From Rikenellaceae bacterium (GTDB taxonomy: Bacteria; Bacteroidota; Bacteroidia; Bacteroidales; Rikenellaceae), in assembly GCA_017442365.1 (NCBI GenBank), contig JAFRZW010000016.1, positions 62,001 to 126,000 of the forward strand: a stretch of DNA of 64,000 nucleotides. The letters run 5' to 3'. Numbering within the stretch: position 1 is the stretch's first letter; every line of letters starts with the position of its first letter. The notes below the pieces were generated by a model. That model was given only the letters and a program-made list of their open reading frames with translations. It was not told the origin of the DNA and ran no database searches. Positions 1-64,000 of the stretch are shown here, one piece after another. Both the position numbers and the translations under genes were made by a program.

Positions 1-797
1 TCCACGTGTTGCGCTGTTTCGACAACGAGAATATCACCCACGTCGATGGTACGATCGACCCCGTGCGCGACAAGAGCATTATCGACACCGAGTTGCAGCT
101 CAAAGACCTCGAAACGGTCGAGAGCCGCATCGGCAAGGTGCAGAAGCAGGCTACGGCAGGCGACAAGAATGCCAAGCGTGCATTCGAGATTCTGAGTCGT
201 TATAAGGAGGTCTTGGAGCAGGGTCGCTCGGCTCGCACGGTCGAGTTGGACAAGGAGGACCGCAAGGTGATTCCCGACCTTAACCTGCTGACTGACAAGC
301 CTGTATTGTACGTTTGCAACGTCGATGAGCGTAGCGCCGCAACGGGCAACGCTCACGTCGAGGCAGTTCGTGCAGCGATCGCTGAGGAGAATGCCGAGCT
401 GTTGATCGTGGCGGCTGCAACCGAGGCCGATATTGCAGAGTTGGAGGATTACGACGAGCGTCAGATGTTCCTCGAAGAGGTGGGCCTGACCGAGTCGGGT
501 GTAAGCCGACTGATCAAATCGGCATACAAGTTGCTCGATCTGCAAACCTACTTCACGACGGGTGCCGACGAGAGCCGCGCTTGGACCTTCACACGTGGTA
601 TGAAGGCTCCGCAGGCGGCAGGTATTATCCACTCGGATTTCGAGCGCGGATTCATTCGTGCCGAGGTGATCAAGTACGACGATTACGTGGCACTTGGCTC
701 GGAGAAGGCTTGCCGCGATGTGGGTAAGATCGGCATCGAGGGTAAGGAGTACGTGGTGCAGGACGGTGATATTATGCACTTCCTGTTCAACGTCTAA
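1..797 (+). CDS. ychF: YchF ribosome-associated ATPase, C-terminal part (5' end outside window)
   Basis: Seen: an open frame that enters from the left edge and encodes about 265 residues; the family is usually about 365, so roughly 100 N-terminal residues (Walker A and switch regions) lie outside. The segment after the G domain (NITHVDGTIDPVRDK), the NVDE nucleotide-specificity motif (the YchF replacement for NKxD) and a C-terminal TGS domain (TYFTTGADESRAWTF, HSDFERGFIRAEV) are clear. Known: YchF/OLA1 is an OBG-family NTPase that prefers ATP and binds ribosomes. It is followed 33 bp later by the SIMPL gene on the same strand. Identity is firm; no promoter can be judged. Confidence 0.96.
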   Translation, partial: HVLRCFDNENITHVDGTIDPVRDKSIIDTELQLKDLETVESRIGKVQKQATAGDKNAKRAFEILSRYKEVLEQGRSARTVELDKEDRKVIPDLNLLTDKPVLYVCNVDERSAATGNAHVEAVRAAIAEENAELLIVAAATEADIAELEDYDERQMFLEEVGLTESGVSRLIKSAYKLLDLQTYFTTGADESRAWTFTRGMKAPQAAGIIHSDFERGFIRAEVIKYDDYVALGSEKACRDVGKIGIEGKEYVVQDGDIMHFLFNV

Positions 798-830
798 TCA
801 GCAGACTTAACTTATTGATTACGTGAGAAT

Positions 831-1559
831 ATGAAACGTTTTAACACTATTGCCATTGCACTGAGCATTGTGCTCGCTGCGCTCCTTTTGGGACGTGCCT
901 ATACCTACAAGTACCGTGCGCAAGAGACGGTCGTTGTTACGGGTTTGGCCGAGCGCGAATTTACGTCGGATTTGATCGTTTGGCGCGGCTGGATCACAGC
1001 CGAGGCGCAGGAGGCGGCCGAAGGCTACAAGCAGATCGAACAGAGCAAGGAGAAGGTGCTGCGATTCATCACATCGCACGGCATCGAGGCTGATAGTGTG
1101 GTGTTTATGTTCGTCAATGTCAATAAGGAGTATGAGGGTATCTACTCGTCGAACGGCAACTATATGGGTCAGCGATTCAAGGGCTACTCGTTGCGTCAGT
1201 CGTTCACGGTCGAATCGACTAATGTCGATGCTGTCGAGGCAATTTCGCGTGAGATTTCGTCGCTGATTGCGCAGGGTGTGTCGCTCGAATCGTGGCAACC
1301 CGAATACTATTACACCCGCTTGGACGATGTCAAGCACGACCTGATTGAGCGCGCTACGGCCGATGCTCGCGGACGTGCCGAGAAGATCGCCGCAGCGTCG
1401 GGCGCACGCCTCGGCAAGGTGAGCGAGGCCCGTATGGGTGTGTTCCAGATCACGGGTGCAAATACCAACGACGAATTTACGGCAGGAGGTTCGTTCAACA
1501 CATCGAGCCGCCACAAGAAAGCGCGTATTACGATGAAGCTCGAATACCGAGTTAAATAA
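831..1559 (+). CDS. SIMPL-domain (DUF541) exported protein
   Basis: Seen: 242 residues with one N-terminal hydrophobic segment (about residues 5-21) after MKRF, consistent with a signal anchor, then a SIMPL domain beginning VVVTGLAEREFTSD and ending RITMKLEYRV. The middle helix (ADARGRAEKIAAASG) and the preceding YYTRLDDVK are typical of the family. Known: SIMPL/DUF541 proteins are periplasmic or surface proteins (for example BP26, YggE) of loosely defined function, often linked to oxidative stress. It sits between ychF and gltX on the same strand with short gaps, so co-transcription is likely. The exact role is unknown. Confidence 0.85.
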   Translation: MKRFNTIAIALSIVLAALLLGRAYTYKYRAQETVVVTGLAEREFTSDLIVWRGWITAEAQEAAEGYKQIEQSKEKVLRFITSHGIEADSVVFMFVNVNKEYEGIYSSNGNYMGQRFKGYSLRQSFTVESTNVDAVEAISREISSLIAQGVSLESWQPEYYYTRLDDVKHDLIERATADARGRAEKIAAASGARLGKVSEARMGVFQITGANTNDEFTAGGSFNTSSRHKKARITMKLEYRVK

Positions 1560-1591
1560 TTTACTAAGCAACAAAAAACAGACATAAATAG

Positions 1592-3130
1592 ATGAATACC
1601 AGACAAACACGTGTACGTTTTGCACCGAGCCCGACGGGTCCGTTGCATATTGGCGGTCTGCGCACCGCACTCTATAACTATCTCTTTGCGCGTCAGCGCG
1701 GCGGCAAGATGATTCTGCGTATCGAGGATACCGATTCGCAGCGTTTCGTCGAGGGTGCCGAGGAGTATATCAATGAGGCGCTGGCTTGGTGCGGCATCGA
1801 GATTGACGAGGGTGTGCGCGAAGGTGGCGAGTATGGTCCCTATCGCCAGAGCGAGCGCCGCGAGATCTACTTGAAGTATGCTGAGCAGTTGGTCGAGAAT
1901 GGCAATGCTTACTACGCTTTCGACACTCCCGAGGAGCTGGACGCAATCCGCAAGGAGTACGAGGAGAAGGGCGAAACCTTTGCATACAACTATGCCGTTC
2001 GCGAGCGCTTGGCAACTTCGTTGCGCCTTTCGGCTGATGAGGTGCGTGAGCGTATCGAGCGTGGTGATCAGTGGGTTATCCGTTTCCGTATGCCCGAGAA
2101 CGAGGATGTAGAGATGCACGATTTGATTCGTGGCGATGTGAAGATGAACACCTCGACGCTCGACGATAAGGTGCTCTACAAGTCGGCTGACCGACTGCCG
2201 ACCTACCACCTGGCAAACATCGTCGATGACCACCTGATGGAGATCTCGCACGTGATTCGTGGTGAGGAGTGGTTGCCTTCGTTGCCGTTGCACTATCTGC
2301 TCTACCGTGCGTTTGGTTGGACCGATACGCAACCCGAATTTGCACACCTGCCTCTGCTGCTGAAACCTACGGGTCAAGGCAAACTCTCAAAGCGCGATGG
2401 CGACAAGATGGGCTTTCCCGTATTCCCGCTGTTCTGGACGTCGCCTTCGGGCGAAACCGCTCGCGGCTACCGCGAGGACGGTTACTTCCCTGAGGCTGTG
2501 GTTAATCTGTTGGCGCTGCTGGGCTGGAACCCCGGTACCGAGCAGGAGATCTTCTCGATGGAGGAGCTGATCGCTGCCTTCTCGCTCGATCGCGTGAGCA
2601 AGTCGGGCGCACGTTTCCAGCCCGATAAGGCTCGCTGGTTCAACTCTCAGTATATGCACGAGCGCGACAACGCCGAGCTGGCCGAGGCCTTCCTGCCCCT
2701 GCTTGCTGAGAAGGGCGTAGTGGCTGATCGTGAGCGCGTTGAGTATATCGTTGGCTTGGTTAAGGATCGCGCAACATTCGTGAGCGATTTCTGCGAATTG
2801 ACCTCTTGTTTCTTCGCTGCTCCGACCGAGTATGACGCAAAATCGGTGCGCAAGTATTGGAAGGGTGAGGTGCCTGCACGTTTGGCTGAGCTGCGCGATG
2901 AGTTGGCTCAGTTGGACGATTTCTCGGTTGAGGGTACCGATAAGTTTGTGCACGAGTGGAACGAGCGCAATGGGTATGTCATCGGTCAGACGATGAACTC
3001 ACTGCGTTTGGCAGTCGTGGGTGCTTGCAAGGGTCCGTCGATGTTCGAGATTCTCTACGTGGTTGGTCGCGAGGAGGTTGTACGTCGTATCGACGCTGCT
3101 CTTGCCGCAATCCCCACTCCCGAGGAGTAA
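1592..3130 (+). CDS. gltX: Glutamyl-tRNA synthetase
   Basis: Charges tRNA-Glu with glutamate in the cytoplasm. Seen: class I signature [19 protein letters not shown] near residues 10-28 (the HIGH box is HIGG) and the KMSKS-type loop KLSKRDG near residue 263. The length of 512 residues is normal for the Bacteroidota form, which carries a short insertion after the KLSKR loop (GFPVFPLFW). The start [16 protein letters not shown] puts the HIGH motif at the usual distance. It lies 32 bp after the SIMPL gene and ends at a strong terminator. Confidence 0.98.
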
Positions 3131-3137
3131 CGGGGCA

Positions 3138-3161
3138 ATTCAAAATTCAAGATTCAAAATT
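3138..3161. repeat. Heptad repeat ATTCAAR, three units
   Basis: Three and a half tandem 7-bp units (ATTCAAA, ATTCAAG, ATTCAAA, ATT) lie between the gltX stop and its terminator. The same heptad recurs in at least five other intergenic places in this window (15671, 19269, 19421, 20954, 27517). Confidence 0.8.
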
Positions 3162-3163
3162 AT

Positions 3164-3193
3164 AGCCGCACTCCCGAGGGGGTGCGGCTTTTT
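3164..3193 (+). terminator. gltX intrinsic terminator
   Basis: Perfect 8-bp stem AGCCGCAC / GTGCGGCT with a 10-nt loop followed by a run of T. The same stem sequence is reused at 42793 after ssb. Confidence 0.85.
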
Positions 3194-3206
3194 GTGTACG
3201 CCAAGA

Positions 3207-3824
3207 TTATAAAGCGTTGATTGTCTTTTGCAATATTTCGAGGAATTGCGCAGCGTGTCCACCGTCCATCTGTACGTGGTGGAATTGGAATGAGATTGGC
3301 AACGTGGTCTTGAACCAACCTTTGCGATATCGACCCCACATCACCATTGGGTTGCAGAATTTGTCGGTGTATTGATTTACTATGGAGTCGAGTTCGGTGG
3401 CGGTCATAGCCGAGGTGCCGACGATCATATACTCCTCGTTGAAAATGCTTTTGCACGTGTTTCTCGTTTCGCTTGTCAGGGTGGTGTATGCCGAGCCGAA
3501 TTGCTCTAAATCATCGACAAATGGCACATCGCACGAGTTGATGTCGCCTTTGATGTTGTTCACGATGACGTTGATTGCAATGCGGTCGTATCGGAAGAGT
3601 TTGTCGCCCTCGGGCAGGGTATAGAACTCCTCGATTTGGGTTGCCGCTTTGCCAATGCACCAGCATAAAAGCATATTCAGTTTTACTCTTCGCTGCTTGG
3701 CGATCTTTTGCAGACGGGTTATATCGAACGTTTTGGTGAGGGTTACCATCGGCATTGGCGACTTGATCCAAAGTGAGTACGCCTGCCCTCGCTTGCTCTC
3801 TTGGGGTGTGATTTCGTGTTTCAT
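3207..3824 (-). CDS. CatA-like (chloramphenicol acetyltransferase family) acyltransferase
   Basis: Seen: 205 residues from ATG 3824 (MKHEITPQES). An upstream in-frame ATG at 3857 lies inside the glnN terminator hairpin and was not used. The C-terminal catalytic signature FHHVQMDGG (HHxxxDG) is intact, preceded by NPMVMWGRY and PISFQ as in type A CAT enzymes. Known: CatA enzymes are cytoplasmic trimers that move acetyl from acetyl-CoA to a hydroxyl acceptor. Inferred: an O-acyltransferase; many chromosomal CAT-like proteins do not give drug resistance, so the substrate is open. It is transcribed convergently with gltX, and its base composition is more AT-rich than its neighbours. Confidence 0.8.
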   Translation of the reverse strand: MKHEITPQESKRGQAYSLWIKSPMPMVTLTKTFDITRLQKIAKQRRVKLNMLLCWCIGKAATQIEEFYTLPEGDKLFRYDRIAINVIVNNIKGDINSCDVPFVDDLEQFGSAYTTLTSETRNTCKSIFNEEYMIVGTSAMTATELDSIVNQYTDKFCNPMVMWGRYRKGWFKTTLPISFQFHHVQMDGGHAAQFLEILQKTINAL

Positions 3825-3841
3825 AGGGTTGGGTTTAAGGA

Positions 3842-3880
3842 TAATAAAGGCTGACAACTCATCTCGGGGTAGCCAGCCTT
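3842..3880 (-). terminator. glnN intrinsic terminator
   Basis: On the minus strand a 7-bp stem (AAGGCTG / CAGCCTT) with a 20-nt loop lies 25 bp after the glnN stop and is followed by TTATTAT. It separates glnN from the CAT-like gene. Confidence 0.7.
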
Positions 3881-3904
3881 ATTATTATGTGTTGTTTGTA
3901 GTAA

Positions 3905-6079
3905 CTATCTCAGGAACAGCAACTCGCGGTACTTGGGCAGTGTCCACATCTGGTCATCGATCACCATTTCGAGGCGGTCGATGCAGTTGCGGATATCCTC
4001 CAAGTAGTCGGCCACCGTATCGTGATAAGCGATCGCCTTGGCGCGCTCCTCGGTGATGCGGTTGGCAACCTTGCGAGCCTCGATCATCTCATTGACCATA
4101 CGCTGAATGTCGGTCGTGAGGGTCGAGATCTCCTTGATCAGTGCGATGTCTTGCGATGCGTCGAGGTTGAGTTGCGACATCTTATAGACCTTGTCGAGCA
4201 ACATTGCCTCGTATTTCGATGCGATCGGAACGATCTGATTCAGAGCCAAATCGCCCATCACTCGCGCCTCGATCTGAATCTTCTTGGTGTACATATCCCA
4301 ACTTACGTCGGTGCGGGCTTTCAGCTCTACGCCATTCAGTACGCCTGTCGAAGAGAACATCTCGCGGGTCGAATCCGAGAGCATACGATCGAGGATCAGC
4401 GGCACCGAGGTTTCGCAATCCAGACCGCGACGCTCGGCCTCCTCTTTCCACTCGTCCGAGTAGCCGTTACCATCGAAAAGAATGGGGCGACACTCATTAA
4501 CCAATGTCTTAACCTCCTCAAAAATAGCCTTTTCGACTGAGTCGCCATTAGCGATTCGATTATCGACACGACCTTTGAATATGGTGAGCTGCTCGGCTAC
4601 GGCGGCGTTGAGGGTGATCATTGCCGAGGCGCAGTTGGTCAGCGAGCCCACAGCGCGGAACTCGAAACGGTTACCCGTGAAGGCGAAGGGCGAAGTTCGG
4701 TTGCGGTCGGTATTGTCCATCAGCAACTCAGGAATCGAGGGGATACCCTGCATTTTGAAACCGGTCTTCGAGTCGAAGATGATAGCGTCCTCGCTCTGGC
4801 TCTCGGCGATCTTGTCGAGGGCGGCCGACACCTGTTTGCCGAGGAAGACCGAGATGATTGCGGGCGGAGCCTCGTTGGCACCCAAACGGTGGGCATTGGT
4901 GGCGGTCGAAACCGATGCCTTCAACGCTCCGTTGTGGCGATAAACTGCCGCTATGATATTGGCAATGAAGGTTACGAATTGGAGATTTGCTTGCGGGGTT
5001 TTACCCGGCGAGAGCAGATTGACACCCGTATCGGTGCCGAGCGACCAGTTGTTGTGCTTGCCCGATCCGTTGATGCCCTTGAAGGGTTTTTCGTGCAGCA
5101 GAACGCGGAACGAGTGGCGACGTGCCACCTTCTCCATCAGAATAAGCAGCAGTTGGTTATGGTCGTTGGCGAGGTTCATCTCCTCATAGATCGGAGCCAA
5201 CTCGAACTGGTTGGGTGCCACCTCGTTATGGCGTGTCTTGACCGGAATACCGAGCTTCAACGACTCGCGCTCCAAGTCCTTCATAAACTCGATTACGCGG
5301 TCGGGAATCGCACCGAAGTAGTGGTCCTCCAACTGCTGGTTTTTGGCGCTCTCGTGTCCCATCAACGTACGACCCGTCAGCACCAGATCGGGACGTGCAG
5401 CCCACAGTCCCTCATCGACCAAAAAATACTCCTGCTCCCAACCCAAATAGGTGGTTACGCGCTTGACGTCGGGGTCGAAGTAGTGGCATACGTCCACCGC
5501 AGCCTGACCCACCGCCGAGATCGAGCGCAACAAGGGGAGTTTGTAGTCGAGAGCCTCGCCCGTATATGCGATGAAAATGGTTGGGATACAGAGTGTTGTA
5601 TCGACAATGAAGGCGGGCGATGTTGCGTCCCAAGCCGAGTAGCCACGCGCCTCGAAGGTGTTGCGGATACCGCCATTGGGGAACGACGATGCGTCGGGTT
5701 CCTGCTGAATGAGCAGCTTGCCCGAGAACTCTTCGAGCATACCTCCCACGCCGTCGTGTTCGAGGAATGCGTCGTGCTTTTCGGCCGTACCGCCCGTCAG
5801 CGGCTGAAACCAGTGCGTGTAGTGTGTAGCTCCTTGATCCATAGCCCATTGCTTCATACCCGATGCGACCTCGGCAGCGATCTCACGCGAGAGTGGCGTA
5901 CCGTTGTCCATCGTGTCGAGCATAGCCTCGTAGGTCTTTTTGTGGAGATAACGGCGCATTGCGGCGCGGTTGAAAACCTTCGTGCCGAAGTATTCCGAGG
6001 GGCGTCCTTCGGGTGTTTGGGCAGCGAGGGGCTTACGGTTGATAGCCTCCTCGACCATTCTGAATCTGAGCGATGACAT
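3905..6079 (-). CDS. glnN: Glutamine synthetase type III
   Basis: Makes glutamine from glutamate, ammonia and ATP. Seen: 724 residues, the large size of GSIII (about 700-730) rather than GSI (about 450). Motifs include the ATP-binding NGSGKHNNWSLGTDTG, the glutamate-site region GNRFEFRAVGS and the N-terminal SEYFGTKVFNR typical of this type. Known: GSIII is a dodecamer and the main ammonium-assimilating enzyme of many Bacteroidota. The gene stands alone with its own promoter (-7 box at 6138-6145) and terminator, divergent from the lipoprotein at 6251. No PII or ammonium transporter gene is nearby. Confidence 0.97.
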   Translation of the reverse strand: MSSLRFRMVEEAINRKPLAAQTPEGRPSEYFGTKVFNRAAMRRYLHKKTYEAMLDTMDNGTPLSREIAAEVASGMKQWAMDQGATHYTHWFQPLTGGTAEKHDAFLEHDGVGGMLEEFSGKLLIQQEPDASSFPNGGIRNTFEARGYSAWDATSPAFIVDTTLCIPTIFIAYTGEALDYKLPLLRSISAVGQAAVDVCHYFDPDVKRVTTYLGWEQEYFLVDEGLWAARPDLVLTGRTLMGHESAKNQQLEDHYFGAIPDRVIEFMKDLERESLKLGIPVKTRHNEVAPNQFELAPIYEEMNLANDHNQLLLILMEKVARRHSFRVLLHEKPFKGINGSGKHNNWSLGTDTGVNLLSPGKTPQANLQFVTFIANIIAAVYRHNGALKASVSTATNAHRLGANEAPPAIISVFLGKQVSAALDKIAESQSEDAIIFDSKTGFKMQGIPSIPELLMDNTDRNRTSPFAFTGNRFEFRAVGSLTNCASAMITLNAAVAEQLTIFKGRVDNRIANGDSVEKAIFEEVKTLVNECRPILFDGNGYSDEWKEEAERRGLDCETSVPLILDRMLSDSTREMFSSTGVLNGVELKARTDVSWDMYTKKIQIEARVMGDLALNQIVPIASKYEAMLLDKVYKMSQLNLDASQDIALIKEISTLTTDIQRMVNEMIEARKVANRITEERAKAIAYHDTVADYLEDIRNCIDRLEMVIDDQMWTLPKYRELLFLR

Positions 6080-6137
6080 TGTTAGTTTGTTGATCTATTT
6101 ACGTGTGGGTTGTGGCTTGCGCTTTCGAGCCACGCGA

Positions 6138-6145
6138 CAAAAGTA
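6138..6145 (-). promoter_or_regulatory. glnN: Candidate -7 box for glnN
   Basis: TACTTTTG on the minus strand matches TAnnTTTG and lies about 60 nt before the glnN ATG. A matching TTG box upstream was not found, so the call rests on the -7 element alone. Confidence 0.45.
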
Positions 6146-6185
6146 AGAAAAATTCTATTTTAATGGTTGTTTTCGAGCGTCTAAA

Positions 6186-6218
6186 TTTGATATTTTCGAG
6201 TTAATTTACGTATATTTG
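6186..6218 (+). promoter_or_regulatory. Bacteroidota-type promoter before the 6251 lipoprotein
   Basis: TTTG at 6186-6189 and TATATTTG at 6211-6218 are 21 nt apart, matching the -33/-7 consensus. The ATG follows 32 nt later. Confidence 0.6.
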
Positions 6219-6250
6219 TAATATTCTAAACCAATAAACCTAATTTTACG

Positions 6251-6916
6251 ATGAAAAAGATTGACACTATGAAAGGGGTAATTATTCTGTTTCTCAGTTT
6301 GGTCATACTCGTAGGTTGTGGCGAGGGTGTGATCTATGGCAAATGGGAGGCTTACATTGATGGTTATTATTCGTATGACGATATAGAGTTGCGCGTTGAC
6401 GATCAAATGCAGATTAGCATTAATCCGATTGGTGTCGAGTTTCTTTGTGATATTTTGGGAAATGGTGATCAATATCTCTATTCCAAATATCAAACTCATT
6501 ATCAAGATTATTATGAGCAACGTGTGTTCAATGACGTAGACAAAACAAAACCGTGGCATTTTGGCTATGCCGTTGATTATGAGTCGATCGAGATAACCTG
6601 CTCGCGCGATTGGAATGAGCAGTTTGCGGCAGGCGAATCGTTAGCTGAGATTGTTACTTTGAAATTTGTGTCGCTTTATAAATTCATCAGCAACGACCGA
6701 AAAGATGGGAAGATGGTCTATGAGATGTCGCTTGCAGAGATGACGGCTGACGACCTGAAAATGCTGGGACATTGTAGTGGCGGAAAAGTTAATCAAGTTG
6801 CTGCAATCTGTTTCGCCACCCCTCCTGCTGAGGCGGGCGAGTATCCCGTTACGGTCAAGATGATAACCACTGACGGACAGGTGTTCGAAAAGTCGATCAC
6901 GCTGACGGTCGAATAG
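6251..6916 (+). CDS. Orphan lipoprotein of unknown function
   Basis: I do not recognise the family. Seen: 221 residues with an N-terminal hydrophobic stretch ending in the lipobox LVGCGE, so an exported lipoprotein is likely. An internal ATG at 6269 (MKGVIILF) is an equally plausible start. The body is rich in acidic and aromatic residues, has a WHFGYAVDYESIEI segment in the middle, and ends with a beta-strand pattern (YPVTVKMITTDGQVFEKSITLTV) like an Ig-type domain edge. It has its own promoter and a strong terminator, so it is monocistronic. Its codon use is more AT-rich than glnN and the peptidase gene, which hints at recent acquisition. Confidence 0.7.
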   Translation: MKKIDTMKGVIILFLSLVILVGCGEGVIYGKWEAYIDGYYSYDDIELRVDDQMQISINPIGVEFLCDILGNGDQYLYSKYQTHYQDYYEQRVFNDVDKTKPWHFGYAVDYESIEITCSRDWNEQFAAGESLAEIVTLKFVSLYKFISNDRKDGKMVYEMSLAEMTADDLKMLGHCSGGKVNQVAAICFATPPAEAGEYPVTVKMITTDGQVFEKSITLTVE

Positions 6917-6942
6917 CGACGACGTGCTGTCGTAACCGATTT

Positions 6943-6984
6943 GTGGCGAAGGGTTTGGTTATGAACCTTTCGCCACGATTTTTT
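6943..6984 (+). terminator. Terminator of the 6251 lipoprotein gene
   Basis: A 13-nt arm GTGGCGAAGGGTT pairs with AACCTTTCGCCAC with only one non-Watson-Crick (G-T) pair, followed by GATTTTTTGG. This is one of the strongest hairpins in the window. Confidence 0.85.
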
Positions 6985-7017
6985 GGAGAAAATTGGGCGT
7001 ATTTGTGGCGTGTTTTG

Positions 7018-7048
7018 TTGCGAGTTTCAATAAGATTTTCTAAATTTG
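7018..7048 (+). promoter_or_regulatory. Promoter of the murein-peptide operon
   Basis: TTG at 7018-7020 and TAAATTTG at 7041-7048, spaced by 20 nt, match the Bacteroidota -33/-7 pattern. The first ATG of the operon is 58 nt downstream. Confidence 0.55.
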
Positions 7049-7106
7049 TAGGTCGCATATTTGTATGCGCGCGTGAAAGGACTAAAAAATTAAAACCAAT
7101 AAAACT

Positions 7107-8276
7107 ATGACACGTAAATTTACTGCACTGATTTTCACCCTTTTTGCTGCTTGCGGTATGCTCGCGGCTCAGCCTACGGGCGACATTCTCAAAGAGATCA
7201 AAGCTAAACACGCTCCCGACAAACGAACGGTGCTCTACGACATTCAAGTCGATGAGTATCCGAGCGTTGCGGTTGTAACGGGTCGCACCACCTCGAAGGA
7301 GGCACTCGACGAAACCATCGAACGATTGAACGCAAAGTTCGAGGGCAAGAAACTCGTGAATGATGTTCGCCTGCTGCCCGACGCAAAGATGAAGGGCGAG
7401 GTCTATGGCGTGATCGATATCGCCGTTGCAACAGTGCGCCGCGAGGGTAACTACTCGTCGGAGCAGCTCACTCAGTTGTTGATGGGTATGCCCGTGCGCG
7501 TGCTCGACGACAATGGCTGGTACTATGTGCAGACTCCCGAAGGCTACCTCGGTTGGGTTGCAAAGCGTGGCGTCAAGACGATGACCCGCGAGCAGTATAA
7601 CGCTTGGGTTGAGGCCGATAAGGTTGTCTATATGCCCACGACGGGTTGGATCTACGAGCAGCCCGATGTGAAATCGGCTCACGTAACCGACATCACCGCA
7701 GGCTCGATCGTACTGAACAAGGGCAAGGCTAAGGGTAAGTTCATTGCTGTTGAGCTGCCGAAGGGTCGCAAGGGTTATCTGTTGCGCTCGGACGTTGAGG
7801 ATTTCGAGGTTTGGAAGAAGCGCCGCCCGACCGCTGACGCAGTGATTGCCGAGGCGAAGAATCTGCTCGGCACGTCGTATCTGTGGGCAGGCACCTCGAC
7901 CAAGATGCTCGATTGCAGCGGTATGGCCAAGACGGTCTATCTGTTGAACGGTCTGGTGCTGGCGCGCGACGCATCGCAGCAGTGCCTGACGGGCGACATC
8001 ATCGACATCTCGGATAAGGATTGGACCAAGTTGAAGAAGGGCGATCTGGTCTTCTTCGGTAGCCGTCGCGTAACCCACGTGGGCGTCTATATTGGCGAGG
8101 GTAAGTTTATCCACGAGGCGGGTTTGATCCACATTTCGAGCTTCAATCCCGAGCACGAGGAGTATTCGAAGCATTGGCTCAACCAGCTGATCCGCGCGAC
8201 GCGAATCATCGGCACCGAGGATAGCGACAAGGGCGTTTGGTCGGTTGAGAATTGCCCGCTCTATAACAAGCAATAA
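7107..8276 (+). CDS. Exported SH3-NlpC/P60 murein peptidase
   Basis: Seen: 389 residues with a signal peptide (MTRKFTALIFTLFAACGMLAAQ), two SH3-like regions (about residues 105-160 and 175-235) and a C-terminal NlpC/P60 domain with Cys270 in LDCSGMAK, His324 in THVGVYIGEG and His336 in FIHEAG as the catalytic set. Known: this layout matches YkfC-type gamma-D-glutamyl-L-diamino acid endopeptidases, which cut the D-Glu/mDap bond of peptides with a free N-terminal L-Ala. Inferred: it trims murein peptides in the periplasm. It is first in an operon with the Ala-Glu epimerase (26-bp gap) and the transglutaminase-like lipoprotein. Function at family level is firm. Confidence 0.9.
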   Translation: MTRKFTALIFTLFAACGMLAAQPTGDILKEIKAKHAPDKRTVLYDIQVDEYPSVAVVTGRTTSKEALDETIERLNAKFEGKKLVNDVRLLPDAKMKGEVYGVIDIAVATVRREGNYSSEQLTQLLMGMPVRVLDDNGWYYVQTPEGYLGWVAKRGVKTMTREQYNAWVEADKVVYMPTTGWIYEQPDVKSAHVTDITAGSIVLNKGKAKGKFIAVELPKGRKGYLLRSDVEDFEVWKKRRPTADAVIAEAKNLLGTSYLWAGTSTKMLDCSGMAKTVYLLNGLVLARDASQQCLTGDIIDISDKDWTKLKKGDLVFFGSRRVTHVGVYIGEGKFIHEAGLIHISSFNPEHEEYSKHWLNQLIRATRIIGTEDSDKGVWSVENCPLYNKQ

Positions 8277-8302
8277 ATAAACAACTTAAAACATACAGAA
8301 CA

Positions 8303-9481
8303 ATGAAAAGAAGAGATTTTATCAAGAAGGCATTGGCAACAGGCGTTGTTGCTACGGTAGCTCCCTCGCTGGCTGCGTCGGCATTTCCGTCGGTAGCTGC
8401 ATCGGTAGGTAAGGGCAAGAAGTCGTCGATCGGCAACGAGAAGATGAAACTGACGTTCTGGCGTGCTGACGCTGCGTTGGCTCACCCCTTCACTGTTTCG
8501 GGTTACACCCGTACCCATACCCCCATCGTGCTGACCAAGATCGAGTACGGCGGTTATGAGGGTTATGGTGAGGCTGCTATGCCTCCCTATCTGGGCGAGA
8601 CGTCGGAGTCGGCAATGGCATTCCTGAGCCGTATTCAGCCTATTTTGGATAAGTATCCTTCGCCTTTCCTGCTCGAAGATATTCTGTTCGAGGTCGATAA
8701 CCTGACCACGTTCAATACCGCAGCTAAGGCTTCGATCGATATCGCACTGCACGACTTGGTTGGTAAGTTGATCGGTCAGCCGTGGTACAACATCTGGGGT
8801 TACGACCGTATGAAGGCTCCCGATACCTCGTTCACGATCGGTATCGACACCCCCGAGGTTGTTCGCGAGAAGACCAAGGAGGCTGCACCTTACAACCTGA
8901 TCAAAGTTAAGTTGGGTACTCCGCAGGACGAGGAGCTGGTTGGTGCTATCCGCTCGGTTGAGCCTAATAAGCCTCTGTGCGTTGATGCAAACCAGGGCTG
9001 GAAGGACAAGCACCACGCTTTGGAGATGATCCATTGGTGCAAGGAGCACGGATTTATCTTCATCGAGCAGCCTATCGGCAAGTACAACCTCGACGATATG
9101 GCTTGGATTACTCAGAACTCGCCGCTGCCTACCATCGCTGATGAGTCGTGCCAGCGTCTGATCGACGTTCCGAAGTTGAAGGGCGTATTCTCGGGTATCA
9201 ACATCAAGCTGATGAAGTGTACCGGTATGCGCGAGGCTAACAAGATGGTTTCGTTGGCTCGCACGCTCAATATGAAGGTTATGATCGGCTGTATGACCGA
9301 GACCTCGTGTGCAATTTCGGCTGCGTCGCACGTGGCTTGCGCTTGCGATTGGGCCGACTTGGACGGTAACGTGCTGATCGCTCACTCGTCGGATCCCTAT
9401 GATGGTATGAAGGTGGTTGATGGTAAGGTTATCCCCAGCGACCGTCCGGGTATTGGTATCGTAAAGCGTACCGATCTGTAA
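8303..9481 (+). CDS. L-Ala-D/L-Glu dipeptide epimerase, exported form
   Basis: Epimerises L-Ala-D-Glu released from murein to L-Ala-L-Glu. Seen: enolase-superfamily barrel with the KxK pair Lys201/Lys203 (LIKVKLG), metal ligands in DANQGW, EQP and DES, and the opposing Lys302 (NIKLMK). Unusually for an enzyme that is cytoplasmic in E. coli (YcjG), it begins with a twin-arginine-like leader: MKRRDFIKKA, then an Ala/Val-rich segment and ASAFPS. Inferred: the enzyme acts in the periplasm right after the upstream NlpC/P60 peptidase. Length of 392 fits the family (about 350) plus leader. It lies 26 bp after the peptidase and 20 bp before the next gene. Confidence 0.92.
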   Translation: MKRRDFIKKALATGVVATVAPSLAASAFPSVAASVGKGKKSSIGNEKMKLTFWRADAALAHPFTVSGYTRTHTPIVLTKIEYGGYEGYGEAAMPPYLGETSESAMAFLSRIQPILDKYPSPFLLEDILFEVDNLTTFNTAAKASIDIALHDLVGKLIGQPWYNIWGYDRMKAPDTSFTIGIDTPEVVREKTKEAAPYNLIKVKLGTPQDEELVGAIRSVEPNKPLCVDANQGWKDKHHALEMIHWCKEHGFIFIEQPIGKYNLDDMAWITQNSPLPTIADESCQRLIDVPKLKGVFSGINIKLMKCTGMREANKMVSLARTLNMKVMIGCMTETSCAISAASHVACACDWADLDGNVLIAHSSDPYDGMKVVDGKVIPSDRPGIGIVKRTDL

Positions 9482-9501
9482 TTTGATGGCAAACCTAATT
9501 A

Positions 9502-10947
9502 ATGATTGAAAAACTAATGAAATTGAGAAACATTTTTGCACTGTTGGGTGTTGCTGCTGTTGTGGCGTCGTGTGCTCCGAAGGCGGCACCCGATCCGCTG
9601 GCTGAGGCATTGGCAGCGGGCGAACTGACCGCTGCTGAGCAGATGATTGAGGAGAACCTGGCGACGGCAACCGATGAGACCGAGATCGCTCAGCTGACTT
9701 GGACGCGCGACTCGATCAAGTTGGTGCGTCGCGATTTCCGTCGTGATAGCGCATACGTGGTTGATTATATCAAGAAGTATATCCCCGAGCTGACAGCCGA
9801 GAAGGTTGCCGAGTGGGAGGCTTCGGGTGTGATCGAATATAAGGTGATCGATGGCAAGAAGTGCTACTTCCGCAATGCGGGTCCTAACGTGTTCCGCGTT
9901 GATGAGTGGGCGGCGCAGTTCAAGCAGGAGAGCTCGGACATCAGTTCGCTCGACAGCATTCTGATCATTCAGATTCCTGAGATTACCGCAGCAGGCAGCG
10001 GTGAGCTGACAGCTCCGGTTCGTATGAAGGTGCGCCACGAGATCACGCTGAACGAGACGGGCGCGATTGTGCCGGGTGATACGGTTCGCGTGTGGATTCC
10101 CATTCCGCGTATGGACGTGCCGCGCCAGAAGGATTTTGTGGCGTTGGCAACCAGCGAGGAGTATTTCAACGACCCGACTGCACTGCACAATACGGCATAC
10201 TTCGAGCGCGTGATCACCTCGGCTGAGGAGGCTGCAAAGCCCTTCTTCATCGAGTACGAATACACGTCGTATGGTCAGTGGTACGATCTGGAAACGTTGG
10301 AGATCGAGCCTTATGATACCGAGTCGGCCATCTATAAGGAGTACACCGCGGAGCGTTTCCCGCACGTGATGTTCTCGGATCGTATCAAGCAGATTACCAA
10401 GGAGGTTGTTGGCGACGAGCAGGATCCTCGCAAGAAGGTTAGTCTGATCTACGACTACATCACTGCGAAGTTCCCGTGGGCATCGGCGGTGAATTACTCG
10501 CTGATCCCGAATATTCCCGAGTATGTTATCGACAATACGAAGGGCGATTGCGGTCAGGTTGGTCTGTTGATGATCACGATGTCGCGTTGCGCGGGCGTTC
10601 CGGCACGTTGGCAGAGCGGTCTGATGTTCCACCCGAACGATTGCAACCTGCACGATTGGACCGAGATCTATTTCGAAGGCGTAGGTTGGATTCCTTGCGA
10701 TCCGTCGTTTGGTCGTCCGAGCGAGGCGTTGGCAGTTACGGGCATTGGCGATAAGTTCTTCAATAGCGGTATTGACTCGTATCGAATGATCGCTAACCTC
10801 GACTACTCGCGCGACTACTCGCCTAAGCGTCGATTTGGTCGTTGCGATACGGTTGATTCGCAGACCGGTGAGGTTGAGACCCAGCGCGGTATGTTGTTCG
10901 TGGGTGTCGATTTCAGCTACGATTTCGAAGTGTTGGAGTATAAGTAG
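9502..10947 (+). CDS. Transglutaminase-like lipoprotein of the murein-peptide operon
   Basis: Seen: 481 residues with lipobox VVASCAP. The ATG at 9517 (MKLRNIF) would give a tidier signal peptide and may be the true start. The C-terminal half carries a transglutaminase-like cysteine-protease core: Cys in GDCGQVGLLMITM, His in LHDWTEIYF and Asp in CDPSFG. Known: such proteins in Bacteroidota sit next to Ala-Glu epimerase genes, and several transglutaminase-like enzymes are peptidases. Inferred: a surface or periplasmic peptidase or amidase acting on murein peptides with the two upstream products. The exact bond cut is unknown. Confidence 0.85.
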   Translation: MIEKLMKLRNIFALLGVAAVVASCAPKAAPDPLAEALAAGELTAAEQMIEENLATATDETEIAQLTWTRDSIKLVRRDFRRDSAYVVDYIKKYIPELTAEKVAEWEASGVIEYKVIDGKKCYFRNAGPNVFRVDEWAAQFKQESSDISSLDSILIIQIPEITAAGSGELTAPVRMKVRHEITLNETGAIVPGDTVRVWIPIPRMDVPRQKDFVALATSEEYFNDPTALHNTAYFERVITSAEEAAKPFFIEYEYTSYGQWYDLETLEIEPYDTESAIYKEYTAERFPHVMFSDRIKQITKEVVGDEQDPRKKVSLIYDYITAKFPWASAVNYSLIPNIPEYVIDNTKGDCGQVGLLMITMSRCAGVPARWQSGLMFHPNDCNLHDWTEIYFEGVGWIPCDPSFGRPSEALAVTGIGDKFFNSGIDSYRMIANLDYSRDYSPKRRFGRCDTVDSQTGEVETQRGMLFVGVDFSYDFEVLEYK

Positions 10948-10972
10948 TCGAGCTGCTTATATAAAAATAGGT

Positions 10973-11004
10973 AAGGCCGTCCCTCGTTCGGGGCGGCCTT
11001 GTTG
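10973..11004. terminator. Bidirectional terminator between convergent genes
   Basis: AAGGCCGTCCC pairs with GGGGCGGCCTT around a short loop; T-rich tracts occur on both sides (GTTGTTT on plus, TATTTTTATAT on minus). It can serve both the transglutaminase-like gene and the convergent Spy-like gene. Confidence 0.75.
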
Positions 11005-11023
11005 TTTGTCGGAGTGGGGCGGG

Positions 11024-11482
11024 CTACTTTTTGGTCGAGTCTTTCGATATGCACTGACCCTTGCAGCACGCCTCTGCCGAGCGGCGATAGCGCTTGTCGT
11101 GGCGGGCGCACTTGCCGCGAGGCATCACAGCGCTGTTGTAATCGGCCAGCCATTGGTCGTACTGCTGAGGCGTCAGAACGCTCTTCAATTTGGCGCGATA
11201 GGTCGAATCGGCTTCGTCGAAATGTGCCTGACGTTGATCCTCTGAGAGCGATGTGTCGTGGCGTACCGAGTGCATAGCCTCGGCACGTTGTCGGTTCAGA
11301 TCGTGAATGGCGCGTTTCTGCACGTCGGTCAGAGCCAACGATTTGGCCATCTGGTCGGTTTTGCGTTCGATCATCATTTCGTGATGGTCGGCACGTTTGT
11401 CGGGATTGTTTTCGTGAGCCGCAGTCGAGCCGAGAGCGAGCGTTGCGACCGCAATCAGCAACAAGTGAAAAGGAGATGTCAT
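11024..11482 (-). CDS. Spy/CpxP-like periplasmic protein with a Cys-rich tail
   Basis: Seen: 152 residues with a signal peptide (MTSPFHLLLIAVATLALGSTAA), a highly charged helical middle and two LTxxQ motifs (LTDVQKRAI, LTPQQYDQW) as in Spy/CpxP periplasmic chaperones. The tail is odd: it contains GKCARHDKRY and EACCKGQC, four cysteines in about 23 residues, which could bind metal or form disulfides. Known: Spy is an ATP-independent chaperone induced by envelope stress. It lies 68 bp downstream of the LytTR regulator on the same strand, so the two-component system at 11551-13658 may control it (inference). Confidence 0.75.
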   Translation of the reverse strand: MTSPFHLLLIAVATLALGSTAAHENNPDKRADHHEMMIERKTDQMAKSLALTDVQKRAIHDLNRQRAEAMHSVRHDTSLSEDQRQAHFDEADSTYRAKLKSVLTPQQYDQWLADYNSAVMPRGKCARHDKRYRRSAEACCKGQCISKDSTKK

Positions 11483-11484
11483 AA

Positions 11485-11524
11485 AAGCGTTGTTTTGATT
11501 TGATAATGAATCGTTCGAACGCTT
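11485..11524. promoter_or_regulatory. Palindromes between the LytTR regulator and the Spy-like gene
   Basis: A perfect 10-bp palindrome CGTTCGAACG at 11512-11521 sits inside a longer inverted pair AAGCGTT (11485-11491) / AACGCTT (11518-11524). It is directly upstream of the Spy-like ATG at 11482. It could be an operator or an mRNA hairpin; the sequence alone does not decide. Confidence 0.35.
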
Positions 11525-11550
11525 CTGTCATCTCGCTTTGCGAGTGGTTG

Positions 11551-12312
11551 CTATTCGGCTTCGGTGAGCCACTTTTTGAATTTCGGCACGCGCGCCTTTG
11601 AGATGATGATGCGTTCGGGGGTCTCGACACTCAAATTGAGTGCCAAACGACTGCCAAACCACACCGAAATATCCTTTAACGCCTTTCTCGCAATAATGAA
11701 CTGACGGTTTGCGCGATAGAAATCGACCTCGTTGAGCACTCCCGACAGAGCCTCCAAAGTGCGGTCGATCGAGAATGTTTCGCCCGTGAAAGTGTGTGCC
11801 GTAACACGCTCTTCGCTGGTGTAGAAGTATGCAACCTCGTCGGCTCTCAGTGGTCGGATACGGTCGCGCACCTGCACCAGAAAGACATTTTGCTGTATCT
11901 GTCGAGGTTCGTCAGCCATCGTCTTGGTACGCTCGATTGCTGCCTCGCGTTCGGGGGCTGACAGTCGGCGCAGTTTCTCCAACGAGCGACGCAGATCCTC
12001 CTCAGCGATGGGTTTAAGCAGGTAGTCGATACTATTGACCTTGAAGGCTTCGAGTGCATATTGGTCGTAAGCCGTAGTGAAGATGATCGGACACTGCACA
12101 TCGACGTGCTTGAAGATCTTGAACGAGTCGCCGTCGGCCAAGTGAATATCCATAAAAATCAGTTCGGGCATTGGATTCGAGCGCAGATAATCGACACTTT
12201 CGGCCACCGATTCGAGCACCTCGATCACCTCGATCGACGGCTCGACCTCCGAAAGCAATGCACGTAGATTGACCGCAGCCGCGGTTTCGTCCTCAATGAT
12301 CAGGGTCTTCAT
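11551..12312 (-). CDS. LytTR-family response regulator
   Basis: Seen: 253 residues. An N-terminal receiver domain has the acidic pocket near residues 7-9 (EDE), phospho-acceptor Asp55 in LIFMDIHLADG and the conserved Lys in YLLKPI. The C-terminal LytTR DNA-binding domain contains YFYTSEERVTAHT and DFYRANRQFIIARKAL. Known: LytTR regulators bind direct repeats as dimers and pair with LytS-type kinases. The gene lies 32 bp after the kinase on the same strand. Its target genes cannot be read from the window, although the Spy-like gene just downstream is a natural candidate. Confidence 0.93.
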   Translation of the reverse strand: MKTLIIEDETAAAVNLRALLSEVEPSIEVIEVLESVAESVDYLRSNPMPELIFMDIHLADGDSFKIFKHVDVQCPIIFTTAYDQYALEAFKVNSIDYLLKPIAEEDLRRSLEKLRRLSAPEREAAIERTKTMADEPRQIQQNVFLVQVRDRIRPLRADEVAYFYTSEERVTAHTFTGETFSIDRTLEALSGVLNEVDFYRANRQFIIARKALKDISVWFGSRLALNLSVETPERIIISKARVPKFKKWLTEAE

Positions 12313-12344
12313 TTTTCGTAATAGTATTGGGTTGATGTGAATAT

Positions 12345-13658
12345 TTATTTGGTTTCGGGCAGCAGCGGCAGATGTACCTCGAATGAGTCGTCGGTGCGGA
12401 TTACCTCGATGTCGTGCCCGGTGATCATCTGCCAGCGTGTCGAAAGGTTTTTCAGTCCGATGCCGGTGCTGAGTTCAGCCTCGATTTTGGGGATTATGGG
12501 ATTCGAAACCACGATCTTACCATCTTTGGTGAAGATCGAGATTGTCAGCGGTTTCGAGCGTGTTATAGCGTTGTGTTTCACTGCATTTTCGATCAGGGGC
12601 TGCAATGCCAGCGAGGGCATTTGGCGCTCCATATATGCAGGATCAATGTCGATCTCGAAGAAGAGTTTGTCGGCATAGCGCACTTCCAGCAGATAGCGAT
12701 ACGAGTCGATGAACTGCAACTCATCAGCGACGGTCGAGAGCGTATTCTGCCCATTCTGAATGACATAGCGGAACACGTGCGAGAGTCGGTCGATGTAGGT
12801 CAGAGCCTTCTCGTTGAGTTTTTCGCGCACCAACATCGAGAGCGAGTTGAGCGAGTTGAACAAGAAGTGGGGGCTGATCTGGCTCACCAGCGCGCTGTAA
12901 CGTGTGGTGAGGTTTTCGTTTTTCAGCTGTGCGTTTTTGATTTCGATGCGCTGACGCTGATAGACCAGGTCGTATATTCGAGCATAGAGCACTGCCACGA
13001 CATAGACGAACATACATTTGAGCATCAGCACGATGTCGAGCGAATTGCGAGGAACGTCGCCCTTGATGCCGAGCACCGGAGCGGCGAAGAAGAATGCTGC
13101 CACGATCAGCAAACTGAGCAGATATGGCAGAAAGTATCGCTTGAAAATGGAGCTCTTGCGCGAGCTACGTGTAACGATTGTCAGCACCACGAACATCAGC
13201 AATGCGTAGCAGATGATTTGCAGTACGGTCTGCGAGCTGGTGTCGGGTTTGTCGAAACGAGCGGCGTAGTCGTGCTCCTTGCCGTTGAGGGTTTCGATTG
13301 TGAAGAGCGAGTGGTGTGCTCCCTCGATTTCGGGCGTGAGAGCCGTTACACGCATACGGTCGCCCTCTTTGAGTCCGAAACGCCACACACGTCCCGAATT
13401 GACATAGACCGAGTCGACCACACTACCTTCGTCCATAACCAAAAAACCGTAGCCGTCGGGCATAATGTGCAGCGTGCCTTCGGTGTCGATCACCACCTGG
13501 CGTGCCTCATACTCTTCGAGCCATTCGGGACGGTCCTTGTCGCTGTTGTGCGACTCGAACAGCACCAGCAGGTACGAGAAATTGACCAACAGACTGACTG
13601 CGATCGAGAGCAGAATATTGCCCCACAGAACGCGATTCTTAGGTGTGTATTTGATCAT
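12345..13658 (-). CDS. LytS-type sensor histidine kinase with a Rho-like OB domain in its extracytoplasmic loop
   Basis: Seen: 437 residues. TM1 is about residues 14-34; a loop of about 105 residues follows; TM2 (about 145-163), TM3 (about 178-197) and TM4 (about 206-226) precede a short coiled linker, the His_kinase box QISPHFLFNSLNSL (His264), the N box ENAVKHNA and the G box STGIGLKNL. The loop (about residues 54-128) has IMPDGYGFL, DSVYV, RFGLKEGD, then PEIEG and IETLNG in the same order and spacing as the RNA-binding OB domain of Rho. Positive residues after TM2 (RSSRK) put the loop outside the cytoplasm. Ligand unknown. It is in an operon with the downstream LytTR regulator. Confidence 0.9.
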   Translation of the reverse strand: MIKYTPKNRVLWGNILLSIAVSLLVNFSYLLVLFESHNSDKDRPEWLEEYEARQVVIDTEGTLHIMPDGYGFLVMDEGSVVDSVYVNSGRVWRFGLKEGDRMRVTALTPEIEGAHHSLFTIETLNGKEHDYAARFDKPDTSSQTVLQIICYALLMFVVLTIVTRSSRKSSIFKRYFLPYLLSLLIVAAFFFAAPVLGIKGDVPRNSLDIVLMLKCMFVYVVAVLYARIYDLVYQRQRIEIKNAQLKNENLTTRYSALVSQISPHFLFNSLNSLSMLVREKLNEKALTYIDRLSHVFRYVIQNGQNTLSTVADELQFIDSYRYLLEVRYADKLFFEIDIDPAYMERQMPSLALQPLIENAVKHNAITRSKPLTISIFTKDGKIVVSNPIIPKIEAELSTGIGLKNLSTRWQMITGHDIEVIRTDDSFEVHLPLLPETK

Positions 13659-13693
13659 AGCGTGAGCGTGTGTAATGCGTTGTTAATCAATGA

Positions 13694-13798
13694 TTACGAG
13701 AGTATGCCGTATGGCAGCAGACCCGTGCATAGCACCATCATCATTACGGCCGTGGTAATGATGTACGTTTCGATGAACGATGGCTTTTTCTCCTGCAT
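13694..13798 (-). CDS. 34-residue single-pass membrane microprotein
   Basis: Seen: a short frame starting ATG at 13798, 9 bp after the carbonic anhydrase stop, and ending TAA 35 bp before the kinase ATG. It encodes MQEKKPSFIETY, then a hydrophobic segment rich in I, T, V and M (IITTAVMMMVLCTGLL), ending PYGILS. The charged start followed by one helix looks like a designed membrane peptide, not noise. Inferred: a small partner or regulator of the adjacent histidine kinase, or simply an operon-linked small membrane protein. No family is recognised; it is too short for certainty from one genome. Confidence 0.55.
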   Translation of the reverse strand: MQEKKPSFIETYIITTAVMMMVLCTGLLPYGILS

Positions 13799-13807
13799 AG
13801 CGTGCAG

Positions 13808-14338
13808 TTACTCCTCGGTGTACCAGCTTGCGTAGAGCATATAGTCGCGTGCGGTGCGCTCGACGATCTCTTTACGCTGCTCGGGTGTGATCTCCTTGAC
13901 CTTCTTTGCGGGCACGCCGGCATAGACGCTGTTGGGTTCGAGCTTTGAGTTCGAGAGCACCAACGCATTTGCAGCGATAATGCAACCTGAGGGTACTACG
14001 GCGTTGTCCAAAATGGTCGAGCCCATACCGATCAGGCAGCTGTCGCCGATTATCGCGCCGTGAATCGTGGCGTTATGACCGACCGAAACGTCATTACCGA
14101 TGTGTGTCTGCGAGGGGTTCTTCGAGCCGTCAAAGAGGGTGTGGATCACCGCACCGTCCTGAATATTGGTGCGGTCGCCGATGGTGATTGCGTTCACGTC
14201 GCCACGCAGCACGGCGCCATACCAGATCGAGCAGTCCTTGCCGATTTTGCAGTTACCGATGATAGTTGCTGATTCGGCCAAGAATGTATTTTCGCCAATT
14301 TCGGGCTCGTAGCCACGAACTTTTTTAATGATTGCCAT
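13808..14338 (-). CDS. Gamma carbonic anhydrase family hexapeptide protein
   Basis: Seen: 176 residues built of left-handed beta-helix hexapeptide repeats from TFLAESATIIGN to SNSKLEPNSVYAGVPA. The three expected zinc-ligand histidines are present (VIHTLFDG, SVGHNATIHGA). Known: YrdA/PaaY/CaiE-type proteins of this length are trimers with an interfacial metal site; many are weak or untested carbonic anhydrases. It is first in a minus-strand operon with the microprotein, kinase and regulator, which is an unexpected pairing of a metabolic enzyme with a sensor. Confidence 0.9.
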   Translation of the reverse strand: MAIIKKVRGYEPEIGENTFLAESATIIGNCKIGKDCSIWYGAVLRGDVNAITIGDRTNIQDGAVIHTLFDGSKNPSQTHIGNDVSVGHNATIHGAIIGDSCLIGMGSTILDNAVVPSGCIIAANALVLSNSKLEPNSVYAGVPAKKVKEITPEQRKEIVERTARDYMLYASWYTEE

Positions 14339-14365
14339 AGTGTTGTAGTAATTTTAATTAACCCA

Positions 14366-14373
14366 CAAATATA
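14366..14373 (-). promoter_or_regulatory. -7 box before the carbonic anhydrase/two-component operon
   Basis: TATATTTG on the minus strand is a perfect TAnnTTTG match 28 nt before the ATG at 14338. No clear TTG box was found at the expected distance. Confidence 0.5.
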
Positions 14374-14412
14374 CATATTTATTATGAGATTTCCGCGCGG
14401 AGGAGGCTAATT

Positions 14413-14841
14413 TTATCGTTTTAGTCGGAAGGGCGTTGTGGCGCGCTCTTCGAATCCGCAAGCGCGATAGAGCCGATGGGCAGCCTCGCGTGAGGGATTC
14501 GACGTGAGGTCGATGGTTGCCGCTCCGCACGCCTGTGCCTCGGCGATTGCCCGTTCAACTAACGCACGACCAATGCCCGCACCACGTTTCGCGTTATCGA
14601 CAACGACGTCCTCGATCCACGCCTTGCGCCCCGTCAAAGTGGGGTAGTGAGCCAGCACCAGCACGCCCACAATCTGCTCGTCCAGACGTGCGGCAAAAAG
14701 CTGAGTGTTAGGCGACTGCACCACGTCGTTAAAGCGAGAGGGAACGATCTCCTTCGAACTGAGTTGCGCCACGAGCGAGGCTATCTGTCGGCTCTCCTCG
14801 TCGGTTATCGAGCGCAATATTTCAATGGTTAGCTCACTCAT
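14413..14841 (-). CDS. GNAT-family N-acetyltransferase
   Basis: Seen: 142 residues from ATG 14841, which overlaps the stop of the upstream hydrolase as ATGA and therefore was preferred over an in-frame ATG 33 bp further out. The acetyl-CoA loop is [15 protein letters not shown] and the C-terminal strand-helix is [13 protein letters not shown]-like ([14 protein letters not shown]). Known: GNAT enzymes acetylate amines or N-termini. Substrate cannot be told. Coupled translation with the hydrolase suggests they work together or are at least co-regulated. Confidence 0.88.
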
Positions 14842-15641
14842 CGTTCGATAAATTTGATGATCGCCTCGGCACACGCCTCAGCCTCCTCGATGAAACCTAT
14901 ATGTCCCGACTGCTCCAACCATACCACTTCGGCCTGCGGGTGTCGGGCAGCGACCGCCTCGGCACGCTCCTGAGGGATATAGTCGTCGTTACGACCGAAT
15001 ATAAACATCTGTGGCACATTGAGTTTCGAGAGCATTTCGTTGCGGTCGGGACGCTCGCCCATACCACGCACAATCGCCACGATACCATCGTCCTCGCACA
15101 GCAGAGCGATCTCGATGCAATCGTCGATCGCGTCGGCAAAACGCTTGCGATTCTGCTCGGCAAAACGACGTGCAGCTGCTTTGCGCACCAAGAGCTCCTT
15201 GCGTCCTGCCACTATGGCGTCGATCTCGCGCTGACGGTCAGCAGCCTTCTCCTCGGTGTCGGCATTGGGCGTTGCGTGTAGCAGCACCAAGCCCTCCAAC
15301 TGCTCGGGGTGTCGCTCGGCAAATGCCAGAGCTACGTAGCCGCCCATCGAGTGGCCAACCAGCGTACAGCGCTCAATGCCAAGTGTTTCCAACATCGCGC
15401 TTATCGTGTCGGCCAACATCTCCATCGAGTGCACTTCGCCCTTGATCATCGAGATTCCGTGGCCGGGCAGGTCGAGCATAATCACTCGCGCGTGGGGTGT
15501 GAGCAGGTAGGCAAAATCCTCCCAGACAGACATTGACTCCAAGTAGCCGTGCACGAGCACTACGCAACGTTCGCCCACCTGCGAGTCGGCAATATGTAGT
15601 GCGGTATCACCCGCCATTATGAACTTTTCGCAAATAGCCAT
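14838..15641 (-). CDS. Alpha/beta hydrolase
   Basis: Seen: 267 residues with oxyanion-region [20 protein letters not shown], nucleophile elbow VGHSMGGY (Ser), acid region [11 protein letters not shown] and catalytic His in SGHIGFIEE. The fold is complete and of normal length. Known: this MhpC/BioH-like subgroup hydrolyses diverse esters or C-C bonds. It is followed by the GNAT gene through an ATGA overlap. The start ATG at 15641 leaves a 130-bp gap to the next gene that is mostly heptad repeats. Confidence 0.88.
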
Positions 15642-15670
15642 AGTCGTTCAAAAAAAGCTAAAATCTACAA

Positions 15671-15769
15671 TCGAAAATCCCGAATCCCAATCTCGTATCT
15701 TGTATTCCGAATCCCGAATCCCGAATCTTGAATTTTGAATTTTGAATTGTGAATTGTGAATTGTGAATC
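15671..15769. repeat. Heptad repeat tract (TTGAATC/TTGAATT/GTGAATT)
   Basis: About 14 degenerate 7-bp units: CCGAATC-type units on the left grade into CTTGAAT, TTTGAAT and finally three GTGAATT units. It fills the whole gap between the small acidic gene and the hydrolase gene on the minus strand. Any reading frame through it gives a repetitive RIQDSKF-like peptide, which is an artefact. Confidence 0.85.
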
Positions 15770-15773
15770 CCCT

Positions 15774-15971
15774 CTACTCCTCGTCGCCGTAGTCGTAATA
15801 GTCGCGTGCAGACTCACGTGGGCGGTAGTCGATAGGTTCGTCGTCATCGTCGTCGAATCGGTCGTAGATGTTGTGTCGATCCTTACCACCTTTGTGGATT
15901 GGAGTAAGTTTGGTGCTCTTGCGGCCGTCGGCTGTCGAGTCGAAAGAGCGGAAGTCTTTGTTTGGTTTCAT
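15774..15971 (-). CDS. Small highly charged acidic protein, unknown function
   Basis: Seen: 65 residues, MKPNKDFRSFDSTADGRK at the start, a basic middle (HKGGKDRHN), then an acidic block with five consecutive Asp and a tail ending YDYGDEE. It has no signal peptide or membrane segment and is probably disordered. I do not recognise a characterised family; the charge pattern and clean frame beside repeats suggest a real gene. It is transcribed away from the nitroreductase gene. Confidence 0.65.
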   Translation of the reverse strand: MKPNKDFRSFDSTADGRKSTKLTPIHKGGKDRHNIYDRFDDDDDEPIDYRPRESARDYYDYGDEE

Positions 15972-16135
15972 TCGTTACGGAATGTTGTAATCATAAAAGT
16001 TTCAGTGCAATGTTAGCAATTTTTTTGCAAAGTTGTAGCGTGTGGGCCGAAAAATTGGTCTAAGGCGTGGGAATATGCCTCAATTTCTCGAAAGTTTTTA
16101 TTACTTTTGTCTTTTGGATATAATCGCAAATAGAG

Positions 16136-16888
16136 ATGCTCAAAGAGATTGCCACACATCGTTCGGTACGTCGTTTCCTCCGCCGCGATATTGCGCCTGA
16201 GGTGCTGACCGATATTCTCCACGCTGCAACGCACGCTTCGACGGTGGGTAATATGCAGCTATACAGCATTATAGTTACGATCGACAGCCGTGTGCGCCAC
16301 GAGTTGGCAGTTGATAGTATCGACGAATCGGCTGCCGAAGAGGCGTCGGTGTTGCTGGTTTTCTGTGCCGATGTACATCGTTTCTCGAAGTGGTGCTCGC
16401 AACGCGATACTAAGCCTGAATATCAGAATCTTATGTGGTATGCTCACGCTACGGCCGACGCTCTGCGCGCAGCCGAAAATGCCGCATTGCAGGCCGAGTC
16501 GTACGGGTTGGGAATATGTTTCATCGATACGGTGTTGCGATCGGCCGACCGTTTGGTCGAGTTGTTGGGATTGCCGCGAGGTGTGGTGCCTACGGCGGTG
16601 CTGGCTATTGGCCACCCTGCCGAGCAACCTCCTGTGAGCGATCGACTGCCAATGGAGGCGGTGGTGCATTACGATCGTTACAACCGTTTCACTTCGGCCG
16701 AGATCGACGAGTTGTGGGCTGAGCGCGAAACTTCGGAGCAGACTTCGGCCCTTTTGGAGCGTTACGGAGTGGATAACTTGGCACGAATTTTTACCGATTT
16801 CCGCTATCCTGCCGACGATAACGTGCGCTATACGGAGCGTTATTTAGCGACGTTACGTGCGCAGGGCTTTTTGAATAACGATCAGTAG
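16136..16888 (+). CDS. Nitroreductase-family NAD(P)H flavin oxidoreductase
   Basis: Seen: 250 residues with the FMN-binding start ATHRSVRRFLRRDI, the ATHASTVGNMQLYSIIV segment and GLGICFIDTVLR with VLAIGHPAEQPP near residues 125-165. The length and the C-terminal extension fit the NfsA/FRP subgroup. Known: these FMN enzymes reduce nitroaromatics, quinones or flavins using NAD(P)H. A TACTTTTG -7-like box at 16102-16109 lies 26 nt before the start. It is followed 11 bp later by tamL, probably in one transcript. Confidence 0.88.
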   Translation: MLKEIATHRSVRRFLRRDIAPEVLTDILHAATHASTVGNMQLYSIIVTIDSRVRHELAVDSIDESAAEEASVLLVFCADVHRFSKWCSQRDTKPEYQNLMWYAHATADALRAAENAALQAESYGLGICFIDTVLRSADRLVELLGLPRGVVPTAVLAIGHPAEQPPVSDRLPMEAVVHYDRYNRFTSAEIDELWAERETSEQTSALLERYGVDNLARIFTDFRYPADDNVRYTERYLATLRAQGFLNNDQ

Positions 16889-16899
16889 ATTAGCGCGAT

Positions 16900-19269
16900 A
16901 TGAAATTTTGGAGTAGGGCGATATTGATATTCATTGTAGCCGCTTTGGCAGTGGGGTGTGGTGTTACGCGCCGTATCCCGCAGGGCAAATATTTGCTCCA
17001 AAAGAACGAGATCGAAACTGACGAGAGCGTGCCGCGCGAGGAGCGTATCACCGCAGCTGAGATCGACCGCTACGTGCGCCAACAACCCAACAAACGATTC
17101 TTGGGTACGAATTTTTATCTCTGGACCTACCTCTCGGCCAACCCCGACAAGCAGAATTGGTGGAACAACCTGAAACGTCGTATTGGCGAGGCTCCGGTCT
17201 ATCTCGACACGTTGCAGACCGAGCGCTCGGCATCGAATATCAAGATCTATATGGACTCGCGCGGATACTTCAACTCCGAGGCGTCGTATGAGATCGATAC
17301 CACGTCGCGTCGTCGTGCCGTCGTAACCTATCGCACAAAGCAGGGGCGTCCCTATCGAATCGGGCAGATCAAGTATCGTTTCCGCGATCGATCTCTCGCT
17401 CCGATCATTTTGGAGGATACAGCCGCGTCGTTGCTGCACGAGGGCAATGTGCTGGACTTCACGGTGTTGGACAAGGAGCGATCGCGTATAAGCAACGCCC
17501 TGCGCGATAACGGATACTTCAATTTTACGATCAACAACATTCTCTACGAGGTCGATACTACGGTGGGTGGCTATCGTGCCGATGTTACGGTTGAGGTGCG
17601 CCAGAATCTGATGGGGTATAACGATCGTGGTCTGCCGATTATGGGCAACAATACGGTCTATCGACTGCGTAACGTCAATCTCTTTCCGGACTATGACCCG
17701 ACCGTCGCACGTAGCGATAGTAGCTACATTGATCGCCTCGATACGGTTGATTATCGTGGTCTGAACATTATCTATGACGAGAAATTGAAGGTGCGCCCGA
17801 AGGTGCTGCGACAGACGATCGACCTCTTCCCCAACCACCTGTTCAGTGCGAAGGGTGTTCAGGATACCTACGATCAGGTTATGCGTGTGGGCTACTTCCG
17901 CAGTGCCAACATACAGTTCGAGGAGGACACAACCTCGACCGAGGTGTCGTTTATCGGTGCGAGGACCAAGGGTGGCAACCACTCGCTTTCGACCAAGGAG
18001 GGCTACCTGAATTGCAATATCTTCTGCACGCCCGCTCTGCCACAGAGTTACAAGGTCGAGTTGGAGGGCTCGACTACGTCGAGTTTCTATGGTCTGCGCG
18101 GTACGGTCGGTTACCAGAACCACAATATTTTCCGCGGTATGGAGCTGCTCGATGTGTCGTTCTCGCTCGGTTATGAGTTTATGAAGGGTGCCGAGGCCAA
18201 ACGCAAACGTGCCTTCGAGATTGGTGGATCGGCATCGTTGTCGTTCCCGCGATTCATTGTGCCGTTCAATATCCGTCGCTCGGCGTCGATATCGAATCCG
18301 CGCACAAAGGTCGAACTGTCGATCAATTCGCAGGATCGCCCCTACTATCAGCGAGTGTTGTCGAGTGCCTCGTGGAGCTACACGTGGGGCAATGGTCGCT
18401 ACTCGAACTATGCTCTGCGACCGATCGATCTGACGCTGATCAAGGTGGGATATATCGATCCCGAATTTCTCGACCGCCTGCAAAATCCCTACCTGCGCAA
18501 TAGTTATTCGCAGCAGTTGATTGCTGGTATCTCGGGATCGTACGTGTTTAATAATCAGATACGTAACATCAACGGCAATGCCACCAACCTGCGTTTTAAT
18601 TGGGAGACGGCGGGTAATCTGGTGGGCGCGCTGTCGCACCTGTTGTCGAAACCTGCGGCTGACCGCGACCACTATAACGTCTTTGGCATTCGCTATTCGC
18701 AATATTTCCGTACTGACCTCTCGTTCAGTCGTAAGGAGGTGCTTGGTGCCAAGACCGCTTTGGCCTATCGACTCTATGCGGGTGCGGGCTTGGCATACGG
18801 CAACTCGACCGAAATCCCGATCGACCGTCTGTTCTATGCCGGTGGTAGCAACTCGATGCGCGGTTGGGCGGCACGTACGCTCGGACCGGGTGGGGTGGCG
18901 ATCAGCGACGACCAGCGCATCTATCCGAGTCAGGTGGGTAATATGAAGATCGAGGCCAATCTCGAATTTCGCTTCCCGATTTGGAGTATGTTCAATGGTG
19001 CGGTCTTCTTCGATGCGGGCAACGTCTATATGATCGGACAGAAGGGGCGCGAGTACCCCGAAGGATCGGTCTTCCGTTTCAACGATTTCTATAAGAATAT
19101 AGGTTTCAATACGGGTCTTGGTATCCGCTTGGATATCTCGTTTGCGGTGCTGCGTTTCGACTGGGGTATCCGCCTCTACGACCCCAACCAACCTATGGGC
19201 GAGCGCTGGATCCACAACTTCCGCTGGAAGAATACGGCGCTGAACTTCGGTGTCGGCTACCCATTTTAA
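16900..19269 (+). CDS. tamL: BamA/TamA-family outer-membrane lipoprotein (TamL)
   Basis: Seen: 789 residues. The N-terminus has a lipobox (LAVGCGVTRRIPQGKYLL), unlike proteobacterial TamA. POTRA-like domains occupy about residues 25-360, and a C-terminal 16-strand Omp85 barrel contains the signature FYAGGSNSMRGWAARTLGPGG and closing strands ending FGVGYPF. Known: in Bacteroidota the TamA partner of TamB is a lipoprotein called TamL, involved in outer-membrane homeostasis. tamB is not visible in the flanking genes, so the pair is split or lies elsewhere. It ends exactly at heptad repeats and a terminator. Confidence 0.92.
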   Translation: MKFWSRAILIFIVAALAVGCGVTRRIPQGKYLLQKNEIETDESVPREERITAAEIDRYVRQQPNKRFLGTNFYLWTYLSANPDKQNWWNNLKRRIGEAPVYLDTLQTERSASNIKIYMDSRGYFNSEASYEIDTTSRRRAVVTYRTKQGRPYRIGQIKYRFRDRSLAPIILEDTAASLLHEGNVLDFTVLDKERSRISNALRDNGYFNFTINNILYEVDTTVGGYRADVTVEVRQNLMGYNDRGLPIMGNNTVYRLRNVNLFPDYDPTVARSDSSYIDRLDTVDYRGLNIIYDEKLKVRPKVLRQTIDLFPNHLFSAKGVQDTYDQVMRVGYFRSANIQFEEDTTSTEVSFIGARTKGGNHSLSTKEGYLNCNIFCTPALPQSYKVELEGSTTSSFYGLRGTVGYQNHNIFRGMELLDVSFSLGYEFMKGAEAKRKRAFEIGGSASLSFPRFIVPFNIRRSASISNPRTKVELSINSQDRPYYQRVLSSASWSYTWGNGRYSNYALRPIDLTLIKVGYIDPEFLDRLQNPYLRNSYSQQLIAGISGSYVFNNQIRNINGNATNLRFNWETAGNLVGALSHLLSKPAADRDHYNVFGIRYSQYFRTDLSFSRKEVLGAKTALAYRLYAGAGLAYGNSTEIPIDRLFYAGGSNSMRGWAARTLGPGGVAISDDQRIYPSQVGNMKIEANLEFRFPIWSMFNGAVFFDAGNVYMIGQKGREYPEGSVFRFNDFYKNIGFNTGLGIRLDISFAVLRFDWGIRLYDPNQPMGERWIHNFRWKNTALNFGVGYPF

Positions 19270-19294
19270 TTCAAGATTCAAGATTCAAGATTCA
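19269..19294. repeat. Heptad repeat ATTCAAG, about 3.7 units
   Basis: Perfect tandem ATTCAAG units begin on the last base of the tamL stop codon and run into the CCCGCC hairpin. The same arrangement, with fewer units, precedes the similar element at 20965. Confidence 0.85.
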
Positions 19295-19321
19295 CCCGCC
19301 ATATGGGCGGGTTTTGCTTTT
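19293..19321 (+). terminator. tamL terminator hairpin CCCGCC-ATAT-GGGCGGG
   Basis: Compact GC-rich stem (CCCGCC / GGCGGG with a short loop) followed by TTTTGCTTTTT. It forms the left end of a dispersed intergenic element (copy A). Confidence 0.75.
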
Positions 19322-19359
19322 TCACCTTGATACTATTTGGACTTATTATCGGTGGGCTG
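19295..19359. repeat. Dispersed intergenic element, copy A
   Basis: These 65 bp align without gaps to 20965-21029 at roughly 80 percent identity: hairpin CCCGCC..GGGCGGG, TTTTGCTTTTT, then a shared ACYTTGAT..ATTT..ACT..AT core. The two copies bracket metK in the same orientation. The rest of the gap to 19420 shows no gene. Confidence 0.7.
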
Positions 19360-19420
19360 GGGCGGTTGCCCGCAGGGTGAGCCCGCGAGTGTGTGTCGAT
19401 TTGTCAGAAATCGCCAAATA

Positions 19421-19450
19421 ATTTTGAATTTTGAATCTTGAATTTTGAAT
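19421..19450. repeat. Heptad repeat tract touching the metK promoter
   Basis: Four units of TTTTGAAT/CTTGAAT type. Its last units supply the TTTTG that forms the -33 box of the metK promoter, so repeat changes here could alter promoter geometry. Confidence 0.75.
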
Positions 19451-19474
19451 TATTCAAAAAACACGTTACCTTTG
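19443..19474 (+). promoter_or_regulatory. metK: metK promoter
   Basis: TTTTG at 19443-19447 and TACCTTTG at 19467-19474 are spaced by 19 nt, a full match to the Bacteroidota consensus. The leader to the ATG is about 130 nt; I recognise no SAM riboswitch class in it. Confidence 0.7.
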
Positions 19475-19609
19475 CGGCTCGAAAATGACAATGTGGAAAG
19501 ATTTGGACTGATTGCAACCACAATAAAAAATCGCTAAAACAGCACGTTTTTTATTCCAAACAGCCAATTTTTCCCATTTTATACGTTTAACCAATAAAGC
19601 AGTATAACA

Positions 19610-20899
19610 ATGGGTTTTTTATTTACATCGGAGTCCGTTTCGGAGGGACATCCCGATAAAGTTTCAGATCAGATTTCAGACGCAATTCTCGACGAATTTC
19701 TGCGCCACGACGAGCAGTCGAAGGTGGCTTGCGAAACGCTCTGCACTACGGGTTTGGTAGTCGTAGCGGGCGAGGTGCGCTCGGAGGCATACGTTGATGT
19801 TCAGGGCGTTGCACGTCGCGTGATCGACCGTATCGGTTACAACAAGAGCGACTATCAGTTCGACGCTGCATCGTGCGGCATTCTGTCGGCTATCCACGAG
19901 CAGTCGTCGGATATCAATCAGGGCGTTGTGCGCCAGAGCGAGGAGGAACAAGGCGCAGGTGATCAGGGTATTATGTTCGGATACGCTTGCAACGAGACCC
20001 GCGAGTTGATGCCTGCAACGTTGATCCTCTCGCACGTGATTTTGAAGGAGCTGGCCGTTATTCGCCGCGAGGGTGAGGTGATGACCTACCTGCGTCCCGA
20101 CTCGAAGAGTCAGGTTACGATCGAGTATGGCGACGACCGCAAGCCTCAGCGTGTGCATACTATTGTTGTTTCGACTCAGCACGACGAGTTTATCACCGCA
20201 GGTGAGGGTATGGACGAGAAGCAGGCCGAGCGCGCTATGCAGGAGAAGATCCGCGAGGACGTTCGCACGATCTTGATCCCTCGCGTGAAGGCTCGCTTGG
20301 AGCGTGCAAATGACGCTCTGGCTGAGTTGATTGGCGACGATTACATTCTGCACGTCAATCCGACGGGTAAGTTCGTGATTGGTGGTCCGCACGGTGATAC
20401 AGGTCTGACGGGTCGTAAGATTATCGTCGATACCTACGGTGGTCGTGGTGCTCACGGTGGTGGTGCATTCTCGGGTAAGGATTCGTCGAAGGTTGACCGC
20501 TCGGCAGCATACGCAGCGCGCCACATCGCCAAGAATATGGTTGCAGCGGGTATCGCTGACGAGGTGCTGGTTCAGTTGAGCTATGCAATCGGTATCGCTC
20601 AGCCGTTGAGTGTCTATGTCGATACCTATGGCACGTCGAAACTCACGATGAGCGATGGCGAGATCGCCGAGCACGTAGCTCGTCTGTTCGATCTGCGTCC
20701 TGCGGCTATCGTACGTCGTTTCGGCTTGAAGAACCCGATCTTCGAGGCTACCGCTTCGTATGGCCACTTCGGCAACCGCCCCTACACCCGCACCGAGCAA
20801 CTCGTACGTGATGGCAAGGAGGTTGAGGTCGAGGTTGAGTTCTTCGGTTGGGAGAAGCTCGACGCTGTTGAGATGCTCCAAAAGGAGTTCGCACTCTAA
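19610..20899 (+). CDS. metK: S-adenosylmethionine synthetase
   Basis: Makes SAM from methionine and ATP in the cytoplasm. Seen: 429 residues, with [20 protein letters not shown] at the start, the first signature [12 protein letters not shown] and the second [17 protein letters not shown] loop, all in normal order. It is slightly longer than E. coli MetK (384), as is common in Bacteroidota. It stands alone between two copies of a dispersed intergenic element, with its own promoter and terminator. Confidence 0.98.
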
Positions 20900-20921
20900 G
20901 CCGTCTGCGCTGAATGTTTAT

Positions 20922-20953
20922 GGCCGTGCCCGTGATGGGTGCGGCCTTTTTTT
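20922..20953 (+). terminator. metK intrinsic terminator
   Basis: GGCCGTGCCC pairs with GGGTGCGGCC around a short loop (one G-T type mismatch) and is followed by a run of seven or more T. Confidence 0.85.
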
Positions 20954-20964
20954 AATTCAAGATT

Positions 20965-21029
20965 CCCGCCATAAGGGCGGGTTTTGCTTTTTTACTTTGA
21001 TGCAATTTAGACTCATCATTGGCGGGTGG
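20965..21029. repeat. Dispersed intergenic element, copy B
   Basis: Collinear with copy A at 19295-19359; preceded by a partial heptad (ATTCAAGATT at 20955-20964). Here the element continues into long perfect inverted repeats that copy A lacks or has lost. Confidence 0.7.
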
Positions 21030-21063
21030 GGGGCTCGCCCAAAGGGCGACCCGCCAATGATGA
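21013..21063. repeat. Nested hairpin with perfect 15-bp arms
   Basis: TCATCATTGGCGGGT (21013-21027) pairs perfectly with ACCCGCCAATGATGA (21049-21063). Inside it lies a second perfect hairpin TCGCCC-AAA-GGGCGA (21035-21049 region). There is no T-tract after it, so it is not an ordinary terminator. Confidence 0.9.
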
Positions 21064-21130
21064 CACGCCTTTGGCGTGCACGCGGTGGCGCCCGCGATTG
21101 AAAATCGCGCCGCCCCACGCCACCGCGTGC
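21064..21130. repeat. Two further perfect hairpins, the second nested
   Basis: CACGCC-TTT-GGCGTG (21064/21078) is followed at once by GCACGCGGTGGCG (21078-21090) pairing perfectly with CGCCACCGCGTGC (21118-21130), which encloses CGCGATT-GAA-AATCGCG (21093-21109). With 21013-21063 this makes a continuous run of hairpins over about 118 bp. Confidence 0.9.
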
Positions 21131-21152
21131 GTATTTTATAAATCAAAATAAA

Positions 21153-21366
21153 ACAGCAGAGCACGTCCATACGACGTGAAAAGGTTAAAGCCGATTAAAG
21201 AGGTGGCGGGTTTTGCAAAGCGCCCTGCTAAGCACGACCGAAAACAGCAGAACACGTCCATACGACGTGAAAAGGTTAAAGCCGATTAAAGAGGTGGCGG
21301 GTTTTGCAAAACGCCCTGCTAAGCACGACCGAAAACAGCAAAACACGTCCATATGACGTGAAAAGG
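21153..21366. repeat. 91-bp tandem repeat, two full units and a partial third
   Basis: Units start at 21153, 21244 and 21335 (period 91 bp). The first two differ at only a few positions; the third keeps about 32 bp and then runs into a terminator. Each unit begins ACAGCARARCACGTC and holds the perfect hairpin CACGTC-CATAY-GACGTG; the two full ones also hold TTAAAGCCGATTAAAG and GGCGGGTTTTGCAAA. No gene is seen from 20954 to 21469. Confidence 0.9.
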
Positions 21367-21388
21367 CCGACCATCGCGGCCGACCTTC
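21361..21388 (-). terminator. Terminator of the NigD-like gene
   Basis: On the minus strand GGCCG and CGGCC pair around a short loop inside AAGG/CCTT ends, followed by TTTT. It overlaps the end of the partial third 91-bp repeat. Confidence 0.6.
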
Positions 21389-21469
21389 TCTCCCTTAAAC
21401 CTATAATTATGTGTGCCCACACGGAAGTGGCAGAATAGTATGTTGCGGGTGCTCGTTTCCCGCACTGAT

Positions 21470-22180
21470 TTATCGAGCGTTGAGCGAGCCTGTGCGCTCT
21501 TTATCCGCACCTTCCAAGCCGACCCAATGCAACGTGAAGGGACGCGGTTCGTCGCTACGCAGAGCCTCGATGTCGAACGAGATGCGGTGCGAAGTGATCA
21601 TCTGTCCGTCGTTGTTTTTGTCGTCGTCGCCGTAATGGATCAGATAGAGATCGAGAATCGGATCGTCGGGCGCAGGACAATAGAGTTCGAACTTATGCTT
21701 TTTGTTGTCGAGCGACTTGTAGTCGAAACAGAGGTCGAGGTATGAGCTGCCGACGTGTGCCGAGCTGACATAAACGGGCGAGCACGTTGCAGTCGGCTCG
21801 CTACCGATGATGGTCTGCTGGCAGGGCAACGAACGCAGGGCGTTGAGCTGAATGGCGTAACCTGCCTTGCACGATTCGGGTAGCTGAAATGGCGACAGGT
21901 CGCTCATCACGTTGTAGTTGATCATCACGCGGCTGCCATTGACGATGGGCGAGGAACTGCCATACAGATAGCCTTGATCGCGGATAACGAGCAGCGCGAT
22001 GCCGTCGTCGCGGATGATGTAGTGGTTGTTCGACGAGCCGTAACCATCGGTAATAAGCATCGTTCCGTAGTCGATCATAAATTCATCTTCTTTATGATCG
22101 AAATCAGCCAGATCGGCCTCGCACGCACCGAGCGAAACAGCCACCACGAGCAACAGCAATATGTTCAAAAAACGTTTCAT
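21470..22180 (-). CDS. NigD-like lipoprotein
   Basis: Seen: 236 residues from ATG 22180, chosen because MKRFLNILLLLVVAVSLGACEAD forms a textbook lipoprotein signal; an upstream in-frame ATG at 22219 adds a non-signal-like stretch. The layout is a small N-terminal beta/OB-like domain (about 30-95, with GSRVMINYNVMSD) and a C-terminal beta sandwich with HKFELYCP and ISFDIEAL. Known: NigD-like proteins are Bacteroidota envelope lipoproteins, first noted beside bacteriocin genes, without a defined biochemical role. It lies 78 bp downstream of the sigma/anti-sigma operon and has a promoter motif shared with the sigma gene. Confidence 0.78.
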   Translation of the reverse strand: MKRFLNILLLLVVAVSLGACEADLADFDHKEDEFMIDYGTMLITDGYGSSNNHYIIRDDGIALLVIRDQGYLYGSSSPIVNGSRVMINYNVMSDLSPFQLPESCKAGYAIQLNALRSLPCQQTIIGSEPTATCSPVYVSSAHVGSSYLDLCFDYKSLDNKKHKFELYCPAPDDPILDLYLIHYGDDDKNNDGQMITSHRISFDIEALRSDEPRPFTLHWVGLEGADKERTGSLNAR

Positions 22181-22194
22181 ACCTTGTCTTCTAT

Positions 22195-22228
22195 TTATAT
22201 AGACGCACGAACACCCCAAAATGTGCCA
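22195..22228 (-). promoter_or_regulatory. ECF-type promoter candidate of the NigD-like gene
   Basis: On the minus strand TGGCAC is followed, after exactly 15 nt, by TGCGTCTATATAA. The 13-bp block is identical to the one before the ECF sigma gene at 24204, at the same spacing from a TGnnAC box. CGTC is a common -10 core of ECF promoters. Confidence 0.5.
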
Positions 22229-22257
22229 CGCGACGTCAAATTTTTTTCACTTTTTTG

Positions 22258-23595
22258 CTACTTCGTCCCAAAATGCAATCTCGCACCGGCTTGCAAGGTC
22301 AGCGAAAGGGGGTGCTCGGTGCGGTAGCTGAGCGGTTGGTTGTTGTCGAAGAAGTAACCTGCGCCCGCCTCGGCATAGATACCCACGCGCTGAGAGAGTT
22401 TCAATTCGGCACCTACGGCTACCGTTGCCGAGAGTTGTACTCCCTTGCAATCGATCTTTTGCGAAGTGCTGTTGCTGAGGTTTTCGTCGGTCGTACCCAC
22501 CGTCTGTACGCGCTTGGCGGCAACAGCCCGCTCGATAGCACCGCCTGCGCGAGCATAGAGTTCGAAACGGTTACCGTCGATAAATTTGTAGCTTGCAGTC
22601 AAGGGGACGCCCACGTAGTGCAGCTCCTGCGAAGTCTGGTAGGAGAATACGCCCTCCGATCGTCCTGTCGAGTGCAGATAGGTGTAGGTTGCGCCTGTTT
22701 CGAGAGCCCAGCGGTCGGTCAGCTCGTACTGCACCCCCACACCGACCGTAAAGGGAACGCGATGGTTGAGTTTTGTTTCGGTCTGCTTGCGCACCGAGAG
22801 CGGCGATGACGACGAGAGCTTGTCAATCACCTCGCCGTGCGACGAGTTGAGCACCTCGGTCTTGACCATACCGGCCTCGGCCAGACGTGCCGTCGAGGGT
22901 GTCTGGTTGCTCATTCGGTTGGCATTCGAGGCGTAGAGTGAGGCTGTTATGCGTCCTCCGCGACGGTTGTTTTGCTCGGACAGAACCTCTTGCAGACGCT
23001 TCTCATATTGCTCACGTGGAGTCGGAGTGCCGTTGTCGCTTTTGGGCGACTGCTTATGATTATCGTTGCTCGCAGCACTCTCGACCGGCACGTGATTATT
23101 GGTACTTTCGACCGTGTCGAGGAGCGTCTCCTGCTCGGTCGAAGGCTCAGTTGCGCTGTGTTCGGAGATCAAACTCGACTCGCTCTTTCGTGCGTTTGTC
23201 GTTTGCACACGTGCGAACTTATTTGTCGGCTCTGCGTTGATCGGCTCCTCCGCAGGTTCCTCGTTGGCGATGCTCGCAGGGTCGTAAAGAACCGTCGCGT
23301 CAGCCAGCAACTCTGACTGGTCGGGCTGAGGTGTAAGGCGTACTAAACGATTGGCTAACAATCCAATACCCAACAGCAGCATTGCAGCAATGCCATACTG
23401 CCAAGCGCGTCGCACGCCGAGTCGCTGACGGCGGTGCGGAGCGATCGTGATGGGCGGCGTGGCGGGCTTTGCGGCGGCGTCAATCTCGGCCATCGAGGCG
23501 GCAATGCGATCCCACATATCGGCTGGGGCATCGACGCTGTGATTGGCGAGCTGATCGGCGAGTCGCTTCTCGAATTTATCGTATTGTTCGTTCAT
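22258..23595 (-). CDS. Anti-sigma-like membrane protein with a C-terminal beta-barrel domain
   Basis: Seen: 445 residues. A cytoplasmic-type N-terminus (about 1-70, with DAPADMWDRIAASM and KFEKRLADQL) is followed by one TM helix (about 65-82, YGIAAMLLLGIGLLANRL), a long Ser/Thr/Glu-rich linker (about 90-250) and a C-terminal 8-strand OmpA/PorT-like barrel (about 260-445). There is no signal peptide. Known: Bacteroidota often encode this fusion next to ECF sigma factors, and the N-terminal part is treated as an anti-sigma. It starts 17 bp after the sigma gene. How one chain could span the inner membrane and also form a barrel is unclear. Confidence 0.8.
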   Translation of the reverse strand: MNEQYDKFEKRLADQLANHSVDAPADMWDRIAASMAEIDAAAKPATPPITIAPHRRQRLGVRRAWQYGIAAMLLLGIGLLANRLVRLTPQPDQSELLADATVLYDPASIANEEPAEEPINAEPTNKFARVQTTNARKSESSLISEHSATEPSTEQETLLDTVESTNNHVPVESAASNDNHKQSPKSDNGTPTPREQYEKRLQEVLSEQNNRRGGRITASLYASNANRMSNQTPSTARLAEAGMVKTEVLNSSHGEVIDKLSSSSPLSVRKQTETKLNHRVPFTVGVGVQYELTDRWALETGATYTYLHSTGRSEGVFSYQTSQELHYVGVPLTASYKFIDGNRFELYARAGGAIERAVAAKRVQTVGTTDENLSNSTSQKIDCKGVQLSATVAVGAELKLSQRVGIYAEAGAGYFFDNNQPLSYRTEHPLSLTLQAGARLHFGTK

Positions 23596-23612
23596 ATCTT
23601 AATATCGTTTTC

Positions 23613-24140
23613 TTATTTTCTCAAAAGTTCCAATAGCGTTTCGCGGGCACGTCGGAATTGTGATCGGGCGGTGCTCTCCTTCACTCCTAATATCTCGGCA
23701 ATATGGTGATAATCAAGCTCCTCGACCACCCTCAGATTGACCACTGCACGAGCCACGGGCGAAAGTTTTTCCATCAGTGCCACCACCTCTTCCGACGTAT
23801 AGCGGTCGAGAATTTCGGGGCTGACGGCCGAACGGCTGACCGTTTCGAGATTGCTCTCGATCTCGGTTATCTCCAAGCGATTGTTATGTCGCAGGTGGTC
23901 GATAGCGGTATTGGCGGCAATGCGACGACACCAACCCTCAAACGACCCTTCGCCACGATACTCGCCAATGCGCGTGAAGATTGTGATAAACGCATCGTGC
24001 AACAGATCTTCGGCCTCTGTACGATTGGGAACATAACGGCACAGCACACCGAATATGAGGCGTGAGTAACGCTCATAGAGTTCGCGTCGGGCGTGGTTAT
24101 CGGCCTTGCGGCAGCCGTCGATAATCTGTTCGAGTTCCAC
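23613..24140 (-). CDS. ECF-type RNA polymerase sigma factor
   Basis: Seen: 175 residues with region 2 (RRELYERYSRLIFGVLCRY, EAEDLLHDAFITIF, RRIAANTAIDHLRH) and region 4 (LSPVARAVVNLRVVEELDYHHIAEIL, ESTARSQFRRARETLLELL). No region 3 or 1.1, as expected for ECF factors. Known: such factors direct RNA polymerase to special promoters until bound by an anti-sigma. The next gene encodes its likely anti-sigma. Its own upstream region carries a motif shared with the NigD-like gene, suggesting autoregulation (inference). Confidence 0.93.
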   Translation of the reverse strand: MELEQIIDGCRKADNHARRELYERYSRLIFGVLCRYVPNRTEAEDLLHDAFITIFTRIGEYRGEGSFEGWCRRIAANTAIDHLRHNNRLEITEIESNLETVSRSAVSPEILDRYTSEEVVALMEKLSPVARAVVNLRVVEELDYHHIAEILGVKESTARSQFRRARETLLELLRK

Positions 24141-24203
24141 TCTTTCGGGGCTTCTTTCGTTTGGTTTTTGGGTCGGGCAACGTGCAGTTGGCGTGCCTTT
24201 TTA

Positions 24204-24237
24204 TTATATAGACGCAAAAATAGGTAATTTCGTTGCA
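24204..24237 (-). promoter_or_regulatory. ECF-type autoregulatory promoter candidate
   Basis: On the minus strand TGCAAC, 15 nt, then TGCGTCTATATAA, about 64 nt before the sigma ATG. A housekeeping-like -7 box (TATTTTTG, 24215-24222) overlaps it, so dual control is possible. Confidence 0.5.
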
Positions 24238-24266
24238 TCGTAACGCGATTTTTTCGCAAAAAAGTT

Positions 24267-24274
24267 TAACTTTG
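24267..24274 (+). promoter_or_regulatory. rpiB: -7 box before rpiB
   Basis: TAACTTTG matches TAnnTTTG, 40 nt before the ATG. The -33 box is not obvious. It is divergent from the sigma-factor promoter. Confidence 0.5.
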
Positions 24275-24314
24275 TACTTTGAGAAGAACGTAAACACATA
24301 AAAATATAGAACTT

Positions 24315-24758
24315 ATGAAAAAGATTGGTATCGCGTCAGATCACGCAGGTTTTCAACTCAAAGAGTATTTGATCGGTTGGCTCGGAGCAAAGGGCTACGA
24401 GGTGTATGACTATGGCTGTCCGAGCGAGGAGAGCTGCGACTATCCCGATTTTGCTCACGCTCTGGCGTCGGCTGTCGAGTCGGGTGAGGTCGATGGCGGT
24501 GTTGCGATGTGCGGCACGGGTAATGGTATCAGTATGAGCCTCAACAAACATCAGGGCGTGCGTGCGGCTCTGTGCTGGACTCCCGAAATTTCGGCTCTGG
24601 CCAAGCAGCACAACAACGCAAATATCTGCGTTGTTCCTGCACGTTTCATCGACAACGACGAGGCTACGGCAATCCTGACGGCCTATTTCGAGGCTGAGTT
24701 CGAGGGTGGTCGCCACCAGCGTCGCGTCGAGAAGATTCCCGTTCAACCCGCTAAATAA
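24315..24758 (+). CDS. rpiB: Ribose-5-phosphate isomerase B
   Basis: Interconverts ribose 5-phosphate and ribulose 5-phosphate in the pentose phosphate pathway. Seen: 147 residues with GIASDHAGFQLKEYL at the N-terminus, the active-site Cys loop AMCGTGNGISMSLNK and the NICVVPARF strand, all diagnostic of the LacA/RpiB family. Normal length. Nine bases separate it from the HerA-like ATPase gene, so the two are probably co-transcribed. Confidence 0.95.
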   Translation: MKKIGIASDHAGFQLKEYLIGWLGAKGYEVYDYGCPSEESCDYPDFAHALASAVESGEVDGGVAMCGTGNGISMSLNKHQGVRAALCWTPEISALAKQHNNANICVVPARFIDNDEATAILTAYFEAEFEGGRHQRRVEKIPVQPAK

Positions 24759-24767
24759 CACCGCACG

Positions 24768-26354
24768 ATGTACACTGCCGATAAAAAATTATACGTTGCT
24801 CACGGTCCGTCGGGACAGATCTCGATCGAGGGTAGTATGGCCAATCGCCACGGCTTGATTGCCGGTGCGACGGGTACGGGTAAGACCGTAACGTTGCAGG
24901 TGCTGGCCGAGACCTTCTCGCAGGCGGGCGTGCCCTGCTTTATGGCCGATATGAAGGGCGACCTTTCGGGTATCAGCCAGAAGGGTGCGATGAGTGGTTT
25001 CATCGAGAAGCGTTGCGCCGAGTTCGGTATCACCGATCCGCAGTTTGAGGGTTGCCCCGTGCGTGTGTTCGACGTCTATGGCGAGCGTGGCCACGCAATG
25101 CGTACGACGGTGAGCGAGATGGGTCCGCAGCTGCTGTCGCGTCTGATGCAACTGAACGAAACACAGAGCGGCGTGCTCAATATCGTATTCCGCATTGCCG
25201 ATGATAATAGCTTGCTGCTCATCGACTTGAAGGACTTGCGACTGATGCTCGACTATGTGGCTAAGAATGCAAAACAATATACCACCGAGTATGGCAACAT
25301 CTCGTCGGCATCGATCGGTGCGATCCAGCGCTCGTTGCTGGCAATCGAGAGCGAGGGTGGCGATAAGTTCTTCGGTGAGCCTGCATTCAACATCTTCGAC
25401 CTGATTCAGACTGAGGGCGGTCGTGGTGTGATGAATGTGCTGGCGGCCGATAAACTGATGCTCAACCCCAAACTCTACTCGACCTTCTTGTTGTGGTTGC
25501 TGTCGGAGTTGTATGAGAATCTGCCCGAGGTGGGCGACGCCGAACTGCCGAAGTTGGTATTCTTCTTCGATGAGGCGCATATGTTGTTCGATGGCACGTC
25601 GAAGGCGCTGGTCGATAAGATCGAGCAGGTCGTTCGACTGATCCGCTCGAAGGGCGTGGGTGTCTATTTCGTAACTCAGTCGCCGACCGATATTCCCGAG
25701 GAGATTCTCGGTCAGTTGGGTAACCGTATCCAGCACGCTCTGCGCGCATTTACGCCGAAGGATCAGAAGGCAGTGCGCTCGGCAGCGCAGACCTTCCGCG
25801 CCAATCCTTCGTTCTCGACCGAGCAGGCAATTATGGAATTGGGTACGGGCGAGGCTCTGGTTTCGTTCCTTGATCCGAAGGGCGCTCCGTCGATGGTCGA
25901 GCGTGCCAAGATTCTCTTCCCGCTGAGTCAGATCGGTGCAATTACCGACGACGAGCGTCGAGTGCTGATGGCGTCGGCACCTGTCGGAATCCGCGCCTAC
26001 GATATGGCGGTTGATCGCGTGAGTGCTTACGAGGTGCTGACCGAGCAAAACGCTGAGGCTGAGAAGGCTGCGGCGGAGGCTGCGGCAGCCGAAGAGGAGG
26101 CAAAACGTGCCGCTTTGGAGGAGAAGGAGCGTGCCAAAAAGGAGCGTAGCGGCGTAGGTCGCGGACTGCTCGGCACGTTGGTTGGTGCTGCGGCGACGAG
26201 CTTTATTCGTAGTGTGAGCACCTCGTTGGCTAAGTCGATCACGGGCGGCTCGAAGTCGAGTGGCAAGTCGATTTTGGGCAAGGCTGCCCAGTCGGCAACC
26301 ACCACCGCCACCCGCCAAATCGTCAATCAAACCTTGAAGAAGATTTTGAAGTAA
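24768..26354 (+). CDS. HerA-like ATPase (DUF853/YjgR family)
   Basis: Seen: 528 residues. Walker A is [11 protein letters not shown] near residues 33-43; Walker B is [13 protein letters not shown] near residue 260; an arginine-finger-like segment follows in [13 protein letters not shown]. The C-terminus (about 420-460) is a charged Ala/Glu/Lys coiled coil, then a Gly/Ser/Ala-rich tail. Known: YjgR/DUF853 is a FtsK/HerA-superfamily hexameric DNA-pumping ATPase of unknown role; HerA proper works with the NurA nuclease. The next gene, 15 bp on, encodes a PD-(D/E)XK-type nuclease domain, which makes a functional pair worth testing. Confidence 0.9.
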
Positions 26355-26369
26355 AAACGTAGCTAACGA

Positions 26370-27293
26370 ATGGCAAAACAGTACAATCGAGTTATGCTCG
26401 GTCGCGGTGGGATCCACGCTGAACAGTGCGTAAATGAGGGATTTATTGGTGCAGATTTTGATATTTATCAAGATTTGACAACCTCTTTGCCGGATAATTG
26501 GAAGGATTTCAATAAGGAATTTGTTCCAATTTTTCTGCAAAATAAGCCTGAAAAGTCGAAAGTTGCGGCGGGATTGTCGTGCGGTATGTTGTGGACTATC
26601 TGCAAGGGTCTGCAAATTGACGACATTGTTCTCTCTCCCGACGGGAAAGGATATTACTATGTTGGGCGCATTATTGGTAATTATTACTACGTACCCAATG
26701 GTTTGTTTCCTCACCGTCGTAAGGTCGAGTGGTTCAGTGAAAAAATCGCCCGCGCCGATATGAGCAAGGAGTTGCGTGGTTCGTGCGGATCAATCGGAAC
26801 GTGCTGTAACATAACCAACTATGCAGCGGAAATAGAATCATTGATAAATGCTCATACAACCATTATTTCGTGTAATAACGACGAGGTTGAGGACGCTGCT
26901 GAGTTCGCTATGGAGAAGCACCTCGAAGATTTTTTGATTAAGAATTGGAAGAGTACTCCACTTGGTAAAAAATACGATATCTACGAAGAAGAAGGCGAAT
27001 TGATTGGTCAGCAGTATCCTTCCGATACAGGCCCGATTGATATTCTTGCCATTAGCAAGGATCGTAAAACTCTTCTTGTTATTGAGTTGAAGAAGGGTCG
27101 AGCGTCAGATGTCGTTGTTGGTCAGATTCAGCGATATATGGGGTATATCAAAGAGGAAGTGGCCGAAAGCAACCAAACGGTGCGTGGTGTCATTATTGGA
27201 CTTGATAGCGATACTCGATCGAAACGCGCTTTATCTGTTACTAATAATATTGAATTCTATAAGTATCAGATTGATTTCAAATTAGTTAAGTAA
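26370..27293 (+). CDS. NucS-domain (PD-(D/E)XK) nuclease with an unassigned N-terminal domain
   Basis: Seen: 307 residues. The C-terminal 135 or so match the NucS/DUF91 catalytic fold: LEDFLIKNW, IGQQYPSDTGPIDILA (catalytic D), LLVIELKKGRASD (E-x-K) and VGQIQRYMGYIKEE. The N-terminal 150 residues (GRGGIHAEQC, FIGADFDIYQDL, AAGLSCGMLWTICKG, GSCGSIGTCCNI) resemble a small beta-rich recognition domain found fused to Mrr-like restriction nucleases. Inferred: a DNA-cleaving defence or repair enzyme. It is visibly more AT-rich than its neighbours, which fits transfer. It follows the HerA-like ATPase by 15 bp and ends at its own terminator. Confidence 0.8.
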   Translation: MAKQYNRVMLGRGGIHAEQCVNEGFIGADFDIYQDLTTSLPDNWKDFNKEFVPIFLQNKPEKSKVAAGLSCGMLWTICKGLQIDDIVLSPDGKGYYYVGRIIGNYYYVPNGLFPHRRKVEWFSEKIARADMSKELRGSCGSIGTCCNITNYAAEIESLINAHTTIISCNNDEVEDAAEFAMEKHLEDFLIKNWKSTPLGKKYDIYEEEGELIGQQYPSDTGPIDILAISKDRKTLLVIELKKGRASDVVVGQIQRYMGYIKEEVAESNQTVRGVIIGLDSDTRSKRALSVTNNIEFYKYQIDFKLVK

Positions 27294-27302
27294 CATAATT
27301 TC

Positions 27303-27333
27303 CCCGCCAAAATTTATTTGGCGGGTATTTTTT
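27303..27333 (+). terminator. Terminator of the NucS-domain gene
   Basis: Perfect 9-bp stem CCCGCCAAA / TTTGGCGGG with a 5-nt loop, followed by TATTTTTTG. From here to 27516 I see no gene. Confidence 0.85.
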
Positions 27334-27516
27334 GCCCGTGCTTTTTGAAACAAATATTTGTTTCAAAAAAAAGTAAAATTGGAAGAAATTTTAATAAACT
27401 TGAGATTCTGATTTTTTGCTTTGACAAATTCAAAGGGCAAAATCTGCGATTTTTGACAAACGCGGTGGCGCAGCTTTGCCCGCAAAGGTGTGGCGAAAAC
27501 GCTGTTTCCGCCAACA

Positions 27517-27633
27517 ATTTTGAATCCTGAATCTTGAATCCTGAATCTTGAATCCTGAATCTTGAACTCTGAATCCTAAATTTTGAATCTTGAATTTTGA
27601 ATCTTGAATAATAAAACCCGCCCATATGGCGGG
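27517..27633. repeat. Heptad repeat tract plus CCCGCC hairpin
   Basis: About 13 units alternating TTGAATC and CTGAATC (27517-27610), then the perfect hairpin CCCGCC-CATAT-GGCGGG (27617-27633). It shares both parts with the elements flanking metK, but with the repeat in the opposite sense. Confidence 0.85.
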
Positions 27634-27645
27634 TGAATTGTGAAT

Positions 27646-27675
27646 AAAAAACCGCACCCCTTGCGGAGTGCGGTT
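27646..27675 (-). terminator. murQ terminator
   Basis: On the minus strand AACCGCAC / GTGCGGTT (8-bp perfect stem, 10-nt loop) followed by T6, 25 bp after the murQ stop. Confidence 0.85.
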
Positions 27676-27700
27676 TCGTTCGGATCTCGCTCAGGGAGAA

Positions 27701-28522
27701 TTACTTCTCAGCGTTGTAAGCAGCCAGAGCCTCCTTCACCGAGCCGTACTTTTCGAGCAATGCGTGAGCATCGTCATACGACAGGTCGGTCGAGCCCATA
27801 ATCATACGGGTACCGCGGTCCCACAACTTAGCGTTGGTGAGCTGCATATTAACCATACGATTACCCTTAACACGTCCCATACGGATCATAATCGAGGTGC
27901 TCAACATATTGAGCATCAGCTTCTGAGCCGTACCCGACTTCATACGGGTCGAACCGGTTACGAACTCGGGACCTACAACAGCCTCCATTGCGTACTCAGC
28001 CTCAGCAGCTACGGGCGAGTTGGGGTTGCAGGTGATCGAGCCGGTCAGCAGACCATTCTCGCGGGCGTCGCGCAGACCACCGATAACGTAGGGGGTGGTA
28101 CCCGAAGCAGCGATACCGATCAGGGTGTCGAGCTCATTCACGTCAAACTCCTTCAACTCATTCCAAGCCTTGTGAGCATCGTCCTCAGCCGACTCAACAG
28201 CGCTACGCAGAGCCTTGTCGCCACCAGCGATCAGACCGATTACCAGGTCGGGCGAAACACCGTAGGTGGGAGGCAGCTCCGATGCGTCGAGCACGCCCAA
28301 ACGACCGCTGGTACCTGCGCCGATGTAGAATACGCGACCGCCCTTCTCCATACGCTCGACGATCTTCTCGACCAAAGCGGCCATTACGGGGATCGACTCA
28401 CGAACGGCGATAGCCACTTTCTGGTCCTCGTTGTTGAGGTTGGTGAGCAGCTCGGTAACGCTCATCTGCTCCAAGTTGTCATAGAGCGACGACTGCTCGG
28501 TTACTTTGATAAATTCAGCCAT
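27701..28522 (-). CDS. murQ: N-acetylmuramic acid 6-phosphate etherase
   Basis: Cleaves the lactyl ether of MurNAc-6-P to give GlcNAc-6-P and D-lactate. Seen: 273 residues, a SIS domain with VFYIGAGTSGRLGVLDASE (sugar-phosphate loop), GLIAGGDKALRSAVE and the MurQ-specific VTGSTRMKSGTAQK. Slightly shorter than E. coli MurQ (298). It lies 27 bp downstream of murK in a two-gene minus-strand operon. Its product is the substrate of nagA at 44176. Confidence 0.96.
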   Translation of the reverse strand: MAEFIKVTEQSSLYDNLEQMSVTELLTNLNNEDQKVAIAVRESIPVMAALVEKIVERMEKGGRVFYIGAGTSGRLGVLDASELPPTYGVSPDLVIGLIAGGDKALRSAVESAEDDAHKAWNELKEFDVNELDTLIGIAASGTTPYVIGGLRDARENGLLTGSITCNPNSPVAAEAEYAMEAVVGPEFVTGSTRMKSGTAQKLMLNMLSTSIMIRMGRVKGNRMVNMQLTNAKLWDRGTRMIMGSTDLSYDDAHALLEKYGSVKEALAAYNAEK

Positions 28523-28549
28523 AGTAATGTGTTATGTTTTTTTTGATGA

Positions 28550-29401
28550 TTATTTTGCGTTCTTGTGGTACTCAACCAGACCCTCCATCGGCACCTGCGA
28601 GATGTTGCCGATCTTCAAGCCGTAGGCGTTCAGCACCTTCTCCAACTGCGGACGGAAGTAGTAAGCGATGCTACCTACGAACGAGATGGGGCACTCCTTA
28701 GCCTGCTCGTACTGCAATACATTGCGCTCAACGAACTCGGTGAACGACTGCTCGACGATCTTGGCGCACTCGGGGCGGTCGATGTGCTTCGAGAGGAAGC
28801 GGGTCATACTTGCCATAAAGCGGTTGGGCTGAGGGCGGGGTTTGTTATACACGTTGTTGATGAAGTCGATATACTCGTAGGGGTAGTCCTCGTAGAAGAG
28901 CTTGGTCAGATCCTCGGGGAAGAGGCCTTTGAGTACGTCAGCGAGCAACTTTTTGCCCATTACTGCGCCACTGCCCTCGTCGCCCAAGATGAAACCGAGC
29001 GGACGAACGTTCTTAACGATCTCCTTACCGTCGTAGTAGCACGAGTTAGCGCCCGTACCGAGGATACAAGCGATACCTGCCTCGTGGCCGCATACAGCGC
29101 GAGCCGAAGCAACGAGGTCGCTGGTAGCTTCGAGTTTCGAGCAGCCGAAAAATTCGTTGACTACCTCAGCGAGGGTAGCGGTAGCTGCGGGGAACGACGG
29201 ACCGCAACCTGCACCGTAGAAATAGACTGCATCGATACCCTCTTTGGGGCCGGTGTATTCGTCAGTGAGGACGGCTTTGATCTGTTCGCCGGTCATCATC
29301 ACGGCGTTGATGCCCGAAGTGTAGTAAGATGTAGCGACACCCTGTGCATCTACCACGCACCATTGGGTTTTGGTTGAGCCGCTGTCAGCAATAATGTACA
29401 T
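28550..29401 (-). CDS. murK: BadF-family sugar kinase, likely MurNAc kinase MurK
   Basis: Seen: 283 residues with ASKHA-fold motifs: phosphate-1 ADSGSTKTQW, YFYGAGCGPSF, adenosine-region ACILGTGANSCYYDG and LGFILGDEGSGAVMG. Known: the BadF/BcrA-like group contains GlcNAc kinases and the MurNAc kinase MurK described in Tannerella forsythia, which is encoded with murQ and a transporter. Inferred: because murQ follows directly, MurNAc (giving MurNAc-6-P) is the most likely substrate; GlcNAc kinase is the alternative. A full promoter is seen upstream. Confidence 0.85.
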   Translation of the reverse strand: MYIIADSGSTKTQWCVVDAQGVATSYYTSGINAVMMTGEQIKAVLTDEYTGPKEGIDAVYFYGAGCGPSFPAATATLAEVVNEFFGCSKLEATSDLVASARAVCGHEAGIACILGTGANSCYYDGKEIVKNVRPLGFILGDEGSGAVMGKKLLADVLKGLFPEDLTKLFYEDYPYEYIDFINNVYNKPRPQPNRFMASMTRFLSKHIDRPECAKIVEQSFTEFVERNVLQYEQAKECPISFVGSIAYYFRPQLEKVLNAYGLKIGNISQVPMEGLVEYHKNAK

Positions 29402-29456
29402 AATTGCAAGGTTTGTTTAGTTAGTTATTGTTTTGATTTCGATTTCTTTCGAATGA

Positions 29457-29485
29457 CAAATATAATCATTTTTGCTGAAAATCAA
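29457..29485 (-). promoter_or_regulatory. murKQ promoter
   Basis: On the minus strand TTG (29483-29485), 18 nt, TATATTTG (29457-29464), about 56 nt before the murK ATG. It is back to back with the amidase promoter, so one regulator could act on both. Confidence 0.7.
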
Positions 29486-29524
29486 TAATAATTTAATATT
29501 TATTTATTTTATTTGTGGAACTCA

Positions 29525-29554
29525 TTGATATTTCGGGAAAAAGTTATATATTTG
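29525..29554 (+). promoter_or_regulatory. Promoter of the amidase / salvage operon
   Basis: TTG at 29525-29527 and TATATTTG at 29547-29554, spaced 19 nt. The amidase ATG is 75 nt downstream. Confidence 0.7.
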
Positions 29555-29629
29555 AATTGTCAAATTGTGCCGTTGTGCGAGCAGTTTGATGACTAACTTA
29601 ATGATAACCAATAGAAACCGATAATCACA

Positions 29630-32467
29630 ATGAGAAAAACACTCCTGATGTTGTCGGCCGTAGTTGCTATGCAACTTGCTGCCGCTCAACCTAATCCCGC
29701 TGCAACCGACAAAGTGTTGCAGAATGCTCAATTTTCGACCTTCCGTGTTGATGATGCAAAAGTGGTCGATGGACGCTTGGTCGTTAAACTCAATCAAAAT
29801 GTTCAGCGAGCGCCTGTTTTCGAGCAGACGATTGCAGCTATCGAGACCGAATTGCGCGATTCGCTGGGTGTCGATTATGCCGAGATGCCGATCGATCTGA
29901 CGATCTATGGACGTCCCCTTGCCGATTTCATCACCGATGTTACGCGCGGTAAGGTTGAGGCTCACGACCAGATCGTTCGCAAACTCGATCGTCCTACTTT
30001 CGAGAAGGGTCTGAGCGGTCGCTCGATCGCTACGTGGGCAAGCCACGGTTGGTTCTATGAACCGAGTTTGAATCGTTGGGAGTTCCAGCGTGCTCGCTGC
30101 CACTCGACCGTTGAGGATATCTCTTCGACGGGTTACATCAACGCTTACCTCGCTCCGATGTTGGAGAATGCAGGTGCTGAGGTCTATATGCCTCGTGAGC
30201 GCGATCCGTATGGTCTGTTGGAGGTGGTCGATAACGACCGCGCTAACAGCAAGCTGCTCCGCCGCAAGGGTAAGTGGGAGGTAGTCGAGGCTGGTTATCT
30301 GCACAAGGATATCATCTATAACGACGAGAATCCCTTCCGTATGGGTACCTATCTGCGTTTCAAGGCCGACAACCGTAGCTCGAAGAACTCGGCAGTCTAT
30401 ACTCCCGCGTTCCGTCAGGCTGGCGACTATCCCGTCTATGTATCGTGGGGTAACGAGGGCGAGAAGGCCGGCAAGGCTATCTACGAGGTGCGCCACACGG
30501 GCGGTGTAACCCGCTTCGAGGTTGATCAGAAGGCTGATGGTCGCACGTGGTACTATCTGGGTACGTTCCGTTTCGCTGCCGGTCAGAATGTCGAGCAAGG
30601 CTCGGTAACGGTTCGTGCGTCGGAGAATTGCCCCGCAGGTGCTGTTGTTTCGACCGATGCAGTTCGCTTTGGTGGCGGCTGGGGTCGCGTAGCTCGCGGC
30701 AAGGACAATATGCTGAGCGGTGCAGTGGCGTTTGCCGAGGGCTCGCGCTACTATCTGCAAGCAGCAGGTCTGCCCGATAGCATCTACTCGCCTTCGGGAT
30801 TCAAAAATGATTATAACGACGACTATCGCTCGCGTTCGTTCTGGGTAAATCATATGAAGGACCAGATGAATATTCCGATCGATCTGTCGTTCGCGTTCCA
30901 TACCGACGCAGGTACTACGAAGGACTCGACCATCGTCGGTACGTTGATGATTTATAGCACCTACACCGAGGAGCAGGAGCGTATGAGCAACTTTACGGAC
31001 GGTCGTCCGAAGATGCTCAGCCGCGATCTGGCTGACGCAGTCCAGACTCAGATCTGCGACGATGTTCGCGCGCTGCACGAGAAGAATTGGCCGCGTCGTG
31101 AGTTGCGTGATGCAGCATATCACGAGGCTTGGAAACCCGATGTGCCCTGTATGTTGTTGGAGCTGTTGTCGCACCAGAATTTGGCCGATAACCGCTACCA
31201 CCTCGATCCTCGATTCCGTTTCACGGTGAGCCGCGCAATCTACAAGGGTATGGTTCGTTTCCTCAATGGTGGCGATTGCGTGATCCAGCCGTTGGCTCCC
31301 GTTGAGTTTGCCGTTACGCCCGTTAGTGGCCGCAAGGTGCGCCTGACTTGGGCTGAGCAGGTCGATCCGCTGGAACCCACCGCAGTAGCTAAGTCGTATC
31401 GCGTCTATACCCGCCGTGGCGACGCAGGTTTCGACAATGGTGTGGTTGTGAATGGTACCTCGTACGAGTTCGAACTGCCTGAGTGGGGTGTTCAGTACTC
31501 GTTCCGCGTGTCGGCTGTGAACGAAGGTGGCGAGAGCTTCCCCTCGGAGGAGATGACCGCTTGTCTGTATGAGAATCAGCGTCCGGTGCTGATCGTCAAT
31601 GGCTTCACCCGTGTTGCTGCTCCTCTGTTCTTCGACGCAGGCGAGATGGCAGGCGTTGCTTGGTGGGAGGACGAAGGCGTTGCCGACAATATCAATACCT
31701 ATTGGGTTGGTAAGCCTTACGACTACTACCGCGCAAACGATTGGCTCGATGACGACTGCCCGGGTTGGGGCGCAAGTGGCTCGGAGGGCTTCAATGTTGT
31801 CGTTGCGGGTAACAAGTTCAACTTCACGACCGTTCACGGTAAGGCGTTGGCCGGCGCAGGTCGCGGTTTTGTATCGGTGAGCCGTGCAGCATTCGAGAAT
31901 CCGAAGTTCAACGCTACACCCTACGCAGCAGTCGATCTGATTATGGGTGAGCAGAAGACCTCGCACCTCTATAACAAGGCGTTGAAACCCGACTTCGCGG
32001 TCTATACTCCCGCGATGATGGCAGCGTTGCGTTCGTTGCAGGATCTGCGTATTCCGCTGTTGATCACGGGTGCATACGTGGGTAGCGACGCGGTGATCGA
32101 GAACGATAAGGAGGTTATCGACTTTATGAAGGAGGTACTCCACTACCAGCAGCGCAACAACCATTCGAGCCAAACGGGCTCGGTGATGTCGGTCGATGGC
32201 AAGCGCAATGGTTTCTCGTTGCCCGCTTGTACGTTTATGACCAAGGAGGGCTATCCGCAGTATCGTGTTGAGGCTCCCGACGCTTTGGAGCCGGTTGACA
32301 AGAATGGTATGCGTGTATATCGTTACTCGGATACGAGTATGAATGCAGGTGTGGCATACGATGGCAAGCAGCGTATCATTGTGCTGGGCTTCCCGTTCGA
32401 GTCGATTATCGGCGAAGCTGAGCGTGCAGGCGTTATGCGTGGCGTTATGAATTTCCTCGTTAAATAA
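29630..32467 (+). CDS. Exported N-acetylmuramoyl-L-alanine amidase with golvesin-like and FnIII domains
   Basis: Seen: 945 residues with a signal peptide ending AAAQ. The Amidase_3 zinc site is split: [10 protein letters not shown] (about 138), then a roughly 130-residue beta-rich insert of the golvesin/xanthan-lyase type (about 225-360, [20 protein letters not shown]), then FAFHTDAG (about 423) and the catalytic Glu in [10 protein letters not shown] (about 510). A fibronectin III domain follows (about 566-650), and a C-terminal alpha/beta domain of about 270 residues resembles an amidotransferase-like fold. Inferred: strips peptides from murein glycans outside the inner membrane. It heads the plus-strand salvage cluster, divergent from murKQ. 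Database names such as xanthan lyase would be misleading. Confidence 0.85.
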
Positions 32468-32550
32468 CCGAAAAACTAATAAACTTAAATATTAACCAAA
32501 GGGGGCGCGAACGAAGGCTCGGCCCCGCACAAAAACCATTAAAAAACATT

Positions 32551-33966
32551 ATGGAAAAATTGATTACCTGCTTTATCGCCAACGGCCCCGAGGCTGAACT
32601 GGCAAAGACCAAGAGCCAGTTGGCTGAGAATGCAATCGTTGCTGAGGTGAACGTTGCTGGCGATCTGAACAAGACCGAGACTCTGCGCAAGATCGCAGCT
32701 GAGGTTAAGACCGCTTACACGATGTTCTACACCAAGTCGTTGGCATTGCAGATGGGTTACTACTCGCTGGATCGTTTCGTAGAGGTAGCTGAGGATACCG
32801 ATGCAGCAATGCTCTACTCGAACTACTACGAGTGCAAAGAGGGTAAGACTACGGCTCACCCCGTTATCGACTATCAGGCAGGTTCGCTGCGTAACGACTT
32901 CAACTTCGGTTCGGTGTTGGTAGTTAAGAGCGACAAGCTGCGTAAGGCAGTCGAGGCTATGGACGTTGATTACGAGTTTGCTGCAATGTACGACCTGCGT
33001 TTGAAGCTGTCGTTGCAGGGCGAGATTATGCGTCTGGCTGAGTTCCTCTACACTGAGGTTGAGATGGATACCCGCACCTCGGGCGACAAGATCTTCGACT
33101 ATGTGAACCCCGCTAACCGCGCCGTTCAGATCGAGATGGAGAAGGCTTGTACTCAGTATTTGAAGGACGCTGGTGCTTATTTGGAGCCCAAGTTCGAGGA
33201 TATCGACTTCACCGAGTGCGACTTCCCCGTTGAGGCATCGGTTATTATCCCCGTTCGTAACCGCGTTCGTACTATCGCTGACGCAGTTAAGTCGGTATTG
33301 ATGCAGAAGACCTCGTTCCCCTTCAACCTGATCGTTGTTGATAACCTTTCGACCGACGGTACTACCGAGATCTTGAAGGAGTTGGCAGCTACTGACGATC
33401 GTCTGGTACACATCATTCCCGAGCGTGAGGATCTGGGTATCGGTGGTTGCTGGAACCGCGCTATTATGGACGCACGTTGCGGTAAGTTCGCAGTGCAGCT
33501 CGATAGCGACGACCTCTACATCGACGAGAACACCTTGCAGAAGGTTGTTGATGCGTTCTACGAGCAGAAGTGTGGTGCTGTGATCGGTTCGTACAAGATC
33601 GTGAACTTCCAGCTCGAAATGCTGCCCCCAGGCGTAATCGACCACCGCGAGTGGACTCCCGACAATGGCCGCAACAATGGTCTGCGTATCAACGGTTTCG
33701 GTGCACCCCGTGCATTCTATACTCCGATGTTGCGCTCGATCAAGTTGCCTAACACCAGCTACGGTGAGGACTATGCAGTAGTTCTGTCGATCTCGCGCAA
33801 GTACCAGATTGGCCGTATCTACGAGCCTCTGTACCTGTGCCGTCGTTGGGAGGACAACTCGGACGGTAACCTGTCGATCGAGAAGGAGAACAGCAATAAC
33901 CTCTTCAAGGATCGCGTACGTACTATCGAGTTCCGCGCTCGTCAGCGTATGAACAAAAAGAACTAA
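32551..33966 (+). CDS. Family 2 glycosyltransferase with a degenerate second GT-A half
   Basis: Seen: 471 residues, no signal or TM helix. The C-terminal half (about 225-471) is a complete GT-A domain: [24 protein letters not shown], the DxD-type motif QLDSDD and GEDYAVVL. The N-terminal half (about 60-215) matches the second part of a GT2 domain ([39 protein letters not shown]) but lacks the nucleotide-binding start and DxD. Known: GT2 enzymes move sugars from nucleotide donors. Donor and acceptor are unknown. It is 7 bp upstream of the DUF4922 gene in a tight four-gene run ending with the AmpG-like carrier. Confidence 0.88.
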
Positions 33967-33973
33967 TGGGACT

Positions 33974-34921
33974 ATGTTGCAGCAGAAGGTAAAAGAACTC
34001 TTCGCCTCGCAGCTGGAACAGTGGCCTATGGCACGCCGCAACTTCGACGACCTGAATTCGGTTCAGGTCGCCGAGGTGCGTTTTGATGCTTGCCGTATGC
34101 CCGTTACGTTCAATGCGGGTCGTATCCGTTCGACGGCGGCTAAGGTCGATAAGAAGACCATCGCCGAGCGTCGTTGTTTCTTGTGTGGCGAGAACCGTCC
34201 CGCAGAGCAGGAGGGTATCGAGTATGGTCGTTATACGATTTTGATCAACCCCTTCCCCATTTTCAAGAACCATCTGACTATTCCCGATAGCAGCCATACC
34301 GACCAGATGATGAACGCCGAGCGTATGGGCGAGATGTTGGATCTGGCTCACGATCTGTCGGATTGGGCAATCTTCTACAATGGTCCCAAGTGCGGTGCAT
34401 CGGCTCCCGACCACTTCCATTTCCAGGCAGGTGATCGCGGTGTAATGCCCGTTGAGGAGGAGATCAAGAAGGCCGATAAGGTGCTCTACAAGTCGGATAA
34501 GCTGACAGTCAAGACTATCGACAACTACGTTCGTCAGGTTGTGATCCTCGAAGGTAAGGAGCGCGACGTGCTGACCGCGGCTGTCGAGCAGGTTATGAAG
34601 GCCGTAGGTGAGGTCGTTGTACGCGAGCCCGAACCGATGGTCAATATTATTACGGTATGGGACGAGAACGAGTGGCGCGTGGCCGTTTTCCCGCGTCGTG
34701 AGCACCGTCCGTCGCAGTTCTTCTTGGAGGACGAGGCCGCAAAGATCGTATTCAGCCCCGGTGCTGTCGATTTCGGTGGTATTCTGATCCTGCCGCGTAA
34801 GGAGGACTTCGATCGTCTGCAAGTCGAGAAGGAGACTATCGCCGATATGTTCGGTCAGTTGTCGTTCACCGATGAGCAGTTTGCTGAATTAACTGATAAA
34901 ATTGCAAAATTTAGCCTATGA
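33974..34921 (+). CDS. DUF4922 protein, HIT/GalT-superfamily-like
   Basis: Seen: 315 residues, cytoplasmic. CFLCGENRP near residue 62 could bind metal. The segment GASAPDHFHFQAG near residue 145 has the HxHxQ pattern seen in nucleotidylyl transferases and phosphorylases of the HIT/GalT superfamily, which act through a histidine. A second half contains NIITVWDENEWRVAVFPRREHRPSQF. Known: the family is unassigned; its nearest characterised relatives are GDP-hexose phosphorylases. Inferred: phosphorolysis or nucleotidyl transfer on a nucleotide sugar or amino sugar. Its stop overlaps the SpoIID start by ATGA, so translation is coupled. Confidence 0.8.
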   Translation: MLQQKVKELFASQLEQWPMARRNFDDLNSVQVAEVRFDACRMPVTFNAGRIRSTAAKVDKKTIAERRCFLCGENRPAEQEGIEYGRYTILINPFPIFKNHLTIPDSSHTDQMMNAERMGEMLDLAHDLSDWAIFYNGPKCGASAPDHFHFQAGDRGVMPVEEEIKKADKVLYKSDKLTVKTIDNYVRQVVILEGKERDVLTAAVEQVMKAVGEVVVREPEPMVNIITVWDENEWRVAVFPRREHRPSQFFLEDEAAKIVFSPGAVDFGGILILPRKEDFDRLQVEKETIADMFGQLSFTDEQFAELTDKIAKFSL

Positions 34922-36222
34922 AACTTTCAGTAGGTATTATGTTTTCGCCCACCATCAGCTTCTGCTTGAAGGGTGCATTTGAGTGCGCGGGCGAGCGTTT
35001 CGAGGGTCAGGGAACCGTTAAACTGGCCGAGGGTGGCGCAGTGCTGACCACCGCAGCAGGCGAGCGTAAAGTTGCGCTGCCGTTGGAATTTACTCCGGTT
35101 GATTATGAGAGCGCCGAGTTCGAATTGCAGGACGTAGTGATCGGTATCAACTTCCATTGGGAGCGTAAGGAGAATCAGTCGTTCCGTGGCGCACTGCGCT
35201 TTATCGAGGAGGACGAGAAGCTGACCGCTATCAATGTGTTGGATATCGAGGACTATCTGCTCAGCGTAATCTCGTCGGAGATGAGCGCAACCTCGTCGTT
35301 GCAGTTGTTGAAGGCTCACGCAGTGATCTCGCGTAGCTGGCTGATCGCACAGATCGAGAAGTCGGCTGAGTTGGAGCAGGCTAAGGCTGATTATAAGACC
35401 GAGACCCGCACCGACGATGAGTATGTTCGTTGGTTCGACCGTGAGGATCACACCAATTTCGACGTGTGCGCTGATGACCACTGCCAGCGTTATCAGGGTA
35501 TCAACCGTGCCTCGACCGAGGTCGTACGTCAGGCTATTGCCGAGACGCGCGGTGAGGTTGTGGCATACAATGGCAAGACCTGCGACGCACGTTTCTCGAA
35601 GTGCTGCGGCGGTGTAGCCGAGCGTTTTGAGAATGTATGGGAGCCGGTTGTTCACCCCTATTTGACAAAGGTTTATGACGCAGCTGTTGAGGATCCTTCG
35701 TGGGATCTGACCGTCGAGGAGCAGGCTCGCAAGTGGATCACCACGTCGCCTGAGGCGTTCTGCAACACGACCGATGCGAAGGTGCTGTCGGAGGTGCTCA
35801 ATACGTACGATCAGGAGACTCAGAACTTCTATCGTTGGACCGAGGAGTTCACGCAGGAGGGTCTGTCGGATCTGATCCGCGAGCGTCTGGGTATCGATTT
35901 CGGTACGGTAACCGATCTGATCCCCGTTGAGCGTGGTGTTTCGGGCCGACTGATCAAGTTGAAGGTTGTCGGTACCAAGCGTACGATGACCATCGGCAAG
36001 GAGTTGATCATTCGCAAGGCCTTCTCGCGTTCGCACCTCTACTCGTCGGCATTCGTTGTTGATCGTCGTGAGGACGGTGGTTTCATTCTGCGCGGTGCAG
36101 GCTGGGGCCACGGTGTAGGTTTGTGCCAGATTGGTGCCGCAGTGATGGGTGCTAAGGGCTACAACTATCGTGAGATTTTGGAGCACTATTTCCGTGGTGC
36201 AAAGATCGAGAAGAAGTATTAA
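34918..36222 (+). CDS. SpoIID/LytB-domain protein without a visible signal peptide
   Basis: Seen: 434 residues. The SpoIID core runs from LNVLDIEDYLLSVISSEM (the Glu corresponds to the catalytic acid) through LLKAHAVISRSW and TRGEVVAYNGKTCDARFSKCCGG to RGAGWGHGVGLCQIGA and GYNYREILEHYF. Known: SpoIID is a lytic transglycosylase that cuts peptide-free murein glycan outside the cytoplasm. The N-terminus here (MKLSVGIMFSPTISFCLKG) is a beta-strand-like start, not a convincing signal peptide, and the frame is fixed by an ATGA overlap with DUF4922. Inferred: it may act on imported muro-saccharides in the cytoplasm. Confidence 0.88.
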   Translation: MKLSVGIMFSPTISFCLKGAFECAGERFEGQGTVKLAEGGAVLTTAAGERKVALPLEFTPVDYESAEFELQDVVIGINFHWERKENQSFRGALRFIEEDEKLTAINVLDIEDYLLSVISSEMSATSSLQLLKAHAVISRSWLIAQIEKSAELEQAKADYKTETRTDDEYVRWFDREDHTNFDVCADDHCQRYQGINRASTEVVRQAIAETRGEVVAYNGKTCDARFSKCCGGVAERFENVWEPVVHPYLTKVYDAAVEDPSWDLTVEEQARKWITTSPEAFCNTTDAKVLSEVLNTYDQETQNFYRWTEEFTQEGLSDLIRERLGIDFGTVTDLIPVERGVSGRLIKLKVVGTKRTMTIGKELIIRKAFSRSHLYSSAFVVDRREDGGFILRGAGWGHGVGLCQIGAAVMGAKGYNYREILEHYFRGAKIEKKY

Positions 36223-36245
36223 TTGCAAACTTAATTTCATAAGAA

Positions 36246-37574
36246 ATGAACGAAACAAAGAAATTCTGGGGTAGCCCGATGACGTGGATCCCCACGTTGT
36301 ACTTTGCACAGGGTATCCCTTACTTCATCGTGAACAATATCTCGGTGATGATGTTCACCAAGATGGGTGTGCCCAATGGCGAGATGGCTCTGTTCACCTC
36401 GTTGCTCTATCTGCCCTGGTCGCTCAAACCGTTTTGGAGCCCCTTCGTAGATATCTTCAAGACCAAGCGTTGGTGGACTATCTCGATGCAGATCCTGATG
36501 TCGTTGGCATTCATTCTGCTGACGCTGACCATTCCGCGCCCTGAGCCCGAAATGATCGCGTCGGGTCAGACCCCGATCAGTATGTTCACGATCACGCTGT
36601 TGCTGTTCGTGATCACGGCATTTGCATCGGCAACGCACGACATTGCAGCTGATGGTTTCTATATGCTGGCTCTCTCGTCGGGTGATCAGGCTCAGTTTGT
36701 AGGTATCCGTTCGACCTTCTACCGTCTGGCATCGATCTTTGGTCAGGGTGTATTGGTATGGTTGGCAGGTGTTATCGAGACCAATACGGGTAATATTCCC
36801 AATTCGTGGCGAATCACGATGCTTGTTACGGCTGTGATTTTCAGCTTGGTAACATTGTATCACACCTTTGTTGTGCCCCGTCCGACGACCGACACCTCGT
36901 CGCTCAAAGGCGAGAAGGCAACCGTGGGTGCAATCTTCAAGGAGTTTGGTCGTACGTTCAAGACCTACTTTATGAAGCCCGGTGTTGTGCTGGCTATCGT
37001 ATTTATGTTGCTCTACCGTCTGCCTGAGGCATTCCTGTTGAAGTTGTGTATGCCCTTCTTGGTAGCGTCGCGCGAGGTAGGTGGTCTGGGTATGACGACC
37101 GCAAATGTAGGTTTGGCTTATGGTACAATCGGTGTTATCTTCCTGACCGTTGGTGGTATTTTGGGAGGTATTTTTGCGTCGCGTCTGGGCTTGAAGAAGT
37201 CGTTGTGGGTGATGGCAGCTTGTATGACCTTGCCTTGCTTGACCTTCGTCTATCTGTCGATGTTCCAGCCTACTAATTTGGTGGCTATCTCGACTGCAAT
37301 CGCAATCGAGCAGTTCGGCTATGGCTTCGGTTTCACGGCTTATATGCTCTATATGATGTACTTCTCGGAGGGCGAGTTCAAGACTTCGCACTATGCGATC
37401 TGTACGGCATTTATGGCGCTGAGTATGTTGTTGCCGGGTGCTGTTGCGGGTTACATTCAGGAGGCTATCGGTTACGTTAACTTCTTCTGGATGGTTATGG
37501 CTTGCTGCATCGGTACGGTGCTCGTGTCGATTATGGCATATCGCAAGATCGATCCCAACTACGGCAAGAAGTAG
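36246..37574 (+). CDS. AmpG/MurT-like major facilitator transporter
   Basis: Seen: 442 residues with about 12 hydrophobic helices; it begins NETKKFWGSPMTWIPTLYFAQGIPYF, the typical AmpG-type start, with SLKPFWSPFVDI after TM2 and SATHDIAADGFYML in TM4. Known: AmpG imports anhydro-muropeptides in enterobacteria; the related MurT of Tannerella forsythia imports MurNAc and is encoded with MurK and MurQ. Inferred: inner-membrane carrier for MurNAc or muro-saccharides feeding MurK/MurQ. It is 23 bp after the SpoIID gene and ends the operon. Confidence 0.9.
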   Translation: MNETKKFWGSPMTWIPTLYFAQGIPYFIVNNISVMMFTKMGVPNGEMALFTSLLYLPWSLKPFWSPFVDIFKTKRWWTISMQILMSLAFILLTLTIPRPEPEMIASGQTPISMFTITLLLFVITAFASATHDIAADGFYMLALSSGDQAQFVGIRSTFYRLASIFGQGVLVWLAGVIETNTGNIPNSWRITMLVTAVIFSLVTLYHTFVVPRPTTDTSSLKGEKATVGAIFKEFGRTFKTYFMKPGVVLAIVFMLLYRLPEAFLLKLCMPFLVASREVGGLGMTTANVGLAYGTIGVIFLTVGGILGGIFASRLGLKKSLWVMAACMTLPCLTFVYLSMFQPTNLVAISTAIAIEQFGYGFGFTAYMLYMMYFSEGEFKTSHYAICTAFMALSMLLPGAVAGYIQEAIGYVNFFWMVMACCIGTVLVSIMAYRKIDPNYGKK

Positions 37575-37594
37575 TCGGAATAGTCGATCGTTGA

Positions 37595-37637
37595 AAAACT
37601 ACTCGATCCCTGCGATGGGGGTCGGGTAGTTTTTTTA
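37595..37637 (+). terminator. Terminator of the salvage operon
   Basis: AAACTACTCGATCCC pairs with GGGGTCGGGTAGTTT with a few mismatches, followed by T7. Confidence 0.8.
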
Positions 37638-37692
37638 TAGATATAGGTATAATATTTCTGCGGAGAGATTCGTTTTTGTTGAGGTGAATTTG

Positions 37693-37700
37693 TACCTTTG
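37693..37700 (+). promoter_or_regulatory. -7 box before the M23 peptidase gene
   Basis: TACCTTTG, a perfect TAnnTTTG match, 28 nt before the ATG. The TTTTTG at 37673-37678 is closer than usual (14 nt), so the -33 assignment is uncertain. Confidence 0.5.
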
Positions 37701-37728
37701 TAGGATAAATAAAATAGAATGAAAGCGT

Positions 37729-39072
37729 ATGTTCGAAAAGTATAAGAAATATCTTCCGGCGGCCGTGGGTGTGTTGGCTACGGTACTGATTGTTGTAACC
37801 TTTGTGCTCCGTCCGCGTGAGCTGAGCGAGGAGGTCTTGGAAGAGCCTGAGCACAAACTTGTGATCTATGGTGTTGTGGCCGATAGCCTGACGCTCGAAA
37901 CGGGCGAGGTGGCCGACGGACAAACAATGGGTGCGCTGCTGGGCGGCTATGGTGTGAGTGCGCAGATGGTCGATCGACTGAACACCGCATCGCAGGAGAT
38001 TTTCCCACTCAATAAGGTGCGTGCGGGTAACCTCTATACCGCCTTTTTGGAGGAGGATACGACGGGCACACGCACACTGCGCCATTTGGCCTACGAGAAG
38101 AATGCTATCGACTACGTGGTGTTCAATTTTATGGCCGATTCGGTGTCGGTTGTCGAGGGCGCAAAGGAGGTTACAACGATCCGCGAACGCGATACTGTAA
38201 CGATCACTTCGTCGCTGTGGGGTGCGATTATGGAGGCGGGACTGCCCTTCGAGTTGGCAGCCGAGATGGAGGATATCTACCAGTGGTCGATCGACTTCTT
38301 TTCGATCCAAAAGGGCGATCGTTTTACGGTGGTTTATGACCGTCAGATGGTCGATACGGTCGATGTCGGTCTGGGTCGTGTTTGGGGTGCCGAGTTTGTT
38401 CAGGGTGGCAAGTCGTACTATGCTATTCCATTCAAGCAGGGCGAAAAGATTCAATATTGGGACGAGCAGGGCAACTCGCTGCGCAAGGCTCTGCTGAAAG
38501 CTCCGCTGAAATATTCGCGCATATCGTCGCGTTTCTCGTATCGTCGTCTGCACCCCGTGCACCGCGTCTATCGTCCCCATACGGGTGTCGATTATGCTGC
38601 TCCGTCGGGCACACCCGTAATGGCTGTGGCTGATGGCGTCGTGGTCTTCAAAGGCTGGGGCGGTGGCGGCGGTAATACGCTCAAAATCAAACACGCAGGT
38701 AATTTGCAGTCGGGCTATCTGCACCTGCGCGGATTTGCGAAGGGTATCAAGCAGGGTAGCCGCGTGAGTCAGGGCGATGTGATTGGATATGTCGGTTCGA
38801 CGGGAACATCGACAGGTCCGCACCTCGACTTCCGTCTGTGGCGCAACGGCACGCCGATCGACCCGTTGAAGGTGCCTTCGGAGCCTTCGGAGCCGATTAA
38901 AAAGGAGAATATTCTGCCGTTTGAGTATGTGCGCGAGCGCATTATGGCTGAGTTGAGAGGCGATTCGATCCCCGAAACTGAACTGATTGTCCAGCTCGAT
39001 TCGCTGCCTGTGCAACCCGCCGCACCGACCGAGGAGGCAATTGCCGAGAACACGAAAGAGGAGGCAAAGTGA
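37729..39072 (+). CDS. M23-family murein endopeptidase (LytM type)
   Basis: Seen: 447 residues with an N-terminal TM anchor (about 8-25), a beta-rich region of about 230 residues, and a C-terminal M23 domain with HTGVDYAAPSGTPV (H-x3-D zinc ligands), GYLHLRG and GPHLDFRLW (H-x-D/H). All zinc ligands appear present. A Glu/Pro-rich tail follows. Known: such DacO/NlpD/MepM-like proteins cut or regulate cutting of murein cross-links in the periplasm. Its stop overlaps the ispD start by one base (TGATG). Confidence 0.92.
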   Translation: MFEKYKKYLPAAVGVLATVLIVVTFVLRPRELSEEVLEEPEHKLVIYGVVADSLTLETGEVADGQTMGALLGGYGVSAQMVDRLNTASQEIFPLNKVRAGNLYTAFLEEDTTGTRTLRHLAYEKNAIDYVVFNFMADSVSVVEGAKEVTTIRERDTVTITSSLWGAIMEAGLPFELAAEMEDIYQWSIDFFSIQKGDRFTVVYDRQMVDTVDVGLGRVWGAEFVQGGKSYYAIPFKQGEKIQYWDEQGNSLRKALLKAPLKYSRISSRFSYRRLHPVHRVYRPHTGVDYAAPSGTPVMAVADGVVVFKGWGGGGGNTLKIKHAGNLQSGYLHLRGFAKGIKQGSRVSQGDVIGYVGSTGTSTGPHLDFRLWRNGTPIDPLKVPSEPSEPIKKENILPFEYVRERIMAELRGDSIPETELIVQLDSLPVQPAAPTEEAIAENTKEEAK

Positions 39073-39773
39073 TGGCAGAGTGCGTAGGTATAGTCGTTGT
39101 TGCGGGTGGTAGCGGTAGCCGTATGGGTGCTGTGTTGCCCAAGCAGTTTTTGGAGATCGCGGGGCGTCCGATTTTGGTGCGTACCATCGAGCGTATGCAC
39201 GAGGCACTGCCTGAGGCCGAGATCGTTGTGGTGTTGCCCGAGGCGCACGTTGAGCTTTGGCGCGAGTGCTACGCGAAGGCCGATTGCAGGGTTGAGCATC
39301 GTGTGGCATTGGGTGGCGCAACGCGATTCGACTCGGTGGCGTCGGGTATTGCAGCGCTGAGCGACGATTGTCAGCTCGTTGCGGTGCACGATGGTGTGCG
39401 ACCTCTGCTCTCGGTGGATATGATCCGTCGGGGTGTCGAGTGCGCGCGTGAGAGTGGGGCAGCGGTGCCCGTGATTGCGGTGGTGGATTCGATCCGCGAG
39501 GTCGATTCGGAGGGGTCGCACGTGGTCGATCGCAGCCGCCTGCGTGCGGTGCAAACTCCGCAGGTGTTCCGTGCTGATCTGCTCAAAAGAGCCTACGCGG
39601 TGATTGGCGCGCGATTGGACGATCGATCGAAGGCTACGGACGATGCCTCGGTGGTCGAAATGGCTGGTTATAAGGTTGCGCTCTACGATGGCGAGCCTCA
39701 GAATCTGAAACTTACGACTCCGACAGACCTGAGTGTTGCGGAGATAATCTTGCGCGATGGAGCAAATATTTAG
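39072..39773 (+). CDS. ispD: 2-C-methyl-D-erythritol 4-phosphate cytidylyltransferase
   Basis: Third step of the non-mevalonate isoprenoid pathway: MEP plus CTP gives CDP-ME. Seen: 233 residues from ATG 39072 (MAECVGIVVVAGGSGSRMG); the glycine-rich CTP loop is AGGSGSRMG, with LPKQFLEIAGRPIL and AVHDGVRPLLS following, and the end LTTPTDLSVAEIIL. A GTG three bases upstream is a less likely start. It overlaps the next gene by 17 bp. Confidence 0.96.
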   Translation: MAECVGIVVVAGGSGSRMGAVLPKQFLEIAGRPILVRTIERMHEALPEAEIVVVLPEAHVELWRECYAKADCRVEHRVALGGATRFDSVASGIAALSDDCQLVAVHDGVRPLLSVDMIRRGVECARESGAAVPVIAVVDSIREVDSEGSHVVDRSRLRAVQTPQVFRADLLKRAYAVIGARLDDRSKATDDASVVEMAGYKVALYDGEPQNLKLTTPTDLSVAEIILRDGANI

Positions 39774-40305
39774 ATATAGCTTTGGTAGGCGAATCCGCTG
39801 GACGTCGATTGTGATGTTGATCGCGATCGTCGGGGCGGTCGTTGCGCTCTATCTGCTCTACGACGGAGGCTACATCTCGGCGTGGTTTCTGAGCGTTACG
39901 GTGGCTGTGGTCGCGTTGTGTGTGCTGTCGATTCCGCGCCATATTCGGATCGATGAGTCCTCGATCGAGATCCACTGCGTGCTCGAAATGACCGAGATCG
40001 AACTGATCGATGTGGCCACGGTCGAACGCATTGAACGCCAATCTATTAAGTGGCTGCTGCCTGTGGTGTCGAGTTTCGGATTGTTCGGCTACTACGGTTA
40101 CTATTTCAATTTCAGAACGCTCGATTGGGTGCACGTCTATGCCACCGAGTGGGCAAATCTGGTGATGATCACCGACAAATACGAACAGCAATTTCTGGTG
40201 TCGTGCGACGATCCCGACCGTTTGATTTCGACGATCGAGGCGGCTCGCGGGGAGGCTCTCGAAGCTCTGCGTAAGGCGCGTTTGGAGTCGCCCGAAATGA
40301 AATAA
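39757..40305 (+). CDS. Membrane protein with a bacterial PH-like domain
   Basis: Seen: 182 residues, two N-terminal TM helices (about 16-36 and 41-58), then a soluble part starting PRHIRIDESSIEIHCVLEMTEIEL and containing WANLVMITDKYEQQFLVSCDDPD, the strand pattern of small bacterial PH-domain membrane proteins. Function unknown; often linked with membrane or export homeostasis. The start overlaps ispD by 17 bp. No terminator is obvious before the lpxK promoter. Confidence 0.7.
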   Translation: MEQIFRYSFGRRIRWTSIVMLIAIVGAVVALYLLYDGGYISAWFLSVTVAVVALCVLSIPRHIRIDESSIEIHCVLEMTEIELIDVATVERIERQSIKWLLPVVSSFGLFGYYGYYFNFRTLDWVHVYATEWANLVMITDKYEQQFLVSCDDPDRLISTIEAARGEALEALRKARLESPEMK

Positions 40306-40393
40306 AAATCAGCGGAAATAATAATAAAAATGTTCATTTCAGCCTCTAAGTGGGTCGAAGTGTGTAGTTTAGCGTCAATTAGTGAGCCGAAAG

Positions 40394-40425
40394 TTTGGAA
40401 TCTATTGCGAAATTTGCTATCTTTG
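40394..40425 (+). promoter_or_regulatory. lpxK: lpxK promoter
   Basis: TTTG at 40394-40397 and TATCTTTG at 40418-40425, 20 nt apart. It lies just upstream of ATG 40443 and therefore excludes an in-frame ATG at 40395 as the start. Confidence 0.7.
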
Positions 40426-40442
40426 GGCAATTTGTGAATAGT

Positions 40443-41483
40443 ATGGTTAAAACGAACCCTTGGTTTGCGCCGTTGGCGTGGCTCTATAAGATGGTGATCT
40501 CATTTCGCCATCGCTTGTTCGATTGGGGACTGCTCCCGATCGAACGGTTCGATATACCGATTATTTGCATTGGAAACATCACGGTCGGCGGTACGGGCAA
40601 GACCCCGATGGCCGAAATGGTGGTGGGGCACCTGAGCCAATCGTTCAAGGTGGCTCTGATCTCGCGTGGCTATGGACGCAAGACCAAAGGTTATATCGAG
40701 GTGCAGCCCGATGTCCATTACATCGAGGTTGGCGACGAGCCGAAGATGATCAAGATGAAGTTTCCCGATGTGCCCGTTGTGGTGTGCGAAGATCGAGTGG
40801 CGGGCATCAAACGCCTGCGCGAAGAGCACCCTGAGGTGGAGGTTGTGGTGATGGACGATGGTTTTCAGCATCGCTACGTCGAGGCCCCGATCAATATCAT
40901 TATGCTCGATTACACGCGACCGGTATATGAGGATAAATTCCTGCCTGCGGGACAGTTGCGCGATTTGCCGTCGCAGTTGTATCGTGCTCAGTACTTTATC
41001 GTTACCAAGTGCCACGACGATCTGACCCCTATCGAGCGACGATTGCTCAAAAAGGATTTCTTGCGCTACCCCTACCAGAGCCTTTATATGACCGGTATCG
41101 AGAGCGGTGCTCCGTGTCCGATCTTTCCCGAGGACGCTCCCGCGTCGGTGGACTATGGCTCGGAGGTTGTGGCGATGGCAGGCGTGGGCAACCCCAAACC
41201 TTTTGTCGAGGGATTGTACAAACATTACAATGTGATCAACGAGTTGATCTTCGATGACCACTACGTTTATCGTCGCCGCGACTTGCAGACGATGATCGAC
41301 GCTGCGGGTGAGCGTGGCGTGATCATCACAACCGAAAAAGATGCCGTGAAGTTGCTCAACCGCAGTAAGATTCCTGCGGAGCTGCGTGCACGACTCTATT
41401 ATATTCCGATAAGTATCACATTCATAGGTAGTTCGCCCGCGGACTTCCTCCTAAAACTCGAAAACGATGTTAGAACAAATTAA
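40443..41483 (+). CDS. lpxK: Tetraacyldisaccharide 4'-kinase
   Basis: Phosphorylates the lipid A precursor disaccharide at the inner membrane to give lipid IVA. Seen: 346 residues from ATG 40443 ([15 protein letters not shown]), placed by the promoter. It has one N-terminal membrane-associated helix, the P-loop [23 protein letters not shown] (Walker B-like) and [12 protein letters not shown]. Its last 17 bp overlap the purine phosphorylase gene. Confidence 0.96.
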
Positions 41484-42273
41484 AGCGACTTCCGAGTTCA
41501 TACGATCGCAGATCGGTGAGTTCGTTCCCCAGGTGGGTATTATTCTTGGTACGGGTCTTGGTGGCCTGGCCGAGAGCATTGATGTAAAATATTCGATCGA
41601 CTATTCGTCGATTCCCAACTTCCCCGTCTCGACCGTCGAGGGTCATAAGGGTCGTTTGATCTTCGGTGAGCTGGGCGGCAAGCAGGTGGTGGCAATGCAG
41701 GGTCGTTTCCACTATTACGAGGGCTATACGATGCAGCAGGTAACATTCCCCGTGCGCGTGATGAAGCTGCTCGGCATTAAGACTCTGTTCGTGTCGAACG
41801 CAAGTGGCGGTATCAATACCTCGTTCCGCACGGGCGACCTGATGATCATTACGGACCATATCAATCTGATGCCTAACCCGCTGATTGGCAAGAATATGGC
41901 TGAGCTCGGTCCTCGTTTCCCCGATATGCACAACTGCTACGATAAGGATCTGATTGCAGCAGCAACCGAGATCGCTGCCGAGCACAACATCAAGTTGCAG
42001 TATGGTGTCTATGTTGGTGGTACGGGTCCGACCTTCGAGACGCAGGCCGAGTATCGCTATTTCAAGGCTATCGGAGGCGATACGGCAGGTATGTCAACCG
42101 TTCCTGAGGTGATCGTGGCGCGTCATATGTCGATTCCTGTGTTTGGTGTGTCGGTAATCACCAACTGCGGTTTGTCGGACGAATTGGGCGATCACGAGGA
42201 CGTTCAGCGTCAGGGTGCTAAGGCTGCCGAGAAGATGAAAACGCTCTTTATTGAGATGGTACGCAAACTCTAA
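41467..42273 (+). CDS. punA: Purine nucleoside phosphorylase
   Basis: Phosphorolyses inosine and guanosine to base plus ribose 1-phosphate. Seen: 268 residues, trimeric PNP class, with [13 protein letters not shown] (phosphate loop), [29 protein letters not shown] and the purine-site segment [14 protein letters not shown] and TCG-like INTNCGLS ([11 protein letters not shown]). Length normal. It overlaps lpxK and is followed 16 bp later by ssb. Confidence 0.95.
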
Positions 42274-42289
42274 AATTCAGATAAATAAG

Positions 42290-42772
42290 ATGATCAACAA
42301 AGTTATATTGGTAGGTAACGTAGGTGCCGATCCCGAAGTCCGCACGCTCGAAAGCGGCGTCAAGACGGCACGAGTTCGTTTGGCAACAACCGAGCGTATT
42401 TTCAATCGTCAGACTCAGGAGAGCACCGAGCACACCGAGTGGCACACCATAACCTTGTGGCGCGGTTTGGCCGATGTGGTCGATAAGTATGTTCGCAAGG
42501 GCTCGCAGATCTATGTCGAGGGTTCGTTGCGTACGCGCGAGTGGCAGGATCAGCAGGGCAACCGCCGATTCTCGACAGAGATTCAGGCCGCTGAATTGAA
42601 GCTATTGGGACGTCGTGGCGAGGGTCAGCAGAGTGCTGCACCTCAGGGTGGATATGCACAGCCGCAAGCGGGAGGCTATCAGCAGCCCGCATATGCGCAA
42701 CAGCCGCAGCCTGCTCCGGCTCCCGCTGCTGCACCGATGCCCGCAGATGACGTGGACGATCTGCCGTTCTAA
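42290..42772 (+). CDS. ssb: Single-stranded DNA-binding protein
   Basis: Seen: 160 residues from ATG 42290 (MINKVILVGNVGADPEVR), chosen because this is the conserved SSB start; an upstream in-frame ATG at 42251 lies inside the preceding gene. OB fold about 1-105 (WHTITLWRGLADVVDKYV, KGSQIYVEGSLRTREW), a Gln/Pro/Ala-rich linker and the acidic tail DDVDDLPF that recruits repair and replication partners. Confidence 0.97.
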   Translation: MINKVILVGNVGADPEVRTLESGVKTARVRLATTERIFNRQTQESTEHTEWHTITLWRGLADVVDKYVRKGSQIYVEGSLRTREWQDQQGNRRFSTEIQAAELKLLGRRGEGQQSAAPQGGYAQPQAGGYQQPAYAQQPQPAPAPAAAPMPADDVDDLPF

Positions 42773-42792
42773 CCTATTGGTATGAAACAAGT

Positions 42793-42823
42793 AAGCCGCA
42801 CTCCGACGATGGGGTGCGGCTTT
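42793..42823. terminator. Terminator between convergent ssb and serine hydrolase genes
   Basis: AAGCCGCAC..GTGCGGCTT stem like that after gltX, followed by TTTGTT on the plus strand; the T-run is weaker on the minus strand. Confidence 0.75.
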
Positions 42824-42845
42824 GTTATTCTCAGAGTGAAATGCT

Positions 42846-44018
42846 CTATTGCTCCTTGATACAAGCGTTGTAGATGGCGTTTGCGAGGCTCTGTACGAAA
42901 CTTTTGTCGGTGCCCCAATCGAAACCGTTGGACATCGCAGCGATACCCCAACCGTCGGCAGGGCTCCAAATCATAATGCTGTTCAAACCGTAAGCAACGC
43001 CCGTATGACCGACGGGGTAGTTACCCTCGACGTTGTATTTCGGGTCGTCGATATAATTGACAAACTCCTCCAAGCAAAGACCATACTGATCCTCGCCCTC
43101 CTTCTGTTTTTTCCACACAGGGGTCTGCATCAATTTCGCGCTCTCCTCCGAGATCAGGCGCACGCCGTTATACTCGCCATAGTTCATATGCATCATCATA
43201 TAGATTGCCAGATCGTGAGCCGAGATCTTCACACCACCCGTTGGCGAGAAGCAGGGTGCCGAGTAGCCCATAACATAGTCGGGCATCTTGTCGGCAGGGC
43301 TGCGGTATGCGTTTGTCGATTCGATGTATTCGCCATCGCGGAAGTTGTAGAGGCGAGCGAACTTCGTTGCGTCCAACGAATCCACATTATGACCGCCATA
43401 CAGACCGAGGCGGTTGATTACGTTCTCCTTCACATATTGGTCGAAACGCACGCCCGAAACCTTTTCGAGGATTGTTCCGGCGAGGTTCAGACCCAAATTT
43501 GAGTAGTTGTAGCCCTCGCCCGGTTTATACTCGAAGAATGAATCGGCACAGTCGCCATTGATTGCGGGATTGAGGTGGTCGAGCGTCGAATAATCAGCCT
43601 TGTCGCGAATACTTGCAGTGTGCGAGAGGATCATTCGCAGCGTGATCGGAGTGTCGGGGTGGTGCGGGTTGCGGATCGTGAAACCGATCAGATCGCTTAT
43701 GTCGTCATCGAGCGAAATGACGCCCTGATCGACAAATTGCATCAGCGACGTTGCGGTAAATGATTTCGAGATCGACGCGATTCGCATCAGGTCGTCGTTG
43801 CTGAGAGGGGTTTTGTTCTCCCAATCTTTGTAGCCGAACGATTTGTTATAGACGATCTCACCGTCTTTAACTACGGCAACCGAGGCACCGACAGCTTTGA
43901 ACTCTTCGAGCACTTCATTGATTGCTTGATCGGTCTGCTCGGTGGGGAATGTCGAACAGCTCGACGCGAGGAGCAACGCAGCGGTTGCCAAGGTCATAAA
44001 GAATTTGTTGAAACGCAT
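42846..44018 (-). CDS. Serine hydrolase lipoprotein of the beta-lactamase/EstB family
   Basis: Seen: 390 residues with a lipobox (ALLLASSCST). The active-site SxxK is Ser82-Ile-Ser-Lys85 in RIASISKSF, the second motif YSNLGLN (YxN) and third HTGVAYG (HTG in place of KTG) are all present. Known: class C-like serine hydrolases include esterases, D-aminopeptidases and PBP4-like carboxypeptidases; HTG is common in esterases and peptidases of the group, so true beta-lactamase activity is not implied. It stands alone, convergent with ssb. Confidence 0.85.
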   Translation of the reverse strand: MRFNKFFMTLATAALLLASSCSTFPTEQTDQAINEVLEEFKAVGASVAVVKDGEIVYNKSFGYKDWENKTPLSNDDLMRIASISKSFTATSLMQFVDQGVISLDDDISDLIGFTIRNPHHPDTPITLRMILSHTASIRDKADYSTLDHLNPAINGDCADSFFEYKPGEGYNYSNLGLNLAGTILEKVSGVRFDQYVKENVINRLGLYGGHNVDSLDATKFARLYNFRDGEYIESTNAYRSPADKMPDYVMGYSAPCFSPTGGVKISAHDLAIYMMMHMNYGEYNGVRLISEESAKLMQTPVWKKQKEGEDQYGLCLEEFVNYIDDPKYNVEGNYPVGHTGVAYGLNSIMIWSPADGWGIAAMSNGFDWGTDKSFVQSLANAIYNACIKEQ

Positions 44019-44092
44019 ATCTTCTTTTGGTTTTAGGTTAATATTCTACCTCAAAATTAGCAAATTTTATTCAAAGTGAAAACTTTTTGACA

Positions 44093-44142
44093 GATAAAAA
44101 AAAGCGCCGAGACGCGAGGCTTTTGCTCTCACTCTCGGCACT
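44093..44142 (-). terminator. nagA terminator
   Basis: On the minus strand GTGCCGAGA / TCTCGGCGC (one mismatch) with a 20-nt inner part, followed by nine T. About 35 bp past the nagA stop. Confidence 0.8.
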
Positions 44143-44175
44143 TTTCGTTTGTGTTTAGTCTTGACGAGGGAGTGT

Positions 44176-45342
44176 TTAGCCCAACTTGTTGGTGCCCTCG
44201 ACGATCTTACCCATCGACCATACGCACTGTACCTCCAACGCCTTGTTGTACATTACGATATCGGCGTCCTTGCCCTTTTCGAGCGTACCCTTGCGATCGA
44301 GGATACCCATAATGCGAGCGGGGGTCTCCGACGACATACGAACTGCGTCCTGCAACGGAATATCTGCCTTGAATACCATCGTGCGGAGCAGACGGTCCAT
44401 CGTAGCGATACTGCCGGCCAAAGCCGAGCGGTCAGCCAACTTGCAGACACCGTCCTCGATGATCACGCGGGGGTCGAATGCCACCTGCGAGTCGCTTGCA
44501 GCGCAAGCCAGCGCGTCGGTGATCAGAGCGGTGTTCTCTACACCCTTGATCTTGTGAACCATACGCAGAATCGGAGCGGGAACGTGAATACCGTCAGCAA
44601 CCAGCTCAACGGTCATATCGTCGAACAGATAGATACTCTCGACCGTACCCTCATACTTGTACTCGCCACGCTTGTGGAAACCGGGCATAGCGTTGTAGAA
44701 GTGGGTTGCGTGCGAGTAGCCTGCGTTGTAAGCCGCCAGTACATCGCCATACTCAGCCTTGGTGTGGCCGATCGACGCCAGAACACCCTTCGAGGTGATG
44801 TGGCGACCGAACTCGATAGCACCCGGCAACTCGGGAGCAGCGTCCCAACGCTTGATGCAGTTGGTCTCTTCGAGCAGAGGAATATACTCATCGGGATCGG
44901 GATTCTTGATGTTCTCGGGCAGCTGACCACCGGCCATTACCATATTGAAGTAGTGGCCTTCGAGGTGCAGACCCATAATGGGGCTATCCTTCTCTGCCAT
45001 CAGCTTTTCGGTCGTAGCCACCGCAGCGCGGATCATCGGCATAGTCGATGACGAGAGGGTGGGGTAGAATGCCGTAGTACCATACTTCATATGGGCAGCA
45101 ACCGCAGTGCGGAACGCCTCCTCGGTGCCCTCCATAAAGTCGCTACCGCCACCACCGTGAGCGTGAATTTCGATACCGCCGGGAACCACATACGAACCCT
45201 GAGCGTCAAATATTTCGGCACCTACGACTTCGAGGTTAGTATCCGAGATCTCGACGATCTTGCCGTCGCGCACAAATACCGAGCAATCCTTTTTCCAACC
45301 CGACGGGGTCAGAACATTACCATTGATAATTCTTGTAAGCAT
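44176..45342 (-). CDS. nagA: N-acetylglucosamine-6-phosphate deacetylase
   Basis: Converts GlcNAc-6-P, the product of MurQ, to glucosamine-6-P and acetate. Seen: 388 residues, amidohydrolase barrel with VVPGGIEIHAHGGGGSDF (metal site start), MGLHLEGHYFN (conserved Glu), SIGHTKAEYGD and HATHFYNAMPGFHKR, and the catalytic Asp in ALITDALA. Normal length. Monocistronic, with no nagB nearby. Confidence 0.96.
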   Translation of the reverse strand: MLTRIINGNVLTPSGWKKDCSVFVRDGKIVEISDTNLEVVGAEIFDAQGSYVVPGGIEIHAHGGGGSDFMEGTEEAFRTAVAAHMKYGTTAFYPTLSSSTMPMIRAAVATTEKLMAEKDSPIMGLHLEGHYFNMVMAGGQLPENIKNPDPDEYIPLLEETNCIKRWDAAPELPGAIEFGRHITSKGVLASIGHTKAEYGDVLAAYNAGYSHATHFYNAMPGFHKRGEYKYEGTVESIYLFDDMTVELVADGIHVPAPILRMVHKIKGVENTALITDALACAASDSQVAFDPRVIIEDGVCKLADRSALAGSIATMDRLLRTMVFKADIPLQDAVRMSSETPARIMGILDRKGTLEKGKDADIVMYNKALEVQCVWSMGKIVEGTNKLG

Positions 45343-45663
45343 AGTTATAGTTTTTGTTTATCATATTTTTCCGAGCATAAAGGTACGCACTTTTTCGCAA
45401 AGTTGGACCAAAAACGCTATAAAAAATATCGATCCCGCCATAACAATTGCTGATTCGAGGCGGGAGTGGCTCTGCGCAAGGGCGTTTTGGAGTTGTCGAT
45501 GGTTGCTAAAAAGGTCGAAAAGTGATCTGTTATGTGCGGAAATATTCGGTCGTTTGGCGAAAATTTTGTTACTTTGCAGATTCTTAGCACAAAAGGCGGT
45601 ATGGTATGCAATTTGTGCTAATAGTTCTCGACAAAGTGAAACAAAATAAAAACGAAATAGATT
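45343..45663. other. Divergent intergenic region nagA / grpE
   Basis: About 320 bp without a gene. Seen: a TACCTTTA box on the minus strand (45378-45385) about 36 nt before nagA; a 7-bp inverted pair TCCCGCC / GGCGGGA (45433-45465) with a 19-nt loop; and a TTACTTTG-like box near 45568-45576 on the plus strand as the best -7 candidate for grpE-dnaJ. I find no CIRCE-like operator and no small open frame with coding character. Confidence 0.5.
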
Positions 45664-46284
45664 ATGAGCAAGCAAGAAGTTTATAACGAGGAAGTTAAGC
45701 CCGAGGAGGGCTTCGCCGAAGGCGATGTCGAACCCAATTGTGAGGGACAGTCGTGTGCCAATATGGCAGATGATGACACCCCCGCAGTTGACGAAATGGC
45801 AGACCAGACCGACGCCGAGCCCGTTGATGAGGCGGCAGAGGCATTGGCAAAAGCCGAGGCGGAGGCTGCCGAGTGGCACGATAAGTATCTGCGTTTGCAG
45901 GCCGAGTTCGACAACTATCGCAAACGTACGCTCAAAGAGAAGATGTCGCTCGTGGAGTCGGGTGGCGAGAATGTGATCAAGGCTCTGCTGCCCGTGGTTG
46001 ATGATGTCGATCGTGCGTTGGCAGCAATGGAGAAGAGCGACGATGTTGAGGCGCTGCGTGGCGGTGTTCGACTCATTTCGCAGAAGTTCAACGAGGTGAT
46101 GCGCCAGCAGGGCGTAAGCGAGATCGAAGCAGTCGGTAAGGAGTTCGACGTTGATGTGCACGAGGCCGTTGCCCGATTTCCCATTGATGGTAAGAACTCA
46201 GGCGAGATTATCGACGTGGTTCAGAAGGGCTACAAGCTGGGTGATAAGGTTATTCGCTACGCGAAGGTAGTTGTTGCCGAGTAA
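45664..46284 (+). CDS. grpE: GrpE nucleotide-exchange factor
   Basis: Releases ADP from DnaK. Seen: 206 residues with an acidic disordered N-terminus (about 1-65, rich in E/D), a long coiled-coil helix (AEAEAAEWHDKYLRLQAEFDNYRKR) and the C-terminal head ENVIKALLPVVDDVDRAL..EFDVDVHEAVARFP. Paired with dnaJ 57 bp downstream; dnaK is not in the window. Confidence 0.96.
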   Translation: MSKQEVYNEEVKPEEGFAEGDVEPNCEGQSCANMADDDTPAVDEMADQTDAEPVDEAAEALAKAEAEAAEWHDKYLRLQAEFDNYRKRTLKEKMSLVESGGENVIKALLPVVDDVDRALAAMEKSDDVEALRGGVRLISQKFNEVMRQQGVSEIEAVGKEFDVDVHEAVARFPIDGKNSGEIIDVVQKGYKLGDKVIRYAKVVVAE

Positions 46285-46341
46285 ATTTTTTAGGAACAAA
46301 TTAGCGGTCGTCCGCATCGGTGGGCGATCATTGAGATAAGA

Positions 46342-47502
46342 ATGGAAAAACGAGATTACTACGAAGTGTTGGGTGTCGAGCGTAATGCCAACGCCGACGA
46401 GATCAAGAAGGCCTACCGCAAGGCGGCTATCAAGTATCACCCCGACAAGAACCCGGGCGATAAGGAGGCCGAAGAGAAATTCAAGGAGGCTGCCGAGGCA
46501 TACGACGTGCTGTCGAATCCCGACAAGCGTGCGCGCTACGATCAGTTTGGCCACGCAGGTATGAACGGATCGGCTGCGGGTGGCGGCTTTGGCGGTTTTG
46601 GTGGCGGCTTCTCGATGGAGGATATCTTCTCGCAGTTTGGCGATATCTTCGGAGGCCACTTTGGCGGTGGATTCAGTGGCTTTGGTGGCGGTGGCCGCGG
46701 ACAGGCGGTCAATCGTGGCAGCGACCTGCGTGTGAAGGTCAAGCTGACGTTAGCCGAGATCGCAACGGGCACAACCAAGAAGATAAAGATCAATAAGACA
46801 ATCGCTTGCGATGCGTGTGGCGGTTCGGGTGCCAAGAGTGCCAACGACTATAAGACCTGCTCGACCTGTAATGGTGCAGGTTACGTAACGCGTGTCGAAA
46901 ACACCTTCTTTGGTCGTATGCAGACGCAGGGCGTGTGTCCCACGTGCGGTGGCGAGGGTAAGGTTATTTCGGATCCTTGCACCAAGTGTAACGGCGAGGG
47001 TACGGTTCGTGGCGAGGAGGTTGTCGAGATTCGTATTCCCGCAGGTGTTGGGGCAGGTATGCGCCTCAATGTGTCGGGCAAGGGTAATGCTGCACGCCAC
47101 GGAGGCGTGAATGGCGACTTGCAAGTGCTGATCGAGGAGATCCCCTCGGAGGACTTTGTGCGCGATGGTAACGACCTGATCCACAACCTCAATATCCCCG
47201 TTACGACGGCTCTGTTGGGCGGTAATGTCGAGGTGCCGACCATCGACTCGCGCGTGAAGATCAAGATCGACGCAGGTACGCACGCCGGCAAGGTGTTGCG
47301 TCTGCGCGGTAAGGGTCTGCCTGATGTGAATGGTTACGGTCGTGGCGATATCCTGATTGTGGTCGATCTGACTATCCCCTCGAAGCTGTCGAAGGAGGAG
47401 CGTTCGCTGGTCGAGAAGCTGGCCGAGCAACCCTCGTTCCAGCAGGCCGAGTCGGTGAAGAATCAGAATATCTTCGAGCGAATGAAGAATTTCTTCCAAT
47501 AG
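46342..47502 (+). CDS. dnaJ: DnaJ co-chaperone
   Basis: Seen: 386 residues, full type I layout: J domain with the HPD motif (KYHPDKNPG), Gly/Phe-rich stretch (about 75-120), four CxxCxGxG zinc repeats ([32 protein letters not shown]) and the client-binding C-terminal domain. Stimulates DnaK ATPase. It follows grpE in the same operon. Confidence 0.97.
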
Positions 47503-47577
47503 TGGAGTGAAAGTTGGCGTGCGGATAGTGTTCGTCAGCGCAAAATTTTGTATATTTGGCAAAAAGTTAAAAGCGAT

Positions 47578-47988
47578 ATGTTAGGATTTTCACCATTTAA
47601 GAAACACGCCAATCAGTTCAACTATAAGCCTCGCTACTACGATCCCGAAGTTGAGGCTCTGCGTGAGCGTCGTGCCGAGCGCGGTGAGCAACCGTCGGAG
47701 CGCAAGGGCGAGAATGTATATGTTGCGGGCGAGTATATTCGTCGCCGCCGTGAGGAGCGCAACGAGTATCGTCGTCAGGAGGCTGCCGACCGCAAGAAGC
47801 GCGGTATGATCCGTATGTTGATTATGATTGTGATCGTGGCGTTGGTAATCTTTGTGGTTGTGCCGCGCGTGGCTGAGATGTTCGATCTGGCAAAGCAGAA
47901 CGCAGCAGCGACGAGCGCACCTGCCGAGGAGGAGTTCGATCCCTACCGCCCGATCCGAGTGGTGCCTAACGATTACCAAGGCGAATAA
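47578..47988 (+). CDS. Small single-pass membrane protein, unknown function
   Basis: Seen: 136 residues from ATG 47578 (MLGFSPFKKHANQFNYKPRYYDP); a TATATTTG box at 47551-47558, 19 nt upstream, argues against an earlier in-frame start. The N-terminal 85 residues are very basic and Arg-rich (RRRREERNEYRRQE), then one TM helix (about 88-108) and a short acidic tail. The FNYKPRYYDP motif is characteristic of a conserved Bacteroidota protein found near mutL. Role unknown. Confidence 0.75.
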   Translation: MLGFSPFKKHANQFNYKPRYYDPEVEALRERRAERGEQPSERKGENVYVAGEYIRRRREERNEYRRQEAADRKKRGMIRMLIMIVIVALVIFVVVPRVAEMFDLAKQNAAATSAPAEEEFDPYRPIRVVPNDYQGE

Positions 47989-48007
47989 AACTCAACCCCA
48001 GCACACT

Positions 48008-49954
48008 ATGGCCGATCGAATTAAACTGCTACCCGAAGTCGTTGCTAATCAGATTGCAGCGGGCGAGGTCGTCAATCGACCTTCGTCGGTTGTCAAAGAG
48101 ATGATGGAGAATGCGATTGATGCGGGGGCGAAGAACGTAACGGTTAATTTCGTTGATGGTGGCCGCGATCTGATTCAGATTGTTGATGACGGTTGCGGAA
48201 TGTCGCCTACGGACGCCCGTATGGCATTCGATCGCCACGCGACGAGCAAAATCGTGTCGGTCAATGATCTTTACAATCTGCACACGTTCGGTTTTCGTGG
48301 CGAGGCATTGGCGTCGATTGCGGCTGTTGCGCAGGTTGAGTTGAAGACCCGCCAAGAGGGTGATGAGTTTGGAACACAGATATTTATCAATGGTGGTGAG
48401 TTCGATGAACAGAAACCTTGTGGTTGTTCGGTTGGCTCGCAATTCTTTGTTCGCAATCTGTTCTACAATGTTCCGGCACGTCGCCGTTTTATGGAGAAGA
48501 GTACCACGTTGGCGCGCCAGATTCGTGATGAGTTTGAGCGAGTTGCGCTGTGTAACCCGCAGATTGCTTTCAAGTTGTTCAACAATCAGGCTCCGATCTA
48601 CGATCTTGAAAGTTCGACCCTTCGTGGTCGAATAGTCGATGTTGTGGGCAAGAGTATGAAAAACAACCTTTTGGAGCTGTCGGCCGACACGTCGTTGGTC
48701 AAAATTGAGGGTTTCGTTGGTCGTCCCGCGGCAGCGAAGAAGAGCTCGTACAAGCAGTTTCTGTTTGTCAATGGTCGCTACTTCAAATCACCCTATTTCT
48801 ATAAGGCTGTGATGAAGGCCTACGAGAAGTTGATTCCGGCACAGACCCAACCCGATATTTTCCTCTATCTGACCATCGAGCCCGATCGAATTGACGTGAA
48901 TGTTCACCCGCAGAAAACCGAGGTCAAATTCTCGGATAGCGAGGCTATCTGGCAGATAATCAATGCCGCAGTGCGCGAAACGTTGGCAAAAACGGGTGCG
49001 GTGCCTTTGATGGATTTCGACGATGCAGATGCCATTGATATTCCCGTTGCGGGCAGTTCGGGTCGAATTTACAGCGAACCTCGTGCAGCAAGTGTTGAGG
49101 GTTATAATCCTTTCCGTGAGGGTTATACGTCGGGGATTACGGCAGGTCGTCGTTCGCAGGCCGATCTGTCTGATTTCGCAGGTGAGTATCGAACGAAACC
49201 GCAACGCGAAAGTTACGATATGTGGCAGTCGGACACGTTGATCGGAGCTGAAAATGAGGAGTTTGCTATCGTCGAGAGTGGCGATAGTTTCCACGATTTC
49301 GTGTCGGTGCAGTCGCAATCGTCGGGCGAGGAGTTCGAGTTTATCGAGAGTGTCGATGCTGTGCAGCAGCAATTTGACGTTGTCGAGCAGGCGCAGTTTG
49401 AAGATGTGATCACGCTGCCCGAAATGATGGCTGCGGCACGTTACCGAGGTCGTTTGGTGGTGGTTGATTTGCGTCGTGCCCGAGAGCGCGTCAGCTTCGA
49501 GGAGTATGAGGCAATGCTCGGTGGCGGCTCGTCGGTGAGTCAGCAGTTGTTGTTCCCTGAGCGTTTGGTGGTTACGAACGATGAGGTGGAACTGTTGAAG
49601 AGCTGTTTGGACGATCTGTCGGCTATCGGATTCGACCTGCGAGTTGGTGATGACGGCACGGTTGAGATGAATGGCACGCCGGCTGATATGGAGGGCGTCG
49701 AGATCGACCGCCTGCTCTACGATGTGATCCACTCGATTGCCGAGGGCGACGAACCGGTGGCGGTACGTCGTCAGCAGTTGGCTGCGATGGTTGCGCAGCG
49801 ACGTGCGGCAGCGATGCGCGGTGTGATCAGTGCTGAGCAGACCGAGGCTCTGTTGGCGCGATTGGCAGCGTGCGAAAATATGAGCTTTGCTCCGTCGGGC
49901 AAGGCGATAATGGTCGAGATCTCAATGGGCGAGATTCGCTCACGATTGGGATAG
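48008..49954 (+). CDS. mutL: DNA mismatch repair protein MutL with altered endonuclease motif
   Basis: Seen: 648 residues from ATG 48008. The GHKL ATPase is intact: MMENAIDAGA, DDGCGMSPTDARMAFDRHATSK, FGFRGEALASIAAV. The C-terminal domain is present (about 460-648) but the position of the DQHAAHER metal motif reads VVDLRRARERV, so Gln and both His are lost. The end has the Bacteroidota-style FAPSGKAI. Known: MutL couples MutS recognition to strand removal; the DQHA(X)2E(X)4E motif gives nicking activity. Inferred: this MutL may not nick. It starts 19 bp after the small membrane protein gene. Confidence 0.95.
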   Translation: MADRIKLLPEVVANQIAAGEVVNRPSSVVKEMMENAIDAGAKNVTVNFVDGGRDLIQIVDDGCGMSPTDARMAFDRHATSKIVSVNDLYNLHTFGFRGEALASIAAVAQVELKTRQEGDEFGTQIFINGGEFDEQKPCGCSVGSQFFVRNLFYNVPARRRFMEKSTTLARQIRDEFERVALCNPQIAFKLFNNQAPIYDLESSTLRGRIVDVVGKSMKNNLLELSADTSLVKIEGFVGRPAAAKKSSYKQFLFVNGRYFKSPYFYKAVMKAYEKLIPAQTQPDIFLYLTIEPDRIDVNVHPQKTEVKFSDSEAIWQIINAAVRETLAKTGAVPLMDFDDADAIDIPVAGSSGRIYSEPRAASVEGYNPFREGYTSGITAGRRSQADLSDFAGEYRTKPQRESYDMWQSDTLIGAENEEFAIVESGDSFHDFVSVQSQSSGEEFEFIESVDAVQQQFDVVEQAQFEDVITLPEMMAAARYRGRLVVVDLRRARERVSFEEYEAMLGGGSSVSQQLLFPERLVVTNDEVELLKSCLDDLSAIGFDLRVGDDGTVEMNGTPADMEGVEIDRLLYDVIHSIAEGDEPVAVRRQQLAAMVAQRRAAAMRGVISAEQTEALLARLAACENMSFAPSGKAIMVEISMGEIRSRLG

Positions 49955-49986
49955 AGCGACCGAATGAACGAAAAAAGTTTGAAAAG

Positions 49987-50685
49987 ATGAATAACCAATT
50001 TGGACGTGGCGCGTTTGCCACGCCACCCATAACGTTGAATTTGATTATCGCCAACTTCGTGGTGTGGTTGGCGTGTGCTATTTTGCCTATTGGCGATGCA
50101 ATCCGCGAATACGGAATGTTGTATTGGGTTGGTAGCGAGAAGTTTCACCTCTACCAATTCTTTACCTATATGTTCCTGCACGCCGATTTCCAGCATATGT
50201 TCTTCAATATGTTCTCGCTGTGGATGTTTGGCCGCACGTTGGAGATCGATCTGGGACCCAAGAAATTTCTGACCTATTTCTTTGTGTGCGGAGTAGGAGC
50301 GGCTCTGTTGCATATGGGTGTGGCGGCTGTCGAGTGGCTCAATATTAAGTCGCATATCGCAGCCGAGGCCGCGGCTATGGGCGTGAGTGCAGCACAGCTG
50401 GCAAACAAGATCTTCACCAACCACGCTATGCTCGGTGCGTCGGGTGCAGTGATGGGTGTTGTGATGTCGTTCGGAGTGTTGCACCCCAATGCGATGGTGA
50501 TGTTGATGTTCCCGCCTATCCCGATGAAAGCCAAGTGGTTTGTACTTGTTTTCTTGGTGATCGAGTTCTCGGCAGGCGTTGTGGGTGTAAGCGATAGCGT
50601 TGCTCATTTTGCCCACCTGGGAGGTATGCTGTGGGGCTGGCTGTTGCTCAGATATTGGAAGAAAACCCACCAAATCTACTACTAA
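49987..50685 (+). CDS. Rhomboid-family intramembrane serine protease
   Basis: Seen: 232 residues from ATG 49987 (MNNQFGRGAF); an earlier in-frame ATG lies inside mutL and was rejected. Six or so TM helices, catalytic Ser in MLGASGAVMG and His in AHFAHLGGMLWG. The loop HADFQHMFFNMFSLWMFG carries the conserved HxxxN oxyanion residues. An extra loop of about 35 residues follows TM4. Substrate unknown. It lies 32 bp after mutL. Confidence 0.92.
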   Translation: MNNQFGRGAFATPPITLNLIIANFVVWLACAILPIGDAIREYGMLYWVGSEKFHLYQFFTYMFLHADFQHMFFNMFSLWMFGRTLEIDLGPKKFLTYFFVCGVGAALLHMGVAAVEWLNIKSHIAAEAAAMGVSAAQLANKIFTNHAMLGASGAVMGVVMSFGVLHPNAMVMLMFPPIPMKAKWFVLVFLVIEFSAGVVGVSDSVAHFAHLGGMLWGWLLLRYWKKTHQIYY

Positions 50686-50700
50686 AAAACTGCACGCGCT

Positions 50701-51900
50701 ATGCCGGAATACTATTACGCCTCGCCTAACGATTCGGAACGTCGATCTCATCGCCGCTCGTTCGCAGGTCGTCTGTTCGATTTTGTGATGGTCATCGTGT
50801 CGATTGTGATCGTGGTTGTGGTACTGTTGTCGTACCTTGCTCCGATCGTCAGTCCGCACCGAATGTGGATCCTGTCGTTGCTGGGGTTGGGTGCTCCGTT
50901 CAGCTATGCGGTGTTGGTGCTGCTGATATTGTATTGGGTGATCCGCTGGCGATGGAAGTATGCCGTGCCGATGATTCTGGTGGCATTGTTGGGTGTGGGC
51001 AAGGTGTCGCGCTACTACCGCATAACTCCTATGCGCGATTACTCGGCGCAACACACGCCCGAACGAGGCTCATTCACGGTAATGACCTATAACATAGGCA
51101 ATTTCAAACCCTATTATGGCATCGATCAAGACCCTCAGCACGCCGTAGCAACGGGTGCGGCGGTCATTGATTCGCTCTCGCCCGATATTGTCTGCTTGCA
51201 GGAGTTTCAGAGTACGCCCGCCTGCCCGCGCGAGATGTTCGACACGATGCTTACCAGCCGCAAGTATCGCGGTCTTGTGTCGTTGCGACTGACCACCCAC
51301 CCCAAGCAGGGACACGGCGTGGGCAATGCGATCTATACGCGATATAAGATTGTGCGCTCGGGTGTGATTGACAATGCGACGGAGCTTGATTCGACCGCTT
51401 GTATTGCTCAGTGGGCCGATCTGATGATTGGCGACGATACGGTGCGTGTGGTCAATAACCACCTGCGTACGACGATGATTACGCACGACGATCAGGAGTA
51501 TCTGGTCAGTGGCGACTTTATCGAGGACGGATCGGGCGAGCGCGAGGGTAAGCTGCGGTCGATAGCTGATCGCTTCCAGCTCAACTCGCAAATCCGTGCC
51601 GATCAAGCCGATACCATTTCGCGTTTTGTGGCAGCGTCGCCCTATCGTGTGATCGTCTGTGGCGACTTCAACGATGGTGCGATGTCCTATACCTACCGCA
51701 CGATCGGCCGCCGTCTGGACGATACGTTTGTCGAGGCTGCGCGTGGAATGACCAATACCTATCGCGGATTCTTCAATCTGTTGCGTATCGACTTCATTAT
51801 GGTCGATCGCGGGTTCGAGGTGCAGTCGTACGAGTCGCCACGATTGGGTGTTTCGGACCACTATCCGGTGGTGTCGCGCCTGAAAATTCGCCGCGACTAA
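50701..51900 (+). CDS. Membrane-anchored endonuclease/exonuclease/phosphatase-family protein
   Basis: Seen: 399 residues. Three N-terminal TM helices (about 23-50, 55-78, 82-100) precede an EEP catalytic domain with MTYNIGNF, VCLQEFQ (metal Glu), VVNNHLRT, CGDFNDGAMSYTYR and SDHYPVVSR (catalytic His). Known: this fold covers nucleases, sphingomyelinases and phosphatases. The common Bacteroidota arrangement beside rhomboid genes is uncharacterised. The active site faces the periplasm if the positive-inside rule holds (short basic N-terminus inside). Confidence 0.87.
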   Translation: MPEYYYASPNDSERRSHRRSFAGRLFDFVMVIVSIVIVVVVLLSYLAPIVSPHRMWILSLLGLGAPFSYAVLVLLILYWVIRWRWKYAVPMILVALLGVGKVSRYYRITPMRDYSAQHTPERGSFTVMTYNIGNFKPYYGIDQDPQHAVATGAAVIDSLSPDIVCLQEFQSTPACPREMFDTMLTSRKYRGLVSLRLTTHPKQGHGVGNAIYTRYKIVRSGVIDNATELDSTACIAQWADLMIGDDTVRVVNNHLRTTMITHDDQEYLVSGDFIEDGSGEREGKLRSIADRFQLNSQIRADQADTISRFVAASPYRVIVCGDFNDGAMSYTYRTIGRRLDDTFVEAARGMTNTYRGFFNLLRIDFIMVDRGFEVQSYESPRLGVSDHYPVVSRLKIRRD

Positions 51901-51931
51901 CCCTCAATGCAGCGAAAAAGCGCGCTAAGAG

Positions 51932-51963
51932 TTTGGTCATTCGAACGAAAAGCGTTATCTTTG
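51932..51963 (+). promoter_or_regulatory. Promoter of the tsaC-like gene
   Basis: TTTG at 51932-51935 and TATCTTTG at 51956-51963, 20 nt apart, a full consensus match 27 nt before the ATG. Confidence 0.7.
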
Positions 51964-51990
51964 ACAAATTAACCAAACACACGAACTACT

Positions 51991-52599
51991 ATGCTTGTCA
52001 AGATTTATCCGGTCAATCCGAGCGAACGAGAGTTGGATAAGGTCGCCGATGTGCTGCGTCGCGGGGGCGTGATCATCTATCCGACCGATTCGATCTATGC
52101 TTTCGGTTGCTCGCTCCATTCGCCCAAAGCCATCGAGCGTCTGCGTACGATCAAAGCCAAGAGTGAGGATTCGCTCTCGGTGATCTTCGACAGCATTTCG
52201 AGTGTGTCGGAGTATTGCCGCGTTGATAATCTGACCTTTAAGTTGATGAAACGTAACCTGCCCGGTCCGTTTACGTTCATCTTGAACACCTCGTCGAAGA
52301 TGCCCGATCGTGCGTTGGAAAAACGTAAGAGCGTCGGTGTGCGTATTCCTGCCAACCCCATTGCACGTGCGATTGTCGAGCGATTGGGGTGCCCGATGAT
52401 AACCTCGTCGGTCAAGCGTCGCCCGAACGATGACGGTGATGAATATACGACCGATCCTGAGCTGATCGAGGAGCGTTATTCGAATGTGGTCGATCTGGTG
52501 GTCGATGGCGGTATTGGCGACAATGTGCCCACGACGCTGGTCGATTTGACCTCGGACGAGCAGGAGATTCTGCGTGAGGGTCGAGGTGAATTGCGTTAG
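51991..52599 (+). CDS. YrdC/Sua5-family protein (YciO-like threonylcarbamoyl-AMP synthase homologue)
   Basis: Seen: 202 residues with the YrdC fold: VADVLRRGGVIIYPTDSIYAFGC, RLRTIKAKSEDSLSVIF, LPGPFTFIL, SVGVRIPANPIARAIV and the SSVKRRPNDDGDE loop. Known: TsaC/Sua5 makes threonylcarbamoyl-AMP for t6A37 of tRNA; the YciO subgroup keeps the fold but its role is less certain. The start of this protein (YPVNPSERELDKVAD) is closer to YciO. Normal length. Confidence 0.88.
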   Translation: MLVKIYPVNPSERELDKVADVLRRGGVIIYPTDSIYAFGCSLHSPKAIERLRTIKAKSEDSLSVIFDSISSVSEYCRVDNLTFKLMKRNLPGPFTFILNTSSKMPDRALEKRKSVGVRIPANPIARAIVERLGCPMITSSVKRRPNDDGDEYTTDPELIEERYSNVVDLVVDGGIGDNVPTTLVDLTSDEQEILREGRGELR

Positions 52600-52633
52600 A
52601 AGTTAGTAAATTACAGAAATTGAGCAAACAGAT

Positions 52634-53170
52634 ATGAATAACAACTATTTACTTCGAGCATCGATTGCGGGCGCTGTGATTGGCGCCGTGTCGGTGGTAT
52701 TGGATATGATGCAGATCTGCTGCCCGTTCACGGGTTTGGGTTTCATTGGATTCTTGGTGCCTGTGGTGCTGATTTGGTACTATGCGCGCAAGTATTCGCT
52801 GTCGTGTGGTGCGGCGGGCTGTTCGTATGGTCAAGTGTTGGGCTTTATCGCTGTGTCGATGATCTTCGCAGGTGTGCTCTATGGCGCGCTTAAAGCGGTG
52901 GCTGTCAATACGTTTATCGAGGAGGAGTATAAGGCGCTGTTGGGTCAGTCGATGGATATGATCAAACAGATGGGCGTCTATTCGAAGGCACAGATCAAGC
53001 AGATGAACGGAATGATGAATACGATGCAGTTCAATCCGATCTTCATTGTCTTTTCGAGCATATTCAGTATGGTTTTCAGCGGTGTTCTGTATGGTTTGGT
53101 GATTGCGGCATTTACGCGTCGTGAGGCCGATCCGTTTGCCGAGACTAATCAAACGAGCGAAAATGAGTAA
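52634..53170 (+). CDS. DUF4199 membrane protein
   Basis: Seen: 178 residues with four hydrophobic helices (about 7-27, 34-49, 65-90, 132-157), the arrangement of DUF4199. The middle loop is a charged helix (EEEYKALLGQSMDMIKQMG). No biochemical function is known. The 3' end overlaps the following glycosyltransferase start by 8 bp, as is usual for this gene pair in Bacteroidota, suggesting a shared role in lipid-linked sugar transfer (inference). Confidence 0.82.
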   Translation: MNNNYLLRASIAGAVIGAVSVVLDMMQICCPFTGLGFIGFLVPVVLIWYYARKYSLSCGAAGCSYGQVLGFIAVSMIFAGVLYGALKAVAVNTFIEEEYKALLGQSMDMIKQMGVYSKAQIKQMNGMMNTMQFNPIFIVFSSIFSMVFSGVLYGLVIAAFTRREADPFAETNQTSENE

Positions 53171-54170
53171 CCAAATTTTGTCAGCCGATCACGTGCCGTG
53201 CCACGTTTCGGTGGTTGTGCCCGTCTATAACGAGTACGAGTCGCTGCCCGAATTGGAGCAGTGGGTCGATCGAGTGATGCGCGAGAACAACTTTTCGTAC
53301 CAGCTCATACTGATCGACGACGGCAGTAACGACACGTCGTGGGAGGTGATCGAGCAGCTGTCGGCCAAGAATGAGTCGGTGTGTGGTCTGCGTTTCCGTC
53401 GCAACTATGGTAAGTCGGCGGCACTGTATTGTGGTTTCGAAGTGGCTGAGGGTGATGTCGTTATCACGATGGACGCCGACCTGCAAGATTCGCCTGACGA
53501 GATTCCCGCTCTGTATAAGATGATTGTTGAGGAGGGCTACGATCTGGTTTCGGGCTGGAAGAAGGAGCGCCACGATCCGGTTGGCAAACGTTGGCCGAGC
53601 AAGTTCTTCAACGCAACGGCACGTGTGGTGTCGGGTATCAAACTCCACGATTTCAACTGCGGATTGAAGGCCTACCGTCGTAAGGTTGTGAAGAGCATCG
53701 AGGTCTATGGCGAGATGCACCGCTATATTCCGATTTTGGCGAAACAAGCTGGTTTTAAGCGCATTGGCGAGAAGGTGGTGGTCCATCGGGCTCGCAAATA
53801 TGGCGTTTCGAAGTTCGGGTGGGAGCGAATGATCAAGGGTTACTTGGATCTTCTCTCGGTGATGTTTATGTCGAAATTCGGTCGCAGTCCGATGTATTTC
53901 TTTGGTTCGTTGGGTACGCTGATGTTCCTGTTTGGTGGTGGTGCAGCGGTGTGGATCGTGCTGCAAAAGGTTATCCGCCAAGCTAATGGATTGGTGTGGC
54001 GCAGTGCTACGGATCAGCCGCTGTTCTATCTGTCGTTGGTGGCTGTGGTGTTAGGCGTTGTGCTCTTTTTGGCGGGATTTTTGGGCGAGCTCATCAACCG
54101 CAACTCGTCGGATCGCAATCGCTATCTGATCGATGAGGTCGTGGGTGCTGACGATGTATATTTTGATTAA
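53163..54170 (+). CDS. Polyprenyl-phosphate glycosyltransferase (DPM1-like family 2)
   Basis: Seen: 335 residues from ATG 53163 (MSNQILSADHVP). Cytoplasmic GT-A domain with VSVVVPVYNEYESL, LILIDDGSNDTS, the DxD motif TMDADLQDSPDEI and DFNCGLKAYRR, then two C-terminal TM helices (about 250-272 and 290-314). Known: this ArnC/GtrB/DPM1 group moves a sugar from a nucleotide donor to undecaprenyl phosphate. Acceptor sugar unknown. Translationally coupled to DUF4199. Confidence 0.92.
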   Translation: MSNQILSADHVPCHVSVVVPVYNEYESLPELEQWVDRVMRENNFSYQLILIDDGSNDTSWEVIEQLSAKNESVCGLRFRRNYGKSAALYCGFEVAEGDVVITMDADLQDSPDEIPALYKMIVEEGYDLVSGWKKERHDPVGKRWPSKFFNATARVVSGIKLHDFNCGLKAYRRKVVKSIEVYGEMHRYIPILAKQAGFKRIGEKVVVHRARKYGVSKFGWERMIKGYLDLLSVMFMSKFGRSPMYFFGSLGTLMFLFGGGAAVWIVLQKVIRQANGLVWRSATDQPLFYLSLVAVVLGVVLFLAGFLGELINRNSSDRNRYLIDEVVGADDVYFD

Positions 54171-54188
54171 ATGAAAAATTGATAAAGA

Positions 54189-54656
54189 ATGATTCAACGT
54201 ATTCAAACACTCTATCTTCTTGGTATCGTAGTACTTACGACGCTGATGATGTGTCTGCCGCTGGCCGAGTTTCTGTGTGGTGCGGAGACCTTCAACCTCT
54301 ATGGCTATGGTTTGCGCTCGGTGGCGACGGGCGAGATGTATAAAACGACCGTTTTTTTGGCAATTATGTTGGTGGCGTCGGCTCTGCTGCCACTGGTCAA
54401 TATCTTCCTCTATAAGCGTCGAATGACTCAGATTCGCTACTGCATTGTGGAGTTTGTGTTGCTGACGGGCTCGGTGATTATGCTGGCGGTGCACTATGTT
54501 TTGTTCTATCGTGCGTTTGCCGATTTTGATTTCTACGCACTGAGTATCAAGGTAACAATGTTGCTGCCGATTGCGGCTCTGTTCTTGAACTATTTGGCAA
54601 TGAGAGCAATAGCTGCCGATGAGGCGTTGGTTCGTTCGGTTGATCGAATCCGATAA
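54189..54656 (+). CDS. DUF4293 membrane protein
   Basis: Seen: 155 residues starting MIQRIQTLYLLGIVVLTTLMM, four TM helices, with a YKRRMTQIRYCIVEF loop after TM2. Both the MIQRIQ(T/S)LYLL start and the helix pattern are typical of DUF4293. Function unknown. It follows the glycosyltransferase by 18 bp and ends at a terminator. Confidence 0.85.
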   Translation: MIQRIQTLYLLGIVVLTTLMMCLPLAEFLCGAETFNLYGYGLRSVATGEMYKTTVFLAIMLVASALLPLVNIFLYKRRMTQIRYCIVEFVLLTGSVIMLAVHYVLFYRAFADFDFYALSIKVTMLLPIAALFLNYLAMRAIAADEALVRSVDRIR

Positions 54657-54678
54657 GCACCACAAATCGATATAAGAG

Positions 54679-54706
54679 AAGCCACTCCGCGAATGGAGTG
54701 GCTTTT
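54679..54706 (+). terminator. Terminator after the DUF4293 gene
   Basis: Perfect 10-bp stem AAGCCACTCC / GGAGTGGCTT with a 6-nt loop and TTATTAT after it. From here to 54817 I see nothing else. Confidence 0.85.
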
Positions 54707-54817
54707 ATTATGCACAGATAGTAAAGTGTTTTAATCGTCAAATAGAATGATGGCGGTCTGCAATAAGGTTAATGGTTTTGCAATTTGACAATAATTCTCC
54801 ACAACCGAAAATAGCAA

Positions 54818-54837
54818 AATCCGCCCTTACGGCGGAT
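54818..54837 (-). terminator. Terminator of the cupin gene
   Basis: On the minus strand ATCCGCC / GGCGGAT with a 5-nt loop overlaps the last base of the stop codon and runs into TTTTGCTATTTT. Confidence 0.75.
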
Positions 54838-55166
54838 TACTGCTCGACGACCGTAGCGAAGAAGTGCAGATCGGCGTCGCTGTTGTTGATCAGGCTGTGC
54901 GAATGACCCTTGGGGCAGTAGTGGCACTGACCTGCCTCGACGTCCTCGTATGCACCGTCCATCAGCACCGTGCCACGACCCTCGATGATGTGGATAAATT
55001 CGCAGTTGGTGGTATGGGTATGCTCGCCAATCGAGGCTCCGCTATGGAGCAAACCTTTCATAATCTTGCACTTATCGTCGAGGTAGCGACGTACGATAAA
55101 CTCTTTCTCGCCACCGTTGAAATGTTCGAGCACCTCTTCGGGGCGGTTGTTGAAATCTACGATCAT
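54837..55166 (-). CDS. Single-domain cupin protein
   Basis: Seen: 109 residues with both cupin motifs: HSGASIGEHTHTTNCEFIHIIEG (metal histidines) and AGQCHYCPKGHSHSLIN. Small RmlC-like barrel, cytoplasmic. Known: single-domain cupins serve as isomerases, dioxygenases or ligand sensors; nothing here picks one. It is divergent from tspO; a TAAATTTG -7-like box (minus, 55205-55212) lies 39 nt before its ATG. Confidence 0.88.
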   Translation of the reverse strand: MIVDFNNRPEEVLEHFNGGEKEFIVRRYLDDKCKIMKGLLHSGASIGEHTHTTNCEFIHIIEGRGTVLMDGAYEDVEAGQCHYCPKGHSHSLINNSDADLHFFATVVEQ

Positions 55167-55321
55167 TAGTTCTTGGGGTTTAAGTTGTTATCAATCTTTG
55201 AGTACAAATTTACGAAAAAGTTTGATACGCCGACCACCCGCGCGACAATTTTTACCCGTCCGCGACACATTTGGCCCTAAAATTGCGCAAGCCGAAACGT
55301 AAACCAACTCAATGTTCGATT

Positions 55322-55777
55322 ATGAAAAAGTATCTTGCCTATCCCATTGCCATTGCCGTCTGTCTGGCGGTGGGTTATCTGTCGAGTCTGTTGCAGGCTG
55401 ATGCACTGCGTGAGTGGTATCCAACGATCGCCCGATCGCCGCTGTCGCCTCCAAATATGGTATTCCCGATCGTTTGGGGAGTGTTGTATGTGCTGATGGG
55501 CGTGTCGCTTGGCGAGTGCTTTCGTACCGAGAATATGCGCGCCGTGCTGCCGTGGGTGTTGCAATTGGCGGTGAATGTATTGTGGTCGTTTCTGTTCTTC
55601 TGGTTGCGTGATCCGTTGTTGGGCTTGGTGGCGATGCTGCTGCTCATCGTGCTCACAATCTGGTATATGTCGTCGGCGGGACGAACTTCGTCGTGGGCAG
55701 CGTGGCTGATGATGCCCTATATGCTTTGGTTGTTTTTTGCTACCTATCTCAATTGGTACGTCTATGCCAATAACTAA
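55322..55777 (+). CDS. tspO: TspO/MBR-family membrane protein
   Basis: Seen: 151 residues from ATG 55322 (MKKYLAYPIAIAVCLAVGYL), five TM helices, and the family core WYPTIARSPLSPPNMVFPIVW with WGVLYVLMGVSLG and NVLWSFLFFW. Known: TspO binds tetrapyrroles and cholesterol-like ligands in the outer or inner membrane; in bacteria it is tied to stress and porphyrin handling. An upstream in-frame ATG at 55271 gives a non-membrane-like lead and was not used. Confidence 0.92.
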   Translation: MKKYLAYPIAIAVCLAVGYLSSLLQADALREWYPTIARSPLSPPNMVFPIVWGVLYVLMGVSLGECFRTENMRAVLPWVLQLAVNVLWSFLFFWLRDPLLGLVAMLLLIVLTIWYMSSAGRTSSWAAWLMMPYMLWLFFATYLNWYVYANN

Positions 55778-55784
55778 ACGCAAA

Positions 55785-55821
55785 CGAGCCTCACCCTGCA
55801 AACGGAGTGAGGCTCGATCAT
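55785..55821 (+). terminator. Terminator between convergent tspO and zupT
   Basis: Perfect 10-bp stem CGAGCCTCAC / GTGAGGCTCG, then ATCATTTTTA on the plus strand. Confidence 0.8.
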
Positions 55822-55839
55822 TTTTACGCGCAAACGTCG

Positions 55840-56646
55840 CTACATCAGCAGTATAAGGCTCACTGCCATCAGTGCCATACCGCAGATCATACCCACGATC
55901 GAGGTGTGGTTTTCACCATATTGGTGAGCGGCAGGCAGCAACTCGTCAAGCGAGATGAAGACCATAATACCCGCAACAGCTGCGAAGGTGCAGTTCAAGA
56001 GCATCGGTCCCATCAACGGCATCAGCAACAGATAGGCAGCCACAGCACCCAACGGCTCCGACAGTCCCGACAGGAACGAGTACCAGAAGGCACGGCGGCG
56101 ACTACCCGTAGCGGCATAGATTGGCACCGATACGGCGATACCCTCGGGAATGTTGTGGATCGCAACGGCAACGGCAATCGCTGCACCCGTTTCGATCGAG
56201 CTGATACCCGACATAAAGGTCGCAATGCCCTCGGGGAAGTTGTGAATCGTGATGGCCAACGCTGTGAGCAGTCCCATACGATGCAGTCGGTGGTTGTGGC
56301 GCGAGTCATCTTCGAGCTCCTCGACCGAGTGCAGTTCGTGCGGGTTTTCGGCCTCGGGCACAGCGCGGTCGATAAGGTAGGCGATGAGCATACCCCCAAA
56401 GAATGCGGCAGCTGCAATCAGCGCGCCCTGCTGCTCGCCACGCATAGCCTCCAACTCGATACGTGCCGAGTAGAGCATCTCCATAAACGATACGTAGATC
56501 ATCACGCCCGCCGAAAGACCCAACGAAAAGGCCAGAAAACGACGATTGGTGCGCTTGGTGAGGAAGGCGATGACGCTACCGATACCCGTTGCCAGACCCG
56601 CTGCCAACGTGATTAAGAATGCGTATATGACTTGCTGGGTCATCAT
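55840..56646 (-). CDS. zupT: ZIP-family metal transporter (ZupT-like)
   Basis: Seen: 268 residues, eight TM helices, with the metal-site helices AITIHNFPEGIAT and AIHNIPEGIAV and FLSGLSEPLGA, plus a His-rich loop (DDSRHNHRLHR) between TM3 and TM4. Known: ZupT imports zinc and other divalent metals. Its ATG follows the purE stop codon with no gap, so the two are co-transcribed, although their functions look unrelated. Confidence 0.94.
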   Translation of the reverse strand: MMTQQVIYAFLITLAAGLATGIGSVIAFLTKRTNRRFLAFSLGLSAGVMIYVSFMEMLYSARIELEAMRGEQQGALIAAAAFFGGMLIAYLIDRAVPEAENPHELHSVEELEDDSRHNHRLHRMGLLTALAITIHNFPEGIATFMSGISSIETGAAIAVAVAIHNIPEGIAVSVPIYAATGSRRRAFWYSFLSGLSEPLGAVAAYLLLMPLMGPMLLNCTFAAVAGIMVFISLDELLPAAHQYGENHTSIVGMICGMALMAVSLILLM

Positions 56647-57159
56647 TTAGTTCACCTTGAAAGGCATTTTGATCTCCGACAGGTCGCGGTTAGCCTTGTC
56701 GATCTTCTCGGCCAGCTCATCTTTGAAAGCCACCACCTTAGCCATCATTGCGGGGTCGCCTGCGGCAAGAATCTGCGTAGCAAAGATCGCAGCATTCTTG
56801 GCGTTGTCGAGCGCCATCGTAGCAACGGGAATACCTGCGGGCATTTGCAGAATCGAGAGCACTGAATCCCAACCGTCCATCGAGTTGCCCGACTTGATGG
56901 GCACACCGATTACGGGCAGCGGTGTCATTGCAGCGATCACACCCGGCAGGTGAGCTGCGCCGCCAGCACCGGCGATGATGACCTTCACGCCACGCTCTGC
57001 TGCACCGCGTGCAAACTGCTCAACCAGAGCGGGGGTACGGTGAGCCGACAAAGCGAGTACCTCGTAGGGTATCTCCATAGCGTCGAGATGTTTAGCGGCA
57101 GCCTCCATCACCTTCAAATCCGAGGTGCTGCCCATAATAATGCTAACTATTGGTGTCAT
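56647..57159 (-). CDS. purE: 5-(carboxyamino)imidazole ribonucleotide mutase
   Basis: Purine synthesis step N5-CAIR to CAIR. Seen: 170 residues from ATG 57159 ([21 protein letters not shown]), a class I PurE with [26 protein letters not shown] and [20 protein letters not shown] slightly earlier ATG at 57168 is possible. purK is not adjacent. A perfect -7 box lies upstream. Confidence 0.96.
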
Positions 57160-57203
57160 ATTGCACAAAATTTTTGAAAATTAATCGAAAGTTTGTAACT
57201 TCG

Positions 57204-57211
57204 CAAAGTTA
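57204..57211 (-). promoter_or_regulatory. purE: -7 box before purE
   Basis: TAACTTTG on the minus strand, 45 nt before the purE ATG. A TAACTTCG on the plus strand (57196-57203) almost abuts it and may serve hpt, giving a compact divergent promoter. Confidence 0.5.
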
Positions 57212-57265
57212 ATTGTTTTTTTACGAAACTCAAACGCGAAGTCTAACTCTTATCAAAATAAATCT

Positions 57266-57820
57266 ATGAGTTGTAACAAGAATAGGGTCAAGTTGCACGA
57301 CAAGACCTTCGAAGTGATGATCTCGGCCGAAGAGATCGATCGCGCAGTCGAGGCTGTGGCAGCGCAAATCAATGCCGATTATGCCGATCGTGAAACACCT
57401 CTGTTTCTGGGTGTTCTGAACGGCTCGTTTATGTTTATGTCCGATCTGATGAAGAAGGTCGATTTCAACTGTGAGCTGTCGTTTGTCAAGTTGGCGTCGT
57501 ATGCCGGCACATCGACTACGGGCAAGGTGCAGGAGCTGATCGGCTTGAAGAATAATATCGAGGGTCGCCACGTGATCGTGGTCGAGGATATCGTCGATAC
57601 GGGCGAGAGTATCGAGCACCTGATGCGTTCGTTGTCGGGTCATAACCCCGCAAGTGTCGAGGTGGCAACGCTCTTCTTCAAGCCCAATTCGTACTCGAAG
57701 CAGATACCTATTAAATATAAGGCGTTGGAGATTGGCAATGAGTTTATCGTAGGTTATGGTTTGGATTACGACCAACTGGGTCGCAATCTGAAAGATGTTT
57801 TTGTGGTAGTCAATGAGTAA
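57266..57820 (+). CDS. hpt: Hypoxanthine phosphoribosyltransferase
   Basis: Salvages hypoxanthine (and usually guanine) with PRPP. Seen: 184 residues with PLFLGVLNGSFMFMSDLM, the PRPP-binding motif VIVVEDIVDTGESIEHL and GYGLDYDQLGRNL near the end. Normal length. It overlaps queE by 8 bp. Divergent to purE, so salvage and de novo purine genes share one promoter region. Confidence 0.96.
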   Translation: MSCNKNRVKLHDKTFEVMISAEEIDRAVEAVAAQINADYADRETPLFLGVLNGSFMFMSDLMKKVDFNCELSFVKLASYAGTSTTGKVQELIGLKNNIEGRHVIVVEDIVDTGESIEHLMRSLSGHNPASVEVATLFFKPNSYSKQIPIKYKALEIGNEFIVGYGLDYDQLGRNLKDVFVVVNE

Positions 57821-58448
57821 CCGTCGTCCCGATACCGATTTCTGCGAAGGTCGTCGATTGCCGTTGGTCGAGGATTTCTACACCATTCAGGGTGAGGGAT
57901 TTCACTCGGGCAAACCCGCCTATTTCATTCGCTTGGGCGGCTGCGATGTGGGTTGTAGCTGGTGCGATGCCAAATATACGTGGAATCCGCTGAGCCACCC
58001 GCTTGTGGCGACTGACGAGATCGTCGAGCGCGCTGCCTCGTTCGAGGCGCAGGCGATCGTCATCACGGGAGGCGAGCCGCTGCTCTATCCGCTCGATTAT
58101 CTGACCCAGCGACTGCACGCTCACGGCTTGGAGATCTTCCTCGAAACGTCGGGCTCGCACCCACTGAGTGGTGAGTTCGATTGGATCTGTCTGTCGCCCA
58201 AGCGCAAGCAACCGCCTTTGGCTGAGGCGTTTGCTGCGGCAAGCGAGTTGAAGGTCATCGTCGAGACCGAGGAGGACCTGCGTTGGGCTGAGGAGTGCGC
58301 TGCGAAGGTAGGGGAGCGCTGTATGCTCTTTATGCAACCCGAGTGGAGCCGTTCGGAGCAGATGACACCGACGATTGTCGAGTATGTCAAGGCTCACCCG
58401 CAGTGGAACATTTCGATTCAGATTCATAAGTTTATGCACATTCCCTAA
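57813..58448 (+). CDS. queE: 7-carboxy-7-deazaguanine synthase
   Basis: Radical SAM step of preQ0/queuosine synthesis: CPH4 to CDG. Seen: 211 residues with YTIQGEGFHSGKPAYFIRLGG and the cluster motif CDVGCSWCDAK (C-x3-C-x2-C), TGGEPLLYP, LETSGSHPL and LSPKRKQPP. No other que gene is in the window. It overlaps hpt and is followed 17 bp later by the FtsB-like gene. Confidence 0.95.
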   Translation: MSNRRPDTDFCEGRRLPLVEDFYTIQGEGFHSGKPAYFIRLGGCDVGCSWCDAKYTWNPLSHPLVATDEIVERAASFEAQAIVITGGEPLLYPLDYLTQRLHAHGLEIFLETSGSHPLSGEFDWICLSPKRKQPPLAEAFAAASELKVIVETEEDLRWAEECAAKVGERCMLFMQPEWSRSEQMTPTIVEYVKAHPQWNISIQIHKFMHIP

Positions 58449-58465
58449 TATGCTGGCCGTTGGTT

Positions 58466-58741
58466 ATGGAGTGGTATCGTAGTAAGCGTTTTTGGGTGGT
58501 GGCGGTGATTATCGCTGTGGTCATAATGTTCTTTTTGTCAGGACGTTATGTGATGGAGTGTTTCCGTCTGCGACGCGATATTGCGGCATTGACCAAGGAG
58601 GTCGAGGCGTGCCGCAAGAAGATTGCCGAGGATAGCACGATGCTCGAAAATCTGAGATATGACGAGTATATCGAGGCCTACGCCCGCGAGCACTACAACC
58701 TGCAAAAAAAGAACGAAACGGTCTATATCTTGAAGGACTAA
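58466..58741 (+). CDS. FtsB/DivIC-family septum formation initiator
   Basis: Seen: 91 residues from ATG 58466 (MEWYRSKRFWVVAVI); a TTG six bases upstream is a weaker start. One TM helix (about 10-28), then a coiled coil (LRRDIAALTKEVEACRKKIAED) and the conserved tail YIEAYAREHYNLQKKNETVYIL. Known: FtsB/DivIC bridges FtsL and FtsQ in the divisome. Ends at a strong terminator. Confidence 0.9.
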   Translation: MEWYRSKRFWVVAVIIAVVIMFFLSGRYVMECFRLRRDIAALTKEVEACRKKIAEDSTMLENLRYDEYIEAYAREHYNLQKKNETVYILKD

Positions 58742-58765
58742 CTAAGGTACATAGCGTAGCATTTC

Positions 58766-58801
58766 AGCCACATTTTCCGCAAGGAGAGTGTGGCTTTTTT
58801 G
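58766..58801 (+). terminator. Terminator of the hpt-queE-ftsB operon
   Basis: AGCCACA / TGTGGCT stem with a 16-nt loop followed by T6. Confidence 0.8.
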
Positions 58802-58848
58802 TGCTCTGATCGACCCAAACGGAGCGTGTCGGAGGGTGCAAAAGTTCC

Positions 58849-58964
58849 TCAAATTGTTGAAAACCCAATGTTCAAATGTTGAAAACTCCCCGATTTTCGC
58901 TCTCTGAATGTTTCTAATATTTTCATAATGAGAGCAATGTGGAGCGTTGTTCAAATGTTGAAAA
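58849..58964. promoter_or_regulatory. Three copies of a TCAAATGTTGAAAA dyad motif
   Basis: GTTCAAATGTTGAAAA occurs identically at 58870-58885 and 58949-58964, and a near copy TCAAATTGTTGAAAA lies at 58849-58863. The core TTCAA-ATG-TTGAA is a dyad. All copies lie upstream of the promoter at 59014, so an operator cluster for the 1507-residue lipoprotein is plausible (inference). Confidence 0.5.
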
Positions 58965-59013
58965 GTCGTGTTGCGGTGTTGATTTTTTATTAACAAACGG
59001 TGGTGTCTGTTTG

Positions 59014-59044
59014 TTGTATTTTTCGGGACGTATTTTTATATTTG
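59014..59044 (+). promoter_or_regulatory. Promoter of the BACON lipoprotein gene
   Basis: TTG at 59014-59016 and TATATTTG at 59037-59044, 20 nt apart, 92 nt before the ATG. Confidence 0.65.
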
Positions 59045-59136
59045 TGAGTTAAATTTGGCCAAAAACCAACGATTTGCAATCTAAAAAATTAGGAAACATA
59101 CAAATTATTAACAAACAACTAAAAACAAAAAGATCT

Positions 59137-62100
59137 ATGAAACATTTGAAGCATTTGCTTTTCACGCTGCCGATGTTGCTCATCGCGATGTCGTTTGCAG
59201 GGTGTAATACCGAGGAGGTCGATCCGGTTATTCCGGAGTTGGAGATCGCCGAGGAATTGACAGGCGAGGCTCTCGAATCGCTCACCTTGCAGTTCGATGC
59301 AGCGGAGAGCAGCAAGACCTTCGCCGTACGTTGCAACCGCGCTTGGACTGCGGTTTCGAGCAACGCCGATTGGTGTGTGGTCAATCCCGATGAGGGTAAT
59401 GGCGACAATACGCTGACCGTAACCGTTAGTCGCAATACGGGTACTTCGCGTAAGGCCGAGATCATCGTTTCGACCATTCTGTTCAAGCGTTCGATCTACA
59501 TCGAGCAGAAGGGCGAGCAGGCCGACGCTAAGGTTATCTTCTTCGACAACCTCGATGGTGAGGCTGCGTCGCAGGATTCGAACAACAAGTGGCCCTACGC
59601 TAATGAGTTCCAGAAGTACAATAAGAAGGGTACGGGTGCTGCCGAGGTTACCTACGATTCGTATAGCGTAACGGTTCGTAGCAACTCGCCTTCGAACGAC
59701 ACCAAGTACAACAACTCGGACTACTCGATCAACGAGGCGTCGGGTGTGAACAACCTCTATTTCGCAGCAAACGGTAACTTCACCGTCAATAAGATCGCTC
59801 TCGAAGGCGAGCAGAAACTGCATATGGAGTGGGGTGTTGAGCGTAACGAGTATGGCAACTATGATGCTCCGTTCAACCCCGATGAGTTTATCGTATCGCT
59901 GAGTGCCGATGGTCAGAAGTGGTCGAAATTGACCTATACCCGTTCGGATTACAGCGCGTGGGACAAGGCGTCGGCTGACTTCCAGCTCAAAGAGGCAGTT
60001 GAGTATCTCTACATCAAGATGGAGGCAAGCGTTGCAACCCGCGTCGATGATATCAAGCTGACGACCGGTGCTGGTGGTCAGGAGATTGACCTGGCAGCAG
60101 GTGAGGCGGGTGATGATCCCGAGCAGCCTTCGGTTGATGGCACCAAGCTCTACTACGAGTCGTTCGATGGTGTGGCTTTGACGGCTAATACCAATCTCGA
60201 TGCGTTCGAGGCTGCGGGCGGTTTCGTTCGTCAGGGTCTGGGTGGTGCTGCGGCTAACTATGCCGGCACGACCTTCGACTTCCGCAAGTCGCACGCTTCG
60301 GATAGCTATACCGGCGCTTCGGGTGGCAACAACGCATTCGGTAACAAGGCCGATGTTGTATTCGTTGTGAATAACATCAACGTTGGTACGGCACAGAATA
60401 TCGACCTGTCGATGGGTCTGCGTGTTTACAGCGCATATAACGCTTCGGAGTTCGAGGCATATTATACCACCGACGGCGGTACGACCTATAAGCCTCTGAC
60501 ACTGACTCGCTCGGCAGATAAGGCTTGGCAATTGACCACCGCGTCGTTCACCGTAGCTGAGTCGGAGAGCATCGTAGGCTTGAAGTTCGTTTCGAAGGTT
60601 GCTGAGCAGCAGTTCCGTATCGACGACCTGACCCTCTCGACCAAGGACGAGGGCGTGAAGATCGAGGCTATTCCCGTGGTTAAGACTGCCGAGGCGGCTG
60701 ACATCACGATGAGTGGCGCAACGTTAGGCGGTAGCTACGAGTTCGACGGTACGATTTCGGAGGTAGGCGTTGCTTACAAGGCTGAGGGTGCTGCGGACTA
60801 CACCGTTGAGAAGGCTATTGCAATTCAGTCGCCCTTCTCGATCACGCTCAATACCCTGACTGACGGTACCAACTACGAGTACTACGCATACGTTGTAGTT
60901 GATGGCAAGGAGTATAAGGGTGATGTCAAGACCTTTGCAACCGAGAAGGATCAGAGCACGGCAGTTACCTACTTTGCTGACGATTTCGCAGCAATTGAGG
61001 ATAAGGTTGTTTACAATAGTGGTAAATGGACCTTTACTTCAACAGATACTAAGTGGCCTGCAAACTACAAAATGGGTTGGTATGGCAAGACTTTCAATAA
61101 TGGTGCTGATAAGTATATTACGATTGCACCTTATGACACAGAACTGACCGAGGTTGTGGCTTATGCCGTAATGACCAAGTTCAATGTGGCTGAGGCTCAG
61201 GGCAAGAAACTGACCTTCGACCTGGCTTGGTACTTCCAGACCAAGGACAACTCGAAGTTCGAGGTTGTAGCGTCGAAGAACTACACAGGTGATGTTGCTG
61301 CGGCAACTTGGGAGGTTGTTGAGTCGTACACCTATACCGACGAGTCGATCAATCCGAAGAATACTTGGACCTCGTACTCGCTCGACCTTTCGACCAAGTA
61401 CGCTGAGGAGAAGGCTCTGGCAGTAGCATTCCGCTACACCGGTAAGTCGAATACCTACCGTTTGGATAATGTTGAGTTTGGTGCAGTTGAGGCTCCGGTT
61501 GATGTGCTGACCGTTGTTACGGGCGAGGCTACCAACGTAACCACCACTACTGCAACCGTTGCAGGTTCGTACTCGGGCGTAACGGAGGCACCTGCCGAGG
61601 TTGGTGTTGAGTACCGAATGAGCGGTGTGGCTGACTACACGAAGGTGGCTGCTGCGGCAGTAGCTGAGTCGTTCTCGGTTGAGCTTTCGAATTTGGTTGA
61701 GGAGAGCACCTACGAGTACCGCGCTTACGCAGTTGCAGGCGAGGAGACCACCTATGGCGAGGTTAAGACCTTCACCACTACTGCTCCCGCAACCATTACT
61801 CCGATTGCTGATGTGGAGTTTGGTAACACCTACACTATGGAGGGTCAGGTAACTGCTGTTTCGACCAATGGCTTTGTCTTCACTGACGCAACGGGCTCGA
61901 TCTTCTTCTATGGTGCGAAGAATTATGCCGTAGGTCAGAACTTGACCATTACGGGTGAGATTAGCTCGTATGATAAGTATTGTATGTTGCAGATTAAGGG
62001 TAGCACCGCAACGATCGTTGAGGGTGAGGCAGGCACTTATACCTATCCCACTCCTTCGTTTGCCGATGCAACTGCGGTAGATGCCTATGTGGCTGATACC

Positions 62101-63660
62101 GAGAATCGCAAAGCAACCTATGTAGCTATGGCTGGTACGATGTCAATCAGTGGTAACTACTATAATATCGTTGTTGATGGTACTACAAATCAGGGTAGCT
62201 TCTACTATGCAAGCGATGACACCAAGGCTCTTGTAGCAAGTGGCGATAAGGTAGTAGTTTATGGTTATGCAGTAGCTGCTAACAATGGCAAATATTATAA
62301 CATCGTTGTAACCGACGTTGTTAAGATCACCGATATCGCCAATGTTGAGTTGGACGGCGAATATACGATGATGGGTCAGGTTACGGCACTCACCTCGAAT
62401 GGTTTTGTGCTGACCGACGCAACGGGCTCGATTTTCAGCTACGGCAAGAAGAGCTATGAGATCGGTCAGGAGTTGGTAGCTACGGGCGCAATCGGCGCAT
62501 ACAATAAGGGCTTCCAGCTGACCACGAACAAGACCACCTTCCTCGAAGGTGCAGTTAAGGCTTACACCTATCCCGAGGCTGCAACGGCTGACGCAGCAGC
62601 TATCGACGCATTTATCGCCAACACCGACAACCGTCTGGCTACCTACGTAACCTTGACGGGTGACCTGTCAATCAGCGGTAACTACTACAATGTTGCGATT
62701 GAGGGTACTACCAATATGGGTAGTATCTACTATCCCAACGACGCAATTAAGGCGGCACTTTCGACCGGTACTAATATTACGGTTAAGGGTTACGCAATGG
62801 CAGTCAGCGGTGGCAAGTACTATAATGTAATTGCTACTGAGGCTGTTACCAATTACGTTATTCCGAAGATCACTCCCGCAGCGACTTCGATGTCGTTTGT
62901 AGCTGAGGGCGAGGCTAAGACAAACGAGCTGACCGTAGCAGGTCAGGGTGAGTTGTTGCTCTTTGCGAAGAGTAGCGACGAGCACTTCACCGCAGCAATC
63001 GAGGGTACTACGCTGACCGTAACCGCAGCAGCCAACACCACTACCGAGGCTAAGTCGGCAACCGTAACGGTCTATATGGCTGAGTCGGCAGACGCTGAGG
63101 CAGTTGCATCGGTTGAGATTGCTTGCTCGCAGGCAGCTCCTTCGAGTGGCGAGGGTGGTGAAACCACCGAGCAGGTAGTTTATACTACGGGCTTTGAGTC
63201 GGGCGAGGGCTTTACTGCAAGCACCACATATAATAACGTTGACCCCGCAGCATTTGGTCCTGCTGGCTCGCAGTGGAAGACTGTTTATGGTACCGCTTCG
63301 ACAACAAGTGCAATTACTGGTAGCCAATCGATGCAGATGCGTTGGTACACATCGGCAGCAAGTACATTGGGTTATACTTATACTGATTTCGATATTGCAA
63401 ACGTAACTAAGGTAGAGTTTACTGCAAAGAACTCAAATAATATGAAAGTTGCAGTTTCGTATTCGACGGACGCTGGCGCAACTTGGCAGAATGCTCAAAC
63501 CTTTGATTTAACTTCGTCGAAAGCAACGTACACTTATACCGTAAGTGCTACGGGCGTAAGCAATGTACGATTGAGATTTGATGTAGTTCTTCCTGCAACA
63601 GCTCCGACCTCGACGTCGCGTGTATATATCGACGATGTTAAGGTATCGGGTATGAAATAA
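59137..63660 (+). CDS. Large modular BACON/OB-repeat surface lipoprotein
   Basis: Seen: 1507 residues from ATG 59137 (MKHLKHLLFTLPMLLIAMSFAGCNTEE; lipobox SFAGC). In order: a BACON-type domain (about 45-128, WTAVSSNADWCVVNP); three jelly-roll-like adhesion modules (about 130-320, 345-535, 620-790) with LYFAANG or FRIDDLTLS endings; two FnIII-like domains (about 540-620, 795-880); two tandem OB-like modules of about 176 residues (887-1062, 1063-1238, each with TMxGQVTA, DATGSIF and ISGNYYN); a second BACON-like domain (about 1240-1340); and a terminal jelly roll ending RVYIDDVKVSGMK. Inferred: surface-exposed glycan- or protein-binding protein. Some modules differ in codon use. Confidence 0.82.
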   Translation: MKHLKHLLFTLPMLLIAMSFAGCNTEEVDPVIPELEIAEELTGEALESLTLQFDAAESSKTFAVRCNRAWTAVSSNADWCVVNPDEGNGDNTLTVTVSRNTGTSRKAEIIVSTILFKRSIYIEQKGEQADAKVIFFDNLDGEAASQDSNNKWPYANEFQKYNKKGTGAAEVTYDSYSVTVRSNSPSNDTKYNNSDYSINEASGVNNLYFAANGNFTVNKIALEGEQKLHMEWGVERNEYGNYDAPFNPDEFIVSLSADGQKWSKLTYTRSDYSAWDKASADFQLKEAVEYLYIKMEASVATRVDDIKLTTGAGGQEIDLAAGEAGDDPEQPSVDGTKLYYESFDGVALTANTNLDAFEAAGGFVRQGLGGAAANYAGTTFDFRKSHASDSYTGASGGNNAFGNKADVVFVVNNINVGTAQNIDLSMGLRVYSAYNASEFEAYYTTDGGTTYKPLTLTRSADKAWQLTTASFTVAESESIVGLKFVSKVAEQQFRIDDLTLSTKDEGVKIEAIPVVKTAEAADITMSGATLGGSYEFDGTISEVGVAYKAEGAADYTVEKAIAIQSPFSITLNTLTDGTNYEYYAYVVVDGKEYKGDVKTFATEKDQSTAVTYFADDFAAIEDKVVYNSGKWTFTSTDTKWPANYKMGWYGKTFNNGADKYITIAPYDTELTEVVAYAVMTKFNVAEAQGKKLTFDLAWYFQTKDNSKFEVVASKNYTGDVAAATWEVVESYTYTDESINPKNTWTSYSLDLSTKYAEEKALAVAFRYTGKSNTYRLDNVEFGAVEAPVDVLTVVTGEATNVTTTTATVAGSYSGVTEAPAEVGVEYRMSGVADYTKVAAAAVAESFSVELSNLVEESTYEYRAYAVAGEETTYGEVKTFTTTAPATITPIADVEFGNTYTMEGQVTAVSTNGFVFTDATGSIFFYGAKNYAVGQNLTITGEISSYDKYCMLQIKGSTATIVEGEAGTYTYPTPSFADATAVDAYVADTENRKATYVAMAGTMSISGNYYNIVVDGTTNQGSFYYASDDTKALVASGDKVVVYGYAVAANNGKYYNIVVTDVVKITDIANVELDGEYTMMGQVTALTSNGFVLTDATGSIFSYGKKSYEIGQELVATGAIGAYNKGFQLTTNKTTFLEGAVKAYTYPEAATADAAAIDAFIANTDNRLATYVTLTGDLSISGNYYNVAIEGTTNMGSIYYPNDAIKAALSTGTNITVKGYAMAVSGGKYYNVIATEAVTNYVIPKITPAATSMSFVAEGEAKTNELTVAGQGELLLFAKSSDEHFTAAIEGTTLTVTAAANTTTEAKSATVTVYMAESADAEAVASVEIACSQAAPSSGEGGETTEQVVYTTGFESGEGFTASTTYNNVDPAAFGPAGSQWKTVYGTASTTSAITGSQSMQMRWYTSAASTLGYTYTDFDIANVTKVEFTAKNSNNMKVAVSYSTDAGATWQNAQTFDLTSSKATYTYTVSATGVSNVRLRFDVVLPATAPTSTSRVYIDDVKVSGMK

Positions 63661-63732
63661 TTTCAACACGACCCGTAGCGAGTGGAGGGCGTTGGCTCTC
63701 TGCCCGCCAAAGGTCGGTTAATGAATATTTAG

Positions 63733-64000
63733 ATGAGGAATTTCAAGAAAATACTCGGTGTGGTGATCGCGGTTGCGGCGGCGGTGATCGGTACTTGCTG
63801 TGGCGAGAAGAATCCCGTTGCTCCCGATGCAAACTGCAAAGCCAAATTCTCGGTCGGTGAGAATGTCGAGTGGAATACCGCAAGTCAGTTCGTTGTGATC
63901 ACAGCCCCCGCAACCCAAAAGTGGACGGCGCGTGTGGCGGACGATTGGGCGTGGTTCGACTACGAGGATTATCACTACTACACGCAGGGTCAAGGTAACG
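63733..64000 (+). CDS. Lipoprotein with a BACON-like start, cut by the window end
   Basis: Seen: an open frame from ATG 63733 to the right edge, 89 codons. MRNFKKILGVVIAVAAAVIGTCCGEK gives a lipoprotein signal, followed by Cys-rich start residues and a beta pattern FVVITAPATQKWTARVADDWAWFDYED like the first BACON-type domain of many Bacteroidota surface proteins. It lies 72 bp after the big lipoprotein gene on the same strand, so both probably form one export operon. Everything beyond is unknown. Confidence 0.75.
   Translation, partial: MRNFKKILGVVIAVAAAVIGTCCGEKNPVAPDANCKAKFSVGENVEWNTASQFVVITAPATQKWTARVADDWAWFDYEDYHYYTQGQGN

Follow-up and report, generated by a model that had tools for sequence, protein, structure and literature searches.

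A Rho-type OB domain in the predicted periplasmic loop of a PF06580 histidine kinase from Rikenellaceae

The locus described here raises the question of why a sensor histidine kinase should carry, between its first two membrane segments, a domain resembling the RNA-binding domain of transcription terminator Rho, and what such a domain might do there. The gene lies in a 64,000-nucleotide stretch of DNA from a Rikenellaceae bacterium (contig JAFRZW010000016.1), referred to here as the window. The kinase and its parts, numbered by window position, are as follows.

12345..13658, minus strand: histidine kinase of 437 amino acids, 4-TM, PF06580 (LytS/YpdA-type), whose first predicted periplasmic loop contains the Rho-type domain
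13554..13622, minus strand: TM1, about residues 13-35, placed by hydropathy and orthologue alignment and containing the strongly conserved VNFSYLL
13275..13499, minus strand: Rho_RNA_bind / cold-shock-like OB domain, residues 54-128, placed by PF07497, predicted strands and fold search
13161..13235, minus strand: TM2, about residues 142-166, placed by hydropathy and charge and followed by the basic cytoplasmic loop RSSRKSSIFKR

The C-terminal half of the protein matches Pfam His_kinase (PF06580) at E 9.1e-22. The kinase motifs PHF (H264), NAVKH and GIGL are all intact, and a LytTR regulator is encoded next to the kinase gene. The protein is a member of the PF06580/LytTR systems and stands outside the multi-TM LytS receptors. 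Hydropathy revealed four hydrophobic segments, at approximately residues 13-35, 142-166, 174-196 and 206-228, and the Pfam 5TMR_LYT sensor had no match in the window kinase. The label 'LytS-type', given to the protein in an earlier sequence-only reading, holds for the kinase core and fails for the membrane part, which is of a 4-TM design. Kinase core, partner regulator and operon are those of LytS/YpdA-type kinases with LytTR regulators, whereas the four TM segments and the OB domain inserted in loop 1 set the window kinase apart from multi-TM LytS sensors such as BtsS, a pyruvate receptor with 7 TM segments (PMC10653868).

The segment from 13499 to 13275 on the minus strand is exactly residues 54-128 of the 437-residue frame, and the motifs from which a Rho-like domain had originally been read (IMPDGYGFL, DSVYV, RFGLKEGD, PEIEG and IETLNG) were all found in the kinase loop. 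PF07497 (Rho_RNA_bind), with a gathering score of 27 bits, matched residues 60-128 at 38.3 bits (E 1.2e-9) when the whole kinase was scored and reached 41.7 bits (E 1e-10) on the domain alone. The NCBIfam full-length Rho models aligned to residues 50-132 only; NF006886, for which 315 bits are required, gave 35.8 bits, and no ATPase domain is present. The protein is not Rho itself, and the source genome also encodes its own normal Rho at another place (117.9 bits). In a phmmer search of the PDB with the single sequence, the top match was E. coli Rho (1a62, E=1e-4). Orthologues were gathered by genome search, and an alignment of 31 of their domains (A1) was used as a profile. In the PDB, this profile found E. 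coli Rho at E=2.4e-11; natural OB proteins other than Rho, namely RNase R, RNase II and a cold-shock protein, followed at E 0.4-0.9. The best Bacteroidota Rhos scored 55-61 bits with A1, E. coli Rho 46.5, Thermotoga 37, Thermus 28 and RNase R 13.6. That Bacteroidota Rhos outscore those of E. coli, Thermotoga and Thermus suits an origin from Bacteroidota Rho. PF07497 matched all 31 orthologue domains at E<=1, and ten of the 11 orthologues scored singly lay above its cut-off. Chance resemblance to Rho was ruled out by the PF07497 scores, the recurrence in 31/31 orthologues and the PDB profile search.

AlphaFold2 with the full-length alignment placed strands at residues 54-65, 71-75 and 83-86, a helix at 88-93, and further strands at 101-107 and 116-124, which amounts to a predicted five-strand OB barrel with a helix between strands 3 and 4. 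The OB block had a pLDDT of ~80-87; the pTM of the full-length model, built on a 31-row alignment, was only 0.45, so that the placement of the domain relative to the rest of the protein is uncertain. The same secondary-structure elements appeared when the domain was modelled alone (mean pLDDT 75.6). With the predicted domain as query, all 43 PDB hits of Foldseek at E<=0.001 were Rho. VIA-align gave Rho a Z of ~10 and an rmsd of 2.7-3.1 over 74-77 residues, with RNase II/R and cold-shock domains next at Z ~6-7, a similarity measured on a prediction that was informed by the same sequences. The predicted barrel and its best structural matches, all of them Rho, agree with what had been proposed for the loop, and profile, predicted fold and fold search together support a Rho-type OB domain. 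Judged by profile and predicted fold, the loop domain belongs to PF07497. Its sequence is homologous to the Rho N-terminal domain, with which it shares predicted fold, order of motifs and structural residues. The kinase differs from Rho in having neither the Rho N-terminal helices nor the ATPase, in the predicted periplasmic location of the domain and in the replacement of the base-reading residues.

The neighbouring genes that accompany the kinase are listed below.

11551..12312, minus strand: response regulator with receiver (PF00072, 1.1e-12) and LytTR (PF04397, 3.6e-15) domains
11024..11482, minus strand: putative periplasmic DUF4890/LTXXQ protein (Spy/CpxP-type) of 152 amino acids (PF16231, 35.4 bits; cut-off 29.7)
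13808..14338, minus strand: left-handed beta-helix, gamma-carbonic-anhydrase-like neighbour, an upstream syntenic marker whose family name is a reading of its sequence

In nearly every locus compared, the LytTR regulator adjoins the kinase. The gene for the 152-residue protein, whose LTXXQ match is weak, lies directly downstream of the regulator, and an LTXXQ/DUF4890 gene has the same position in several other carriers of the Rho-type domain and in non-carriers. Because LTXXQ genes also stand beside OB-less kinases, their presence cannot explain why the OB domain is there, and the LTXXQ protein need not bind it. Most carriers and 6/6 non-carriers have the beta-helix gene upstream of the kinase; it is absent near the copies in genus g203. 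In the sister genera, the operon order is beta-helix gene, kinase, regulator, usually LTXXQ/DUF4890 and usually an outer-membrane barrel protein. The operon usually continues with a CarboxypepD_reg/OMP_b-brl_3 outer-membrane protein of ~950-1000 amino acids (loci L111-L120 and L151-L159); in the window copy this gene is missing and the next genes run the opposite way. In one carrier (L116, 5314-5667, minus strand), a small secreted His-rich protein takes the place of the LTXXQ gene, which hints at metal binding in operon function.

Four sister genera (g193, g185, g26 and g204) encode an orthologous kinase that is 45-54% identical over the shared region, with the same conserved TM1 (SLIVNFSY) and TM2 and no OB domain between them. 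Alike in TM1, TM2 and operon, the OB-less orthologues (L125-L130) differ in the TM1-TM2 loop, which is mostly ~20 amino acids long and without a Rho domain; the loop of L130 is longer than the others but low-complexity. The sister genera thus have kinase and operon but lack the domain, which most likely means that the receptor existed first and the OB domain was added to it by insertion. In a three-gene tree (kinase, regulator and upstream gene), one change separates carriers from non-carriers with moderate support (71/88; 74% of bootstrap trees), and a kinase-only tree is compatible with one or two gains. Insertion of a Rho domain into an existing kinase, probably once, is the simplest reading. 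Loss in the sister genera is compatible with the tree alone; gain is favoured by parsimony, because no such kinase was found in the other genomes searched.

In most genomes of the window's genus the A1 profile matched twice, strongly in a frame of ~440-470 amino acids (the kinase) and more weakly in Rho. A family-level search with the same profile showed that two further genera, g201 and g203, also carry the Rho-domain kinase, and gave a Rho match only in the remaining genera of the family. The kinase also occurs, at 83-84% identity, in two Rikenellaceae MAGs (cattle and roe deer caecum). A wider search with A1 at E<=1e-14, over ~790 additional genomes from the order and phylum, found no other Rho-domain kinase; a strongly diverged carrier scoring worse than this cut-off would escape. 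A wider family of such kinases across Bacteroidota was rejected on this search. Those extra-family hits that were read (L099, L101 and the phylum hit L110) are Rho itself, and the others have Rho-like frame lengths. A few genomes have a second PF07497 hit, which is either an additional copy of Rho or a weak match (21 bits) in a ~740-residue frame, probably RNase R. Two genomes have two full-length-looking Rho genes each, in frames of 609-673 amino acids (L162 and L169 in G377; L168 and L170 in G329); these could be real paralogues or contamination. The kinase is a warning that a bare PF07497 hit need not mean Rho; a Rho survey of 643 genera via PF07497 kept 632 Rhos and discarded two proteins that matched PF07497 but had no convincing ATPase domain (PMC11829017).

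It is proposed that a copy of the Bacteroidota Rho RNA-binding domain, inserted into the short TM1-TM2 periplasmic loop of a 4-TM PF06580 kinase, would act as its input module. The re-lined pocket may bind a periplasmic ligand other than C-rich RNA, namely a protein, peptide or envelope polymer. Binding would shift the TM1 and TM2 helices and alter how the dimeric kinase phosphorylates itself at His264, and the phosphate would pass to the adjacent LytTR regulator for control of an envelope operon. This operon would include the LTXXQ/DUF4890 protein and, in most species, the neighbouring outer-membrane beta-barrel protein. The kinase-LytTR system beside the LTXXQ/DUF4890 gene probably serves envelope sensing. 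CpxA/CpxR with CpxP (and Spy) is likewise a two-component system beside an LTXXQ-type periplasmic protein, and CpxP inhibits CpxA through its periplasmic domain (PMC6737893). An LTXXQ gene accompanies the kinase in the window and at several orthologous loci, and by analogy with CpxA-CpxP its product may feed back on the receptor; kinase family, regulator family and sensor fold all differ from those of CpxA/CpxR, and the feedback would here be conjectural. The anatomy alone, a Rho-derived domain that is periplasmic and inserted, is put forward with high confidence. The whole proposal, from sensor domain and ligand to envelope control, is advanced with moderate confidence, and among the readings the largest share goes to a ligand other than RNA, be it a protein, a peptide or an envelope polymer.

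The domain could instead be a passive spacer or dimerisation module without a ligand, the TM helices doing the sensing as in the OB-less orthologues. Sister genera manage without the domain in the same operon, and the OB part diverges faster than the whole protein (mean column identity among orthologues, 39% versus 55%), both of which would suit a spacer. However, a large genus retains the domain in most of its genomes, and it has invariant residues and a conserved, altered pocket. A spacer is possible but doubtful.

The pocket itself was compared between 43 Rho domains (from the order and phylum) and 31 kinase domains, in E. coli numbering. Structural positions D60, G63, D77, Y80, G94-D95 and N120 are retained in the kinase domains. 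At the aromatic positions 62, 64 and 80, all 31 kinases have an aromatic residue or His: position 62 is Y in 18, H in ten and F in three; position 64, F in all 43 Rhos, is Y in 30 and F in one; and position 80, Y in all 43 Rhos, is Y in 29 and F in two. The polar residues R66, D78, E108 and Y110, which read the base in Rho-RNA structures, have given way to others in the window kinase, as in almost every orthologue. R66 (43/43 Rhos) is V, I or L in 30 of the 31 kinases, D78 (43/43) is S in 29 and T in two, E108 (43/43) is E in none of the 31, and Y110 (Y in 41 Rhos and F in two) is H in 25 and N in six. The replacements are mostly hydrophobic, Ser, Gly and His/Asn. No paper giving a full list of Rho core-site residues was found in the open-licence literature. 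In a set of 20 non-redundant kinases, conservation at the seven core positions exceeded that of random columns (mean rank 15.3 of 66, a value as low being reached in 0.4% of random draws); several of the pocket positions belong to the OB core as well, and this conservation may therefore be structural. Because the replacements are conserved, the site looks re-lined rather than decayed, which suggests a different pocket. In one clade (L027, L028, L029, L034, L035 and L036), the motif DGYGYL[VI] has become D[ML][HY]GY[IV][IV]CDCE, and the resulting CxC pair at the pocket edge is possibly a metal or disulfide site.

An extended RNA-binding site of Rho has also been described, and charge reversal at residues 88 and 115 abolished or reduced rut RNA binding (PMC11018626). 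R87 is kept in 22 of the 31 kinases and residues 88, 102, 105 and 115 are variable, with R or K in about half of the kinases at 105 and 115 and in about half or less at 88 and 115. Of the RNA-contact residues whose conservation the earlier reading proposed to check, the aromatics 62, 64 and 80 are kept in kind and the basic ones of the extended site persist in some clades. The kinase could in principle be a nucleic-acid or nucleotide receptor that senses periplasmic or extracellular RNA or DNA through the aromatic face shared with Rho. The aromatic or His residues at 62, 64 and 80, the frequent R87, the R/K at 105 and 115 and a domain charge like that of Rho's own (-1.9 versus -2.0) are consistent with this, but the loss of R66, D78, E108 and Y110 in nearly all orthologues and the patchy R/K at the rut-binding positions 88 and 115 make it unlikely. 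With those same four replacements, a present-day cytosine- or RNA-reading module is not supported, and the loop domain appears to be a repurposed sensor pocket, no longer a reader of C-rich RNA. There is a slim prospect that the Rho-derived domain lets this two-component receptor recognise nucleic acid or nucleotides directly, whether extracellular or periplasmic; if true, external RNA or DNA would be linked to envelope gene expression in gut Bacteroidota.

In open-licence papers, no report was found in which a Rho domain or an OB fold serves as the extracellular sensor of a histidine kinase. A domain of a near-universal cytoplasmic RNA-binding machine seems to have been transferred to the other side of the membrane, where its re-lined site probably forms a receptor pocket; that is, an intracellular RNA-binding domain appears to be reused as an external sensor in a gut Bacteroidota kinase. 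The state before this change is preserved in sister genera, which have the same operon without the domain, and the change of function is therefore testable. The testable questions raised are what ligand has taken the place of RNA and which residues were responsible for the change.

An origin of the domain from another OB/CSD protein, such as RNase R/II or a NigD-like secreted protein, with convergence on Rho, was also considered. The RNase-type OB model (OB_RNB) weakly matches 18 of the 31 members, one of them at 3e-6, and the NigD-like 4pqx was found at Z 6.3 in the fold search. However, Rho_RNA_bind outscored OB_RNB in 11/11 orthologues scored singly, and Rho leads the sequence and fold searches by a wide margin, which renders a non-Rho origin very improbable.

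The side of the membrane was read from charge and segment number. Over 31 orthologues, the mean net charge is +2.3 at the N-terminus, +2.9 in the TM2-TM3 loop and -2.4 in the OB loop, and the basic stretch noted earlier after TM2 is therefore real. Four TM segments, a cytoplasmic kinase core and this positive-inside pattern indicate that the domain faces the periplasm, and the extracytoplasmic position first suggested for it stands as a prediction. A cytoplasmic domain binding RNA as in Rho is barely credible and was rejected, as no point in its support was found and the even TM number with a cytoplasmic kinase, together with the positive N-terminus and TM2-TM3 loop, argues against it. In one orthologue (L037, G001:C17:6838-7911), the loop between OB strands 2 and 3 contains ~55 extra low-complexity residues, and this loop thus tolerates large insertions.

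Follow-up and report, generated by a model that had tools for sequence, protein, structure and literature searches.

A probable Dma/Reo-type dual membrane-spanning anti-sigma factor from a Rikenellaceae bacterium and the predicted promoter motif of its sigma factor

The window, the whole stretch of 64,000 nucleotides analysed here from a Rikenellaceae bacterium, encodes a predicted Dma/Reo-type dual membrane-spanning anti-sigma factor of 445 residues (22258..23595, minus strand), as assigned from the open reading frame, Pfam, AlphaFold2 and VIA-align. The protein is a diverged Rikenellaceae member of the Dma and EcfO-Reo anti-sigma factors, and not a new kind. A head, a membrane helix, a tether and a barrel are joined in one chain, and this design, proposed in a preliminary description of the DNA, is confirmed. 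The best explanation, which we consider very probable, is a Dma/Reo-type anti-sigma factor with a head-bound ECF sigma factor, a chain between two membranes and an envelope regulon.

Gene, operon and protein architecture

The open-reading-frame check gave a frame of 445 residues at exactly the coordinates given in the preliminary description. The nearest named relatives are metagenome-assembled Rikenellaceae genomes obtained from cattle and roe deer (L053–L055). In the comparison with L053 over 444 codons, 89, 56 and 160 differences were counted at codon positions 1, 2 and 3, respectively. This excess at the third position is typical of a protein-coding gene. According to the protein search, the window copy is the only one in its own genome (1.9 Mb, 21 contigs). 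The genome's three remaining barrel-family matches (L001, L003 and L004) were rejected as further copies; they are short, have a hydrophobic segment near the N-terminus, and lack the head and tether.

The gene for an ECF sigma factor (175 residues, GTG start; 23613..24140, minus strand) precedes the anti-sigma gene with a spacing of 17 nt. Both Sigma70_r2 and r4_2 are above the Pfam cut-off, and the NCBIfam superfamily model TIGR02937 scores 106 bits against a cut-off of 42.9. On the other side, 77 nt from the end of the anti-sigma gene, starts the ATG of a NigD-family lipoprotein (236 residues from this ATG; 21470..22180, minus strand). It matches PF17415 with 23.7 bits (cut-off 22.6) and NF051862 with 55.4 bits, which is under the cut-off of 60; the genome has one NigD1/NigD2-family match. 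An Omp85/POTRA protein with a lipobox-like start (16900-19269, plus strand; PF01103 with 86 bits, and PF07244) is encoded a few kb away from the anti-sigma gene, and presumably resembles the TamL lipoproteins of Bacteroidota.

The AlphaFold2 model was built on an alignment of 80 sequences, and has a mean pLDDT of 73.9 and a pTM of 0.56 for the whole chain. Helices are predicted at residues 3–17, 27–41, 54–87 and 193–210, and eight main strands lie within residues 216–442. The cytoplasmic head (residues 1–46; 23458..23595, minus strand) contains the first two helices and the conserved Pro24 and Trp28. This two-helix head is conserved among the relatives, and its binding of the sigma factor is a prediction. 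The weak point of the assignment is the match of the head to the NCBIfam anti-sigma model, whose 20.8 bits are far under the cut-off of 100. The preliminary description placed a cytoplasmic head before a single transmembrane helix, with no signal peptide. This is borne out here: no signal peptide is apparent at the N-terminus, and the hydrophobic core of the membrane helix begins only at residue 69 (residues 69–87; 23335..23391, minus strand). Its hydrophobicity of 1.78 is somewhat below the family median of 2.09. Among 80 family members, the best 80 of 193 loci, Lys and Arg residues average 4.6 before the helix and 1.2 after it. This bias fits an N-in orientation, with the head inside and the tether outside. 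The tether (residues 88–192; 23020..23334, minus strand) is predicted to be periplasmic and mostly disordered, with pLDDT below 50 over nearly all of residues 99–184, in agreement with the long disordered linker described before. The predicted helix 193–210 (22966..23019, minus strand) directly precedes the barrel and might cap or plug it.

According to the model, the C-terminal domain (residues 213–445; 22261..22959, minus strand) is an eight-stranded barrel of the OmpA/OprF type. The barrel blocks from residue 280 onward mostly have pLDDT of at least 90, and the first strand about 75–81. The Pfam families OMP_b-brl_2 (42.8 bits, cut-off 27) and OMP_b-brl (41.3 bits, cut-off 28.7) match at the C-terminus, and the barrel families above cut-off span residues 269–419. 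The top Foldseek matches are OmpA chains with E about 1e-7. In VIA-align, OprF (4rlc) gives Z 17.8 with 2.1 Å over 131 residues, tied with the designed barrel 6x9z, and NspA and OmpA (1qjp) give Z 15.7 and 15.6, respectively. The likeness to solved barrels came through structure comparison only; the sequence search gave six PDB profile matches, with E 0.069 or worse and no barrel protein among them. Thus the barrel-type C-terminus of the preliminary description stands on Pfam, AlphaFold2 and VIA-align, but its extent of 190 residues does not, as the barrel starts near residue 213, about 40 residues earlier. A loop of about 50 residues follows the first strand, and therefore the sequence families place the start of the barrel late.

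Tether length and alternative readings

The tether was measured from the helix end to strand 1 in 80 proteins, from the best 80 of the 193 loci. An earlier value of about 190 residues reached the second barrel strand, and was replaced by this measure. The length is 132 ± 11 residues (range 110–161; 128 in the window protein). In the same proteins, the relative spread is 9% for the tether, and 17% for both the first outer loop and the head. The mean difference in tether length is 7–10 residues in pairs closer than 70% barrel identity, 12–14.5 residues in pairs with 25–70% identity, and 3.8 residues in pairs below 25%, the last from four pairs only. With growing divergence the tether length at first changes and then no longer does, a course that suggests selection on it. 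A plateau alone is not specific to the tether, since the loop and the head region level off as well; the small relative spread is. The sequence of the tether is unalignable, with identity of about 10% and about 50 gapped columns in most pairs compared. A tether that keeps its length and not its sequence limits the models of sensing.

One such model treats the tether as a length-tuned spring, by which the protein would gauge the gap or the attachment between the membranes. With the gap width (21 nm) and the persistence length assumed, the worm-like-chain estimate gives about half extension and 11–12 pN. With the membranes about 20 nm apart, the chain would be stretched to near half of its full length by a force of about 10 pN, and blebbing of the outer membrane or extraction of the barrel would alter the pull and free the sigma factor. 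We regard this reading as doubtful.

The constant length also bears on a different possibility, that one chain is made and then, as a rule, cleaved within the tether into two separate proteins, an inner-membrane anti-sigma factor and an outer-membrane barrel, so that the cut is maturation and not signalling. A long, exposed and disordered tether would be easily cleaved, and its sequence is free to drift. If the halves acted apart, the length should be free as well, yet 80 proteins keep to 132 ± 11 residues. The preliminary description suggested a search for a protease site in the linker, and by column conservation alone no conserved cut site stands out there. This possibility is judged unlikely. 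If instead the hydrophobic segment were a cleaved signal, the mature protein would be an outer-membrane barrel of the usual kind, preceded by a long N-terminal extension. An AxA-like tripeptide is present near the helix end in 20 of 80 members (best 80 of 193 loci), as this would predict, but it is missing in the other 60. The segment comes after a conserved head of 40–90 residues and has no conserved signal-peptidase site, and the gene stands behind a sigma gene in 79 of 80 loci. The segment is very unlikely to be removed as a signal, which agrees with its description as a membrane helix.

It is also scarcely credible that the C-terminus forms a soluble β domain in the periplasm, as part of an ordinary one-membrane anti-sigma factor. 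Most anti-sigma factors are of the one-membrane design, and nothing else was found in favour of this reading; against it, the Pfam outer-membrane families are above cut-off, and the model is a closed eight-strand barrel that matches OprF and OmpA at Z 15–18. The structure prediction of the C-terminus, a check proposed in the preliminary description, gave a barrel of membrane type and not a soluble β domain.

In the preferred reading, that of a Dma/Reo-type anti-sigma factor spanning both membranes, the head would keep the adjoining ECF sigma factor at the inner membrane, where the uncleaved helix would be the anchor of the chain. The tether would cross the periplasm, and the barrel would be assembled into the outer membrane. 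Damage to the outer membrane, failed insertion of the barrel, or a barrel pulled out may be the trigger. The head would then release the sigma factor through a change of shape or through stepwise proteolysis, possibly by an M50/RseP-like protease; the genome encodes an M50 protease. Once free, the sigma factor would act at GSMAC-N17-CGTCTATA promoters of its own operon, of nigD and of about six other transcription units, and the regulon products, mostly lipoproteins and exported proteins, would remodel the envelope.

Promoter motif and predicted regulon

The sequence TGCAAC or TGGCAC, followed by 17 nt and CGTCTATA, is present upstream of both the sigma gene and nigD in the window and three relatives. 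In the window, the predicted ECF promoter of the sigma-dma operon, GCAAC-N17-CGTCTATA (24207..24236, minus strand), starts 96 nt upstream of the GTG of the sigma gene, and that of nigD, GGCAC-N17-CGTCTATA (22198..22227, minus strand), starts 47 nt before the ATG. The pattern GSMAC-N17-CGTCTATA was defined on the sigma and nigD sites. Nine exact matches were found in the genome, and none with the reversed pattern as the control. With one mismatch allowed, 20 matches were found against 18 in the control; only the exact matches are therefore informative.

Eight of the nine exact matches stand before genes, most of which encode lipoproteins or exported proteins. Besides the sigma-dma operon and nigD, the predicted targets are a 220-aa exported protein followed by a lipoprotein-like gene, a 372-aa lipoprotein (L156:2284-3399, minus strand) with an OMPP1/FadL-type protein (PF03349) encoded behind it, a lipoprotein of 331 aa, a radical-SAM-associated lipoprotein (TIGR04134) whose radical SAM gene (TIGR04133) lies farther along, and another two lipoproteins, one of which is encoded directly behind an M50/RseP-like protease gene (L161, C15:231000-237000 of the same genome). 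The 372-aa lipoprotein is rich in Tyr and Trp in its middle and in Ser and Gly in its tail, and gave no Pfam or NCBIfam match. In genome G457, two lipoprotein genes are related to the one at L161, and the motif is located before each. The ninth exact match (53200-53229, plus strand) lies within a glycosyltransferase frame and is probably due to chance.

The three genomes with a sigma factor 98, 78 and 78% identical to that of the window contain 8, 7 and 6 exact matches, respectively. Five target families are common to all four genomes, and the site of nigD is exact in three of the four and has one mismatch in the fourth. The other 59 genomes of the genus have 0–2 exact matches each (nine sites in eight genomes), and 0–5 each with the reversed control; a sigma search in 20 of these 59 gave matches of at most 43% identity. 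Among 25 other genomes with diverged pairs, a set without the L084 genome, the exact matches are again 0–2, with any in eight. These counts across genomes tie the motif to the sigma factor of the window. Eight further sigma-70-type matches are present in the genome, and any of them might share the motif. No published promoter motif was found in a literature search that stopped short of the PNAS 2024 and EcfO 2013 papers and the supplements, and the motif is not claimed as unpublished; the words motif, consensus and TGCAAC are absent from the main text of PMC13114119.

Family spread and known systems

Matches to P0001 were found in 16 of the 61 relatives' genomes, and two of them (in G002 and G012) are short ordinary barrels. 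With a 14-sequence profile, 323 of 392 Bacteroidales genomes gave matches at E 0.001 or better; many of the listed matches cover the head alone or the barrel alone. The family sample used here, the best 80 of 193 confirmed loci, includes Myroides, Chryseobacterium and Capnocytophaga. A sigma frame lies directly upstream in 79 of these 80 loci, at distances from about 30 nt of overlap to a gap of 71 nt. In the one exception, L086, no sigma gene was detected, and a 213-aa frame is found instead. The architecture is repeated in 79 other loci with an adjoining sigma gene, and is therefore not a product of chance.

In the sigma tree of 80 rows, 18 are split from 62 with support 100/100. The clade of 18 consists of the window, 13 loci with nigD downstream and four without it. 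TGCARC-N17-[CTG][AG]TC is present upstream of the sigma gene in 17 of these 18, L058 being the one without it, and in none of the 62; shuffles gave 0.2 in all 80, and 60 of 6564 stretches elsewhere in the loci matched. A profile search of all open reading frames detected a NigD-like frame in the flanks of 54 of the 80 loci (best 80 of 193), 13 of which had contributed to building the profile. Of the 17 loci in the window clade, 13 have it downstream of the anti-sigma gene. No NigD-like frame was detected in the flanks covered for L100, L109, L113 and L125, where the sigma promoter motif is present; these four are outside the set used to define the pattern. In the other 63 loci, the NigD-like frame is upstream of the sigma gene on the same strand in 32 and divergent in five, and 25 were unplaced by the position rule, including L075, L090 and L105 with a NigD-like match elsewhere; the remaining one is L086, where no sigma gene was detected. 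TGCAR-N18/19-TTTA precedes nigD in 20 of the 32 nigD-first loci, where shuffles expect 0.27, and is present in four of the five divergent loci and three of the 25 remaining. The clade patterns were drawn up by eye from some of the loci in which they were then counted, so that these counts are partly circular. Both lineages keep the sigma factor, the barrel anti-sigma factor and often nigD together, and differ in the gene order and the -10 element. At first, only the downstream side was inspected: 18 of the downstream proteins of 53 were chosen by eye, and together with that of the window 14 of 19 matched the NigD1/NigD2 model. The restriction of NigD to the window's clade was rejected when the profile search found it in both.

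In FecR-type surface signalling and in RseA, an inner-membrane anti-sigma factor frees an ECF sigma factor in response to the outer membrane, as proposed here. The outer-membrane sensor of those systems is a separate protein, whereas the sensor barrel and the head are one chain in the window protein. Reportedly, a 2024 PNAS paper is the founding paper of the Dma family.

The 2024 founding paper is cited in the accessible part of PMC12045153, and that of PMC12596196 mentions Das1/Dma1. According to the part of PMC13088901 that was available, Dma1/Das1 and Dma2/Das2 of Bacteroides thetaiotaomicron have the four-part layout and an ECF sigma partner, and Dma1 is linked to NigD lipoproteins. As far as that text goes, the window protein shares the head, the membrane helix, the long disordered tether, the C-terminal barrel and the adjoining ECF sigma gene with Dma1 and Dma2, and the NigD link with Dma1. 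It differs in coming from another Bacteroidales family and in a regulon predicted from promoters; the comparison is by description and not by sequence. EcfO-Reo is known from Phocaeicola vulgatus and Bacteroides fragilis (PMC9308784, PMC13114119, in the portions available). In P. vulgatus, the regulon is switched on in anti-sigma mutants and in cells treated with the BcpT toxin; ecfO-reo is responsive to Bd-A as well, and the signal proposed by the authors is outer-membrane stress. From these portions, Reo is said to reach from the cytoplasm to the surface, with the sigma gene directly upstream as in the window, and the system has NigD genes in its regulon and induction by outer-membrane stress. 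By locus numbers nigD is beside the sigma gene in EcfO-Reo, whereas it is behind the anti-sigma gene in the window. The Bacteroides and Phocaeicola loci compared here, which do not include the published Dma/Reo sequences, belong to the other sigma clade. The NigD linkage of EcfO-Reo and Das1-Dma1 recurs in the window, where nigD is the next gene and is predicted to have a promoter motif in common with the sigma gene. The suggestion of the preliminary description that such a design could report outer-membrane assembly to a sigma factor is supported; as reporting of the outer-membrane state is already published for the Dma and Reo proteins in the text available (PMC13088901; PMC9308784, PMC13114119), the idea is correct but not new.

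New here are the promoter pattern with a short, testable list of likely targets, the sigma linkage in 79 of 80 loci (best 80 of 193), the conserved tether length, and the difference between the two clades in nigD position and promoter. The window protein extends the Dma/Reo system to Rikenellaceae, and the Dma/Reo proteins seem to be single chains that connect the cell surface with transcription.
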